Shown piece by piece: positions 1 through 46,769 of a stretch of 46,769 nucleotides of DNA. Location: positions 1-46,769 of the IMG/VR virus record IMGVR_UViG_3300048588_000791, one strand, 5' to 3'. The position numbers and the translations under genes are program-made. Under the pieces are notes generated by a model. The model was not told the origin of the DNA and ran no database searches. It saw only the letters and a program-made list of their open reading frames with translations. The first letter of the stretch is position 1, and every line of letters starts with the position of its first letter. Source of the stretch: a virus.

Positions 1-1235
1 CCCTGGATCTTCCCGATGTCGTCGGACTTGATCCTGCTGATGAATCCAAACCCATGAAACGTCGCCGGGTTCCGGACGAGCCTCTGACCATGCTGGCGTT
101 CAAGATTCAGAACGATCCCTTCGTTGGCCAGATCACCTATGTGCGTGTTTATTCGGGCAAGCTCAGTACGAGTGAAACCGTTTACAACGCCCGTACCGGT
201 AAGCGCGAACGCATTTCCAAAATTCTCCGCATGGAAGCCAACCAGCGGCAGGAAGTGGAATTCATCGAAGCCGGAGATATCGCCGCGGTGGCAGGTTTAA
301 AGGTGGTCGCAACGGGTGATACGCTCTGCGATCCGAAGTTTCCTATCGTTCTGGAATCCCTGGATGTGCCGGAACCAGTTATCTCGATTGCGATTGAACC
401 GAAGTCGAGTGCCGATGCTCCCAAGATGACCAAGGCTCTGGAGCGTTTTGAGAATGAAGATCCCACTTTGAAGGTGAGCGTCAACGCTGAGACCGGCCAG
501 ACTCTGCTCAGCGGTATGGGTGAGCTTCATCTTGAAATCATCATCGACCGCATGCAGCGGGAATTCCGTGTGGGTGCCAACGTTGGCAAGCCGCAGGTCA
601 ACTATCGCGAGACTGTCTCGACCGTTGCCAAGGCTGAAAAAGTCTTCGAACGCGAAACGGAGAAACTGCATCAGTGGGCACGGGTTGTGATCCAGGTTGA
701 GCCAGGACCCCAAACGGCGTCTCTGACATTCGAAAGCAAGGTCGGCAAGGATAAACTGAACGACGAGATGCAGCGGGCTGTGAAAGCCGGTTGTGAAGAG
801 GCTGTGCAGGTCGGTGTGATCGCCGGTTATGCGATGACCGGTGTGAAAGCGACTCTTCTCGACGTGACGGTGGACCCTGAGCGTTCCGAAGCCAGTGCCT
901 TCAAAATCGCGGCTGGCATGGCCATGCGCGATGCGATGCGGGTTGCCAGGCCGATTCTTCTGGAGCCGGTCATGAGTCTTGAAGTTCTGGTGCCGGATGA
1001 ATTCCTGTCCAACATCATCAAGGACCTCAACTCCCGTCGGGCTCGCGTGAACAATGTGGGCATGCGTGGTCACCTCCAGGAAGTTGATGCGATTGCACCG
1101 CTTTCTGAAATGTTTGGTTATACGACAGATCTGCGCTCCGTCTCGCAAGGCCGGGCGACCTATACCATGCGCTTTGCTGCGTATGAGCAGGTGCCTGATT
1201 CTGTTCTGCAAAAAATCACCGGGGGCGGTTTTTAA
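1..1235 (+). CDS. fusA: Elongation factor G, C-terminal part (5' end outside window)
   Basis: The reading frame is open from base 3, so the gene begins before the window; the ATG at 54 is internal. The residues seen cover EF-G domain II onwards: a domain II segment with DPFVGQITYVRVYSG, the domain III/IV motif GMGELHLEI, and the domain V ending PLSEMFGYTTDLRS followed by QGRATYTMRF. EF-G is the GTPase that drives mRNA-tRNA translocation on the ribosome; the G domain lies outside the window. It ends with TAA 48 bases before the tRNA-Val gene. It is chromosomal and marks the host side of the prophage boundary. I cannot tell whether it is the housekeeping copy or a second fusA paralogue. Confidence 0.95.
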   Translation, partial: LDLPDVVGLDPADESKPMKRRRVPDEPLTMLAFKIQNDPFVGQITYVRVYSGKLSTSETVYNARTGKRERISKILRMEANQRQEVEFIEAGDIAAVAGLKVVATGDTLCDPKFPIVLESLDVPEPVISIAIEPKSSADAPKMTKALERFENEDPTLKVSVNAETGQTLLSGMGELHLEIIIDRMQREFRVGANVGKPQVNYRETVSTVAKAEKVFERETEKLHQWARVVIQVEPGPQTASLTFESKVGKDKLNDEMQRAVKAGCEEAVQVGVIAGYAMTGVKATLLDVTVDPERSEASAFKIAAGMAMRDAMRVARPILLEPVMSLEVLVPDEFLSNIIKDLNSRRARVNNVGMRGHLQEVDAIAPLSEMFGYTTDLRSVSQGRATYTMRFAAYEQVPDSVLQKITGGGF

Positions 1236-1283
1236 GAGATTGACAACAGGGCCCTCCTCCCGATAGAAAAGGTGCTCCTGCGA

Positions 1284-1360
1284 GGGATTGTAGCTCAGTT
1301 GGTTAGAGCGCTACGTTGACATCGTAGAGGTCCCCAGTTCGAGTCTGGGCAGTCCCACCA
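1284..1360 (+). tRNA. tRNA-Val (anticodon GAC), prophage integration site
   Basis: A full cloverleaf can be drawn. The acceptor stem is GGGATTG with CAGTCCC (one T-G wobble), the D-arm is GCTC/GAGC, the anticodon stem is CTACG/CGTAG around loop TTGACAT, and the T-arm is CCCAG/CTGGG with TTCGAGT. The encoded 3' end is ACCA. The anticodon GAC reads GUC/GUU valine codons. The integrase gene on the opposite strand ends inside this tRNA, which marks it as the attachment site. The tRNA appears intact, so the prophage left end restores or preserves its 3' half. Confidence 0.96.
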
Positions 1361-2914
1361 TTCTTCCTTCTCCCTCATTTCGCTGATCACATGGAACGGT
1401 TTTCTTAATTCATATCGCAGGGTTCCATGTGCAAACACCGGGTTGGAAACCACCCTTTTCAAGATTTCGACCTTTTCAAACGCAGAAAGCGATTTCCACT
1501 GTAATTCAAATGTGTTGCACAGTTGGAGAATGCTTTCTACATTGTCCGCAGTAGTGACTGATAAAGGCTGTTGTTCACTGTCGAGAAGCTCGTTCGTTCT
1601 ATCCTTTTCACTTCTCAGTCGAGTAACGACGCGCTTAAATGAAACGCTATCCAGGATACCACTCGTGAAGTGCTGATACGCTTCGTCCTCCTTCCGTTCC
1701 AGCTCTTTCAGAGCACGTTTGTACTCATCAAATTTTTTTCTCGATTCTGCAGCGCTCTGATCCTTTCGCGCCCTAATGGCCTTGCTTATATCTTCGGCCA
1801 TGCGGCTTGAAATCGTAATCTTGTTGAACACACGCCCGAACTGTTCAAACAACTCCTCCTCAGTGGTTCTGAAGCCTTTCAGGCTTCCACCGTGCCTGTT
1901 TTTGCCATCGGTGCAGTGGTAATATCGGAACGTCTTCATCTCTCCAGTCGAAATGATCGGTTTAGGTCTAGGGTCATAAACAAAAACACACCCACAGCTT
2001 GGTTCTCCACATCTTATCCACCCAGACATAGGTCCATCGGGTCTTGTTCTTATGGTCCGTCCCTTATTCATCGCGTCGACCTTTTTAAGAACATCAGCAG
2101 GTATAATGAGTTCATGGATGCCGCGGTACTCTTTACCAGCCCATTTGAAGTAGCCATGGTAAAACCGATTTTTAAGTCGGTACTCGACCCCTTTCATAGA
2201 ATAGGTCTTCAGGACTGGAGGAATCGGCAGCTTCTCGGCAAGGATCTTCTTATGGATCTCTCGCACGGAAAAACCTTTAGCGCGAAGATCAAACTCTCGC
2301 AAAAGCAGGCGCTGCACCATTGGGTTGGGATCGGGAACAATGATGGAAATACCACGGGCACCTTCCCGCCCAGTTGACGAGACTGGCCTTCTGCATAGAT
2401 ATCCTAATGGAGCTACTGCGCAGGGAAACCAGCCCAACTCAGCTTTTGCAATAAGTGCATCTGTAACCTTCGCAGCGTTAAGCATGCTGAATGCAGTATT
2501 GAAAGAACCACTGATGTTGCGCATGGTGATATCGTTCACTGAAGTCTTTCGCCAGAAAACCTTGCGCTCATGGACATGATGCACAACAACTGTGCCTCGG
2601 AGGATGAGTTTGGTATTCCTTTCAAGATCCGTAAGGTTTCGGGCCTCACGGTCACTCATGTAGAAAATCAGATGCTTGATATTGTTCTTGAGAGTGTAAT
2701 TGATCTCGGCGTCGTATTTCTTTCGTTCCTCATGGTCCTTGGCTGATTCTGAGAATTTGGCCACTCGATCCAATTCCAGGCCAATCTCTTGGCAGTATTT
2801 TACTATTTCCCTTTCCTGTACTTCAAATGAAACACCTGCTTCCTGGCCTTTGCCACTTACGCGAACTATGCCGATGGCTTTCTTATTTTCTTCAAGGCGG
2901 CAATCCCAATTCAT
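1295..2914 (-). CDS. Large serine recombinase (phage integrase)
   Basis: This site-specific recombinase would integrate and excise the prophage. The N-terminal resolvase-type catalytic domain has the VRVSGKGQ motif, whose Ser is the nucleophile, and a YMSDREARN segment with conserved arginines. A recombinase domain follows (APLGYLCRR), then a zinc ribbon (GWIRCGEPSCGC ... YYHC) and a coiled coil (about residues 385-450). Length (539 aa) fits the family. The second ATG (2914) is preferred because GGGAGGG precedes it; an ATG lies 12 bases upstream (2926). The last 21 residues (WWDCPDSNWGPL...) are encoded entirely within the antisense strand of the tRNA, and the TGA stop lies in the tRNA D-arm region. 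Confidence 0.93.
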   Translation of the reverse strand: MNWDCRLEENKKAIGIVRVSGKGQEAGVSFEVQEREIVKYCQEIGLELDRVAKFSESAKDHEERKKYDAEINYTLKNNIKHLIFYMSDREARNLTDLERNTKLILRGTVVVHHVHERKVFWRKTSVNDITMRNISGSFNTAFSMLNAAKVTDALIAKAELGWFPCAVAPLGYLCRRPVSSTGREGARGISIIVPDPNPMVQRLLLREFDLRAKGFSVREIHKKILAEKLPIPPVLKTYSMKGVEYRLKNRFYHGYFKWAGKEYRGIHELIIPADVLKKVDAMNKGRTIRTRPDGPMSGWIRCGEPSCGCVFVYDPRPKPIISTGEMKTFRYYHCTDGKNRHGGSLKGFRTTEEELFEQFGRVFNKITISSRMAEDISKAIRARKDQSAAESRKKFDEYKRALKELERKEDEAYQHFTSGILDSVSFKRVVTRLRSEKDRTNELLDSEQQPLSVTTADNVESILQLCNTFELQWKSLSAFEKVEILKRVVSNPVFAHGTLRYELRKPFHVISEMREKEEWWDCPDSNWGPLRCQRSALTN

Positions 2915-2950
2915 GTTCCCTCCCATGATTTTCTCATTCCAAAGATAAAT

Positions 2951-3250
2951 CTATGTCTGGATGTCCGAATCTATAAATATCGAAAAGAACGAAACGATTT
3001 CATCGAAATCTTCTTCAGAAAACTCGAAACGACTTCCATCAGGATAATCATAGGCCTTGTAGGCATTACTTTTCCGCTGCGAGGAAGGGGCTCGTAATAT
3101 CGCCAGAATTTGAGGTTTTAGATGTCGGATTTCTGATAAAAGGTCTGGCGTAAGCTTCGAATTCTGGCCTATCACTTTTAAATCTTCACCGTCAAGAGCA
3201 ATGTCGATGCCGATCGACTTCAATTTTTCCAACAATCCTATTGCGTTCAT
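2951..3250 (-). CDS. Small TubC_N docking-domain-like protein
   Basis: This 99-aa protein has an N-terminal half (MNAIGLLEKLKSIGIDIALD ... LTPDLLSEIRHLKPQILAIL) that resembles the TubC N-terminal docking domain. That small fold is known from NRPS docking and is also found alone in phage and plasmid proteins. The acidic C-terminal half is unrecognised. The start ATG overlaps the stop of the upstream HTH-like gene by 4 bases, so the two are probably translationally coupled. It is the last gene of the late operon before the integrase. Its role in the phage is unknown; the family match is by eye. Confidence 0.6.
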   Translation of the reverse strand: MNAIGLLEKLKSIGIDIALDGEDLKVIGQNSKLTPDLLSEIRHLKPQILAILRAPSSQRKSNAYKAYDYPDGSRFEFSEEDFDEIVSFFSIFIDSDIQT

Positions 3251-3561
3251 ATGGCGATGCTCACGATAACATCGTGCATTTCAATTTCAGCGCAGGCAAT
3301 TGGCCTTTCAGCGAGACAATAAGCAAGCGGGCAACCTTTCTTGCCGATTCCTGATTTGACCAGTTGGCCGCTGACGGCCAAATCATCGAGCGCACGGATA
3401 AGCCTGGATTTTTTCCCCACACACTGGGCGATTATCGTGCTCTGCAGTGCCTTTCCGTCATTCTTCGCTAGCGTCAATAGTATTCTCTTTTTCAAGCATT
3501 CAAGTGATACCAATCTTTCCTCGCTCAAAGATGAAATTGAAAATTCAGTCGATGTTTTCAT
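3247..3561 (-). CDS. Small winged-helix-like protein, function unknown
   Basis: The 104-aa product has a stretch reading ILLTLAKNDGKALQSTII followed by a basic helix and a SGQLVKSG wing-like segment. This is the usual layout of a small winged-helix DNA-binding protein. The start at 3561 overlaps the end of gpD by 17 bases; another in-frame ATG lies at 3600. It is followed by a 4-base overlap with the TubC_N-like gene. The position at the end of the tail operon could suit a late regulator, but nothing proves this. No family is recognised with certainty. Confidence 0.5.
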   Translation of the reverse strand: MKTSTEFSISSLSEERLVSLECLKKRILLTLAKNDGKALQSTIIAQCVGKKSRLIRALDDLAVSGQLVKSGIGKKGCPLAYCLAERPIACAEIEMHDVIVSIAI

Positions 3562-4537
3562 CTGAGTTCTCAATGGGTTCCTTGTGTCCATCCACTTCAC
3601 AATTCCCAGTGCTCACGAAACTTCCTGGATCAAGCACATGGTCAACGCTTTTCACCGTCCATTCTCCATCGACACCCTCTCGAACTCTTTTCGCAATAAC
3701 GCGGCGTTCCGAACCGATGTCCGGATTTCCGGGAATCGTGAAGGAGAACTTCTTCCCTTTACGAACAACCTCGCGGAATTTCGTCTCAGCCGCGCGTTGC
3801 GCTTCGGCTGCCGATCCCTTGTTGTAATCCAGCTCGAGAACAACGCCCTGCTTGCCGACCAGTACGTACCTCTTCTCAGCCGCAGCTTCATCCCACCAGT
3901 ACGCTCTTACCCCTGTATATTTTTTCGTCTGCTCACCGGAGTATTCCCATCGAATGATGTTTGTCAGAACGATTGGAGTGAAAGAATCGCCGCTGGCTTT
4001 CTTCCCTCGGCTTGTGCCGGTCATGGTTAGCCGGCCCGATGCAACCTTGATAACAGCGTCGAAGCGGCGACCGAGCCGCGTGAGAAAAGCTATGTCCGAC
4101 TCCGTCTGGTCCTCATGCTCAAGCCTGATGCTGGAAAATTCCGAGGCTATCGCAGCTTTGAGGCCATTCCTCCGTGCTATCGCCAGCGCGATATCTGCCA
4201 GGGATACTGAATCCCAACCCTGCGACTTTTGGCTTTTTATGCTTGCATGCTGCTCCACAGCCGCACATTCGATCTTGAGCACAGGTGGCGAACTGGAGCA
4301 CGAGATGTGCTTCGTAGCAAATGAACCGAGGTCGACAAGTTTGTCCTCCCACCCCATCGCAACATCAAACACCTGCCCGTCAGCCGGCCAGGCAAGCGGT
4401 GGGTCGTCCACCAGCTCAAGGCACATGGCATCGCTCTTGATTCCGCTCGCATCTCTTACCGAAAGTCTGATCAGGCGACTTCTGATCGCTTCGGTCAAGT
4501 CCTTTCCAGACGTCTTAATCCTAAAATTTGGTTTCAG
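3545..4537 (-). CDS. D: Baseplate hub / late control protein gpD (P2-like), CTG start
   Basis: The product is homologous to P2 gpD (T4 gp27-like), the trimeric hub that joins tail tube and spike. The diagnostic N-terminal pattern is KTSGKDLTEAIRSRLIRLSV ... followed by KSDAMCLEL, and the internal segment HEDQTESDIAFLTRLGRRF is also typical. The first canonical start, a TTG at 4498, would cut into the conserved KDLTEAIRSRL motif. The frame extends upstream to CTG at 4537, which gives a 330-aa protein beginning MKPNFRIK, as expected for the family. That CTG overlaps the TGA of gpX as CTGA, the analogue of an ATGA overlap. GAGAG lies about 9 bases upstream. Confidence 0.88.
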   Translation of the reverse strand: MKPNFRIKTSGKDLTEAIRSRLIRLSVRDASGIKSDAMCLELVDDPPLAWPADGQVFDVAMGWEDKLVDLGSFATKHISCSSSPPVLKIECAAVEQHASIKSQKSQGWDSVSLADIALAIARRNGLKAAIASEFSSIRLEHEDQTESDIAFLTRLGRRFDAVIKVASGRLTMTGTSRGKKASGDSFTPIVLTNIIRWEYSGEQTKKYTGVRAYWWDEAAAEKRYVLVGKQGVVLELDYNKGSAAEAQRAAETKFREVVRKGKKFSFTIPGNPDIGSERRVIAKRVREGVDGEWTVKSVDHVLDPGSFVSTGNCEVDGHKEPIENSDENID

Positions 4538-4797
4538 TCAAAAATTCTCTCGGATTTCGTAATGTCTGTTGGGCGTTCGAGGTCCGGCAGAAGAATGAAT
4601 TCGGGTTTGGTCAGCATTCCTACCCGTCCAAAGTTGTCCACGAGTGGGCTGGCCTTTCCCTTTTCATCTATCAGCACCATCGACAGAACTTCCCGATTGG
4701 CCGCGATAACCGCCTCAAGAGCGCCGGGGAGATCCCCATATTCCCGCCAGCATATTTCATCCAGGTCATCTCCATCTCTAAGCTGCACGCTGCGCAT
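4534..4797 (-). CDS. X: Tail protein gpX (P2-like, LysM-type)
   Basis: The 87-aa product has the gpX/LysM-like signature RDGDDLDEICWREYG and an ending in which FILLPDL matches the beta strand typical of gpX. gpX is a small tail protein encoded between U and D in P2-like phages, and this is where it lies. The ATG at 4797 follows TTGGAG at a normal distance and lies within the last codons of gpU (20-base overlap). An in-frame ATG at 4842 is considered too far upstream. Confidence 0.85.
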   Translation of the reverse strand: MRSVQLRDGDDLDEICWREYGDLPGALEAVIAANREVLSMVLIDEKGKASPLVDNFGRVGMLTKPEFILLPDLERPTDITKSERIFD

Positions 4798-5173
4798 ATG
4801 ACTCCAATTCAATGGTGAATTCGATCTTGCGGGGGACGCCATCGCCCCAGAAGGTCGAACGATTCTCCTTTATGGATTTGATCTTCCACATCCCTAAGTT
4901 CTGGCCCAACTGAGTATCAGCATAGATGAGTCGCTGCGCTGAACCAGTTGCTCCAAGATCGCGAATCTGCTTAAGGTGGTCCAGCCTGCCTGAGAATTCA
5001 GGATAAAGGATCCCGCTCAGGGTCAGCCTTTCCTTGTCTGGCCCCAGGAACGACGATATAGGATGGAACCCGATCGGTTCCTGATCCGCCCATCGATAAG
5101 TCGTTTCATAATCGACCTTATCAGGGCTGAGAGTTTTCAATTTGAAAGTGAAAGTACCGAGTCGAGCAAAAAC
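4778..5173 (-). CDS. U: Tail protein gpU (P2-like); start codon unclear
   Basis: This is the gpU tail protein, with RWADQEPIGFHPISSFLGPD followed by LTLSGILYPEFSG. The first canonical start is TTG at 5140 (LKTLSPDK), but family members begin with a few residues followed by LGxFxF. The frame continues upstream as VFARLGTFTFK, in the right register for a gpU N-terminus (family members often start MFA-LG). AAGGAG lies at 5178-5183. The codon at the expected start (5171-5173) is GTT, which is not a normal initiator, and there is no ATG/GTG/TTG/CTG up to the in-frame stop at 5225. The coordinates given assume the start is at or next to 5173; the 5' end is uncertain. Confidence 0.75.
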   Translation of the reverse strand, partial: VFARLGTFTFKLKTLSPDKVDYETTYRWADQEPIGFHPISSFLGPDKERLTLSGILYPEFSGRLDHLKQIRDLGATGSAQRLIYADTQLGQNLGMWKIKSIKENRSTFWGDGVPRKIEFTIELESYAQRAA

Positions 5174-5202
5174 CTGCTCCTTAAAGACTGGGACGATGTC
5201 GA

Positions 5203-8200
5203 TTAGCTCGCCACCTCCACAGGATCAAAGAGATCGAACTGGGTCAGGTTTGAAAATGCCGATCGCACTTCACCGACAAGGCTTTGAGCTACCTGTCGTG
5301 GAGCGGAGTTTCCGCCCTCTACGTTGATTTGCGCGTGAACAGTGACTGCATTCCTCTGCGAGTAAGACCGAGTGGAACTGGTCGCTGCCATCCTCGTGGC
5401 CTCTGGAAGCCTTGGATGGTCAACTTTGAACTTTTCTGCCGGAAATTCGATTGGATTTGATAACCATGAGCTGCTTTTTGGTGAATCAAGATAATTGGTT
5501 TCTCCCTTGATGTTTACCTTGGCCTCTGACGGAAAAAGCTTCTCTATATAGGGTTTGACCTTGTCGTAAATCCCTTGAAAGAAATTCACGATGGGTTCCC
5601 AGTGCTTGATTAGTGCTCCGAGTGGTGTCCACTCAAAACATTTCATAATAAAGTCCCAGGCGACCTTGAAGGCAATTCGCACATTTTCCCAAATTTTTGA
5701 AAAAAAAGTTTTTGTGCTTGACCAAAGTGAAATCAGCTTTGGCTTGATTGTGTCCCAATGCTTGTAAACGTAGTAAGCGCCAGCGGCGAGCAGCGCCACG
5801 ATAGCCACAACGCCCAGGAGAATAGGGTTCGCAGCGGCAAACGCCATCATTGCGGTGCGAACCGCTGTAAAAGCATTTCCGATCTTTGGACCCCAGCTGA
5901 GGACGGCTGGGCCTGCTTTTTTGAGGACGCCCCATGCGCTCGCCCCATGCTTCATGAGAAAGCCCCCAATCTTCTTCGCCCCTCGCCAGCTCTTCTTCCC
6001 TCCCTTGCCCGCAAGTCTAAGCGCTGTCCTGGTTCCCGAATCCCGGTCCATGAGCTGGTCTTTGACAAATGAGCCAGCATTCCAGACTTTCATGACACCG
6101 GATGCGATGCTGAGCAGGCCAGACATGGAATACTTGGCCAGACCGATTGCGGTGTTGAACGCAACCACGCCCGCCACACCCATCATGATTTTCTTCACTA
6201 ACGACTGGTGGGTTCCAAGCCATTTGCCAAAGCCTTCACCGATTGGTTTGAGCCAGGCTCCGAGGTCTTTGAGCATCGGCAGGACGGACTCGCCAATTGC
6301 GATACCAGCTTCCTCGATATCCCCTTTGAAATCGCTCCAGGCTTTAAGAGCTGACCCGCTAAGCTCTTTCCTCGCCTTTTCCACGGAGTTGACCTTGCCG
6401 AGAGCCTGGACGAGCTTGTCAGAATTCGGGCCGGTTTTTTGGAATTCGAGGGCCAGTTCCCGAACCCCATTTCGCGTCCGTGAGAAGAAGAGTTCGACAT
6501 ACCGCAGCTGCTCATTTTTCGGCAGCTTAGCAATCGCTGCGGAGATTTCGCCGGTAAGATCTTCTTTGGATTTCGTACCTCCAGCATAGGGGTCAAAAGG
6601 ACTGATGTGGAGCTTCTGCAGCGCGCGTTCCGCCTTGCGCCCCGTGACATCCAGCTCTTCTTTCTTGATATCGCCGAGACTTGGTTGGATCTCCATCGCT
6701 TGATAAACTGTCTGGAGTTTTGACTGAAAGTCCTTGCCTTTTGAAGTGCTGAAGGCTTTGGCCAGGACCCCGGTCATCCCCGTATCAGACAGTGCGCGAT
6801 TGAACTTCACCCCCAGACCTTTGGCGACATCCTTCAGCTGATTGTCCGGCATCATGACCAGACTCTTGCCGACCAGGTTGAATGTCGGTGCCAATTCGTA
6901 GTTTTTTATCTCACGCTGGAGCGCGCCGGATTTTTCAGACCGACCGAGAGCGATGCCGGTCGCCGCAGCCTCTTCCCCGCCCAGGACCTTCCAGGCTTTC
7001 GCACGCTTGGATGATCCAGCTCCCTCAAGCGCCCGGTTGACGTCGTGAATGATCTCAAGGACATTCCGCATGTTGCCAGCGGCGTCGGTCGTCGAGATAT
7101 TCATCTCTTTCAGCATTTTACTCGCGGCAGCCGGTGGCGACGACAGGCGTAGAAAGAGCGCACGGAGGCCCGTACCTGCCTGGGAACCTTTTATGCCGAC
7201 GTTGCTGAGAACCGAGGACATGCCTGATACCTGTTCCAGGCTGGCTCCAACAGCAGATGCCACAGGTGCCAGATATTTCATGGTTTCCCCGAGACTTTCC
7301 AGACTAGATGCTGACGAAGTGAAGGCGGCAGTGAGCACATCCCCTACCCGGCCCATTTCCGAGACGTCCAGACCAAATCCCCGCAGGACGGCTGCCGATA
7401 TCTCCGCAGTGGTTGCAAGGCTGCTCATACTCGCATCGGCAAGGCCTAGCAAGTCGGGCATGACCCTTATGATGTCGTTCGCCTTGAAGCCTGCCGTCGC
7501 CAATTCATTTTGAGCAGAAGCAACTTCGGTAGCCGAGAAGATTGTTTCGGCACCCAGGCGTCTGGCCTCTGCCGTAAGGCGCTTGTATTCGTCAGCGTTG
7601 GCACCGACCATAGCCTTGACACGAATCATCGCCGCTTCAAATTCGGCGGCAAGCTTTACGGGTTTGACGAATGTATACCCTGCGATCAGAGCATCAGTGA
7701 GATGCGTCGTGGCTTCAGCACGGAGGGACTTCGCCTTTTCGGATACCATCTGCTGCCGTTCGACAGCCGCCATTCGGCGCGACCTGCGGGCAATAGCCTG
7801 CTCAAGTATTTGTTCAGAACGGGCAAGATCTTGAGTAGCATGCCCGGCCTTGGTGAGATTTTCCGTATAATGTTTGGCCGCCTGCTCTGAGCGTGTAAGC
7901 TGGGCCTCTGTTGCCTTAAGGGCTCCCTCGTGTTTCTTCTCAGTGACAGTCAATTTTTCAAGGGATTTGTCGTCCTTTTCAGCCTGCCTCGTGTGCGCAA
8001 CCAGAGCGATGCGAGTCGACTCCAGAGCGGCTTTCGTCGTCTCTTGCGCCTTTTTCGCTTCATCCGACGTTTGCTTTAGATGCGCAACCCTTGTCGCTAG
8101 GTGCGCGGTCTCACCCTTGGCACCCTGGAGTGATGCCTTGGCTTCTTTAAGCTCCTTGTTCAGTGCCTTCCACGAAGCCCGTGCCTTATCGTTGGCCTCT

Positions 8201-8460
8201 TTCGCTGCCGTCACGCGGTCTTGTTGAGCTTTGAGGGCTTCTTTCGCAGCCAGTGTCGCAGCAGCGGCCTTATCGAGTTCAGACCGCTGCTGAGCGATTG
8301 TGGCTGTCAAACTGCCAATTGCTTGCCTGGTTTCCTTGAGTCCTTTTACATCGCTGGCTGCAGCTTTGAGGCCCTTAAGGGTGGATCCCAAGGATTTGAT
8401 TTTTTGATCTGCGGAGGAGAAGGTGCTTTTGAATGCGCTGTCGAAAGCAGCGCTGATCAT
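5203..8460 (-). CDS. T: Tail tape measure protein (P2 gpT / TP901 family)
   Basis: At 1085 aa this is the longest gene of the tail operon, as expected for a protein that sets tail length. Residues about 30-230 are a long Ala/Lys/Glu-rich coiled coil. About 265-480 is the TP901 tape-measure core (AAMIRVKAMVGANADEYKRL, then NELATAGFKANDI and LAPVASAVGASLEQVSG). Two hydrophobic segments follow: MGVAGVVAFNTAIGLAKY, and NPILLGVVAIVALLAAGAYY near residue 880. The latter are typical of tape measures that contact the inner membrane during DNA entry. The gene follows E/E' and precedes gpU, exactly the P2 order. The start ATG lies 17 bases downstream of the E' stop with only a weak ribosome site. Confidence 0.93.
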   Translation of the reverse strand: MISAAFDSAFKSTFSSADQKIKSLGSTLKGLKAAASDVKGLKETRQAIGSLTATIAQQRSELDKAAAATLAAKEALKAQQDRVTAAKEANDKARASWKALNKELKEAKASLQGAKGETAHLATRVAHLKQTSDEAKKAQETTKAALESTRIALVAHTRQAEKDDKSLEKLTVTEKKHEGALKATEAQLTRSEQAAKHYTENLTKAGHATQDLARSEQILEQAIARRSRRMAAVERQQMVSEKAKSLRAEATTHLTDALIAGYTFVKPVKLAAEFEAAMIRVKAMVGANADEYKRLTAEARRLGAETIFSATEVASAQNELATAGFKANDIIRVMPDLLGLADASMSSLATTAEISAAVLRGFGLDVSEMGRVGDVLTAAFTSSASSLESLGETMKYLAPVASAVGASLEQVSGMSSVLSNVGIKGSQAGTGLRALFLRLSSPPAAASKMLKEMNISTTDAAGNMRNVLEIIHDVNRALEGAGSSKRAKAWKVLGGEEAAATGIALGRSEKSGALQREIKNYELAPTFNLVGKSLVMMPDNQLKDVAKGLGVKFNRALSDTGMTGVLAKAFSTSKGKDFQSKLQTVYQAMEIQPSLGDIKKEELDVTGRKAERALQKLHISPFDPYAGGTKSKEDLTGEISAAIAKLPKNEQLRYVELFFSRTRNGVRELALEFQKTGPNSDKLVQALGKVNSVEKARKELSGSALKAWSDFKGDIEEAGIAIGESVLPMLKDLGAWLKPIGEGFGKWLGTHQSLVKKIMMGVAGVVAFNTAIGLAKYSMSGLLSIASGVMKVWNAGSFVKDQLMDRDSGTRTALRLAGKGGKKSWRGAKKIGGFLMKHGASAWGVLKKAGPAVLSWGPKIGNAFTAVRTAMMAFAAANPILLGVVAIVALLAAGAYYVYKHWDTIKPKLISLWSSTKTFFSKIWENVRIAFKVAWDFIMKCFEWTPLGALIKHWEPIVNFFQGIYDKVKPYIEKLFPSEAKVNIKGETNYLDSPKSSSWLSNPIEFPAEKFKVDHPRLPEATRMAATSSTRSYSQRNAVTVHAQINVEGGNSAPRQVAQSLVGEVRSAFSNLTQFDLFDPVEVAS

Positions 8461-8476
8461 TATACTGACTTGCTTG

Positions 8477-9027
8477 TTACCCAGGCCCGATGGACTCCCA
8501 ACTTCCGGATTGTGAAAATTCCCCGCCGTTCATTCGCCCAGTGATTGGCTCACCAGAATCATGAGCGGCTTCTTCATCGCAAAGCGCCTCAAGCCAGGCG
8601 TCGAACTCGGTCATGGCCATGTCCAGCGTTTGGGTTGCAGAGAAACCGTAACGCCGATACATAACCGAGATCGCACGTCTTAGCGTCGTGACAGGGTCTG
8701 CGGCCTGGGTTTCAGCTTTTTTTGCGGTTGAGCACCGCCCTGGCGCAGCGCATACTCCGTCGTGACTTTCTCAATGTGCCGACCGATAGGCACCTGATCA
8801 TCGAGAGAGATCTCTGGTACGGCTTCTCTGGGAAGGTCCTCGCAGAATGAAGCCATGAGGATCACAGACCCTCTTGATTCAAGGTCCTCATCATCGTCCT
8901 TGCTCTTTCTTAGTTTTTCCACCTCAGCGAAGGCGAGTTGATGGCGCGTCTTCATATAGTCAGAGAGGCGAATGGTTTGGTAAGTCTGTCCATTGAACTC
9001 GATCGGGAACTTGAGGGTATGAATCAG
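8477..9027 (-). CDS. E-E': Extended tail chaperone gpE+E' made by -1 frameshift
   Basis: The E frame runs to the heptamer A AAA AAG (8722-8716). A -1 shift there enters a second open frame, reading AETQAADPVTTLRRAISVMY and then RRYGFSATQTLDMAM, which ends at 8477. The fused product would be about 183 aa. This matches the well-known T-extension of P2 and lambda (G/GT), where a minority long chaperone is required for tail assembly. The E' frame has only a distal ATG (8662, MYRRYGF) that would lose the conserved region just before it, supporting translation by shifting. The coordinates describe the union of both frames; one base (8716) is read twice. Confidence 0.85.
8680..9027 (-). CDS. E: Tail assembly chaperone gpE (zero-frame product), CTG start
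   Basis: This is the short product of the E/E' pair that chaperones the tape measure during tail assembly. The first canonical ATG (8955) would start at MKTRHQLAF, but the family N-terminus lies upstream in the same frame: IHTLKFPIEFNGQTYQTI then RLSDYMKTRHQ. The frame opens at CTG 9027 with AGGAG 10 bases upstream, giving 115 aa. The spacing and flanks (GGAGAAAA, 7 bases, CTG) are almost identical to those of the major capsid gene. It ends at TAA after passing the slippery heptamer at 8716-8722. Confidence 0.82.
   Translation of the reverse strand: MIHTLKFPIEFNGQTYQTIRLSDYMKTRHQLAFAEVEKLRKSKDDDEDLESRGSVILMASFCEDLPREAVPEISLDDQVPIGRHIEKVTTEYALRQGGAQPQKKLKPRPQTLSRR
8716..8722 (-). other. Programmed -1 frameshift slippery site (A AAA AAG)
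   Basis: On the minus strand seven consecutive A residues and a G give codons CAA AAA AAG in the E frame. This is the X XXY YYZ heptamer used by E. coli dnaX and many tail chaperones. The shifted frame is open for 79 further codons and encodes the conserved E' sequence. Confidence 0.85.
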
Positions 9028-9063
9028 GCTAAATTTTCTCCTATTGGGAAGAGTGGGCTGAAA

Positions 9064-9579
9064 TCAGCCCAGCTTCAAAAGTTGACGCGCCGCAGCGTGC
9101 TGATCGCTTGGCCCGATTAGCTGGATTCCGTTGACAATATCGATGGTGAGAAGAGGGACCACACCCCGAGTCATGAGCCAGCTTTGAACCGCCATCTCCA
9201 CGGTTTGCGTTGACGACTTGATGTCCCCCGCTTTCCAGGAGCCAGGATCGACCGTCTTCACCCATCCTCGCAAGGTGCAGTCCATGCCGTCTGAACTTCC
9301 GTCCTGGCCTTTCATGAACCCAGTGATGCTTGCTGTCATGATCCCGGCGAAGTTGATACCAGCACTGAGATACCCTTCGAGAGTTTGCTCGCCAAACTTG
9401 AAGGTACACTCAAGCTTTTCAAGACCGACTTCGATCTCGAGAGGGGCGGACATGCCCGCCCCCCGCCATTCTTCGGTTTTGTATTTCAGCTTTGGAAGGG
9501 TGACTTCTTCGCAGATGCCGCTGAAGTCGGAGATGCCAAACGTGACGTTGAAATTGTGAAGAAACTTTGGAAACCGCAA
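9064..9579 (-). CDS. FII: Major tail tube protein FII (P2-like)
   Basis: The 171-aa product belongs to the contractile tail tube family. Typical segments are GICEEVTLPKLKYKTEEWRG, GMSAPLEIEVGLEKLECTF and a C-terminal LLTIDIVNGIQLIG. It forms the inner tube through which DNA passes. The start is TTG at 9579, six bases after AAGGA, and leaves the expected family N-terminus MRFPKFLHNFNVTF. It lies between the collagen-like gene and the chaperone E gene; in P2, FII directly follows the sheath, so the collagen-like gene is an insertion into the usual order. Confidence 0.92.
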   Translation of the reverse strand: MRFPKFLHNFNVTFGISDFSGICEEVTLPKLKYKTEEWRGAGMSAPLEIEVGLEKLECTFKFGEQTLEGYLSAGINFAGIMTASITGFMKGQDGSSDGMDCTLRGWVKTVDPGSWKAGDIKSSTQTVEMAVQSWLMTRGVVPLLTIDIVNGIQLIGPSDQHAAARQLLKLG

Positions 9580-9599
9580 TGCTTGTCCTTATATTGTTA

Positions 9600-10760
<1,161 letters not shown>

Positions 10761-10763
10761 AGC

Positions 10764-11576
10764 TTAGGCTCCAATTTTAGTGAGATAGGAATCAGTAATT
10801 TCTTCGATGAAATAAAGCGTCTCGGCGACGGGCGTAGGGGTGAATGAATACTTCCAGAAGACCTTACCCTGAAAGAGATTGGTTGCCGTGTTTTGCTCGT
10901 CATCGGGCACGCAGTCGCCGCCCGCGATTGCACCTTTGCTCTTAAGATCATCAAGGTATGTCTTCACGCTATTTTGTACGGCCTTCAGGTAGTTGGCGGT
11001 GATACCTTTGGCCACTGCCCAGCGATGGCTCGAAAGGATGGCTTCCCGAATTGCGTCGGCGATCCTGACTTTTTGAATCTGATGGGTCTTGAGGTTGCCT
11101 GGTGCGCCGGCACCTCTCGCACCCCACATACGGAAGCCATCCTGCCTGACAATCGTCGAAACCTGCTTCGAGTTCAGGAGCTGGCCAAGCGACATCGCAT
11201 CGTCCAGCGCAAAGGATACCGGGTACTCAGTACCAAGGATCCCGTTGATTGGCTGGTTTGATGGACTTTCCCAAAAGTTGATCTTTGCCAGCACCCCGGC
11301 AGCATAAGGGCTGGCAGGAACTGCAATGGTCTTGCTGCCATGTGAAACCTTTACCCGTGGCCAGACGAGATAAATTCTCTCGCTGTTGTTGGTGGTCTGG
11401 AAAGCCAGTACTTCATCTTTCTTCCCTGGAACATCGAAGATTCCTATGGCACCGAGCTGCTTTGCAACGGTTGCCATTGTTGTGAAAAGCGCGTTGGCCG
11501 TGGCATCTCGTGGAGTGTCGGTATTGGAGTTTCCGCCAGGTTCAGTGGCGGGAGTTACGGTCGTTGTTTCAGCTAT
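10764..11576 (-). CDS. FI: Tail sheath FI, C-terminal part (separate cistron, ATA start)
   Basis: The segment matches the C-terminal two thirds of a P2-type contractile sheath: SERIYLVWPRVKVS, the RQDGFRMWGARGAG motif, and the ending YLTKIGA. The first canonical start (ATG 11477) would omit the conserved DATANALF helix. Upstream the frame is open to ATA 11576, which overlaps the TAG of the N-terminal part as ATAG and is preceded by GAGG six bases away. The 270-aa product would begin (M)AETTTVTPATEP, a flexible linker. So the sheath appears split into two translated pieces, or the gene is broken by mutation. Confidence 0.75.
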   Translation of the reverse strand: MAETTTVTPATEPGGNSNTDTPRDATANALFTTMATVAKQLGAIGIFDVPGKKDEVLAFQTTNNSERIYLVWPRVKVSHGSKTIAVPASPYAAGVLAKINFWESPSNQPINGILGTEYPVSFALDDAMSLGQLLNSKQVSTIVRQDGFRMWGARGAGAPGNLKTHQIQKVRIADAIREAILSSHRWAVAKGITANYLKAVQNSVKTYLDDLKSKGAIAGGDCVPDDEQNTATNLFQGKVFWKYSFTPTPVAETLYFIEEITDSYLTKIGA

Positions 11577-12127
11577 TCTTCACCTCGATTTCTTGAAGTT
11601 ATCGTTCGCGCTCTTGAGGCGCTTGGTTGCGTGTTTCCCGCCATGGGGCGGTCATCCACCGGGTTTGCAGGGTCCGTTGGGACCACCGGGTTTGCCGGGT
11701 TCGCTGGATCCGTCGGACCAGCAGGGTTAACTGGCGTTGCACTCGTTTCGGTGCCCAGCTGGGTTGCTATGAAGACCTTGGGTTTGTACCCAGTGACGCT
11801 TTCAGCATCCAGCAGCGCATTGACAGCACTTTGCATGTCGCTTTCGCTGTTGCTTTTTGCTTTGACGAGGACAATGACATCTTCCGTCTGGTCATGGACA
11901 CCGAGCACGGCGAAATGCAGTGAACCCGGTTCTTTGCCTGTTGGTGGCTTCAGTGCTTCGAGTGCTTCCTTCTTTTTGAAAAAAGCCTTGGGCACTTCGT
12001 CCTGAAGGGTTGTGATACCCTCTGCCGTGCCGACGATGCCGACGATTGACTGACTTGGGGATGTCACTGTACGTATCTCGCCCGTGCTTTCCTGAATAAC
12101 TATTCCATGGACATAAGCGTCAGCCGT
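11573..12127 (-). CDS. FI: Tail sheath FI, N-terminal part (ACG start)
   Basis: The encoded N-terminus (M)ADAYVHGIVIQEST followed by SPSQSIVGIVGTAEG matches the P2 FI pattern (MAxDYHHGVxVVE ... IVGxV). The conserved part includes TGYKPKVFIATQLGT. A Pro-rich linker (PVNPAGPTDPANPANP) follows, then a poorly coding tail that ends at TAG. The first canonical start is GTG at 12067, which would lose the conserved N-terminus. The open frame instead begins at ACG 12127, six bases after GAGG, overlapping the end of gpI. In the last 20 codons the other minus-strand frame (reading GGKHATKRLKSANDNFKKSR) has better codon use, suggesting a frameshift near 11635. It too stops just before the C-part start. 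Confidence 0.75.
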   Translation of the reverse strand, partial: TADAYVHGIVIQESTGEIRTVTSPSQSIVGIVGTAEGITTLQDEVPKAFFKKKEALEALKPPTGKEPGSLHFAVLGVHDQTEDVIVLVKAKSNSESDMQSAVNALLDAESVTGYKPKVFIATQLGTETSATPVNPAGPTDPANPANPVVPTDPANPVDDRPMAGNTQPSASRARTITSRNRGEE

Positions 12128-12524
12128 ACTTCACCTCAAAACTCTCGTGGTAAATTCTCCTAAGTTGTCCGCGTGCCTGGACGGAAACCGCCAGTGCCGC
12201 CTTGATTGCATCGATCTGCTGTTCTGTCGGGATCTCACCCGGATCGATCTCATACTCGAACCATGACAGACGGTGAAATTTGATTTCATCGAAGCCCACC
12301 CACCGCAGGGCCATGCGGATCGAGTGCAGGGTTCCACGGAGACGGATAAACTCCAGGGCCTCTTTCTTCAGCGTCTCGGGCTTGACTGCATACGGCAGAA
12401 GCTCGGTCAGGCCGTATTCCCACAGTATGGCTTCCTGAATTTCCGGATCCGTGCTCAGCCTCACTCCCAGAACCGGCGTGACGTCAAATTCGGGAAAGAC
12501 ATCACGAATTGCGGCTTCGATCAT
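12120..12524 (-). CDS. I: Tail/baseplate protein gpI (P2-like)
   Basis: The 134-aa product is recognised as gpI, a baseplate wedge-associated protein. It has PEIQEAILWEYGLTELLPYA and then RLRGTLHSIRMALRWVGFD, the typical region where the chain commits to a rigid C-terminal fold. The ATG overlaps the end of gpJ by 23 bases, as usual in this gene pair. The stop lies beyond the ACG start of the sheath gene, so translation of I and FI is probably coupled. Confidence 0.85.
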   Translation of the reverse strand: MIEAAIRDVFPEFDVTPVLGVRLSTDPEIQEAILWEYGLTELLPYAVKPETLKKEALEFIRLRGTLHSIRMALRWVGFDEIKFHRLSWFEYEIDPGEIPTEQQIDAIKAALAVSVQARGQLRRIYHESFEVKYG

Positions 12525-13371
12525 TCTTCGTCTCGATGTAGTTCAGCTCCAGCATTTTGATGGAAGCGTACTGTTTGCTTGGAACGATCGTGTCGGTCAC
12601 GGGATTTGTGAGAATGACCGACTTTACACCGATCAGGTGCAGCTCCTTTACGATCCAGCTGGTGGTTGGTTGCCAGCCCAATGCGAGTTCCTCATTCCAC
12701 CTTTTCCTAAGAGTTTCCTCAACGACGGCCTTATAGTCCTGGGTGTAGCCAGGCTTGAGGTAGATTGTGCCTTGAATCGACACAGGGATATCATTGGCCA
12801 TCTGAAAGGTGACACTGTCGAGAACCGGTTTGACCTTCTCGCCATCAAATGCATCGGAGAGCGATTCCAGGATTTTATTGTTCAGATCCTTGCGATCAGT
12901 ATTGGTCAGAAGGTGGATCAAAAGCTGACCCTCGCCAGCGGACTCAACATAGGCGCCTCTGACCCGTGCAATCTTGTCTTCCTGATTTTCTGTATACCTC
13001 ACTCTCCCGAAAAGGAAGGTCAAGGCTTTGTATTGCGCAACTGTCCCAGCCGTGGAAACAAGCGAGAGGCTGCTGACCATTCGTTCCACAAACTCTTCGT
13101 ATGTCTCATCAGGTCCGATCTTCGCCTTGAAGAGCAGCTCAAGGTCCTTGGAATACTTCAGCAGCTGCGCATAGCCGGCCTGCGCGATGCGCTCGGATCC
13201 GATCAATTCACTGAGCGCAATTTCAACAAGGATGTGATAGAGCGGGTCTGCCGGTGTCGGGGTTTTGAATTCTGGCACTTCGACCTGATAGTTCTTTGTG
13301 AAGTTCTTCAGCTTTTCCTGAAAGGTTTTTTCAAATGAGATTGGTTGTACGATCGTTGGCAGATCTGCCAT
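12502..13371 (-). CDS. J: Baseplate assembly protein gpJ (P2-like)
   Basis: The 289-aa product belongs to the baseplate J / gp47 family that builds the wedge ring of contractile tails. It shows the family core: LIGSERIAQAGYAQLLKYSK ... then a GPDETYEEFVERM segment and, near the C-terminus, VSIQGTIYLKPGYTQDYKA. The start ATG at 13371 follows AGGAG by 4 bases and overlaps the gpW stop (TGATG). A TTG immediately upstream is less likely. Confidence 0.9.
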   Translation of the reverse strand: MADLPTIVQPISFEKTFQEKLKNFTKNYQVEVPEFKTPTPADPLYHILVEIALSELIGSERIAQAGYAQLLKYSKDLELLFKAKIGPDETYEEFVERMVSSLSLVSTAGTVAQYKALTFLFGRVRYTENQEDKIARVRGAYVESAGEGQLLIHLLTNTDRKDLNNKILESLSDAFDGEKVKPVLDSVTFQMANDIPVSIQGTIYLKPGYTQDYKAVVEETLRKRWNEELALGWQPTTSWIVKELHLIGVKSVILTNPVTDTIVPSKQYASIKMLELNYIETKNDRSRNS

Positions 13372-13682
13372 CAAACTCCTATAAGTACGTTTTGGGTTCC
13401 AATTGTGAAGGCTATTTCCAGCTCTTCACCATTTCGTTGATTGATTACAGTTCTCAGGGTCGTATCCGGAATTGAGCGCTCGATCGAGTCGGCCAGGTCT
13501 CCTGTCAGCTCCAGGACGGATGCCTCTGTGATGGCTCTGTCGAGCTGTGCGAGGTATGAGGTCCCGAACCAGCGAACCATGCGCTTCGATCCCTTCGTGG
13601 TCCGCACGGCTCGGCGCACCGCCTGCCTTAGCCAGGCTTCCCCCTGAATCAGTGTTCCGAGTCGCTCATCCATCCCCATCAT
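13371..13682 (-). CDS. W: Baseplate protein gpW (GPW/gp25 family)
   Basis: The 103-aa protein has the GPW/gp25 lysozyme-like fold signature RTTKGSKRMVRWFGTSYLAQ. It is the baseplate wedge component that connects sheath to baseplate. It starts at ATG 13682, overlapping the stop of the preceding small gene, and its own stop overlaps gpJ. The gene order V-(small)-W-J-I is that of P2-like tails. Confidence 0.9.
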   Translation of the reverse strand: MMGMDERLGTLIQGEAWLRQAVRRAVRTTKGSKRMVRWFGTSYLAQLDRAITEASVLELTGDLADSIERSIPDTTLRTVINQRNGEELEIAFTIGTQNVLIGV

Positions 13683-13867
13683 TCGACCTTCCCCATTTGG
13701 AGCGGGCCGCCGTTAGGCGTGGTGCCGGAAACGACTGCGTTGGCAGTGATATGGTTACTGATGGCCTTTGCCACCGCCTCCCATGCCTTTTTTGGATCTC
13801 CAGCGGTTCCTGTCGCTGCCGCATGAAGCGCATCGGCCAGCGCCTTCTCCGTCCCTTTCAGAGCCAT
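13679..13867 (-). CDS. Small conserved-type tail-module protein
   Basis: This 62-aa protein (MALKGTEKALADALHAAATG ...) sits between gpV and gpW with a good ribosome site (GGGAGG, 4 bases, ATG) and a 4-base overlap with gpW. It is helical and polar, ending in GTTPNGGPLQMGKVE. I do not recognise a named family, but small proteins occur at this position in Mu- and P2-like tail modules. It is likely real because of tight packing and codon use. Confidence 0.7.
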   Translation of the reverse strand: MALKGTEKALADALHAAATGTAGDPKKAWEAVAKAISNHITANAVVSGTTPNGGPLQMGKVE

Positions 13868-14500
13868 TCAGCCTCCCACCGGGGAAGGCTGCGGATTGGG
13901 ATTATCAGGCGCATCGGTGAATGAATCGAGCTGCTGGGTGATGGTGGCCAGTTCAGTGGCCGCTGGCAGCAGCTTCTGCGGTCCCATCATCGTCGCCGTT
14001 TGCGAGTCTTTAATGGATTTGAACCCACTGGAAACGAGGCTAATGAGTTCGCCCTTGTCATTGCGAATCGTCGCCTTATTCGTTTCAAAATCGATCCGCG
14101 CAGCCTTGACTTTGACTTTCAGGTCCTTCTCCCGCTGGATGCTTAGGGTATTTGTGCCCGTGTCATAACTGCATTCAAGGCCATCCGAATAGCGGACAAG
14201 ATGCAGAGCTGCAGATTTCGATGGCGCGGGCCTGGATCCCGAGTAGATGCCTGTGAGCACAAAGCCAGTGGCAAGCTCGCCGCCGGGGCTGAGGACAAGG
14301 ACCTGTTCGCCTGGCTCTGGCGGATCCCAGGTGATGGTATTGCCGGCCCTGCGGGCGAAATATGACAGCCACCCGGTGGTATGCTCACTGCTCAAGCGGA
14401 CTTTGACCTTGGCCTTCGCGTGGTCCACTTCCGCGATCGTTCCCGGACGCAGGAGGTTTTCCAGCCGGCGCAGGATGTCTGCGACCGCGATATCAAGCAT
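13868..14500 (-). CDS. V: Baseplate spike protein gpV (P2-like)
   Basis: The 210-aa product matches the gpV/gp45 membrane-piercing spike. An N-terminal OB-fold region (LLRPGTIAEVDHAKAKVKVR, then TGWLSYFARRAG and DPPEPGEQVLVLSPGGE) is followed by a beta-rich repeating region that would form the needle. The ATG at 14500 is chosen because GGGGAG lies 7 bases upstream; 14515 is an alternative. The start overlaps the preceding gene's stop by 8 bases. Confidence 0.88.
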   Translation of the reverse strand: MLDIAVADILRRLENLLRPGTIAEVDHAKAKVKVRLSSEHTTGWLSYFARRAGNTITWDPPEPGEQVLVLSPGGELATGFVLTGIYSGSRPAPSKSAALHLVRYSDGLECSYDTGTNTLSIQREKDLKVKVKAARIDFETNKATIRNDKGELISLVSSGFKSIKDSQTATMMGPQKLLPAATELATITQQLDSFTDAPDNPNPQPSPVGG

Positions 14501-14957
14501 CCTGCTTCTCCCCATTGATCCAGACCTCTTTTGGGATGCCAGGGGCAGCGGGCTGCCAAGTCTGCTTTTGATACTGAACGTGAAAGGTCATCGACAGGGC
14601 TGCTATGCGCTTTTCTCCGATCATTTCGTGACCAAAATCGATATCGTGCAGAACACACTCGGCCACGATTTTTTTAATTCCTTCGCTCTTCTCAATCGCA
14701 GTGCGGATGCGTTCATAGATGTCAACCAGCTCTGATTCCGGATCCTCGCCTGCCATGGCGCAGGCCTCAACAACAAACAGCACCTCCCGGAGATCATAAA
14801 AATTCTTCTGCTCAAGAAGCGTGTCGCGGTGGAAGTAGACGTTGAGGCATGGAAGGTCTTCCATCGAGAGCCTGGAGACCCGAGCGCTGAAACGCCTGAA
14901 CTCCGGCATGGCCTCCTTCAACGATTTTTCAAACTCCGCCCGAACTTTAATGAGCAC
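14493..14957 (-). CDS. Tail terminator-like / minor tail protein
   Basis: The 154-aa product resembles lambda gpU-type tail terminators, with ECVLHDIDFGHEMIGEKRIA and ALSMTFHVQYQ, the paired strands at the C-terminal side of that fold. Such proteins cap the tail tube and join it to the head connector. It follows the connector gene and precedes gpV, which fits that task. The start is GTG 14957 directly after the preceding stop. Assignment is by pattern only. Confidence 0.65.
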   Translation of the reverse strand: MLIKVRAEFEKSLKEAMPEFRRFSARVSRLSMEDLPCLNVYFHRDTLLEQKNFYDLREVLFVVEACAMAGEDPESELVDIYERIRTAIEKSEGIKKIVAECVLHDIDFGHEMIGEKRIAALSMTFHVQYQKQTWQPAAPGIPKEVWINGEKQDA

Positions 14958-15248
14958 CTAGAAATTCCGCTCCGATGTTTTTCTGTCGATGATCCGCTCA
15001 AGATCGAGCTGCACGATTCCTACTCCTGAGAGTCGGCGCGTCTTGATCGCATATCTGTCTCCTGTCGCGCTGCGGGTGATAATCGCATCCGCTGGGATCC
15101 TCGCGCCCATGCTGGCCTCAACCATGATCCGGGCCACACGCGTGATGAGGCCTGGATCATTGGCGGGAGCATCCGCGTCGTATTCAGTGAAGACCGCTTT
15201 GAAAGCGGTCTCAGAGGTTCTGAAATCTTCCTCCAGTTCCTGGATCAC
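14958..15248 (-). CDS. Head-tail connector / head completion protein (lambda FII-like position)
   Basis: This 96-aa protein has IPADAIITRSATGDRYAIKT and ends with VQLDLERIIDRKT. This beta-rich pattern is like small head-tail adaptors such as lambda gpFII. It lies between the major capsid protein and the tail terminator, the usual place for a connector. The start is GTG 15248, which overlaps the capsid stop as GTGA. Direct family assignment is tentative. Confidence 0.6.
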   Translation of the reverse strand: MIQELEEDFRTSETAFKAVFTEYDADAPANDPGLITRVARIMVEASMGARIPADAIITRSATGDRYAIKTRRLSGVGIVQLDLERIIDRKTSERNF

Positions 15249-16273
15249 GCAGCAACGTCGACCAGGCAAGCCGTGTTCGCATCGTAAGTGACCAGGAGGG
15301 GTGCTGACTGAAGCATCACAAATCTCACGCTCGGGTCTTCGATCTCCCAGGACTTGGCAAAGATCGGCTGCGCTCTGAGACCTGCTTTTAGGTCCAGGAT
15401 CGCTCCGAAATGCCTGACTCCCTTGATATCGTCGCAGGTGAAGAGTGCCTGTTTCGGTTTGATGTAGAATTGTCCGTCGTCGGATTTCCCTTCGTGCATC
15501 CAGAAATGAATGTTTCCGTAGTAGCCCTTGTAGACAAGCTGCTCGAAAGAAGCTTCTCCTGGCGTTTGCGGTATCGACAGCTCGGCGCCGCGAATATACT
15601 CGGGAAGCAATTTTTGGACATCGGGACGGTTGCGGAACATGTCCCAGGCATCATAACCAAGGATACATGTGCGCGGTCTCGATTGAGTGTTGTTTAGGCC
15701 AGCAACTTCTCGCTGCAAATCTTCCAGCCATTTCGTTATGGATGGTATGGCCTGGACATTGTTCCAGCCATTTGCGCCGAGCGGTTTGGTGAGATTTGCG
15801 TTGCGACCGAAATCCAGCACTGCATCGATACCTTCACCTTTGATCGTGAGTTTGCCTGTTTTAACAACTTCCGCAGCCATGAGTTCCAGCCGGTTTCTAT
15901 GTCGCTCATAGAGACGATTGACATCATGAAGCAAGGCCTGCTCCGCGCGCTGCATTGGAGTGAGTTCGCCACCGAATGCTTCGCCAGCAAGTCGATGGAA
16001 ACCACGATCGGGCTTCAGGTCAACTTTTTCCTTCATGTAGGCGGGCTTGAAGGACTTGGTCCTGTAGCCCTGACTCCGTAGCATCGGAGCCTCAGCGAGC
16101 GGATGAACGAAAGGCATGATGCCAGCTTTTTCGCCGTCGGCCTCGTCGAAGAAGACTTCCTCTTTATCGCTCTGGACCTCAGTAGGAAAGAATCGGTCCA
16201 GAAAGTAGCGGGACTTTGGTACAAGTTTTTCAACCAAGCGGTTGAGATAGTAGGTCGAATAGATCGATGGCAG
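15245..16273 (-). CDS. Major capsid protein, lambda gpE family; CTG start
   Basis: The protein matches the lambda E capsid family, with FLDRFFPTEVQ, AEAPMLRSQGYRTKSFKPAY, LTPMQRAEQALLHDVNRLYE and VLDFGRN. The first canonical start (TTG 16237) would remove the conserved start of the family (lambda reads MSMYTTAQLLAANEQ). The frame is open to CTG 16273 and gives (M)PSIYSTYYLNRLVEKL, which aligns well. GGAG lies 10 bases before this CTG, which is 2 bases after the stop of the decoration gene. Product length is 342 aa, equal to the family norm. Confidence 0.92.
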   Translation of the reverse strand: MPSIYSTYYLNRLVEKLVPKSRYFLDRFFPTEVQSDKEEVFFDEADGEKAGIMPFVHPLAEAPMLRSQGYRTKSFKPAYMKEKVDLKPDRGFHRLAGEAFGGELTPMQRAEQALLHDVNRLYERHRNRLELMAAEVVKTGKLTIKGEGIDAVLDFGRNANLTKPLGANGWNNVQAIPSITKWLEDLQREVAGLNNTQSRPRTCILGYDAWDMFRNRPDVQKLLPEYIRGAELSIPQTPGEASFEQLVYKGYYGNIHFWMHEGKSDDGQFYIKPKQALFTCDDIKGVRHFGAILDLKAGLRAQPIFAKSWEIEDPSVRFVMLQSAPLLVTYDANTACLVDVAA

Positions 16274-16275
16274 GC

Positions 16276-16671
16276 TTAGTTTTCTCCTTTTTCCAGAAAG
16301 ATGGATCGGAGCCAGAGGTCATCCTCGATGGACTCCAGGGTATGGCCTTTTCCCAGGGTCAGATCGAGCCCCAGGAATGCGCCGGTCTTATAGATTGGGG
16401 CAACTTTATCCTTCGCAGTGGCATCGACATCAACCTGCAGGATGCAATAGGGCTTCTCGCTGCCGTCCGTGATGGCTGCGTCATTGGCTGCTTTGGTCGC
16501 AGACAGGACACATTTCTGGGATTCTGCTTTCTTGCCCAGGACAGAACCGGCCTTGAGGACCTGGCCTCTTTCAATCAGCACCGTTCCACGGCGCACTGGG
16601 AAGTTTCCCTGATGAATGAATTCCGGGTTCCAGGATGAAACCTCTTTAAAGGAAGGATCGAAATAGGGCAA
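16276..16671 (-). CDS. Capsid decoration protein, lambda gpD family
   Basis: The 131-aa product has the N-terminal motif FIHQGNFPVRRGTVLIERGQ followed by LKAGSVLGK, then YCILQVDVDATA, typical of the lambda D-type trimers that stabilise expanded capsids. It starts at TTG 16671, five bases after AAGGAG; an in-frame stop just upstream rules out a longer start. It lies between the protease/scaffold and the capsid gene, the lambda order. Confidence 0.88.
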   Translation of the reverse strand: MPYFDPSFKEVSSWNPEFIHQGNFPVRRGTVLIERGQVLKAGSVLGKKAESQKCVLSATKAANDAAITDGSEKPYCILQVDVDATAKDKVAPIYKTGAFLGLDLTLGKGHTLESIEDDLWLRSIFLEKGEN

Positions 16672-17880
16672 TCAGGCTCCTTTGAATTTCAGACCAGAGC
16701 GCTTCGCGAGTTCGATCGCGGCGTCCTGCTGTGCATCAATCTTTTCTCTGTCAGACGCATCAGCGGCTGGCATATCGAGGGCTACGAGCTTGCGATCAAA
16801 CGCAAATCTCGGATCCTCTTTTGGCTTCTGCTTTGGTCCCCCGGATCGTTTGGCTTCCAGTAGGATCTGGATGGCAGCATCCTGCGCGGTCAGGCTTTCG
16901 TTGTCGATGAGACCCTGACAAAATTCGTCCGAGACCTGGCCCTGCGCCAGCTGTCGAATGGTGGCCTCGCGTTCAGCCTTTGCTTTGGCAGCAGCAAGTC
17001 CCTGCTGAAGTCCGATCTCAATCAATTCCGCAGCCACTGCTGGGTGTTTTTCTGCAATGAGACTTGCAGTGATTTCCTGTGTCACTTGGTGTTCTCCAGT
17101 TTGTTCAATGACGCCTTCCAGCGTCGAAATTCCATCAATCATGCCACGCGTGGCGGCTTCTGCGCCGACGAATACAGCTCCCTGCCCAAACCTGTCCATA
17201 ACCACTTCCCGGTTGACGCCACGGTTCCTTGCGACCTTCTGCACGAACACCTCGGCCAGTCCATCGATGACCCGCTGCACCTCAGCGGCGCCCGCCTCTG
17301 TGCCCGGATCCTGATTTTTCTTTGGAGATTGGCTGGAGACGAATTTCAGCTCGCCATCAGTCTTTTCGGATCGTAGAACGGATTGGACTCCGATGCTGCC
17401 GATGATGGCGGAATCGGATGCATAGACTTTGTCACAGGCACTGGCGATCCAGTAGGCAGCGCTTGCACCAGTGCCACCGATATAGGCGATGATTGGCTTT
17501 TGCTCACGAGCGGCATGGATATGGTCCGCCAGCTCACTACAGCCTGATGCTTCGCCGCCGGGCGAATCGATGTCGAGGACGATGCTTTGGACCTTGGGCG
17601 AAGCGAGCATCTCGTGAAGATCCCGAAGGATGTTTTCGTAGCTGCTCGCCCCGCAATGGTCAACAAGGAGTCCAGCGCGCTTGAAGAGCGGGCCGCGCAC
17701 CGGAATAATCCCCACGCTTCCGCGAATGCTGGACTTGGCAAGATTTCGAGGTCTCTCGCCGATTTTTTTCTCAAGTGCTTCGATGCTGCCGTGACTCTGT
17801 GCTATGGAGACGATTGTCCCCAATGCGGCCTCTGTTATGGCCCAGGCAGATTCGGTGATGTAGGTCAGAGCAAAAGACAC
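16672..17880 (-). CDS. S49-family prohead protease with C-terminal scaffold
   Basis: Residues about 50-270 are a SppA/S49 (lambda gpC-like) serine protease. They include VLDIDSPGGEASGC and, further on, GTGASAAYWIASACDKVYA, containing the nucleophile Ser, and IIGSIGVQSV. Residues about 280-402 are Gln/Ala/Glu-rich and helical, consistent with a fused scaffold (the lambda C/Nu3 arrangement). It starts at GTG 17880. The 3' end is directly followed by the decoration gene. The 5' side faces the divergent DUF4145 gene instead of the portal gene, an unusual interruption. Confidence 0.9.
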   Translation of the reverse strand: MSFALTYITESAWAITEAALGTIVSIAQSHGSIEALEKKIGERPRNLAKSSIRGSVGIIPVRGPLFKRAGLLVDHCGASSYENILRDLHEMLASPKVQSIVLDIDSPGGEASGCSELADHIHAAREQKPIIAYIGGTGASAAYWIASACDKVYASDSAIIGSIGVQSVLRSEKTDGELKFVSSQSPKKNQDPGTEAGAAEVQRVIDGLAEVFVQKVARNRGVNREVVMDRFGQGAVFVGAEAATRGMIDGISTLEGVIEQTGEHQVTQEITASLIAEKHPAVAAELIEIGLQQGLAAAKAKAEREATIRQLAQGQVSDEFCQGLIDNESLTAQDAAIQILLEAKRSGGPKQKPKEDPRFAFDRKLVALDMPAADASDREKIDAQQDAAIELAKRSGLKFKGA

Positions 17881-17881
17881 T

Positions 17882-17900
17882 GTTTAACCCCGCAGTTAAC
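17882..17900. promoter_or_regulatory. Imperfect inverted repeat between S49 gene and DUF4145 gene
   Basis: GTTTAACCCCGCAGTTAAC resembles the better palindrome at 17949-17966, with one extra base in each half. It lies immediately upstream of the S49 protease start codon. It could be a second, weaker operator for the same regulator. Confidence 0.35.
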
Positions 17901-17948
17901 ACACCCTGACCATAGCCTGGAAGCAGGGGATCTATCAAGGTTTCCGGT

Positions 17949-17966
17949 GTTTACTGAGCAGTAAAC
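17949..17966. promoter_or_regulatory. 18-bp palindrome GTTTACTGAGCAGTAAAC (operator-like)
   Basis: The sequence is a near-perfect inverted repeat (GTTTACTG/CAGTAAAC). It lies in the 199-base gap between the divergent S49 and DUF4145 genes. Sixteen of its 18 bases recur at 33698-33715 (GTTTACCGCGCAGTAAAC) upstream of the peptidase gene. The AT-rich stretch TTTTTATATTGACGG just downstream could hold part of a promoter for the rightward gene. No regulator can be assigned. Confidence 0.55.
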
Positions 17967-18079
17967 AGGGAAGGCAGATTTTTATATTGACGGATGATTT
18001 GCGGAGGCGGATTGCCTGGAAATTGGAGAACCTGATAGTATGGGCACTGAGTATGGACCTTTGATAAGGATCTCCATCG

Positions 18080-18757
18080 ATGTCTGAAGTGATCAGGATA
18101 GAATGTCGACGCTGTGGTTCCGAAAAGAGGAATCACCGAGTTGTATTTAAACATTATCGTGAGTGGCGCAGTGACTGTGGCTTTAACTCAGGACACGGGA
18201 ATTATTTTATCTGCGAATGCATGGGTTGCGACGGGGTATCGTTCTATCAGGAAACCCAGACAGATGCGGAAATTTGCGATTTTTTCGGCAACCAGATAGT
18301 TCGGGATGAAGTTTTTCCAAATCCAATTCGCCCCCATTACACACCACTAGATACCCGCAACATTCCAGAACGAATCAAGGCGATTTACCTAGAATCTGTG
18401 TCGGCGATGAACAATTGCTCCTGGCTTCTGGCGGGCGCAGGGCTGAGGGCGACTGTTGAAGCGCTTTGCATCCATAGCAATACTCCCGGTGCCAACCTAA
18501 AGCAAAAGATCATTGCCTTGGCAAGTCAGGGCATTCTAACTGTCCAGCAGTCCAGAATCCTCGATGAGTGCCGCTTCATCGGAAATGAGGCGCTTCATGA
18601 AATCGAGACGCCTTTCTATGGCGACATTGAGGTGGGACTCAGCATTGTTGAAATTCTTCTCAAAACCTTGTTTATACTCCCGGTGATGGTTGAACCTGTA
18701 AGGAAAAGAAGAGAGTCGCGACGAGCCTTTTCAGGAAATCCTCCTGTCCTGACTTGA
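18080..18757 (+). CDS. DUF4145 protein, opposite-strand cargo gene
   Basis: The 225-aa product has an N-terminal zinc-ribbon-like region (CRRCGSE ... CECMGC). The DUF4145 domain follows: AIYLESVSAMNNCSWLLAGA, then GLRATVEALC and, near the C-terminus, CRFIGNEALHE. DUF4145 is a helical domain often fused to nucleases or found near defence genes; its biochemical role is unsettled. The gene is transcribed against the head operon, with AAGGAT before its ATG, and its last 27 bases overlap the portal 3' end. It therefore looks like an independently expressed cargo gene active in the lysogen, possibly protecting against other phages. Confidence 0.82.
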   Translation: MSEVIRIECRRCGSEKRNHRVVFKHYREWRSDCGFNSGHGNYFICECMGCDGVSFYQETQTDAEICDFFGNQIVRDEVFPNPIRPHYTPLDTRNIPERIKAIYLESVSAMNNCSWLLAGAGLRATVEALCIHSNTPGANLKQKIIALASQGILTVQQSRILDECRFIGNEALHEIETPFYGDIEVGLSIVEILLKTLFILPVMVEPVRKRRESRRAFSGNPPVLT

Positions 18758-20272
18758 GTTCTTATCTGGTTTCAGATTTGGCTCACGACCTTGCCTGAAT
18801 GTCATCAATTCCTCTTCATATTCGCGCACATGCTTGTCAAAATCCCGACCCTGGCTTTCGATGATGGATCGTCGCGAGCGGATCCCGTTTTTGATATCGC
18901 ACTCATTGGACTTCGATTCTTTGAGCGGATCAATCGATTCCATTTCGGTTCCCGTCCACTGGGTAGCGAGGTATGCCTGCCGAGTAAGAGGATCATTGAA
19001 CCCTGGTGCTTCGAGCAACCCTGCTCGGATTGCATCAGAAATGACCCATTCCCAGACGGGCTTGCAAAGGGCCTCGATGAACCAGGACCGCCATACTTTG
19101 AACGATTTCCATGCTTCGAGGATCGCCCCGCGCGCTGCCGAGTAGCTGGACTGGAAGTGCTGAGTATAGACTTCGTAAGGCAATCCGAGACCGATCCCTA
19201 TTTGTTTGATCACGGCCTGCACAAAGGGGTCAAAATTTGGATTGGGCCGCCCCGGGCTGGATCGATCCACCTTCTCGTTTGGCAGCAGCTCCACCATCAT
19301 CCCTGGGCCGAACTTTTCCGTATGCCGCTGTTGGCGAGGGCGCAGTGCATCGGGTATGGTTGATTTCTGCCGAGCTGATACATCCGGGGTCTCTGTTGTG
19401 ACGAAGACTGTATAGCAGGCATTAATAGCCGCCGCCAGGATCTCCGCCTCAGAATAGTCAGTCAGCTGCTTGAATTTCTGCACCACGGGCGCGAGGAACG
19501 GTTCGCCGCGGCTTTGCCCCGGCAGGCGCTTGCGAAAGATGTGGAGGGCGACCTGGGCCCCTTCGTCGTCAAATCTCGGCACCCGGACGGTCCCTGGGCC
19601 AATTCCGATTCCTCGCGGCGCCGTCTCGATGTGATATGCGACCGGCACGCCGGACTTGTCGAATTCAACCCCTTCGCGGATCTCCACATCCCGAGCGCTA
19701 CCGAAGGACGGATTTTGGATTCGGGCACCATCGATGAGCTGTAGGCAGACCGGCAGGATTGCACCTTGGCGGTCCCTATAGCGCCGGATCACGAGGCAGT
19801 CTCCATCCAACATAGTGCTGCGGAAAGCCTGCTGCTCGATCTCCTGGAGCGTGGACTGGCCGTGGAAATCGGCTGTGGCCTTACCCATGTGCATCTCAAA
19901 GACCTTTTCCGCGCGCCGCTCGAAGGCCCGGGCGGCTGGCTCAGTGATGCCCGCCAGCTCGTGATCGATGCGGGCCTGCGGGCGCAGTCCATCGCCGATG
20001 ACGTTGGTCGTGTAATTTTCGATTGCACCACGGGCCAGGCTTTCATTTCTGTCGAGCTGCCGGCACTGGTCCCGCAGCGTTCCGAGCGATGGCAACAGCG
20101 CCTCGTCCGCGCTGGAGGATGGCGGATTCCATTCCTGGGTGGCAGGATTGGTTTGCGACGTCGAGCGGTACGGTGCCTCGACTGCAGGGTATCCATAACT
20201 GGATGAGGCCATGACGCGTCCGAAGACGCGCTGGAAGAGTGAGGGCCTCAGTGGCTTAACCTCGAACGGCAT
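18731..20272 (-). CDS. Portal protein, lambda gpB family
   Basis: The 513-aa product is a lambda-type portal, with LRDQCRQLDRNESLARGAIE, ENYTTNVIGDGLRPQARI, the DYSEAEILAAAINACYTVF helix and ending motifs IGLGLPYEVYTQHFQSSYSA and LEAWKSFKVWRSWF. It forms the dodecameric ring through which DNA enters. The ATG at 20272 is preceded by GGGG and overlaps the end of the gpW-like gene. Its 3' end overlaps the convergent DUF4145 gene. Confidence 0.95.
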   Translation of the reverse strand: MPFEVKPLRPSLFQRVFGRVMASSSYGYPAVEAPYRSTSQTNPATQEWNPPSSSADEALLPSLGTLRDQCRQLDRNESLARGAIENYTTNVIGDGLRPQARIDHELAGITEPAARAFERRAEKVFEMHMGKATADFHGQSTLQEIEQQAFRSTMLDGDCLVIRRYRDRQGAILPVCLQLIDGARIQNPSFGSARDVEIREGVEFDKSGVPVAYHIETAPRGIGIGPGTVRVPRFDDEGAQVALHIFRKRLPGQSRGEPFLAPVVQKFKQLTDYSEAEILAAAINACYTVFVTTETPDVSARQKSTIPDALRPRQQRHTEKFGPGMMVELLPNEKVDRSSPGRPNPNFDPFVQAVIKQIGIGLGLPYEVYTQHFQSSYSAARGAILEAWKSFKVWRSWFIEALCKPVWEWVISDAIRAGLLEAPGFNDPLTRQAYLATQWTGTEMESIDPLKESKSNECDIKNGIRSRRSIIESQGRDFDKHVREYEEELMTFRQGREPNLKPDKNSSQDRRIS

Positions 20273-20459
20273 GGCTAACCCCTTCCCCGCTCTGCCGCTT
20301 GATGGCCATGACGAGGCGTCGGCGCTCCTGATACAGCTCTTTCAGAGCCGCTCGCGATATGCGGCGCCGATCACCGTTCACTTCGATTTCAACATCCTGG
20401 CCACCGCCTTCTATGGCCTCGATGGCTTTGTCCACTGATTCAAGTCGATCCTCAAGCGT
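20256..20459 (-). CDS. Head-tail joining protein, lambda gpW-like; ACG start
   Basis: The 67-aa reading frame between the terminase and the portal has no ATG, GTG or TTG near its start. It encodes LEDRLESVDKAIEAIEGGG, VEIEVNGDRRRISRAALKEL and YQERRRLVMAIKRQ, the pattern of the gpW family (lambda W, 68 aa), whose gene lies at exactly this position. The best initiation codon is ACG 20459, which overlaps the terminase stop. The AGGAGG at the terminase 3' end is about 12 bases upstream, rather far. Because of the unusual start and short length it is easily missed. Confidence 0.75.
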   Translation of the reverse strand, partial: TLEDRLESVDKAIEAIEGGGQDVEIEVNGDRRRISRAALKELYQERRRLVMAIKRQSGEGVSHAVRG

Positions 20460-22317
20460 GCGCGCGGCCCGCCTCCTCTGTTAGATAGGTTGCCAGCTGG
20501 TCGATATCGGTCCCCAGCCAGTAAAATGCTGCGAGTGCATAGCGGAAGCAATCGAACGCATGGTCAGCCACACCTTGGGTGGTCTGGTAAATCGTGCGCC
20601 ATTCCCCATTGATCGCTTTATGACGAGCTTTCGGCGCAATGAGCTGGGTAAAGAAATGGCGCTTTTCTGGGTCGTCCCAGAAGCTGCGTGGAAAGTGACA
20701 GAATCCAGGACCATTTGGGCTTGCGATTTTGTTCTCCTCGAAGAGTTTCACCTGATTGATCGAGTGCGCAATTGAAGCAAACACTCTGGCTTTTGTGGTA
20801 TTTGCACCAACCGGATAAACCCGCACCCCAAAATCGTTATTGAGCGTCTGCCGCCCTATCACTGGCGTTGCATCCCCCGGCATACCCTTGATGCAAATGT
20901 AATTCCTGTGGAAGAGTGGTCCTACAAAATCGTGGACACTTTGTGTATTCGCACCTCCGGTGTCGAAGGCAGCTGCAGACACTTCCAACGGAAAGCCAAG
21001 CGGGTGATTCCAGCTCCGATTGAGCTTGAACATGAGCCGATCCCACGTATCCTTCTGATCCGCATCGCCGTGGATTACACCGTAGTCCACGAGCCAGCTT
21101 TCCTGTCCGCGCCCAAAGCCGCGAATCACATAGTCGAGGTGCTTGGGATGCACGTCGACACCTGAAGTCAGCAAAAATATGCCAGGATTCAGCTGAGTTT
21201 CGTCGGAATCCTCCAGGAGTTTTTCCACTCCTTTGATGTCGATGGAATCCGCCGGGTCTTCCCAGGCTTCGCCCAGGACATTGTTGTGGAAGGCTTTAAG
21301 CTTCTGAATATCTTTTTTGGCTTCAATCCAGAGGTTCCAGGCGTCGTCCCAGCTAAAGAATTGCGGCGCCGCATAAAGCGCGCTGAGAATGTAGCCCTTC
21401 ACGCGGCCATCGGATCTGTCTTCGGCAGTCGCAATCCACTGGCCGTGGCGAATCAGGTAGACTTTGTCGATGTTTCTGTGGGGATGCCCGCAGCACGGCG
21501 CATGCCACTCGGTTTCGCCGCTGGCCGTTTCGGGCGGGCCTTTCATGTGATCCCATTCGATCGTACCAAGCGTGCCGCAGCCCCGGCATGGGACATGATA
21601 CTTGAGCTGCTGTGTGTCCTCGACATCCCGTGTGATCGGGCAAACGCCCTTGATGGTCGGCGTGCTCATGCGCAGGATCTTACGGGTTTTCTGGTAGGTA
21701 CTGGTGCAACCGAGAGCGATCGTGGACGGATCGCCCTCGCCCTGACAATCAGGGTCGTATGCACTTTGCTCGTCCAGGATCAGCCGGCGCACAGACTGAC
21801 TACGCAACTCGCTGCTGGACTTCGCTGAGGCGATATTGATGAAGCCCCCTGGGAATGTCTTGATATCCAGGGTGTCGCGCTCTTTTTGCTTCACCTCCCC
21901 GATTTTGCCCTGCAGGTCCTTGCATCGCCGCAAGATTGGCGAGAGCTTCTGCTTGCTGAATTTTTGTTTCGAGTCACGCGTGGGGAATACAACCATTGCG
22001 GCCGCGGGTGAGACGGTGGCGCCCCACAGCAGCCAGGCAGTGGACAGGATCGTCAGACCAAGCTGCCGACCCTTGCGGACGCGCACCTCTTCAACCCCAC
22101 TGTCGTCCTCGAGGTCGCGCAGGATATCCACCATGTACCAGGTATCGTCGAAGCGGATGGGACCCGGGCGGGGAGTGTCCTCGGGCAGGATTAGATTCTT
22201 TTCGCAATATTCTTTAATCCCGACTCGCAGGATCGGGCGTACACCGGCAGCAATATAGGGAAGGACGGTGCCGATAGCCTCGCGGAGAGCATATTTTTCA
22301 ATCCGCAGAGAGGACAC
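20452..22317 (-). CDS. Terminase large subunit, lambda gpA family
   Basis: At 621 aa this is the packaging motor ATPase/nuclease. It contains KGRQLGLTILSTAWLLWGA (adenine/Walker region), LRSQSVRRLILDEQSAYDPD (Walker B), and the zinc-binding set CRGCGTLGTIEWDH with CCGHPHR typical of GpA. The nuclease domain includes LLTSGVDVHPKHLDYVIRGF and the C-terminal VADHAFDCFRYALAAFYWLG. The start is GTG 22317, overlapping TerS by 20 bases. Confidence 0.95.
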   Translation of the reverse strand: MSSLRIEKYALREAIGTVLPYIAAGVRPILRVGIKEYCEKNLILPEDTPRPGPIRFDDTWYMVDILRDLEDDSGVEEVRVRKGRQLGLTILSTAWLLWGATVSPAAAMVVFPTRDSKQKFSKQKLSPILRRCKDLQGKIGEVKQKERDTLDIKTFPGGFINIASAKSSSELRSQSVRRLILDEQSAYDPDCQGEGDPSTIALGCTSTYQKTRKILRMSTPTIKGVCPITRDVEDTQQLKYHVPCRGCGTLGTIEWDHMKGPPETASGETEWHAPCCGHPHRNIDKVYLIRHGQWIATAEDRSDGRVKGYILSALYAAPQFFSWDDAWNLWIEAKKDIQKLKAFHNNVLGEAWEDPADSIDIKGVEKLLEDSDETQLNPGIFLLTSGVDVHPKHLDYVIRGFGRGQESWLVDYGVIHGDADQKDTWDRLMFKLNRSWNHPLGFPLEVSAAAFDTGGANTQSVHDFVGPLFHRNYICIKGMPGDATPVIGRQTLNNDFGVRVYPVGANTTKARVFASIAHSINQVKLFEENKIASPNGPGFCHFPRSFWDDPEKRHFFTQLIAPKARHKAINGEWRTIYQTTQGVADHAFDCFRYALAAFYWLGTDIDQLATYLTEEAGRAHA

Positions 22318-22894
22318 CAGTCACGCTGTCAGAGACGCGTTGCAGGGGTTCGGATAGCGCCGCTTCACGCAATAGGCTCACGTCGAAATTCGAGAGCTGC
22401 AGGAGCGCCTGGTAGATTTCTTCCGAGAGCTCTCTGACCAGCGAATCGGTGTCGTCGTCGCCGAGCCCCCTGGATAGGAAACTGAAGCGCATCTTTTCGG
22501 GTATCTCCTGCAGGCGATCGCGCATGTGGCGAGCGGCCTGGAATGCTTCGCGCTGAGCGAGGTCCAAATCGACGAGTTTTCCGGCATCCTTGAGGGCGGC
22601 TATCTGTTCGTTCAAGGCTTGGTAGAATTCGTAGGCCTGTCGGCTTTCGGCGATTGGTGGGAAGCTTCTGGTGGCCGCTTCGGTTGGGTTTTGAAGCGCA
22701 GGATCACGGACTTGGCTGGTGTCACGACCGTTTTCCCATTCGAGAACGGCGCGATAGATTTCAAAGCGCCGATGGTTTTTCATCGCATTGAGTACTGATT
22801 TGGAAAGGCGCCCAGAGGTTACGCCTTGGGTGATTGCAGAGGGTGTGACGCCGAAGATTTCGGCCAATTCAGAGGCGCTAGCGGTCTTCTTCAC
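22298..22894 (-). CDS. Terminase small subunit-like protein (Nu1-type)
   Basis: The 198-aa protein begins with a helix-turn-helix (SASELAEIFGVTPSAITQGV, then TSGRLSKSVL). A helical region follows (LDLAQREAFQAARHMRDRLQ, then EIPEKMRFSFL). This resembles Nu1/DUF1441-like DNA recognition subunits of lambda-type terminases. It starts at GTG 22894, four bases after AAGGA, and overlaps the large subunit. It is the first gene of the head operon. Confidence 0.82.
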   Translation of the reverse strand: MKKTASASELAEIFGVTPSAITQGVTSGRLSKSVLNAMKNHRRFEIYRAVLEWENGRDTSQVRDPALQNPTEAATRSFPPIAESRQAYEFYQALNEQIAALKDAGKLVDLDLAQREAFQAARHMRDRLQEIPEKMRFSFLSRGLGDDDTDSLVRELSEEIYQALLQLSNFDVSLLREAALSEPLQRVSDSVTGVLSAD

Positions 22895-23453
22895 AAAGTC
22901 CTTTCCTGAAATTTTCCTAAAATTGGTGAGAGCAAAAGCCTTGCAGGCCAGGGCCCAGGCGGAAATTTTATTTTACTTTAGGCCATGCAATTTTGATCTA
23001 TAAAAAGAGGGCGGTTGATCGTCAACCACAGAAGCCGAGGGGTGCCGGAAGGACCCAAAAGCTTCAAAATCATGATGTGTAAGCTCTCCAAGGCACTACC
23101 ACCCCTAAACATAGACTGGGCGCACTGTTTGCGATGTCATGATTTTGTGAATATTGATGGAATGGAATTGTGGAGGATGTAAGAAATGAAAGAGCTGTAT
23201 TGTAAGGCTTCGTGGGGATAGGCTTCCTGTATCTGTTGGTCCTCTAAGTATTAATCAGCAACTTGTTCAATACCGTCCACTGCATATTGGAGCAGATTTC
23301 GTGCATGTTAGCAAGAATTTTTCTTTGTCTATCAAATGAAAATTTAGATGCCGGCAATTGAACACTGTTTGATTTGCAGAGGCCATTTGTGACAATCATC
23401 TGTTTGAACCAATCGAGGCTCCTAGGCACAGTTAAATTTAACCTGGATGAAGA
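22895..23453. other. 559-base region without a clear gene; possible cos/promoter region
   Basis: The gap separates the leftward terminase operon from a rightward cargo gene. In lambda-type phages cos lies just upstream of the small terminase gene, so a packaging site is expected here, but no known cos motif is recognised. An 11-bp inverted repeat (CAAAATCATGA at 23065-23075, TCATGATTTTG at 23137-23147) flanks a 61-base loop. A 10-codon ORF at 23186-23221 has GGAGG before its ATG and may be chance. Otherwise nothing is seen. Confidence 0.4.
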
Positions 23454-24497
23454 ATGATGGCCACTGGCAATGAATCCTTCTATGACGCTTTGATACGCGC
23501 TCAAAAGCAAATGATTAAGGATCATGGAGCACGCCCGTATGATGAAAAAGCACGCATTGTCGCTCATGACTTGCAACTGCAGCAGTTTTTTCACGCGTAT
23601 TACCACAAGTGGCATCTTGTGAATTTGTTAATGATCAAGATTCAATTGGAATCTCGGGAGCAACTTTGCGAGGTGCTGGCTAATGAAATAAGAGAACCAT
23701 ATGAGGGTGGGGAAACTGCCGAGCAACAAGTGTACATACAAATTACTAACGGCCTGACTGCGCTAGGGATTTCAGAAACTATTCAGCTTATCGAAGAATT
23801 ATTCATCCTCTGCGAAACTGTTAGTTCTAACGACAAAGTCCTACAACGCCTGATTACCTATAAATGCAGCAAAATCGACAATGCTATCGCTTCATTCCGA
23901 AGAAATTCTGACTGGCTTCGCAAGAAATTCTTAGTGCCCAAGGCGGTTGGCGATATTAGTTTTGCCGACGATGCTGCAAAACAGCACTACATTGAGGGTA
24001 CAGAGACCGCCCTGGATTATTTTAAAGAGCTTGTGGATTTCCGTGAACATTTCAAGTTCATCTATCATCAGTACAAACACGGGCCAGCGCTTGCCCTAAG
24101 ACCAGTGGGAACTGCCAAGGATGAGTTCATCTCCGAGAGAAAGAAGTATTTGGGCGGCAACCCTGTGGCTTTTGACAACGAAGATCTTGCGATTGCGCTC
24201 AAACGGAAGGACCGATTCAAAGGGACGGTCATGATTCCCAATTTCTCGCCAGAAATCAGTATTCACTTGACGCAATTGATGAAGGAAAAGTCGCTCCTCC
24301 GATATGCAAATTTCGGTGAAGATGTCAGCATTGACCGTCTCATACTTCTAGCCCGGAAAGCGACGTGCTTGATCTATTGTTTGAGAGCCAGCCGCTTGAG
24401 TTTTGATCACGATAAAAAATCATTCTCCTGTCATCTGCCAATTCGGAACGATTGGGACAGATTCCTGAACTTTTCCACTCGTCTTGTCGATTTTTAA
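23454..24497 (+). CDS. 347-aa protein of unknown function, opposite-strand cargo
   Basis: The family is not recognised. The protein is helical, rich in aromatic residues and lower in G+C than the head genes. It has the segments FFHAYYHKWHLVNLLMIKIQ and FREHFKFIYHQYKHGPALAL. The second contains a YxxYKHG motif seen in several uncharacterised helical proteins of defence loci. It reads against the surrounding late genes and converges on the HEPN-like gene with a 31-base gap. Both features are typical of acquired cargo expressed on its own. The start is one of two adjacent ATGs at 23454/23457. A role in phage defence is only an inference from position. Confidence 0.6.
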   Translation: MMATGNESFYDALIRAQKQMIKDHGARPYDEKARIVAHDLQLQQFFHAYYHKWHLVNLLMIKIQLESREQLCEVLANEIREPYEGGETAEQQVYIQITNGLTALGISETIQLIEELFILCETVSSNDKVLQRLITYKCSKIDNAIASFRRNSDWLRKKFLVPKAVGDISFADDAAKQHYIEGTETALDYFKELVDFREHFKFIYHQYKHGPALALRPVGTAKDEFISERKKYLGGNPVAFDNEDLAIALKRKDRFKGTVMIPNFSPEISIHLTQLMKEKSLLRYANFGEDVSIDRLILLARKATCLIYCLRASRLSFDHDKKSFSCHLPIRNDWDRFLNFSTRLVDF

Positions 24498-24528
24498 GCG
24501 AGAAAGTCGCCGATCGATAGGTCGTTTC

Positions 24529-25419
24529 TCATCCAGGATCGGCATCGGGACCTTCGGCTTGTCCTCCCTCAGGTTTCTTGAAGTTTTTGTAGTAATCATC
24601 CCGAATCTTCCAATAGTAAGGATACTGATGGCCAGCAGCTTGCAGAGCGTCATTGATTCCAAGGGTCTGAGCGAAATCATTAATTGACCGGTTAAACACG
24701 ATGTCTGCAATGTCACCGGCTGTGCGCTTGGCATCGGCCATATTCATATCGTTGTATGAAAACGACGAATCAAGAATAATGAATCGCAGGTCGTTCAACA
24801 GAGTTTCCAGCTCTCCGAAATGGAATTCCAAAGCGGAAAGATCTAACCTGTCTGCCTGCTTGCCCTCATTCTGATATTTATGCGCGCGGTTTGCATCACG
24901 GTCGGCGATAACTTTCCCGTGGAGTTGCTTAAATCGTTGTTTCAGCTGCTCTATGTCATCATGATTGAGAGGGCGATCTTTCCGCTGCTCATATCCTGGA
25001 AACAGCCGCTCCAGGGCCTCAAGTAAATTCCTTTCGATCTCTGATTTGAAATGCTCAGCACTTGATGCCTGGATTCTGTCAATATCAGCCTGAGTATGTG
25101 GTCCCATGATCATAACTGTTCCTTGGGGGACTACGATTGCGTCGCGCTTTCTCTTCTTGATCCTGGAAACGTGCTGCTTCAGCTGACCGAAAAATCCACC
25201 GCTTTCGTACATGCCCTTGCAAAGCGATGCCATGTCGATGACGAGCATGTCGAAGCTGTCGACAATCATTTGATACAGAATGTCATTGCGGATGCCCGCG
25301 CCTGTAATGGTATGCACGGCATTCAACTCGTTGAGCATAGGTTTCAAATAATAAAGGCGTTTTTTGATGGTCAGTAACGTATCTTCACAATCCCGAATGA
25401 TGTCTTCTGCATTTTCCAT
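24529..25419 (-). CDS. HEPN / AbiU2-like protein
   Basis: The 296-aa helical protein contains KVIADRDANRAHKYQNEG in its second half. This fits the HEPN catalytic signature R-(D/N)-x4-6-H, the active site of many RNA-cleaving toxins and abortive infection proteins. The N-terminal helices (LLTIKKRLYYLKPMLNELNA, then ILYQMIVDSFDMLVIDMASL) are similar in style to AbiU2-type HEPN proteins. It lies at the end of the leftward accessory cluster. If active it would cut RNA to stop infection by a second phage. The family assignment is by motif and needs a profile search. Confidence 0.5.
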   Translation of the reverse strand: MENAEDIIRDCEDTLLTIKKRLYYLKPMLNELNAVHTITGAGIRNDILYQMIVDSFDMLVIDMASLCKGMYESGGFFGQLKQHVSRIKKRKRDAIVVPQGTVMIMGPHTQADIDRIQASSAEHFKSEIERNLLEALERLFPGYEQRKDRPLNHDDIEQLKQRFKQLHGKVIADRDANRAHKYQNEGKQADRLDLSALEFHFGELETLLNDLRFIILDSSFSYNDMNMADAKRTAGDIADIVFNRSINDFAQTLGINDALQAAGHQYPYYWKIRDDYYKNFKKPEGGQAEGPDADPG

Positions 25420-25444
25420 GAGAACAGCAACCCTATGAAGTTCG

Positions 25445-26017
25445 TTATCCAGCTGGTTGATCTGGCGTCTCCGGCGCTTTCTGCTTGCTCCTGAACTGCC
25501 CCAGCAACATCGCAGCGATGCTGGACGCTATACCTGAGCCGATAATCACCGCAGCGGCGGTTGCCTGCCCCTGCAGGAGTGCAATAGTGCCAGCCGACGC
25601 AACTACCAAGGCCACGATCAGAGCAAACCGTTGGCCACGCTTCCGGGTTTCGTTCACCGTGTCCAACCAGCTGACCCGCTCTTCATGAGCATATTCCAGC
25701 TGTTTCGCCTGGAGACTGCGACGGTGTTCGGCTTCTGCTGTCCTCTGGCTGAAATAGTCGTCCAGAAACCGGCAAGCGCTCCCGGGCACCAGCCGTTCAT
25801 ATTCTTCGAGAACCGCTGGCGGCGGCGTGGGACCACTGAAACCCGTGGCAAGCGTGACAAGCTTCCTCGCGTCGGGTCGTAGCTCAGCGGGAACCGACTC
25901 AATGATTTTCGCGCCAGAGGATAGAAGATCGCTGTTCGATTCAAGGGTGCCCGAAACGGCCCCAGCTCTGTCGTCGACACCGTGTGCCTTCGAACTTGCA
26001 TCCTGCAAATCGTTCAC
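25445..26017 (-). CDS. DUF2335 predicted membrane protein
   Basis: The 190-aa protein has the DUF2335 signature PTPPPAVLEEYERLVPGSA, followed by FLDDYFSQRTAEAEHRRSLQ. Two C-terminal transmembrane segments follow (FALIVALVVASAGTIALLQG and AAAVIIGSGIASSIAAMLLG). DUF2335 proteins are widespread on mobile elements and have no settled role. It begins at GTG 26017 with AAAGG upstream. Its neighbours in the cluster are small unknown proteins and the HEPN-like gene. Confidence 0.8.
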   Translation of the reverse strand: MNDLQDASSKAHGVDDRAGAVSGTLESNSDLLSSGAKIIESVPAELRPDARKLVTLATGFSGPTPPPAVLEEYERLVPGSACRFLDDYFSQRTAEAEHRRSLQAKQLEYAHEERVSWLDTVNETRKRGQRFALIVALVVASAGTIALLQGQATAAAVIIGSGIASSIAAMLLGQFRSKQKAPETPDQPAG

Positions 26018-26032
26018 GTTGGGCCTTTGGAA

Positions 26033-26305
26033 TTATGAGGGACGCTTGCTCAGCACCTTCCTGGTAGCTGCCCGGGCGTCTGCTGTGAGGTTCGCAATAT
26101 CTGCATTGAGATTGGCGAGGTCGGAATCCAATCCATCGGTGATTGTCACGTCGATGGTAATTTTCGGGAATTGGCCGAGCGGAAGATAGTCGCTAGCAGT
26201 ATCTACGGCGCCCTTGAAATCAAACGCGCTCCGAAAGCCTTCCCAGAACGATCGGCGCGCTCCGGCGTTGGACGGCGTTTCCTTAGATTTGGGATTTGCG
26301 CTCAT
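26033..26305 (-). CDS. 90-aa hypothetical protein
   Basis: The start at 26305 has an ideal ribosome site (AGGAGG, 7 bases, ATG). The N-terminus is polar (MSANPKSKETPSNAGARRS), followed by FWEGFRSAFDFKG and a repeated helical stretch (SDLANLNADIANLTADARAA). The stop lies 15 bases before the DUF2335 start, so the two are probably co-transcribed and may act together. No family is recognised. Confidence 0.65.
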   Translation of the reverse strand: MSANPKSKETPSNAGARRSFWEGFRSAFDFKGAVDTASDYLPLGQFPKITIDVTITDGLDSDLANLNADIANLTADARAATRKVLSKRPS

Positions 26306-26417
26306 GTCTGGACCTCCTGTGGCCAATCTACAACATTGCGCGGCCCATTTCCAGGCCCTGTGGCTTGCGATTGAGCTGCAGCTCTGCTCACATTTTAAAC
26401 AGGCGGCAGCCCTTGAA

Positions 26418-26573
26418 TTATGCTCCTTTCGCAGGCGCACAGTACGGGCAACCTCTGATGAGCAGCACGTTGAACGACAGTTTGCCGCAGTCCTCGCATT
26501 CCGTTCGTAGCTCGATCGATTTTAGCAGCATTAGTACCTGGGTCTCGGGGTCGGACAAATTTAAAATAGACAT
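26418..26573 (-). CDS. 51-aa zinc-ribbon protein
   Basis: This small gene encodes MSILNLSDPETQVLMLLKSI followed by ELRTECEDCGKLSF and GCPYCAPAKGA. The CxxC...CxxC pattern predicts a single zinc ribbon. AAGGAG lies 8 bases before the ATG. It lies between the PIN genes and the 90-aa gene on the same strand. The size and ribbon recall Com-like translational regulators of Mu-type phages, but the sequence similarity is not strong enough to claim that. Confidence 0.6.
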   Translation of the reverse strand: MSILNLSDPETQVLMLLKSIELRTECEDCGKLSFNVLLIRGCPYCAPAKGA

Positions 26574-26695
26574 TGGCAGTTCTCCTTTGCCGGGAGAATA
26601 ACTGCGGATCTGAAATTAAAGTAGAGACATGCTCTGAAATGTGAGGACATCGAATAGAAGCATTGGGGCAATGCACTCTTGTGAACAAATCGATG

Positions 26696-27178
26696 TTAGT
26701 CAGGCGACAGAAGAGCGACGCTATCCTCTTTGTCGGGGTTCACTGACTTTCCGCCTAGCGACAAAACAACTTCGGCTAAAATAGCATCAGCGGAGAGCAG
26801 CACAGCATTTGCATTGATAGCAGCTTCAGCAATGAGAGCATCCCGCGTGATGCTATCGGCTCGTTTTCCGCGTTGTGCGGGAGAAAGTTTGCTTTCCATC
26901 GCCTTCCTGATGCCATCCCACAAATCGCCGTCGCCTAACCTTGCACACCCGAATAGTGATTCCCCGAGAACAAAAGTGTCAGTTGGAATCTCTTCGGGGC
27001 TGATTTCTCTAAAGATTGAAATCAGTTTGGCTCGTCTATCTTCGCTTGGAGTATTTTGGAGTTCCTCAAGTTGAATATGGGTCACGAGACAATCATAATC
27101 GGCAAGTCTACGAAGATCATATTTGTCATCGATGATTCGGTTGAAAATGTTGGAATCTATCATTACTTTCGTTTTCAT
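26696..27178 (-). CDS. PIN-domain protein (putative RNase), second of a tandem pair
   Basis: The 160-aa protein starts MKTKVMIDSNIFNRIIDDKY, with the first PIN Asp in MIDSNIF. Other acidic residues follow in THIQLEELQNT and in the DSITRDALIAEAAI helix, and LLSADAILAEV holds a late Asp. This is the VapC-like metal-dependent ribonuclease fold. It begins 15 bases after the stop of the first PIN gene, so the two are co-transcribed. A toxin role or an effector role in defence is likely but unproven. Confidence 0.75.
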   Translation of the reverse strand: MKTKVMIDSNIFNRIIDDKYDLRRLADYDCLVTHIQLEELQNTPSEDRRAKLISIFREISPEEIPTDTFVLGESLFGCARLGDGDLWDGIRKAMESKLSPAQRGKRADSITRDALIAEAAINANAVLLSADAILAEVVLSLGGKSVNPDKEDSVALLSPD

Positions 27179-27193
27179 TTAGGAAACCTGACT

Positions 27194-27883
27194 CTAATTA
27201 TTTTGGATTTGCAGCTGCGTATAAAACGTATGGCAGGAAATCGGCGATTCGCAATGTTTCGCCAGGAATGCAAAGTCCCAATCATTTGACCACAAAGCAT
27301 GGAGATTTTGTGCTTTATGCGCCATATTGAATATGGTTGAGTCGCCGAATGTGGAACCAAAGTTCTCCATCCAGTGGAATGCGCTATCCCAGCCCGGACG
27401 TGCAGACCCTTCTGGAAACAAAGGGGTTGCAAACTGAAAACCAACATATTGAAAAGGAGAGCTATCCAGCATCTGCGTTACTGGAAATTTAAATGCGCCT
27501 TGGCAAAAAATTTTCCACCTATCAATGCCGTGGTTTCTTACAAAATCTCTTCTTAAGTCCTTAAATATCCGATCTGATAGTCGGTCCTCTTCTCTGAGAA
27601 TCCTATCACGATACTCTATCTGGTTAGAGTTAAGTTGGTTAGGGTCTACACTTTTCAACGCTTTCCGAAATTCAAAGATACGAATCTTTTCTGCAAGCTC
27701 TGCCTGTGCTGTCGCATTGAAATATAAGTTCACATCATCGTCAGATAGATTCCGAACCAATTCCCAAACCAAGGTATGCCGATGGTCAGCTTTGATGAAA
27801 AATGAGAACAAAATATTTGTATCGACTAAAATGTTGGAACCGGAAGGAACTTGTGTGGCCTGCGAAAGTTCGACAAGTTGCAA
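27194..27883 (-). CDS. PIN-domain protein, first of a tandem pair
   Basis: The 229-aa protein contains SNILVDTNILFSFFIKADHR, the usual PIN N-terminus with catalytic Asp, and an acidic helix (AQAELAEKIRIFEF). Its C-terminal region reads FGDSTIFNMAHKAQNLHALW followed by SNDWDFAFLA, carrying further metal-binding Asp residues. The middle about 80 residues are an insertion compared with small VapC toxins. It follows the 99-aa gene by 18 bases and precedes the second PIN gene by 15, forming a three-gene unit. G+C is lower than in the tail genes, suggesting separate acquisition. Confidence 0.72.
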   Translation of the reverse strand: MQLVELSQATQVPSGSNILVDTNILFSFFIKADHRHTLVWELVRNLSDDDVNLYFNATAQAELAEKIRIFEFRKALKSVDPNQLNSNQIEYRDRILREEDRLSDRIFKDLRRDFVRNHGIDRWKIFCQGAFKFPVTQMLDSSPFQYVGFQFATPLFPEGSARPGWDSAFHWMENFGSTFGDSTIFNMAHKAQNLHALWSNDWDFAFLAKHCESPISCHTFYTQLQIQNN

Positions 27884-27901
27884 AATTCGATTCCTCTTCT
27901 C

Positions 27902-28201
27902 CTAGACGACGGGCATAGCCGCTTGGTCGTCGGTTTCATCACGGTTCGGCTCAGAGTCAAGAATATTGATGATCTCTTTCTTCGCCTCCTCTTCGAGTAC
28001 CACCGGGCGATCGAGATCCTCTATGATCGTGATAATTTTATCCCAGTCGATCTTCTTTTTCATGGTAACCATTCCATTATGTTTGAACACTTTTCGGCTT
28101 GTTCCAATAATATCTTTAGCTTGCGCCTCTTCCTGTATAATAACAGATAATTGCGGACCTGTAAAAATCCTGGTCATATTACCCCACACAACCGGGACCA
28201 T
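27902..28201 (-). CDS. Small partner of the PIN pair (antitoxin-like)
   Basis: The 99-aa protein has a basic N-terminal half (FTGPQLSVIIQEEAQAKDII, then GTSRKVFKHNGMVTMKKK) and an acidic C-terminal half ending EPNRDETDDQAAMPVV. A DNA-binding head with an acidic, probably disordered tail is the usual build of a VapB-type antitoxin. No known family is recognised. ATG 28201 has AGAGG 6 bases upstream. It is the first gene of the unit with two PIN proteins, which is the typical order. Confidence 0.55.
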   Translation of the reverse strand: MVPVVWGNMTRIFTGPQLSVIIQEEAQAKDIIGTSRKVFKHNGMVTMKKKIDWDKIITIIEDLDRPVVLEEEAKKEIINILDSEPNRDETDDQAAMPVV

Positions 28202-28454
28202 TGGATACCTCTTTCAACCTGCGGCGGGGATCCCGGAGAAACTGCCTTCACGCGCAGCTCCCAACGTAGATTCGCTATGCATTCGGCGCGCATCCATTGG
28301 TTGCGCACCGATGACTCGCCAAGCACTACAATACTTCTCGTGGTTTAAGGCATGTTCCGGATAATTTTTCCGGTAGTTGTGACACGGTCAACTGTATCGA
28401 TGGAATCCGCCGCATCAGTTGGCGGACTATGCCGTCAACCGCCGGTTGATGACA
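28202..28454 (-). other. Intergenic region with remnant ORF sharing a 44-bp repeat
   Basis: An open stretch on the minus strand, 28214-28384, has no usual start codon and reads YPEHALNHEKYCSAWRVIGA, then QPMDARRMHSESTLG. The part 28270-28313 is 91% identical (4 mismatches in 44) to 39613-39656, inside the gene at 38912. So it is either a fragment copied from such a gene or a shared DNA site. A half-palindrome with CCGGATAA and TTTTCCGG lies nearby at about 28357-28373. Confidence 0.4.
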
Positions 28455-29171
28455 TCATTCAAACCCATCCATGACAATGTACCCATCAAGATCTTCGCTG
28501 GGATATCTGACCTGGACGTCTTTGAGATCCCATTTGAAGTGGGCCGGAATATCCTGGCTGGAACAAACGATGATATCCTCGTCGCCGAATTTGTTCGGGC
28601 TGTCACTAACCTTCTGGTTGCCGACCTTCCGTACGTCCCATTTCTTGAACTTGTAGAACTGCCTGATCAAAAGCAGGCAGACCTCACCAGCGGGAACCTG
28701 AACCTTCGATGGCTCCATCATCGTCGCATTCGGCTCAATCCAACTCGGGCTCAGAACGGCAACACGGTCGTTGAAAAACTCACTCTCATGGTCAACATCC
28801 ATGCGGTTGATTGCGAGACGCACGCATCGTTCAAACTCAGAATGGTCTTTTGCTTCTTCAGGCGTCGCTATTTCGACCAGTGAAAGCTTGCCCTTCTTTG
28901 GCCCGCTAATCTTGACCGCTGCTTTTGGTTTTCCTGGAAGTCTTTGGTTTGAGCCATCCACAAAGCAATGATCGAACCGGGTCTTGTCACTGAATAGCGC
29001 TGATCGAGAGTTTTTGAGCAGCACGCTCAGGGATTGAAGCCGCACCTCTCGCTCAGCTTGGTAATCCTCATACGAGAATGGTTTTCCGGATTGTGACGTG
29101 ACGCATGAAACGAGAAGTGCGATTGATCCGAGGCCCATCAGCCTGAGACTCAAAAATCTAGCGAAGCGCAT
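28455..29171 (-). CDS. Predicted lipoprotein, unknown function
   Basis: The 238-aa protein begins with a type II signal peptide (FLSLRLMGLGSIALLVSC, lipobox LVSC with the lipidated Cys at residue 23). The mature part has no recognised domain: AEREVRLQSLSVLLKNSRSA early, CFVDGSNQRLPGK, and a C-terminal DIIVCSSQDIPAHFKWDL. It is the first gene downstream of the leftward promoter at 29379-29408 and its conserved leader. Phage lipoproteins made in lysogens often block superinfection or alter the surface, and that is the simplest guess. Confidence 0.7.
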   Translation of the reverse strand: MRFARFLSLRLMGLGSIALLVSCVTSQSGKPFSYEDYQAEREVRLQSLSVLLKNSRSALFSDKTRFDHCFVDGSNQRLPGKPKAAVKISGPKKGKLSLVEIATPEEAKDHSEFERCVRLAINRMDVDHESEFFNDRVAVLSPSWIEPNATMMEPSKVQVPAGEVCLLLIRQFYKFKKWDVRKVGNQKVSDSPNKFGDEDIIVCSSQDIPAHFKWDLKDVQVRYPSEDLDGYIVMDGFE

Positions 29172-29295
29172 GGTAAACCCCTATTGCCTTTAAAGGCTGG
29201 GATATTGGCATATCTGAGGAGATTGGCCTAGGGAAAAATCAACGGGACTCAATCCCAGCACGAGTTTCCAGCTTTTTTGAAGACTTGCCCAACCC

Positions 29296-29368
29296 TTTTT
29301 AGCACGCACGCACCATCCCGGAGCAAGCACCAGGCGGGGTTGATCCCGTTCTCGCCCGGTATTCCCAA
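29296..29368 (-). ncRNA. Conserved 5' leader element, copy 1
   Basis: Read on the minus strand, the leader starts about 12 bases after the -10 box of the leftward promoter. It contains, in order, GGGAATACCG, GAGAACGGG, a small hairpin CGGG-AUCAA-CCCG, GGTGC..GC.CCGGG and GGTGCGTGCGTGCTAAAAA. The same elements in the same order occur at 31779-31857 after another promoter with the same operator. Hairpin sequences differ while keeping pairing (here CGGG/CCCG, there GCG/CGC). About 120 bases separate it from the lipoprotein start, so it is not just a ribosome site. Confidence 0.6.
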
Positions 29369-29378
29369 GCACATCTCT

Positions 29379-29408
29379 ATAATAACGCGACGCGTCGCGT
29401 TTTGTCAA
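29379..29408 (-). promoter_or_regulatory. Leftward sigma70 promoter with in-spacer operator
   Basis: On the minus strand TTGACA (29408-29403) and TATTAT (29384-29379) are separated by 18 bases. Nearly the whole spacer is the palindrome AACGCGACGCGTCGCGTT (29384-29401). A repressor bound there would block RNA polymerase. It reads towards the lipoprotein and the accessory cluster, and beyond it lie the late genes. Confidence 0.7.
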
Positions 29409-29441
29409 AGAGTTTAGTTTATGCGGAGATAAATAAAGATT

Positions 29442-29470
29442 TTGATAAACGCGACGCGTCGCGTTATAAA
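29442..29470 (+). promoter_or_regulatory. Rightward sigma70 promoter with in-spacer operator
   Basis: TTGATA (29442-29447) and TATAAA (29465-29470) are 17 bases apart. The spacer is the same palindrome AACGCGACGCGTCGCGTT (29448-29465). It is divergent from the leftward promoter 40 bases away and drives the gene at 29519. Confidence 0.72.
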
Positions 29471-29477
29471 CAAATTA

Positions 29478-29507
29478 CCGGATAATCCGGTGCAAACTAT
29501 AAGTTAA
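29478..29507 (+). promoter_or_regulatory. Palindrome CCGGATAATCCGG and motif CAAACTATAAGTTAA
   Basis: Just downstream of the rightward promoter lie a 13-base inverted repeat (29478-29490) and a 15-base motif (29493-29507). The second motif recurs exactly at 31883-31897, again a short distance upstream of a start codon. Both would be in the mRNA leader and could be protein binding sites on DNA or RNA. Confidence 0.5.
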
Positions 29508-29518
29508 GGAAACGATTT

Positions 29519-30241
29519 ATGAGAAATGACGTGAACGCCAGAATTATGGACAAGATTCGGAAACTTCTTGCGCTGGCGGAAAGCGACAATGAGAACGAAG
29601 CCGCAATTGCAATGGAGCGAGCGAACGAGCTGCTCCTGCGCCACAATTTGTCAACCCAGGACCTTTCTGAGTCAACTGTATCGTCGCATGAGACCGAGGG
29701 CATTAAGACCGAGGCCGTCGAAACCAAGTGGATCATTGCAATCCTTCAGAAGCACTTTTTCGTGAAAATTATTGTCAAGCCTATCTACGGCGGGCGGTCA
29801 GACACTGGTAGAAGGATCTGGCACAAGAGGTATTGCTACATAGGCGAACCTCTCAATCTTGAAGTGGCACTGTATACCGAAGCCTTCTTAAGAAGGAGCT
29901 ACAAACGTCTGTGGCACGAATACAAAGCAGCGAATCAAGTCTCGGAGAAAAGCAGGCAGGCATACTATTCGGGCCTGACCAGGGGCATAATCGAGAAGCT
30001 CGAAGCCCAAAGGGGAAAGGTGCAAACCGAAACGGGGTTGGTATGGAAAGGCTCCGCCGCGATTGACCAATTTGTCCGCGAAAACTTCGGTCCTCTTCAA
30101 AAGAGATCTTCCAATATACGCATTGCCAATGATGGAGCCGCAATCAGCGCAGGCAAGGAAGCGGGTAGAAGCCTTGAGTTATCCACTGCGCTCAAGAAAA
30201 GTCACCAGTCATCGGCGTCTGGCCGCTATCTGGGAGCTTGA
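29519..30241 (+). CDS. DUF2786-type protein
   Basis: The 240-aa protein starts with MDKIRKLLALAESDNENEAA, then AIAMERANELLLRHNL. This is the signature of DUF2786, a small helical domain common in phage early regions and often followed by a metallopeptidase-like part. Its middle has KRYCYIGEPLNLEVALYTEA. AAGGA lies before its ATG. It is the first gene of the rightward cluster under the promoter at 29442 and is probably expressed early. No precise role is known. Confidence 0.75.
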   Translation: MRNDVNARIMDKIRKLLALAESDNENEAAIAMERANELLLRHNLSTQDLSESTVSSHETEGIKTEAVETKWIIAILQKHFFVKIIVKPIYGGRSDTGRRIWHKRYCYIGEPLNLEVALYTEAFLRRSYKRLWHEYKAANQVSEKSRQAYYSGLTRGIIEKLEAQRGKVQTETGLVWKGSAAIDQFVRENFGPLQKRSSNIRIANDGAAISAGKEAGRSLELSTALKKSHQSSASGRYLGA

Positions 30242-30321
30242 CGAGTCTCTAGCCAGGGAGCTGCAAGCGGCAGCTTCCGGCCCTCCGCAAATCAACCATT
30301 TTCAAAATATGGGATAGCGAT

Positions 30322-30804
30322 ATGCAAAATATCAGACACGATATCATGAAAAGACTCGAATCTCTGGCTTGGAAAAGATCAAGCCCATACTGTCTTGACT
30401 GCAAGCATAGAACGATTCTGGCACCCGCGAATGTCAATAAGTGCGGCATGTGCCATTCCCAGAACGTGACGCGTGTTCTGCCCGGTGTTGGGGTCGGCCC
30501 CATTGAATGGATCATAAAGCAGTTTCTGCTCGAAAGCCCATTCGATGCCGACGCGATGTTTGATGAGCACCTCGATGGGACCAAGGAGACCGTCACCTTT
30601 GGCAACACGACCTGGACTCTGAGCAGCATGCTCAAGGAGGCATTTCCGACCGCGTATCACGGACTTCGATTCCAGTTCAAAAGCACCATGTTGAAGCGCG
30701 GATTGATCATGCGAGTTGATTCAGAGTTGTACTGGACGGACGACATTGATGATTGGCTCGACCGGCAACAAGAAGCAACACCCTCACGTAACAAATTTCA
30801 TTGA
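30322..30804 (+). CDS. Zinc-ribbon hypothetical protein
   Basis: The 160-aa product has an N-terminal zinc ribbon (YCLDCKHRT ... KCGMCHSQN). After it come an acidic helical region (WIIKQFLLESPFDADAMFDE), then TVTFGNTTWTLSSMLKEAFP and an ending LYWTDDIDDWLDRQQ. The basic segment LRFQFKSTMLKRGLIMRVDS could bind nucleic acid. The family is unknown. It lies second in the rightward cluster. Confidence 0.6.
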   Translation: MQNIRHDIMKRLESLAWKRSSPYCLDCKHRTILAPANVNKCGMCHSQNVTRVLPGVGVGPIEWIIKQFLLESPFDADAMFDEHLDGTKETVTFGNTTWTLSSMLKEAFPTAYHGLRFQFKSTMLKRGLIMRVDSELYWTDDIDDWLDRQQEATPSRNKFH

Positions 30805-30830
30805 ACAGGAACACCTCGGAGCACATACAG

Positions 30831-31079
30831 ATGAACCTGCAAGTTATTTCCAGATCTTTCCACCGTACTGACGATTTGCTGAAGGGTTTCACCTACGGAT
30901 TTTTCCTTGTCGAGTTGCAGAAAAGGAAGTTTCGCCTGGACGAAGCACGGGTAAGGGAAATCTTTGGTGAATACTTGCGGCGGCAGGTGATCGATGCCCG
31001 CCAGGCTTTCGATGATCACATTGACGAAATCATGGATTGCGTAAACCAGTCCAGAGCCGCAGGTAAACCGAAGTTGTGA
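30831..31079 (+). CDS. Small hypothetical protein, paralogue of the 31420 gene
   Basis: The 82-aa protein contains VREIFGEYLRRQVIDARQAF and then DDHIDEIMDCV. This aligns with VKKVFRECLERHLIDAHESL and ADNMSEILKEL of the gene at 31420, so the two are paralogues in one cluster. ATG 30831 has CGGAG 9 bases upstream; an in-frame TTG at 30801 is less likely. The function is unknown. Confidence 0.6.
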   Translation: MNLQVISRSFHRTDDLLKGFTYGFFLVELQKRKFRLDEARVREIFGEYLRRQVIDARQAFDDHIDEIMDCVNQSRAAGKPKL

Positions 31080-31114
31080 CCCGAATCCCGATCGAGCATC
31101 GAGGCTAAACTACC

Positions 31115-31132
31115 GCTCCCCTCCGGGGGAGC
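31115..31132 (+). terminator. Hairpin with UCCG tetraloop (weak terminator or attenuator)
   Basis: GCTCCCC-TCCG-GGGGAGC is followed by TTTAT. The stem is a perfect 7 base pairs but the T run is short. It lies between the 30831 and 31151 genes. A hairpin of the same design occurs on the other strand at 37978-37995. Confidence 0.5.
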
Positions 31133-31150
31133 TTTATAAAGGACAATTCC

Positions 31151-31423
31151 ATGGCAGCATATCATATCAAAGACTACATTAAGCTTATGAACGCGGTAAC
31201 AACGCTTAAAGACCCTGCGAAGTCCAAGCGCTCGAAGACCATGGCATCAAATTATATCGACAAGGTGATTGGGGACGCGTTCAGGAAGCATAGCGCCGGC
31301 CTTGTGGTCCCGGTAACCCGGATTCCGAAGGTCTATCAGGTTGGCCGTGAGGCAGTCATGGAGGGAAGGGACCTCAATGAGCACATGCAGCGTGCGATCA
31401 AGGAACATGGGGTGCAGCTATGA
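31151..31423 (+). CDS. 90-aa hypothetical protein
   Basis: The basic protein (MAAYHIKDYIKLMNAVTTLK, then DPAKSKRSKTMASNYI) continues with VPVTRIPKVYQVGREAVMEG. No family is recognised. It overlaps the following gene by 4 bases (ATGA), so the two are coupled. The basic N-terminus may bind nucleic acid. Confidence 0.6.
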   Translation: MAAYHIKDYIKLMNAVTTLKDPAKSKRSKTMASNYIDKVIGDAFRKHSAGLVVPVTRIPKVYQVGREAVMEGRDLNEHMQRAIKEHGVQL

Positions 31424-31665
31424 AGGTCAATCGAACCCGGCAGCATACCCATAGGTTCAACACGGCTGATGCGCTGCTTGATGAAATGCCATTTGATCAC
31501 TTGATTATCACGGTCCTGGCAAACGAAAAGGTGATCAATATTGCGACGGTGAAAAAGGTATTTCGAGAATGCCTGGAACGGCACCTGATTGATGCTCACG
31601 AAAGCCTTGCGGATAACATGAGTGAAATTCTCAAGGAACTGCACAGACAGCGAAGAATGAAGTGA
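31420..31665 (+). CDS. Small hypothetical protein, paralogue of the 30831 gene
   Basis: The 81-aa protein shares the motif V(R/K)xxFxExLxRxxIDAxxxxxD with the 30831 product. The two differ at their N-termini; this one is basic (MKVNRTRQHTHRFNTADALL). It is the last gene of the rightward cluster before the third operator-promoter. The function is unknown. Confidence 0.6.
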   Translation: MKVNRTRQHTHRFNTADALLDEMPFDHLIITVLANEKVINIATVKKVFRECLERHLIDAHESLADNMSEILKELHRQRRMK

Positions 31666-31707
31666 TTGATTACTGATTTCAGGGCCGGCAAGGCCAAGTC
31701 AGTCCGG

Positions 31708-31723
31708 GCCTCCGAAAGGAGGC
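31708..31723 (+). terminator. Hairpin GCCTCC-GAAA-GGAGGC after the rightward cluster
   Basis: A perfect 6-base-pair stem with a stable GAAA loop lies 43 bases after the 31420 gene stop. It is followed by TTGAGCAAGTTTTG. It may be a weak terminator ahead of the next promoter. Confidence 0.45.
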
Positions 31724-31738
31724 TTGAGCAAGTTTTGA

Positions 31739-31767
31739 TTGCAAAACGCGACGCGTCGCGTTATAAC
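31739..31767 (+). promoter_or_regulatory. Third promoter with the same in-spacer operator
   Basis: TTGCAA (31739-31744) and TATAAC (31762-31767) are spaced by 17 bases. The spacer again is AACGCGACGCGTCGCGTT (31745-31762), identical to the other two operators. It drives the winged-helix gene at 31935, so if that protein is the repressor it would regulate itself. Confidence 0.7.
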
Positions 31768-31778
31768 TATACTCGGGT

Positions 31779-31857
31779 CCGGAAATACCGAGGCTGAGAA
31801 CGGCGTCAGAGTCGCAAGGTGCAGGCACCGGGGTGGTGCGTGCGTGCTAAAAAAAAG
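31779..31857 (+). ncRNA. Conserved 5' leader element, copy 2
   Basis: Downstream of the third promoter the transcript contains CGGAAATACCG (possible 3-bp hairpin), GAGAACGGCGTCAGAG, GGTGCAGGCACCGGGG and GGTGCGTGCGTGCTAAAAA. The order and spacing agree with copy 1 at 29296-29368. The final 19-base block is identical. About 80 bases and the CAAACTATAAGTTAA motif follow before the start codon. Confidence 0.6.
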
Positions 31858-31934
31858 AAAGCGCAGCCAATGACCGCGCCCACAAACTATAAGTTAACAC
31901 CTGTTTATATCCAATTCCAAAGGGATAGGTCAAT

Positions 31935-32540
31935 ATGATAATCGGTAGCATGTCAGAGGAAAGCAATGGCGCAACGCGCTTTCCTGCCTGGTTTATGGAT
32001 CTGAAAAAGAGAAAAAGGAAGAAGCGGCACACAGCCGAAGAGTTGGCTGAAACGACAGGGATGTCCAAATCGGCTATCCTCCGGGGATTTGATGGACTCA
32101 TTGAAGCCGAGGTAGTCAGGGACGGACGCCAGTCGTCGTATGAGTATCTCGACGATGACCTGCAGTGGCTGGAGAATGAGGTAGCCGCAGGGCGCATTTA
32201 CCCCGTGCGCGTCGATCGGAAAAAGCTGGCCAAGTCCAAGGCTTTTCTGAAGAAAAAAAGTGAAGAGCTGAAGCAGGAGTGTGGACGAGCGCTGGATGCT
32301 AATAGGGTTTATAACCTGAAGTCTGATGAGAACTTCTTGAATGCCTATGAAGCAACCCAATCCGCAGCAGACGGCCTGAACAAAATGCTGGAAGAAATAG
32401 CGGACCTAAGCGACAAAGAACCAATATCAATTGTCGCTTCAGCTGGGTTGATCCTTACCCATCTATCCAAGAATTTGGAAGCGGTCAGAGAAAGATACAA
32501 CGAGTTGCGGAAAGGAGATAGAAATGCAGAACAGCCTTGA
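31935..32540 (+). CDS. Winged-helix protein, candidate phage regulator
   Basis: The 201-aa product has a basic N-terminal arm (MDLKKRKRKKRH). A clear helix-turn-helix follows (TAEELAETTGMSKSAILRGF, then DGLIEAEVVRDGRQSSYEYL) with a wing-like end, and then a long coiled-coil-like helical region (LKKKSEELKQECGRALDANR). It lies behind promoter 31739-31767, which carries the same operator as the two other hub promoters. It is therefore the best visible candidate for the hub regulator, but no direct evidence links it to the operator. It overlaps the following gene by 17 bases. Confidence 0.65.
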   Translation: MIIGSMSEESNGATRFPAWFMDLKKRKRKKRHTAEELAETTGMSKSAILRGFDGLIEAEVVRDGRQSSYEYLDDDLQWLENEVAAGRIYPVRVDRKKLAKSKAFLKKKSEELKQECGRALDANRVYNLKSDENFLNAYEATQSAADGLNKMLEEIADLSDKEPISIVASAGLILTHLSKNLEAVRERYNELRKGDRNAEQP

Positions 32541-32817
32541 AGAAGAATTGTCGACGGTCGTGCAGACTTTTTCCATTTCAGGCAGAGGGACGGCGATTGC
32601 AATTGGTGACTTTCCAGGTGTGATCAAGAATAAGGACTGGGTGAAAGTTCAAAAAACAGATGGGCAGTTTGTCGATCTCCGAATCAATTCGGTGGAGAAT
32701 GCGGACCATAGGCTTGAACGCAAATCAAATGTCTGCCTCATGGTCAAGGGCATCAGACCAGAAGATATTGCTATCGGCGCTCTGATCACAATCAGACGAC
32801 AGAACTCCGCAACATGA
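32524..32817 (+). CDS. Stand-alone EF-Tu/IF2 domain II-like protein
   Basis: The 97-aa protein reads TFSISGRGTAIAIGDFPGVI, then KNKDWVKVQ, INSVEN and CLMVKGIRPEDIAIGALI. This follows the pattern of domain II of translational GTPases. In EF-Tu the corresponding pieces are VF-I-GRGTV, a short basic turn, GVE, and a V-LL-GI--EDI--G stretch. There is no GTPase domain. Domain II of EF-Tu and IF2 contacts the acceptor end of aminoacyl-tRNA. Here a small beta-barrel is co-transcribed with a winged-helix regulator. Its target, whether tRNA, ribosome or something else, is unknown. Confidence 0.7.
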   Translation: MQNSLEEELSTVVQTFSISGRGTAIAIGDFPGVIKNKDWVKVQKTDGQFVDLRINSVENADHRLERKSNVCLMVKGIRPEDIAIGALITIRRQNSAT

Positions 32818-32820
32818 TTT

Positions 32821-32852
32821 ATCAGCCATCGAAGTGATGGCTGATCTTTTTT
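32821..32852 (+). terminator. Rho-independent terminator
   Basis: ATCAGCCATC-GAAGT-GATGGCTGAT forms a perfect 10-base-pair stem, followed by C and TTTTTT. It lies just downstream of the EF-Tu-domain-II-like gene and ends the rightward transcript, where it meets the leftward peptidase gene. Confidence 0.92.
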
Positions 32853-32873
32853 GATGTTTGACTTAAATCATGG

Positions 32874-33623
32874 CTATCGAATTGTCCAGAAATCGCCGGA
32901 AAGTTTCGGATCCTCGATATACCGGTAAGGAAGATAGCCATACCCTTCTTCACCCCAGTCCTCACCCCACGAGTTGCGGATGATAAGCGCCCGTTTCGTG
33001 TCGTCGTAGCCAACTACCAGGACCGCATGTCCGCCCTCCAGGTTTTCGCCGGCTTTGGGCACAGGGATAACCCCGGTCTTCTTCACATTGCGGCCATAGA
33101 TCGATGAGAAAACGCTGAAACCAATAATGATTGGGTAGCCCTCGGCCAGGGACTCGCGGAACTCGTCGAGATCGCGACCGAGGCGCTGATACGTTTTAAT
33201 GCGTTCCTTCGCTGCAAGCGCGATTACGTCGTCCGAGGGGCGAACCGCAAACCGCTCGATATTGTATGGCCACTTGTCTTCTGGTGGGTATCCCCAGGTG
33301 ACGATGGCCTTGACTGTGCTGCGGATGCTGGCGCCGACATCAGTCTTTTGGGTGCCTTCAAGCGAGCGCGTCGCGTAGTAAATGAAGAGCCTCGCGGGAA
33401 CGACAACCGGCATATCGTGGTCGTAGACATCGAGGAACATCGCAGCGGCGCCGGCAGCGTGCGCGGTACAGGAACCGAGATCGCCCTGCTCCCATGCGCG
33501 GAAGAGGCGGTTACGGAGGTCAACTACTTTCGGGAAACTCGCTGCGGTTCGTTTGGAGGCAAAGCGGTGATCCCGCTCATCAGGGGTGTCGGGCAGCCAA
33601 CCAAGCTTTCTTTTTTGAGTCAT
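32874..33623 (-). CDS. C1A papain-like cysteine peptidase
   Basis: The 249-aa protein has the full catalytic set of the papain family: Gln and Cys in WEQGDLGSCTAHAAGAA, His in EGGHAVLVVGYDD, and Asn in IIRNSWGEDWGEEGYGYLPY. There is no signal peptide, no long propeptide and no transmembrane helix, so it should act in the cytoplasm or on virion/host proteins after release by lysis. ATG 33623 follows AAGGA. Papain-like peptidases are uncommon in tailed phage genomes. The gene has its own upstream palindrome (33698-33715) and may be a separately controlled cargo gene. Confidence 0.85.
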   Translation of the reverse strand: MTQKRKLGWLPDTPDERDHRFASKRTAASFPKVVDLRNRLFRAWEQGDLGSCTAHAAGAAAMFLDVYDHDMPVVVPARLFIYYATRSLEGTQKTDVGASIRSTVKAIVTWGYPPEDKWPYNIERFAVRPSDDVIALAAKERIKTYQRLGRDLDEFRESLAEGYPIIIGFSVFSSIYGRNVKKTGVIPVPKAGENLEGGHAVLVVGYDDTKRALIIRNSWGEDWGEEGYGYLPYRYIEDPKLSGDFWTIR

Positions 33624-33697
33624 CAAATTCCTTCATAGGCCTATTAGCAGGCCTTTGCAGGATAACTCTCTGTGCTCTGAAAGCGAATAAATCGACT

Positions 33698-33715
33698 GTT
33701 TACCGCGCAGTAAAC
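33698..33715. promoter_or_regulatory. 18-bp palindrome GTTTACCGCGCAGTAAAC (operator-like)
   Basis: This is a near copy (16/18) of the palindrome at 17949-17966. It lies 75 bases upstream of the peptidase start in the 197-base gap below the receiver-domain gene. Both copies stand upstream of probable cargo genes, suggesting a shared regulator. The inverted repeat AGGCCTATTAGCAGGCCT at 33635-33652 lies between it and the start codon. Confidence 0.55.
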
Positions 33716-33823
33716 GCTGGTTGCACTCAGTTTCGATTGACACGGCGGTAGCATGTAAGATTTGGCGAAACTGGATGGGGAGGCAGTACGAGCCGGGTTC
33801 GACCCAAAACTTGGATCACTAGC

Positions 33824-34258
33824 CTAGTCGGAGGCACCTGCTGCCTTTTTGCGACCTGTTGAGGTTGAATGCAAACGGCCTTTATCGCTTGGCGCTTTTG
33901 AAGCCAGAGATACTGTCATATGGAAGGTAGCTACCTGAAATGGTTTGCTTAGAAAGAACATACCTTGGAACATATCACACTGCGATGGCGTTTGATCTAT
34001 TACACCAGATATGAGGATGATACCAGTGTCCTGGTTCAGGCCTTCAGTGCCCCGCAGATTCACAGCGAAGTCCAGCCCATTCATCACTGGCATGGCAATA
34101 TCGGTGCAGATTAGATCAAATGGTATCGTTGAGCAAAGTTGAAGCGCATCTGCTCCATTGAAAGCTCGAAAGATATTGACGTCTGCATAAGCGCTGCAAA
34201 GAAGGGACTCGAGGTAATCAACCGTTTCTTCTTCGTCGTCGACAATAAGAACTTTCAT
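33824..34258 (-). CDS. Stand-alone response regulator receiver protein
   Basis: The 144-aa protein is a CheY-like receiver: MKVLIVDDEEETVDYLESLL carries the acidic pair, DLICTDIAMPVMNGLDFAV the phospho-acceptor Asp, and FFLSKPFQVA the conserved Lys-Pro. There is no output domain, only a short Lys/Ser-rich tail. It could tap host two-component signalling or bind a host kinase. Such genes are unusual in prophages. A perfect palindrome (TTGGGAAATTCCCAA, 34309-34323) lies about 50 bases upstream of its start and could be an operator. Confidence 0.85.
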   Translation of the reverse strand: MKVLIVDDEEETVDYLESLLCSAYADVNIFRAFNGADALQLCSTIPFDLICTDIAMPVMNGLDFAVNLRGTEGLNQDTGIILISGVIDQTPSQCDMFQGMFFLSKPFQVATFHMTVSLASKAPSDKGRLHSTSTGRKKAAGASD

Positions 34259-34308
34259 TGCACCCGCCAGCTTAAAATGCCCGATATAGTTCCAAAAAAG
34301 GTTCAGAC

Positions 34309-34323
34309 TTGGGAAATTCCCAA
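34309..34323. promoter_or_regulatory. Perfect palindrome TTGGGAAATTCCCAA upstream of receiver gene
   Basis: The 15-base inverted repeat has arms of 7 and lies 51-65 bases before the receiver gene. The segment GGAACTATATCGGG between them could contain a -10 element. Confidence 0.45.
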
Positions 34324-34433
34324 CGCGCGCCCTTTTACCGGTTGCTTAATTTTCCCATTCGGCATGCCGGCGATGCAAGCCGAATCCAACCGAAATATGC
34401 ATGTGACGGGGTTTACCAAGTCCTGACGCCAGC

Positions 34434-35054
34434 CTATGCGCATCCTGCATTCAGTCGAGCCTCCTGGGCAGCCCTGATCGGGCTCCAGGACTGCTGGCTC
34501 ATCCCGAAGTATACGTTCGGAAAATTCCGGCGCGTGCGATACGGGTATCCCTCGATCATCGCAGCTGCAATGAAGACGCCATTCGTAATGTAGCCGATCT
34601 CTCTTTCAACAACATGTTTGAGTCCGTAGCTGGATGAACGGGTATTGATAGTTTTGATCCGCTTGATATGGAGCCGAAGCCATTTTGCTGTGAGTTCAAC
34701 CTTTGCGAGATCTCCTCTGAGCCGCACACGATCTTTAGCCAGGGCTGTCCAGTAGTCCTCTGTTCTCAGTCTAATTTCCCCAACTCCCATCCCGAACGCA
34801 TTCAAAAGGGGCTCTGTTTTCATGACGATTGCAAGGCGCATTTCCATGGCCGAAGCGCTGGATAGGGTCTCCCAGCTTTCAAATTCATGTTCCACTGCAA
34901 TGATATGCTGAGCCAATTCCAGCGACAAACCAAGGCTTTCGGGGAAGAACTTCGCGACTCTAAACCTCGCATCATCCTTGCCGTTCTTAAATTGTCCGAG
35001 CAACTGCTTGGCAAGCTTCTTAAAATGTCCCAATTGGTGAGGCAGAATTTTCAT
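34434..35054 (-). CDS. 206-aa hypothetical protein
   Basis: The protein is basic and helical. Its N-terminal part (LGHFKKLAKQLLGQFKNG ... SLELAQHIIAVEHEFESWET) resembles the short helical motif found before ankyrin-like or toxin domains. The rest (ALAKDRVRLRGDLAKVELTA, then KWLRLHIKRI) is unrecognised. The start ATG overlaps the methyltransferase stop as ATGA, with AAGGA upstream. It is therefore coupled to the methyltransferase and may be its partner, although no endonuclease motif is visible. Confidence 0.6.
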   Translation of the reverse strand: MKILPHQLGHFKKLAKQLLGQFKNGKDDARFRVAKFFPESLGLSLELAQHIIAVEHEFESWETLSSASAMEMRLAIVMKTEPLLNAFGMGVGEIRLRTEDYWTALAKDRVRLRGDLAKVELTAKWLRLHIKRIKTINTRSSSYGLKHVVEREIGYITNGVFIAAAMIEGYPYRTRRNFPNVYFGMSQQSWSPIRAAQEARLNAGCA

Positions 35055-35881
35055 GCATTGTCCTTGTTGAGCTGCAAAATCGTCTCGTTATTGTGACCGA
35101 ACATCAGGCTGCGGAATGCCTCCCTCGCTTGCAGTGGCACAACTCCGTTGCCCAGTGCTTTGATTCGGTCCATCCGATAGGGACACCCATGAGCCACTCG
35201 ACCCACTGGGGGTTCAACGGCCCACCAACCAGGCCGCTTAATGGGGTCGTATTCCGATTTCCACCGGGATGCTTCCAGTCCCGAGCCAGCGGGGTCGGCC
35301 AGAGGTTGTGCCTTGCCATCTGGTGCAGCGATGGACGAACCCGGACGCTCCCTGGCGAGCGATTCGTCCCGGCATTCGAGGCGGTCGGCGTGGGCAGCAA
35401 GCAAGAACCAGCGGTTGCGGACATGCGACGCCCCGATTTCTTGAGCGGATAGCATGCGCCACCGACAGTCATACCCTCGCCCGGAAAGTTCCCCGACAAC
35501 TCGGTCCAGACCACGCAGGCGGATTGCGGCGACGTTCTCGAGGAAAAGGAATGTGGGCTGGATCTCTTCGGCCAGCCGCAGGATCTCGAAAAAAAGTCCT
35601 GAGCGCTTTCCTTCCAGGCCCGCGCCAGTGCCCGCAAGGCTAATATCTTGGCAGGGGAAACCTCCGTAGATAATGTCGACGAGTCCTCGGAGCGGGTTTC
35701 CGTCAAGGGTTCTGACATCATCCCAGATGGGCGCTCGGGGCAGTGAGCCGTCTTCCATGCGTGAGAGCAGGATGGATTGGGGATATTGTTCGATTTCGCA
35801 GTAAGCAACGGGTTTGACCCAAGGGGCAAGTGCGAGTGAGATGCCGCCGTATCCGGAAAAAAGATCCAGGCCACTAAGCAA
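35051..35881 (-). CDS. DNA (cytosine-5) methyltransferase
   Basis: The 276-aa protein has the C5-methyltransferase motifs in order: I (GLDLFSGYGGISLAL), IV (IYGGFPCQDISLAGTG, with catalytic Cys in PCQ), VI (FLENVAAIRLRG), VIII (RNRWFLLAAHADR) and X (RIKALGNGVVPLQAREAF). It starts at TTG 35881 behind GGGAG. A phage methyltransferase usually protects phage DNA from host restriction. No endonuclease partner is recognised, so it is probably a solitary enzyme. The recognition sequence cannot be told from the gene. Confidence 0.93.
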   Translation of the reverse strand: MLSGLDLFSGYGGISLALAPWVKPVAYCEIEQYPQSILLSRMEDGSLPRAPIWDDVRTLDGNPLRGLVDIIYGGFPCQDISLAGTGAGLEGKRSGLFFEILRLAEEIQPTFLFLENVAAIRLRGLDRVVGELSGRGYDCRWRMLSAQEIGASHVRNRWFLLAAHADRLECRDESLARERPGSSIAAPDGKAQPLADPAGSGLEASRWKSEYDPIKRPGWWAVEPPVGRVAHGCPYRMDRIKALGNGVVPLQAREAFRSLMFGHNNETILQLNKDNA

Positions 35882-35916
35882 TCGCTCCCTCTCCGTTCAT
35901 AAACAGGCGTCCGTCC

Positions 35917-36264
35917 TTATAGATTCTCCTTTTGCGTGTCATTGATTTGATTCTGCATCGTCGCCATCGCAGTTACCGAACTGGGTCTTAGATATATGAC
36001 CTTGGCAAGTTTCACATCCGTTTCAAGTTCCGCAGCGAGCAGCGTTGCATCAGGATCCTCAGCGGCGCCACCGAGCGCAACCAACATTTCAAATTCAATC
36101 CTGTTCAATGCCCGTTTCATTGCCCATTGCCGCTGACGCAAGACGGGATCCCTGGGTTCTATCTTCTGCGCTGAATCAAGCCGTACAGACATTGTGGTTA
36201 AGACTTCCTCAATCCTGGCCAGCGCCTCGCTCCGTATCTGTGCCTCTGTCTGGAATTTACGCAT
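35917..36264 (-). CDS. 115-aa hypothetical protein
   Basis: It is a helical protein (MRKFQTEAQIRSEALARIEE, then LRQRQWAMKRALNRIEFEML) without a recognised domain. ATG 36264 has GGGA upstream. It lies between the small basic ORF at 36310 and the methyltransferase and is probably part of the same leftward transcript. Confidence 0.55.
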   Translation of the reverse strand: MRKFQTEAQIRSEALARIEEVLTTMSVRLDSAQKIEPRDPVLRQRQWAMKRALNRIEFEMLVALGGAAEDPDATLLAAELETDVKLAKVIYLRPSSVTAMATMQNQINDTQKENL

Positions 36265-36309
36265 GTTTGTCCCATTGTCTGGAAGTGTTCGGCAAGCTTT
36301 TATTAGACG

Positions 36310-36393
36310 CTAATCGGTATCTGTTATTGCGAGTTTTTCGATGAATTTTTCCGAAGTTTTTGCGCGACATGCTCGCAAAGCGCGCCTGCTCAT
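36310..36393 (-). CDS. Possible 27-aa basic ORF or gene remnant
   Basis: The short frame (MSRRALRACRAKTSEKFIEK, then LAITDTD) begins 13 bases after the stop of the 36407 gene, with a weak AGG before the ATG. It could be a small real gene, a remnant, or chance. Confidence 0.25.
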   Translation of the reverse strand: MSRRALRACRAKTSEKFIEKLAITDTD

Positions 36394-36406
36394 ACCCAAC
36401 CTGAGC

Positions 36407-36976
36407 TCACCCATGCCGATCGAATTCTCGTTCAAAGTTGCGGTCCACGGCCCTGGATACCTGGTCTGCGAAATCCCACGCCGGTTTCGTGTGCTTTTTA
36501 TCCTTAAATCGGTAGAGAAGCTTCAGTTTTCCTCGGCCAGCGCGTTGGAAAAGGCCAAACAGCGGGAAGGGTTTATATTTGGCGTTGGTCGAAAAATCCG
36601 CTTTGAAAACCTCGGGATTTCCGCGGAGGGCTCGCGGCAGCATGCCCCTTGGGATTGGTGTTGCTTTGGACGAGCGGACCCCTGCAGGGATCGCGACATG
36701 ACCGTCCGGGTGCCAGGACTCTCCTTCTTCCTGCTTAAGCATGTAAGGGTCAATGTCATAAACCCTTGCCATCATCGAGGACCGATTGGCAGAATCGGCT
36801 CGGATCCCCTTCTGCACCCACGAATTTCTAAGTGTGAACCGAAGGGGCATATCGCCGCGAATGTCCTCGGCAGCCTGGCGAGCGACAACGGTCAACACCT
36901 TGGCAGCATGCGCCCTCTCCTCCCCCATCTGATCGGCTGCCCATTTTTCGTCAATGTCGACAACGATGCTCAGCAT
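36407..36976 (-). CDS. 189-aa phage protein, possibly virion-assembly related
   Basis: The protein starts MLSIVVDIDEKWAADQMGEE and contains AKVLTVVARQAAEDIRGD and then LRFTLRNSWVQKGIRAD, and ends EFDRHG. The pattern of an early helical part, a LRNSW-type strand and a basic C-terminus recalls small morphogenesis proteins such as the HK97 gp10 type. The match is weak and the gene sits outside the head/tail operon, next to lysis genes. ATG 36976 follows GGAG by 5 bases. It overlaps the HTH gene, so the two are coupled. Confidence 0.5.
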   Translation of the reverse strand: MLSIVVDIDEKWAADQMGEERAHAAKVLTVVARQAAEDIRGDMPLRFTLRNSWVQKGIRADSANRSSMMARVYDIDPYMLKQEEGESWHPDGHVAIPAGVRSSKATPIPRGMLPRALRGNPEVFKADFSTNAKYKPFPLFGLFQRAGRGKLKLLYRFKDKKHTKPAWDFADQVSRAVDRNFEREFDRHG

Positions 36977-37194
36977 AAGCGCTCCATTTGTTCCTCGATC
37001 AGGAGTGCCCCGAGGTGTGGGGCCTGATCGGTTGCGGCGAGGGCCTTGAGAAGGCAGGTTAGCGAAAACCTGTTCGGCAGACGCTTGCCCTGCTCTATCA
37101 GGCACAGGTGCCCGGGGGAATAACCGGCGAGCCTCGCAGTTGCCCGGATCGAATAACCCTTCTGCTCGCGAATGCGCTTCAAAGCAGACCCCAC
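36970..37194 (-). CDS. XRE-family helix-turn-helix protein
   Basis: The 74-aa protein is a Cro/CI-type HTH: ALKRIREQKGYSIRATARLA, then GYSPGHLCLIEQGKRLPNRF. It consists of the DNA-binding domain only, so it could be a Cro-like or operon-specific repressor. It begins with GTG 37194 and overlaps the following gene by 7 bases. It lies just downstream of the lysis genes on the same strand, an unusual place for a main phage repressor. Confidence 0.85.
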   Translation of the reverse strand: MGSALKRIREQKGYSIRATARLAGYSPGHLCLIEQGKRLPNRFSLTCLLKALAATDQAPHLGALLIEEQMERLC

Positions 37195-37205
37195 CCTTGC
37201 CCCGC

Positions 37206-37427
37206 TCAGCGAAGCACCGCATCGAGTTTTGCGAGCAGCAGCATCACCAGGCCCATGGCGGCTGCTGTGGCGATGGCCAGGGAAACCAGACTGCCTGCTG
37301 TAACGCGGCGGCGTCGGGCCATCAGAATGCGCTCGGGTTCCGGATTGATCAGAACACTGGCCAATAGACGATTTCTGATATCGGTTCGCATGCGTTTCCT
37401 CACTTGATCTTGATTCATACCTTCCAT
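37206..37427 (-). CDS. Single-pass membrane protein next to endolysin
   Basis: The 73-aa protein (MEGMNQDQVRKRMRTDIRNR at the start) has a basic MARRRRVTAG segment followed by a transmembrane helix (SLVSLAIATAAAMGLVMLLL) and a short tail. The position immediately after the endolysin suggests a lysis accessory role such as a holin or spanin component, but no family is recognised. The start is uncertain (37427, 37418 or 37451). Confidence 0.55.
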   Translation of the reverse strand: MEGMNQDQVRKRMRTDIRNRLLASVLINPEPERILMARRRRVTAGSLVSLAIATAAAMGLVMLLLAKLDAVLR

Positions 37428-37460
37428 CTCAAGGGGTGAGGTCGCCCCCACCCCATCTTA

Positions 37461-37955
37461 TCAGGATGCCGCGCAGGTCATAAACAGGCGGGTCTCCCAG
37501 CCGTTCTTGGCCCACCGATAATCTTCGTGCTGGCGGTAGAGCTCGAGGCGCTGCCGGTTATAGGCCGCCAGGAATCTGAGGGGACTGACCTGGCGAACGG
37601 CACCCTTCGTCATCGGTCCAAGAATGCCATCGACATCGAGCTTCTGACGCAGGCTGTTCAATGCGCGCTGCACCAGCTTGTTATTGCCGACGACGCCATG
37701 ATTGATTGCGCCATCGAACACCGCCAGCCGCAGCCGCTCAGGATAGGACGAGATTTCAGCCTTGATCCAGTATTCGTCCCAGTAGATCTGCTTGGCCTCT
37801 TCGCGAGTCAGTGACTTGATCCGACCCTTGAGTTCGGGATGGTTGACCGAGCTGATACCCCAGTTGGTTTCGCCGCCGTTGTCGGGAATGATATTGGCAT
37901 ATCCGCGTTCAATCTCATCCAGGATAAAGTCGATCATTTCATCAAAAGTCTTCAT
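37461..37955 (-). CDS. Endolysin, GH108-type N-acetylmuramidase
   Basis: The 164-aa protein has the GH108 (ZliS-like) lysozyme pattern: IERGYANIIPDNGGETNWGI (catalytic Glu in GGETNWGI), IYWDEYWIKAEISSYPERL, and VFDGAINHGVVGNNKLVQRA. A peptidoglycan-binding-like end with DGILGPMT follows. It cuts the glycan strands of the cell wall at the end of infection. There is no signal peptide, so it needs a holin. ATG 37955 follows GGGAG by 8 bases. A stable hairpin lies between it and the previous gene. Confidence 0.9.
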   Translation of the reverse strand: MKTFDEMIDFILDEIERGYANIIPDNGGETNWGISSVNHPELKGRIKSLTREEAKQIYWDEYWIKAEISSYPERLRLAVFDGAINHGVVGNNKLVQRALNSLRQKLDVDGILGPMTKGAVRQVSPLRFLAAYNRQRLELYRQHEDYRWAKNGWETRLFMTCAAS

Positions 37956-37977
37956 GCGAGTGTCTCCCTGTTTGGAA

Positions 37978-37995
37978 GGAGCCCCGGAGGGCTCC
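37978..37995 (-). terminator. Intra-operon hairpin with UCCG loop upstream of endolysin
   Basis: On the minus strand GGAGCCC-TCCG-GGGCTCC forms a perfect 7-base-pair stem followed by TTCC. It lies between the 38008 gene and the endolysin start, and may partly terminate or stabilise the transcript. Confidence 0.45.
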
Positions 37996-38007
37996 CGTAG
38001 CGTGTTT

Positions 38008-38259
38008 TTAAGCTGCTGGCTGGTCTTCGAGGAAGTCGTCGACCTTATCCAGTACGAAACGGCCTATCGTGATCACTTCGCGTTTCGAGTAATCGCGGGC
38101 TTCTGCCGGTAGGTTGCTGATACCAGCAAAGGCTTCGGCAACTTTCGCCTGGACTTCTGGTGTCAGCGCAATTGTAGCCAGATCCGACAGCTGAAAGCCG
38201 TCGCGTAGTTCACGCTTCAGGACTTTTGCGATGACGAATCCGAGTTCAAGAAATTCCAT
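38008..38259 (-). CDS. 83-aa hypothetical protein upstream of endolysin
   Basis: The protein (MEFLELGFVIAKVLKRELRD, then GFQLSDLATIAL) is helical without a transmembrane segment. ATG 38259 is preceded by AAGGA, while an in-frame TTG at 38289 with GGAG is also possible. The position in the lysis cassette suggests a lysis-related or structural role, but the family is unknown. Confidence 0.55.
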   Translation of the reverse strand: MEFLELGFVIAKVLKRELRDGFQLSDLATIALTPEVQAKVAEAFAGISNLPAEARDYSKREVITIGRFVLDKVDDFLEDQPAA

Positions 38260-38326
38260 GGTGTCCTTAATACCTACTTGTTCTGTCAAATAATCTCCGA
38301 AAATTGTTCATGCAAATCATGGTTAC

Positions 38327-38605
38327 TCAGGACGCGCCTTCAAGCGCAAGGTTTGGGTTCGGCAGGCTCCTTTCATTGCGACGTTGAATCTCAGCGTTGA
38401 TGGCTTGGACTTCAGCCCGGATCTTTTTCAGAAGATCATTGGCCGATCCCATCAAGGATTTCTTGGTCACTGTGACTTCGCATTCTGTGGCCACGCGCTG
38501 CGATAGCAGCTGGTGAAGAGCTTCGGTCTCGAGGCCATCGAGGTCATCGATGCTCAGGCTCTTGTAGTCAGCGGCAGCATCTTCAATTTGTTCAAATGTC
38601 ATCAT
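38327..38605 (-). CDS. 92-aa hypothetical protein
   Basis: This is an acidic helical protein: MMTFEQIEDAAADYKSLSID, then LDGLETEALHQLLS and a coiled coil LLKKIRAEVQAINAEIQRRN. It starts at ATG 38605 behind AAGGGG and overlaps the holin-like gene by 14 bases. No family is recognised. Confidence 0.55.
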   Translation of the reverse strand: MMTFEQIEDAAADYKSLSIDDLDGLETEALHQLLSQRVATECEVTVTKKSLMGSANDLLKKIRAEVQAINAEIQRRNERSLPNPNLALEGAS

Positions 38606-38867
38606 TTCGTGTTCCCCTTGCATTGTGGATATATGTTTCGAGCTTCGCGAGCCTTGCTTTCAGGTCCTGGACCTCGCCTTTGTAAGTAAGGTCATATAGT
38701 GTTTCGAGTTTCATCAGCCTGGTTGAGAGCGATTCGACCTGGTCTTTGACTTTATCGAAGCTCTCTCGCAGGCTCTTCAAGGAGCCGATGAGGAGCACCG
38801 TCAGCGGGATACCGCCTGAGGCTCCAGCGGCCAGTGATTGCAGAAGATCAGATGAAAGTTCCGTTAT
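38592..38867 (-). CDS. Holin-like membrane/coiled-coil protein, ATA start
   Basis: With the first canonical start (GTG 38798) only a coiled coil remains (SFDKVKDQVESLSTRLMKLE). The frame is open upstream to ATA 38867 and adds (M)TELSSDLLQSLAAGASGG and IPLTVLLIGSLKSL. Together with the coiled coil this gives a single hydrophobic segment plus a cytoplasmic coiled coil, a layout common among small phage holin-like proteins. GGGAG lies 8 bases before the ATA, the same spacing as at the ATA start of the collagen-like gene. The product is 91 aa. Confidence 0.62.
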   Translation of the reverse strand: MTELSSDLLQSLAAGASGGIPLTVLLIGSLKSLRESFDKVKDQVESLSTRLMKLETLYDLTYKGEVQDLKARLAKLETYIHNARGTRNDDI

Positions 38868-38911
38868 TCTTCAAGCTCCCGAATCAAAAGAGTCTCCGTG
38901 ATTCAAAGTTG

Positions 38912-39871
38912 TTAGTTTGCAAAGCCACTGAATTCCATCGTGGTAGGCATCAGTGTGTTTAGGAAGTCCTCGCCTGCGCGTTCCCAGTTCTGAACTTTGG
39001 ACAAGAGATCGGCATTGCTGGTCCCCATGGCCTGAAGTCTGCGCCTCGTCGACTTGATAGTACCCTGGGCTGAGATAGACCCCTTTTGGATCGCATGAAC
39101 ATTGCGCTGCTCTGGATTCATCTCTTCCAGCTTGAGTTTTCGAGTAGCGAGACGAAACTGCGGACCTTCAAAGATGTTTACGCCAACAAATTCAATTTCT
39201 GCGATTCGATAGCGGCATGCGCGCGGCCCGGGTTTGTGCTCGATAAAATGGATTGCCGCATTGAGCTTCGCCTGGGTGTGCTGGCTGTTTGCCGTTAGCT
39301 CGCGGTGCAACGCTGAAAGCTCCTCGAATCCGCGGGCCAAGGATTCCGCGGCAGCGGCCAGCTCATCGCGCTCAGAAAGCAGGCTTTCGCGTTCGTCATT
39401 CACCCGCTTCAACTCAGTCCTGATGGCGGCAAGATCCGCCTTCATTTGATCCCGCTCAGCCTCAAGCTCAGCGAAGCCCTCGGCGTACTCCCAAAGCTCA
39501 AGATAGATCGCATAAGCTTCGGGCGTATTGATGACCCTGACCAGCTGCTTGATTCCCGCCTTGGGGATAAACAAGAGCGAGCGTGCGAAAATGGGAATGA
39601 CGTTCGTGCCCAATTCGCTGCGCATTCGGTGCGCATCCATTGGTTGCGCGCCGATGGCGTGCTTGCGGATCTGCTTGCGGAGGTAACTTTCAGAAATATT
39701 GAGCAACTCAGAAAGGTGAGTTGCCAGCATCCCTTCCACCTCATCGACCTTCATGACCCGCGCAATCGAATTCCGCGCTTGCAGTCTAATCTCCTTGGAG
39801 ACAACTCTAACGCTGGAGAAACCCGGAGATGCGGCGGCGGTAGATGCTGAATGGTCTGCGTGCTGATTCAT
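38912..39871 (-). CDS. 319-aa coiled-coil protein, unknown function
   Basis: The N-terminal third looks like a DNA-binding module (LATHLSELLNISESYLRKQI, then RKHAIGAQPMDAHRMRSELG). The middle is a long coiled coil (AELEAERDQMKADLAAIRTE, then LKRVNDERESLLSERDELAA). The C-terminal third is unrecognised. The layout recalls phage antirepressor or chromosome-organising proteins. The IGAQPMDAxRM coding segment is repeated as DNA at 28270-28313. ATG 39871 has GGAGG 4 bases upstream and overlaps the previous gene's stop. Confidence 0.65.
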   Translation of the reverse strand: MNQHADHSASTAAASPGFSSVRVVSKEIRLQARNSIARVMKVDEVEGMLATHLSELLNISESYLRKQIRKHAIGAQPMDAHRMRSELGTNVIPIFARSLLFIPKAGIKQLVRVINTPEAYAIYLELWEYAEGFAELEAERDQMKADLAAIRTELKRVNDERESLLSERDELAAAAESLARGFEELSALHRELTANSQHTQAKLNAAIHFIEHKPGPRACRYRIAEIEFVGVNIFEGPQFRLATRKLKLEEMNPEQRNVHAIQKGSISAQGTIKSTRRRLQAMGTSNADLLSKVQNWERAGEDFLNTLMPTTMEFSGFAN

Positions 39872-40110
39872 ACGGCCTCCACAGGAAAGTGATTTGTTGG
39901 AGCTTTACTTGCGGCATGGATGCGAATCGCATTCCAAACCACGCTTCGGTCAACACGGAAAAAGTTCGCCACCTGGTCAATTGTCATGCGCCCGCCTTTA
40001 TCGCTCAAAATCAGATCGATGATTGCTTGGGCTTTCGAGTCAAGCGGTCTGGCTGGGATGATGTCTCTCGGCTGCATCCTTGCGTCGGTGCCGGATCCAA
40101 TCAGGTTCAT
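39868..40110 (-). CDS. Small helix-turn-helix protein
   Basis: The 80-aa protein has a C-terminal HTH (MTIDQVANFFRVDRSVVWNA, then IRIHAAS) and a proline-rich N-terminus (MQPRDIIPARP). ATG 40110 follows GGAG by 6 bases. The gene overlaps the 38912 gene by 4 bases, so both are probably expressed together; they could be a regulator and its partner. Confidence 0.6.
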   Translation of the reverse strand: MNLIGSGTDARMQPRDIIPARPLDSKAQAIIDLILSDKGGRMTIDQVANFFRVDRSVVWNAIRIHAASKAPTNHFPVEAV

Positions 40111-40162
40111 TTTCAACTCCATCAATGATTGTTTCGCTTCTGGGTGCTCGCACGATCCCGCT

Positions 40163-40672
40163 TCATGCTACTTGCATCGCCTCCCAGATAGTCTGACTGG
40201 ACACGGCTGCTGCCTGAATCGGAACGGCAGCGGCAGGGTGCCGTCTGACGAATAGCTCGATCCAGCCGGGTTCGCCCGGTGGCGCATAGAGCTTGATGCT
40301 TCGGCCATCGACGATCTGGCAGTCGTCATGCCATAGGACACCAGATTGTGTGGCGGCATCGCAGACCAGCTTGGAGATATTGTCCCAGTCAGGCTTGACG
40401 TCGACATAGACTGCTTTTGGTTTCGACTTTGGCCGCGACCGGTAAGCGACGATGAGGACCTGGAGCGGACCAAGCAGGATATCAGCCTGGTACTGACTGC
40501 GGATCGAGTCGGCGATCTCGTCCATGCGCTTTCGGGTGTCGGGGTGTTTGAATACATGCCCACTTCGGGTCCTCCTCGCTTCTTTCTTGCCTTCCGGCTC
40601 AATCGGAATGGTAAGCTTCGTGGTATCAATACTCTGTCGTTTGCCGTTGATTTGTGCCCGGCTGGCACTCAC
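40163..40672 (-). CDS. rusA: RusA-type Holliday junction resolvase
   Basis: The 169-aa product has the RusA signature YVDVKPDWDNISKLVCDAAT followed by GVLWHDDCQIVDGRSIKLYA, with the catalytic aspartates in KPDWDN and WHDDCQ. The preceding TIPIEPEGKKEARRT is the usual N-terminal strand. RusA cuts recombination intermediates before packaging. GTG 40672 follows AAAAGGAG by 7 bases, just after the SSB stop. Confidence 0.9.
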   Translation of the reverse strand: MSASRAQINGKRQSIDTTKLTIPIEPEGKKEARRTRSGHVFKHPDTRKRMDEIADSIRSQYQADILLGPLQVLIVAYRSRPKSKPKAVYVDVKPDWDNISKLVCDAATQSGVLWHDDCQIVDGRSIKLYAPPGEPGWIELFVRRHPAAAVPIQAAAVSSQTIWEAMQVA

Positions 40673-40686
40673 CGCTGGGCTCCTTT

Positions 40687-41133
40687 TCAGAATGGAACGT
40701 CATCTGGGAAATTCTGATTTCCAAACTCACCTTCAATCCTGAGATTGCGTCCACCCCCTCGACTGCCACCTGAAGCCCTGTCAGGCGGCGGGGACTCCTC
40801 GCGTCGTCCGCCGAGGAATTCGACTTCGTCGGCATGGATTTCGGTTGAGTATCGTTTGGATCCATCCTGTGCTTCCCATGTCTTGTGCCTGATCTTTCCT
40901 TCCAGGTAGACCGACGATCCTTTCGCCAGATACTTGGCGGCTGTCTCAGCCTGCTTCTTCCACAGCACGATATCGTGCCATTCCGTTTTTTGATGACGCT
41001 GACCGCTCTCATCGGTCCAGTTGTCAGTCGTCGCCAGAGAGAACTTGCAAACCGCGGATCCTGACTGCGTGTAACTCAGCGCCGGGTCCTTACCGAGGTT
41101 GCCAACCAGAATCGCCTTGTTAACGCTGCTCAG
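40687..41133 (-). CDS. ssb: Single-stranded DNA-binding protein, CTG start
   Basis: The OB-fold of SSB is clear: VNKAILVGNLGKDPALSYTQ, then TEWHDIVLWKKQAETAAKYL, KGSSVYLEGKIRHKTWE and an acidic tail ending in DDVPF, the partner-binding tip. The first canonical start (GTG 40968) would remove 55 residues including most of the OB-fold. The frame begins at CTG 41133 and gives (M)SSVNKAILVGNLGKDP, which is exactly how many SSBs start. AAGG lies 6 bases before the CTG. The total is 148 aa. The start overlaps the end of the zinc-finger gene. It works with Bet and the exonuclease in recombination and replication. Confidence 0.95.
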   Translation of the reverse strand: MSSVNKAILVGNLGKDPALSYTQSGSAVCKFSLATTDNWTDESGQRHQKTEWHDIVLWKKQAETAAKYLAKGSSVYLEGKIRHKTWEAQDGSKRYSTEIHADEVEFLGGRREESPPPDRASGGSRGGGRNLRIEGEFGNQNFPDDVPF

Positions 41134-41320
41134 ACGCTACCTTCCACGGGTTGATGCCCATCAGGGCCGCGACGAATGTCAGGTGTTGAGCCTCAATCAG
41201 GCATGCTGGCGAACAGGTGCCGTAGTTGAACTTCACAGCGTCTGGCCGATGGCGCTTTTCGCAGATCGGGCACCTCGGGCGCTTCAGGTAGGCCCGAAAC
41301 CATTTGATTGGGCTATTCAT
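41120..41320 (-). CDS. 66-aa zinc-finger protein
   Basis: The protein (MNSPIKWFRAYLKRPRCPIC) has a CPIC knuckle and a second pair in YGTCSPACLIEAQHL, consistent with one zinc site. ATG 41320 overlaps the end of the DUF2829-like gene. This size and layout match small phage NinF-like or recombination-associated zinc proteins, but no firm family is claimed. Confidence 0.6.
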   Translation of the reverse strand: MNSPIKWFRAYLKRPRCPICEKRHRPDAVKFNYGTCSPACLIEAQHLTFVAALMGINPWKVASEQR

Positions 41321-41732
41321 AGATTGCCCAATCATTCGTCGTGATGTCTCCAAGGTCGCCCTGGGGCGCGCAGGTTTCGTCACTGGAATCTGCGCGCATG
41401 ACCATTGGTCGCAACGGCTGTCGAAGGAGATTCTGAAGGTCGTTCGCGTCAATAATCAAAATATTGCCATGCAGATTGCCCGCCTTGTCGAGCAGGAACG
41501 TGTATTGCCCCGTGGGCCAATCTTTCTTTCGGACTTTGCGACCGAATTTCATCATTCCAATTGCCCATTCGTAGCTGTGAATATAGGATTTGTCGGAGCC
41601 AAACTCGATTGACCTGGAAAATCCCTCAAAAGCCCGGATTCTCTCAAACTCGTTCCGGAGAGGCTCACCAGTGATAGGGTTGACGATCGGTCGATCTGAT
41701 TTCCAAACTTCTGGTCCGTGCATATGGAACAC
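41313..41732 (-). CDS. DUF2829 / Tad2-like protein (possible anti-Thoeris)
   Basis: The last about 90 residues follow the DUF2829 pattern: YEWAIGMMKFGRKVRKKDWP, then TGQYTFLLDK, PMVMRADSS and, at the end, LGDITTNDWAIYE. In typical members one reads (FGxALexLKxGKKVxRKGWN ... KTAD ... DilAeDWe). Some members (Tad2) bind the signal nucleotide of the Thoeris defence system and so protect phages. The present protein has an extra N-terminal part of about 50 residues (MFHMHGPEVWKSDRP ...). Function as an anti-defence protein is inferred from the family. Confidence 0.6.
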   Translation of the reverse strand: MFHMHGPEVWKSDRPIVNPITGEPLRNEFERIRAFEGFSRSIEFGSDKSYIHSYEWAIGMMKFGRKVRKKDWPTGQYTFLLDKAGNLHGNILIIDANDLQNLLRQPLRPMVMRADSSDETCAPQGDLGDITTNDWAIYE

Positions 41733-41784
41733 CTTGTTATGATAAAGTCAGCCGGCCCCGGTGTGCCGGCGATGTCAGTCCTTA

Positions 41785-42552
41785 TCAGCCTTCGGTGCTC
41801 AGAGGCGTCCGATCGGCAATGATTGTTTTCAGCTGCACGAGCAGCTCGTTCTTGGGATATCCGTTGAGGGCATCAATGATCTCAGCCCACTCTTCCTCGG
41901 GCACTGATGCCTGCTGGAGTTTTTTATGGATCCACTCCTTGACTTTGGGGTCGCTGGTCACGACGATATCGGTCGCCGGCTTTGGTGCGGACTGGGCAGC
42001 TTGCGTCAGCGCCGCAGGCTGCTCGACCTCGGCATCGACCATTTCCTCGCGGATATAATAGGAGGACAGCTCCTCGGGGAATGCCTTGCGCAACGCCTTG
42101 GCTTCCGCGCATTTCTCGAGCATGGTCAGCGGCATCGTGTCCCAGAGCGACTTCTTCCCGTCGCGTGAGGGCTTATAGAATTCGGAAAAGTATGCGGTGG
42201 CACTGAAATCCCGAACCTGGCCCTGCACGAATTTCTGGACTGTGATGGTCGCATTAAGGGGCTTCCCGGGCTGCTTCGGGTCAAACTCGAACGCCACTGG
42301 AAGGATCCCGGCATAAGCGCCGGTGCGCTGCGCGATCAGGCGATAGGCATCGATCGAGAGCACGATGGAGGCCCGACCGCCGACCTTGATAAGATAGATA
42401 TGGCGGGCTTCGGGATTCAGCCCCCTGGCTCTGCAGACGCCAACGTAATGGTCGCGCTCCTGCGGAGTCACATCCTTGGGCAGATAGTGCTCGGTCCAGT
42501 ACGCGATGCGTTCCTGGGTGATCTCGTCTCGATTAAAAACCGCTGGCAACAT
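41785..42552 (-). CDS. bet: Recombinase Bet (Red-beta family)
   Basis: The 255-aa protein shows the Red-beta pattern: HYLPKDVTPQERDHYVGVCR, then ARGLNPEARHIYLIKV, ASIVLSIDAYRLIAQRTGAY and MLEKCAEAKALRKAFPEELS. It anneals single-stranded DNA to complementary strands in phage recombination. ATG 42552 follows AAAGGAG by 7 bases and lies within the end of the exonuclease gene. It sits beside the exonuclease and two genes from ssb, a classical recombination set. Confidence 0.94.
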   Translation of the reverse strand: MLPAVFNRDEITQERIAYWTEHYLPKDVTPQERDHYVGVCRARGLNPEARHIYLIKVGGRASIVLSIDAYRLIAQRTGAYAGILPVAFEFDPKQPGKPLNATITVQKFVQGQVRDFSATAYFSEFYKPSRDGKKSLWDTMPLTMLEKCAEAKALRKAFPEELSSYYIREEMVDAEVEQPAALTQAAQSAPKPATDIVVTSDPKVKEWIHKKLQQASVPEEEWAEIIDALNGYPKNELLVQLKTIIADRTPLSTEG

Positions 42553-43423
42553 TTTCAAACTCCTTTTCAAGCTCGGCGATCAGATCATCATCCGCTGCAG
42601 GTTCATCGATCTCGTAGTCCTCGGCGTCGGGCTTCGGAGCGAAGCGGGGCAACCCGAGAGGGAGGATTTCCTCGGGAAGCCCCGGCCAGGTTCCACTTGC
42701 CTGGCAGCGCCGAAGGAGGGCGAGGTTTCGACGAATGAATGCGCGTCCCAATGCGATTTCATCCGCCGTCGCATCGTAGGTCGCCACCAGATGGACAGGT
42801 GTGGATCTAACGGCGAGAAAAATATAGCGCTCCGGTTTGATGCCGGTGGTCCGGTAAATGCCATCAATCGTCATGGCCGCTGACACGAAATAGTGGTGAT
42901 CGTAGGCATCGCGTTGAAACCCATTGTGCGAGACGTCGCGAGCCGTTTTGAAGTCGACCACGGTCTTGAGATCCGCTGACACCCAGTCGGGCCTGCACTT
43001 GCAAAGGCATCCAGTGCGCGGGTCAATCCAGTAGAAGGAGACCTCGTTGCGCCCGGGTTGCGATAGAATTTTCTGTGCAGGACCATAAGCATCGACCGCC
43101 TTTTTCATGTTCTCGACTGCCTCAACCTCGTCCGGCTGAAGGCAAATCCTGTTTGGATGGCTGTCCTCGAATTCCTTCCACGCTTTTGCGTTGCGTGCTA
43201 CGTCGGGACCTTTGATATAGAGATGTTCAAAAGTCCCCTCCATCTTGCAGTGAAAGGCTTTTCCGATCCTCAGCGGCTTGCTTTCGCTCTCGTCGTCGCG
43301 ATGATCGAGTGCGTATCGATACACGGCGGCGGCCTCGGCGAGCTTTGTTAGCCCGGTTTTTGAGATTCCGAGCGAGCGATGATAAGCCTCGATGCTGAGG
43401 GTCGGATAAATCCCAATTTGCAC
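42533..43423 (-). CDS. PD-(D/E)XK exonuclease (RecE/lambda Exo type)
   Basis: The 296-aa protein contains the nuclease core GRNEVSFYWIDPRTGCLCKC, then RPDWVSADLKTVVDFKTARD. The Asp in RPDW and the VDFKT (D-x-K) motif coordinate the metals. The N-terminus LSIEAYHRSLGISKTGLTKL and GKAFHCKMEGTF are typical of the RecE C-terminal family. It resects double-stranded ends for Bet. GTG 43423 is 9 bases after AGGA. Confidence 0.88.
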   Translation of the reverse strand: MQIGIYPTLSIEAYHRSLGISKTGLTKLAEAAAVYRYALDHRDDESESKPLRIGKAFHCKMEGTFEHLYIKGPDVARNAKAWKEFEDSHPNRICLQPDEVEAVENMKKAVDAYGPAQKILSQPGRNEVSFYWIDPRTGCLCKCRPDWVSADLKTVVDFKTARDVSHNGFQRDAYDHHYFVSAAMTIDGIYRTTGIKPERYIFLAVRSTPVHLVATYDATADEIALGRAFIRRNLALLRRCQASGTWPGLPEEILPLGLPRFAPKPDAEDYEIDEPAADDDLIAELEKEFENVASGF

Positions 43424-43428
43424 TATGT

Positions 43429-43656
43429 TTATTCCTGCGTTTTGACACGAAAAGGACTCGTCGAGGCGACCTCGAAGTAGTGCTTTTTTCGGTGGTGGTC
43501 TGTCACGACCACCTCAGCCTCGTCTTGAAGGTCAAGATCAAAGCCGTCCTTACAGGATTTTGTCAGCAGCCGGATCGCTGCCTGGCGTGGACTCCTGGCC
43601 TCGATTTTCACGTCGACCAGATCCAGATCGGAAAGGGTTACTCGGTAGATTGTCAT
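43429..43656 (-). CDS. 75-aa hypothetical protein
   Basis: The beta-rich small protein begins MTIYRVTLSDLDLVDVKIEA and has the helix RSPRQAAIRLLTKSCKDG. It recalls small phage proteins encoded next to RecE/RecT-type nucleases. ATG 43656 has GGGAGG 7 bases upstream. The stop is 6 bases before the exonuclease start, so the genes are co-expressed. Confidence 0.6.
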   Translation of the reverse strand: MTIYRVTLSDLDLVDVKIEARSPRQAAIRLLTKSCKDGFDLDLQDEAEVVVTDHHRKKHYFEVASTSPFRVKTQE

Positions 43657-43710
43657 GGTCCGGCCTCCCCCTGGAGGCACAGACATCAGAAGCAGCTTGG
43701 GCTACGGGTG

Positions 43711-43821
43711 TCATTGAACCTCAGAGCGAAAAACGCATCCCCCGGCATCCAGGGGACGCGCGTATGTTGCAGATTGCCCGCCGTCGGGCCTTCGAGTTGC
43801 TCGTGCGAAAAACTTTTTCAT
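43711..43821 (-). CDS. 36-aa small basic protein
   Basis: A short frame with an excellent ribosome site (AGGAGAAGAT then ATG) encodes MKKFFARATRRPDGGQSATY followed by ARPLDAGGCVFRSEVQ. It lies alone in the 371-base gap between the 43429 and 44028 genes. The hairpin GCCTCC-TTTG-GGAGGC about 40 bases upstream may be part of its leader. The function is unknown. Confidence 0.45.
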   Translation of the reverse strand: MKKFFARATRRPDGGQSATYARPLDAGGCVFRSEVQ

Positions 43822-44027
43822 ATCTTCTCCTCTGCAACATTTGGGGATGGAGCCTCCTTTGGGAGGCCCCGTATTGGATGATCTTCAAGGGTTTGGCGTC
43901 TCATCCTTCCGCCAACCATGAAGCGAATATACTACCGCTAATGGATGAGCTTCAAAAGAAATCGACATTTTTTGCCAAAATAAATTTTGCTGGCTCCCAA
44001 AAAAATTTCGCATACCGTCCTCGGATA

Positions 44028-44585
44028 TCATGCGTCTCTCACTTTCCGGATAATGATGGGCTCCGGGCGTACGGTCACGGGCAACGGACCTGCCGCCTTT
44101 TTGCTGGTTCTGCACGTTGGCTTCGAGTTTGATCGCAGCTGGCGCTCCTTGAGCCGATGAGACCAGCGGTCGAGGTCAGCTCGATATATCAAGCGGGGGA
44201 GTTCGGGCAGCTCCCGGTGCGCCCGCTTCATCGATTTATAGACCTTAAAGAAGGCTTTCCAGAACGCCCGACGATGCTTGTCACGCAGTCGAAATCCTGG
44301 CGATGCTGTGACCAGCGCATGGAGGTCCGAGGTTGCTTCCAGCTCGTCACGGGGCAGTATCGAGGCTGCACCCAGGAACCTTACCGCCCATCCCCGGTGG
44401 ATTTGAGCCGGATCCTCGAGCCGTGAAAGGATTTCCCGAAGAGCCCACCGGCCATGCATCTCAACAATAGCCAGGTACTCAAGGGGAGATAGCTGGATAA
44501 ATGGGGCGTAACCCAGAGCCTGGGCTTCGCGCGCATAACCGGGCCGGGGTTCGCTGGCAAACGCTTTTCGTTCAGAAGACATCAT
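44028..44585 (-). CDS. 185-aa hypothetical protein
   Basis: The protein (MMSSERKAFASEPRPGYARE) is basic and helical: EMHGRWALREILSRLEDPAQ, HRRAFWKAFFKVYKSMKRAH and a Lys/Arg-rich end. It may bind nucleic acid. No family is recognised. GGAGG lies 6 bases before ATG 44585, and the start overlaps the previous gene by 14 bases. Confidence 0.55.
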   Translation of the reverse strand: MMSSERKAFASEPRPGYAREAQALGYAPFIQLSPLEYLAIVEMHGRWALREILSRLEDPAQIHRGWAVRFLGAASILPRDELEATSDLHALVTASPGFRLRDKHRRAFWKAFFKVYKSMKRAHRELPELPRLIYRADLDRWSHRLKERQLRSNSKPTCRTSKKAAGPLPVTVRPEPIIIRKVRDA

Positions 44586-45054
44586 GAGTCTCCTCCTTAA
44601 CCACCCAGATCTTGTTTTGACGAACCAGGAAATGGGGGAAGTCAGAAAGTTTGAATGTCTCCACTTCACTTGCGTCGTCCGGAAAGGCTTTGAACTTTGT
44701 GGTTCCGATGTGCGTTAGGACAGCTGGCCTGCCTCCTATCTCAACCCGATCTCCGATCTTGATGAAGCGTGGGGCCGGTGCCGGCAAGGCTTTTGGCTCG
44801 TGGTAGGGCGAAGCCCTCTGGCTCACGGCGAAGGGGTTCGTCGTTTGTGCCAAGTCCGGGTTCTTTGCCTTGCGCCCACGGGCACGGTTGAAAGTGCTCA
44901 TCGCCTCGCCCGGCACCCGCTTTGGAATAGGGCGCATTCGCAAACGCTTGTAGCCTGATTCAGGAACCTCGTCGGCTGGCGGTTCCTGGCGTGGGTTGTC
45001 AGCATCGGTCCGGTTCATGGCATAGGAAAATTCGCGCAGAATTCGGTCAACCAT
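44572..45054 (-). CDS. 160-aa hypothetical protein with KOW/SH3-like end
   Basis: The N-terminal half is polar (MVDRILREFSYAMNRTDADN). The C-terminal half reads APRFIKIGDRVEIGGRPAVL, then THIGTTKFKAFPD and LVRQNKIWVVKEE, consistent with a small SH3/KOW-type barrel. ATG 45054 follows GAGG by 5 bases. The frame stays open for a further 129 codons up to an ATG at 45438, but that part is not protein-like and has a poorly placed ribosome site. Confidence 0.55.
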   Translation of the reverse strand: MVDRILREFSYAMNRTDADNPRQEPPADEVPESGYKRLRMRPIPKRVPGEAMSTFNRARGRKAKNPDLAQTTNPFAVSQRASPYHEPKALPAPAPRFIKIGDRVEIGGRPAVLTHIGTTKFKAFPDDASEVETFKLSDFPHFLVRQNKIWVVKEETHDVF

Positions 45055-45437
45055 ACGTACCTCAGAATGAATGTCCAATGAGTCTCTAATTGCCGACGAG
45101 TTACTAGGTATCGACTGTACCCAGGGGTTGGTATTGCAGCTATCCCTCCTCGAAACAGTGAGCGGATGAAAATAGTGAACCGACTTGATCAAGATCTTGG
45201 GTTTTTGGAGTGCAGAAAAATTGCGATGAAACACCTTTTTTTGTAGCCCGAAGTACTTGCTTCGGGTCGGCAAAAAGGTTGGCACATTTGCGCATGGAAA
45301 AAGTTGTGCCAATGACGATTGAAAGTTCGTCGCAACATGAGACCTCTCACAAATCACCCGCAATCTGTGTCCCCAGAGCGAGTTCAGAGGATCCATGAAT
45401 TTTTTAAATGGTAACGCGTGGAACTTCTTCACTGGCA
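45055..45437. other. 383-base region, probably leader/regulatory
   Basis: No convincing gene is seen. On the minus strand a frame is open but reads unlike a protein. A perfect 7-base-pair hairpin (CCCGAAG-TACTTG-CTTCGGG, 45247-45266) lies in the middle, with a run of seven T just upstream on the plus strand. This may be a leader or a replication-related site between the replication gene and the 45054 gene. Confidence 0.35.
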
Positions 45438-46769
45438 TCACCCTCCTATCAGCTTGTGCACGCGTTGGGCTCCAAACATGTGCAAAAGGTTAGCGTATAG
45501 CTGATCGTCACTGAGTTTTGCCCAACCGCGCTGAAAGCTGGCCTGGCACTTGAGGCCTGCGGTCAGGAGCAAAGCGGCCGTATCGAGTTCGATTCGTCTT
45601 TCTGATCGCGGTGCTGGTGTGTTTCCGCCGAATGTGTGTACTGCAGTGCTCGGTGATCGTGGTGCTGAATTTTTTTCGCTCGCTGTGTCCAAGTCATTGC
45701 CCTGCGCTCGCGCTGTCGCAGGTTGGTCGCTCACTGTGTCTGCAGCGACGCTGGTCGTTGTACCTGTCGGGCGTATTATCGCCAGCGGGACATCGATCAA
45801 GTTCGCGTGCGTGATTTGGACCTGGGAGCGATGGGGTGTGGTTTGTAGCTCGTGGGTCGAGCTCTTCTCGGTCGTGCAGGTCTCCTGCGGCTCTGGGGTG
45901 GAGGTCCGGCTTGTCACGTCGGCTTCCTCACGCCAGGGTTCAAGAGATTCAATATGGCCGGGTTCATGTGGCGAGTAATCCGGATTTTCCGCCTCGACGG
46001 ACGCACTGGGTTCGGAACTCGGCTTCTGGCTTTCGAGAAACGGCGCCTGAGCTACTTCACTCATTTTAGAGCACTCACCCTGCTCAATGAGTTCAGCCTC
46101 GATCAGTAGCGGAGCCTGGGCCTCTGGCAACGATTTTTGGGTTTCTCCTTCAAGAGCGGATTTCGCTTCTTCGGGATCGAAATAGCCATCTCCTAGAACA
46201 GTGGACCAGCTTCTCCCTTCCCGGAAGGCTTTGACGAAGTCCTGGATCAGGTACGGGTTGTAGGGGAAGGGTCTCCCATAGGCGTAGTAGGCTTTCTTCA
46301 CAAAGCTGGCGAATTCCATGGCAGCAATCTGGCCCATCTCAATTGCGATCTGTTCCACGGCTCCGTTCCACAAAGCCCGATCGAATCGGTAGTCGCGCTC
46401 TTTCCAGGCGATCTCTGCCACCTTTGCGATGTTGATGAGCCTTGGATGAAAAGTTGAATCAACTGGCGCCCACCGCTCCGCGCGCACGCGATTACAATCG
46501 GAACCCTTACGATCGGTATTCTTATTATTGGTTTTATTTATATAGGTATTCTTAGCAAAAACTGAATCCTCTGTATCCCGCTCTGGGCATGAGATTGACA
46601 ACGATTTTTCGATGACTTGATACGACTCCTGCCGCACCTGGGACGACTCCTGCCGCACCTGGGACGACTCCTGCCGCACCTGGGACGACTCCTGCCGCAC
46701 CTGGGACGACTCCTGCCGCACCTGGGACGACTCCTGCCGCACCTGGGACGACTCCTGCCGCACCTGGGA
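45438..46769 (-). CDS. Replication/primosome-type protein with N-terminal repeats (5' end outside window)
   Basis: The visible part has at least 7 copies of the heptad VRQESSQ at the N-terminus. A low-complexity part follows, then a folded domain: WAPVDSTFHPRLINIAKVAE, RALWNGAVEQIAIEMGQIAA, and FPYNPYLIQDFVKAFREGRS. A long Ser/Thr/Glu-rich disordered stretch and a C-terminal SDDQLYANLLHMFGAQRVHK follow. The FDRALWNGAVE...YLIQDFV pattern is like the DnaT/primosomal-type domain of phage replication proteins, but I am not certain. An in-frame ATG lies at 46763, yet the frame and repeats run to the window edge. Confidence 0.5.
   Translation of the reverse strand, partial: SQVRQESSQVRQESSQVRQESSQVRQESSQVRQESSQVRQESSQVRQESYQVIEKSLSISCPERDTEDSVFAKNTYINKTNNKNTDRKGSDCNRVRAERWAPVDSTFHPRLINIAKVAEIAWKERDYRFDRALWNGAVEQIAIEMGQIAAMEFASFVKKAYYAYGRPFPYNPYLIQDFVKAFREGRSWSTVLGDGYFDPEEAKSALEGETQKSLPEAQAPLLIEAELIEQGECSKMSEVAQAPFLESQKPSSEPSASVEAENPDYSPHEPGHIESLEPWREEADVTSRTSTPEPQETCTTEKSSTHELQTTPHRSQVQITHANLIDVPLAIIRPTGTTTSVAADTVSDQPATARAQGNDLDTASEKNSAPRSPSTAVHTFGGNTPAPRSERRIELDTAALLLTAGLKCQASFQRGWAKLSDDQLYANLLHMFGAQRVHKLIGG
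46621..46767. repeat. 21-bp tandem repeat, at least 7 copies, in coding frame
   Basis: The unit GACGACTCCTGCCGCACCTGG is repeated without mismatch from 46642 to 46767, with one more copy (TAC variant) at 46621-46641. It is read in frame as the heptad VRQESSQ on the minus strand. It continues to the window edge, so the copy number is unknown. The unit is a multiple of 3, so copy number changes keep the frame. Iterated sequences inside phage replication genes can be origins (lambda O iterons), which is possible here. Confidence 0.9.

Follow-up and report, generated by a model that had tools for sequence, protein, structure and literature searches.

What is the function of the two similar leader RNAs that lie in inverted orientation behind a leftward and a rightward early promoter of this virus record? 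The window considered here is the whole record, 46,769 bases long. A preliminary description had likened the two segments to the put sites of phage HK022 or to nut sites, with a riboswitch-like or protein-binding leader as the alternative. To our knowledge, RNA acting after initiation has been looked for in few early leaders of phages other than lambdoid ones.

The left end of the record carries a host elongation factor (PHROGs match 'translation elongation factor'), which we read as a putative EF-G, together with a tRNA-Val (1284-1360) that is followed by an integrase, features suggesting that the record is most likely an integrated prophage. The majority of its genes point leftward, among them those for recombination, SSB, methyltransferase and endolysin between 46 and 33 kb and, between 23 and 5 kb, those for terminase, portal, capsid and tail. 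A rightward gene block lies at 29.5-32.8 kb, and three promoters, each with a palindrome in its spacer, are found at this locus:

29379-29408, minus strand: leftward promoter PL (TTGACA, 18 nt, TATTAT), operator palindrome in the spacer
29384-29401, strand-neutral: operator copy 1, the perfect 18-bp palindrome AACGCGACGCGTCGCGTT, inside PL
29442-29470, plus strand: rightward promoter P2 (TTGATA, 17 nt, TATAAA), without a leader copy
29448-29465, strand-neutral: operator copy 2, inside P2
31739-31767, plus strand: rightward promoter P3 (TTGCAA, 17 nt, TATAAC)
31745-31762, strand-neutral: operator copy 3, inside P3

PL matches the promoter consensus at 11 of 12 positions and came top of a scan of 22-35 kb, and P2 would drive 29519-31665. 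The palindrome between the −35 and −10 motifs is identical in PL, P2 and P3, which hold its three copies in the record, and this identity suggests that a single repressor controls all three promoters. Sub-threshold Rfam matches at 29377-29475 overlap two of the operator palindromes; at the curated threshold, the only Rfam family detected in the window was tRNA. The operator common to the three promoters had escaped the preliminary description.

The genes and terminator-like sites next to these promoters are as follows:

28455-29171, minus strand: first gene behind leader copy 1; its N terminus, as read from the sequence, is lipoprotein-like
29519-30241, plus strand: first gene of the P2 block, a DUF2786/DUF7168 protein (phrog_421)
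31850-31881, minus strand: intrinsic-terminator-like site with a 10-bp stem and a T-run, on the strand opposite to leader copy 2
31935-32540, plus strand: gene behind leader copy 2, a winged-HTH-like protein (weak HTH matches; homologue syntenic in relatives)
32821-32845, plus strand: terminator-like site closing the P3 operon, with an 11-bp stem and CTTTTTT

The P3 operon consists of two genes, after which come its terminator-like site and 14 kb of opposed genes. Terminator-like sites, counted as consensus matches, number 15 in the window against 13.9 in shuffles, so that single sites carry little weight, the long-stemmed ones excepted.

Two of the three operator-promoters, PL and P3, are followed by the leader:

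29296-29371, minus strand: leader copy 1 (PL), with hairpins I-III and the identical 3' block
29296-29315, minus strand: identical 20-nt block TGGTGCGTGCGTGCTAAAAA, copy 1
31776-31853, plus strand: leader copy 2 (P3)
31834-31853, plus strand: identical 20-nt block TGGTGCGTGCGTGCTAAAAA, copy 2

Both segments sit where the preliminary description had placed them, as inverted copies directly downstream of sigma-70-like promoters. Positions 29296-29353 on the minus strand and 31796-31853 on the plus strand align over 58 nt without gaps at 79% identity, and a self-BLAST of the whole window aligns 29296-29404, promoters included, with 31853-31742 in 112 columns at 77.7% (E=4e-15). The absence of a copy behind the promoter at 29442 was confirmed as well, and the shared leader end proved to be 20 nt long, one more than had been seen; a search for 17 nt of this block, with up to two mismatches allowed, found no other site in the record. 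The conserved columns are clumped into runs of 23 (the operator) and 20 (the leader end), with p=1.9e-4 under random placement, and between them the middle of the leader has diverged. Substitutions in the 58-nt block are spread almost evenly over the codon positions (4, 5 and 3 of 12), so the block does not look coding, and a coding function of the leader was ruled out on this basis. Both leaders end in a GUGC block that is followed by an A-run, the long one after copy 2 being due to the intrinsic-terminator-like site that occupies 31850-31881 on the other strand.

In register, both window copies allow three hairpins to be drawn:

29353-29371, minus strand: hairpin I of the PL leader, UGCUUGG-GAAUA-CCGGGCG, covarying with relatives
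31776-31794, plus strand: hairpin I of the P3 leader, GGUCCGG-AAAUA-CCGAGGC, 5/7 pairs, covarying with relatives
29335-29348, minus strand: hairpin II of the PL leader, CGGG-AUCAAC-CCCG
31801-31814, plus strand: hairpin II of the P3 leader, CGGC-GUCAGA-GUCG
29306-29328, minus strand: hairpin III of the PL leader, 7 pairs with two U.U mismatches
31821-31843, plus strand: hairpin III of the P3 leader, 8 pairs with one G.G mismatch

The earlier statement that the hairpins change sequence but keep pairing is too strong. It holds for hairpin II, in which four pairs are kept through one double change and one change from G-C to G-U, but not for hairpin III, where all the changes fall on the 5' strand, the 3' strand lying inside the invariant block, and two A-U pairs are broken to U.U with no compensation. 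The consensus fold of the two sequences was not better than column shuffles (z -1.1, 43/300), and the single-strand folds of the window leaders stayed inside the range that dinucleotide shuffles gave (z +0.7 to -1.8), so covariation within the window alone is weak.

Related phages were found via the large terminase and a pattern search. Eight IMG/VR loci carry the large terminase at 77-93% identity; an alignment yielded no further ones, and a terminase alignment gave no relative in genome_contigs. In the nearest relative, G001, a different sequence replaces the early block. The same architecture is present in G003 and in G008, a near duplicate of G003; the palindrome there is a different one (AAGTTAACGCGTTAACTT), and the module, of 290 bp, is duplicated in inverted orientation. 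The pattern search added L046 as the third carrier of this architecture. In each of these three relatives there are precisely two operator-promoters, inverted to each other, and the RNA behind them has at its 5' end a hairpin with the loop RAAUA. In a scan of ten records and loci, the window, G003, G008 and L046 each had just two sites combining palindrome and RAAUA hairpin, inverted to each other, and the remaining relatives had none; in all four carriers 28-30 nt separate the operator centre from the start of the loop. For a 9-mer shared in that register the probability is ~7.5e-4, a post hoc value, as the match of the loops was noticed before testing. Over both operator groups, 94% of the cells of hairpin I are paired against 76% in shuffled sequences (1/500), 5/7 pairs are changed on both sides across the two groups, and controls with the hairpin slid along the alignment paired in only 10-53%; this comparison covers two operator groups, in one of which G003 and G008 are near duplicates. 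Hence the preliminary description was right that homologous structured leaders stand behind a leftward and a rightward early promoter, and the further copies and covariation that it had proposed to look for exist in G003, G008 and L046, the covariation in hairpin I. The promoter-leader pair with its conserved 5' hairpin is real and recurrent, and it is apparently under repressor control.

Beyond hairpin I the resemblance to the relatives' RNA is marginal, reached by 1-28 per 1000 shuffles for the P3 leader and by 20-331 per 1000 for the PL leader. A profile search of the window with the relatives' leaders did not recover the window leaders; its best relevant match (31827-31859 on the plus strand, E=7.6, second of the list) is suggestive only. 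Repeats in G001 and G002 were considered as further leaders and rejected, being without operator or hairpin and, in G001, lying among coding frames. Neither the exact leader-end pattern nor the window operator had a match in viral_contigs, and no relatives found there via the DUF2786 and HTH proteins were confirmed. The HTH protein had no tblastn match among phages at E 0.01, and neither the leader nor the G003 module had a BLAST match in phages and plasmids. In genome_contigs the window operator had seven matches, of which six lie within a longer palindrome in planctomycete MAGs and have no promoter-like flanks.

In G003, ArdA, an antirestriction protein (PF07275, E=2e-7), and a DUF6908 protein are encoded between the modules. 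The HTH protein at 31935 is 31% identical to L022:9121-9411 (E=1e-8), and tblastn matched it in G003, G008 and L046; its homologue in the relatives is syntenic and lies next to one of the modules. For the methyltransferase found beyond the modules the identity is 68%. As read from gene order, the window and G003 have the gene block and the HTH gene in opposite orientations relative to their neighbours, and the modules face away from the gene block in the window and toward it in the relatives.

The RNAs predicted from these relatives bear on the first alternative, namely that the module is a repressor-controlled small RNA present in two gene copies, which in the window would have become fused to a downstream gene as its leader. 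In its favour, the RNAs from the inward promoters (A) of G003 and L046 fold better than column shuffles (z -3.1), in four of four copies they run at about +90 into a GGGCGGG-GGAA-UCCGUUC hairpin and a T-run (one copy with a mismatch), and one of the two leaders, itself ending in this terminator-like hairpin, is antisense to the gene block. The window copies, however, contain no sense-strand terminator and no U-run, so that the terminated form is not seen in the window, and no complementary target of the leader was found elsewhere in the record. G003 and L046 have in addition a second set of promoters, facing outward (B), with leaders of ~190 nt whose core folds better than column shuffles (z -3.6) and which show a weak match, at the 3' part, to the P3 leader of the window. 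Position and gene order pair the window leaders with the B promoters, register and hairpin I with the A promoters. On balance we consider a small RNA unlikely, while giving it some weight.

A second possibility is a simple duplication of a promoter segment, with selection acting on operator and promoter only and the similarity of the leaders being a functionless remnant. This would agree with the lack of a fold signal in the window copies themselves and with a hairpin III that shows no compensatory change. It accounts poorly for the far-end 20-nt block, fully conserved while the middle of the leader diverged (p ~2e-4), and for the covariation of hairpin I between phage groups, and we regard it too as improbable.

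A put-like reading is a tempting one. In HK022, the put RNA suppresses pausing and termination without a phage protein; likewise, the nascent leader of the window would bind RNA polymerase so that terminators are passed. The window does have two copies of ~60-75 nt with two or more stems behind a leftward and a rightward early promoter, no obvious partner protein, and, like put, a GAACGG box preceding a stem. According to PMC9378689, the put RNA of HK022 binds to the zinc-binding domain of RNA polymerase beta', and we located HK022 putL by the residue numbering of that paper (25/25 positions). From the comparison records HK022, HK75, O276 and HK639, ten put sequences, including the annotated ones of HK639 and O276, were built into a covariance model with two stems and the invariant elements GAACGGC.CG, GTCGG, GGCGG, AGG and CAAT. 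This model scores real put sites at 66-98 bits; with filters off it reported nothing at either window leader, the best chance match nearby reaching 9.1 bits, and local alignment of the leaders to put was no better than shuffles, so the shared GAACGG box is a resemblance only. Moreover, given that the P3 operon holds two genes before its terminator-like site and the opposed genes, rightward read-through has no target, and in the relatives, where the matching RNA closes with a terminator-like hairpin, one of the two leaders is antisense to the gene block; antitermination would be purposeless in such places. The suggestion of a put site was thus not borne out, and the leader is most likely not a processive antiterminator. 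We keep a put-like function as a slight chance because the late operon might still be served by the leftward copy on its own.

A nut-type site had also been put forward; hairpin I would then be a boxB-like pentaloop bound by an Arg/Lys-rich phage protein. The 5-nt purine-rich loop on a 6-7 bp stem and the KKRKRKKR stretch of the HTH protein behind P3 would suit it, yet we consider it very improbable: the best boxA (CGCTCTTTA-like) match is 6/9 in both transcripts, equal to the shuffled mean (6.07), the basic stretch is missing from the relatives' homologue, and the problem of direction at P3 is the same. The RAAUA pentaloop hairpin covaries, its stem and place differing from those of boxB, and none of 30 window proteins scanned against PHROGs matched the N family.

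The explanation we favour, if tentatively, is that of inverted, repressor-controlled promoter-leader modules whose leader RNA acts locally after initiation. A pair of such modules would flank a repressor-controlled early accessory gene block in a temperate phage, each consisting of a sigma-70-type promoter, an 18-bp palindromic operator in the spacer and a short non-coding RNA that would open with a 5'-terminal hairpin with the loop RAAUA. We infer that the modules are transcribed and that one phage protein represses them. Once transcription has started, the leader would most likely set the fate of its own transcript (its stability, its translation or an early termination), with hairpin I probably being what is recognised. 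Counting against this explanation are the marginal likeness of the two operator groups beyond hairpin I, the profile search that failed to connect them, the opposite facing of the modules in window and relatives, the missing U-run of the window copies, and the small number of operator groups, two, with G003 and G008 being near duplicates. The leader may be a protein-binding or regulatory RNA, the alternative already named in the preliminary description. That it represents an undescribed class of phage regulatory RNA, defined by inverted 5'-terminal RAAUA hairpin modules under repressor-controlled promoters around an anti-defence block, which would control early transcripts directly, as a small RNA or through polymerase, in a lineage unrelated to the phages with put, seems to us rather unlikely.

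Because the leader goes together with a shared operator and a variable block, which in relatives includes an anti-restriction gene, it may show how such phages time their anti-defence genes on entry. The locus also speaks clearly against taking every paired early leader for a put site, tempting as that is.

Among known systems, lambda-type nut sites resemble the window leaders in being paired behind early promoters with a pentaloop hairpin; the window, in contrast, has neither a boxA nor a recognisable N protein, and its hairpin sits at the extreme 5' end of the transcript. Like putL and putR of HK022, the window leaders are a related pair of structured RNAs, ~60-75 nt long, that follow the two early promoters of a temperate phage; they are, however, without the invariant GTCGG, GGCGG, AGG and CAAT positions, and the rightward copy has nothing to read through to. 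With the operator-overlapped early promoters of lambdoid OL/OR the locus shares the principle that one repressor site serves several early promoters, but instead of a multi-site operator it has one perfect palindrome per promoter, placed in the −35/−10 spacer and identical in all three, and behind two of them stands an RNA leader.

5' of terS, the window carries a conserved non-coding stretch (22977-23062) that is kept in all eight aligned sequences, namely the window and seven terminase relatives. The alignment showed GGGTCCT and TGACGA-CAAC as invariant positions, together with the hairpin GGTTGACGATCAACC, and the stretch is probably the cos region. The rightmost part of the window (46622-46769) holds a tandem repeat with an exact overlap of 85 nt, which encodes RQESSQV repeats; the record probably terminates there at an assembly break.

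A further element recurs behind two rightward promoters:

29442-29470, plus strand: promoter P2, without a leader copy
29493-29507: first copy of a 15-nt repeat
31739-31767, plus strand: promoter P3, with leader copy 2
31883-31897: second copy of the repeat

The two copies of this repeat, CAAACTATAAGTTAA, are identical. Each follows a small hairpin and lies 5' of the gene that comes first after its promoter, P2 or P3. Read on the minus strand, the repeat gives TATAGT, a −10-like site. The P2 block also encodes two small paralogous proteins (30834-31079 and 31420-31665; 25% over 69 aa, E=7e-9).

In the planctomycete MAG loci matched by the window operator palindrome (L088-L093), AACGCGACGCGTCGCGTT is embedded in a longer palindrome, with CCCA on one side and TGGG on the other, or sequences very similar to these; the sites are dispersed.

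In two loci of relatives, L022 (9531-9819 and 11386-11675) and L046, operator-promoters are arranged face to face about 290 bp apart. With this layout, a short RNA that stops at a terminator-like site would be complementary to the leader facing it, a possible case of antisense control. The outward leaders of both loci contain a three-codon ORF, AUG AGC UAC/CAC UAA, after a GGAGG box (L022:11447-11458 and L046:5498-5509). Its start, stop and place are all kept, and it resembles a phage minigene or a leader peptide.
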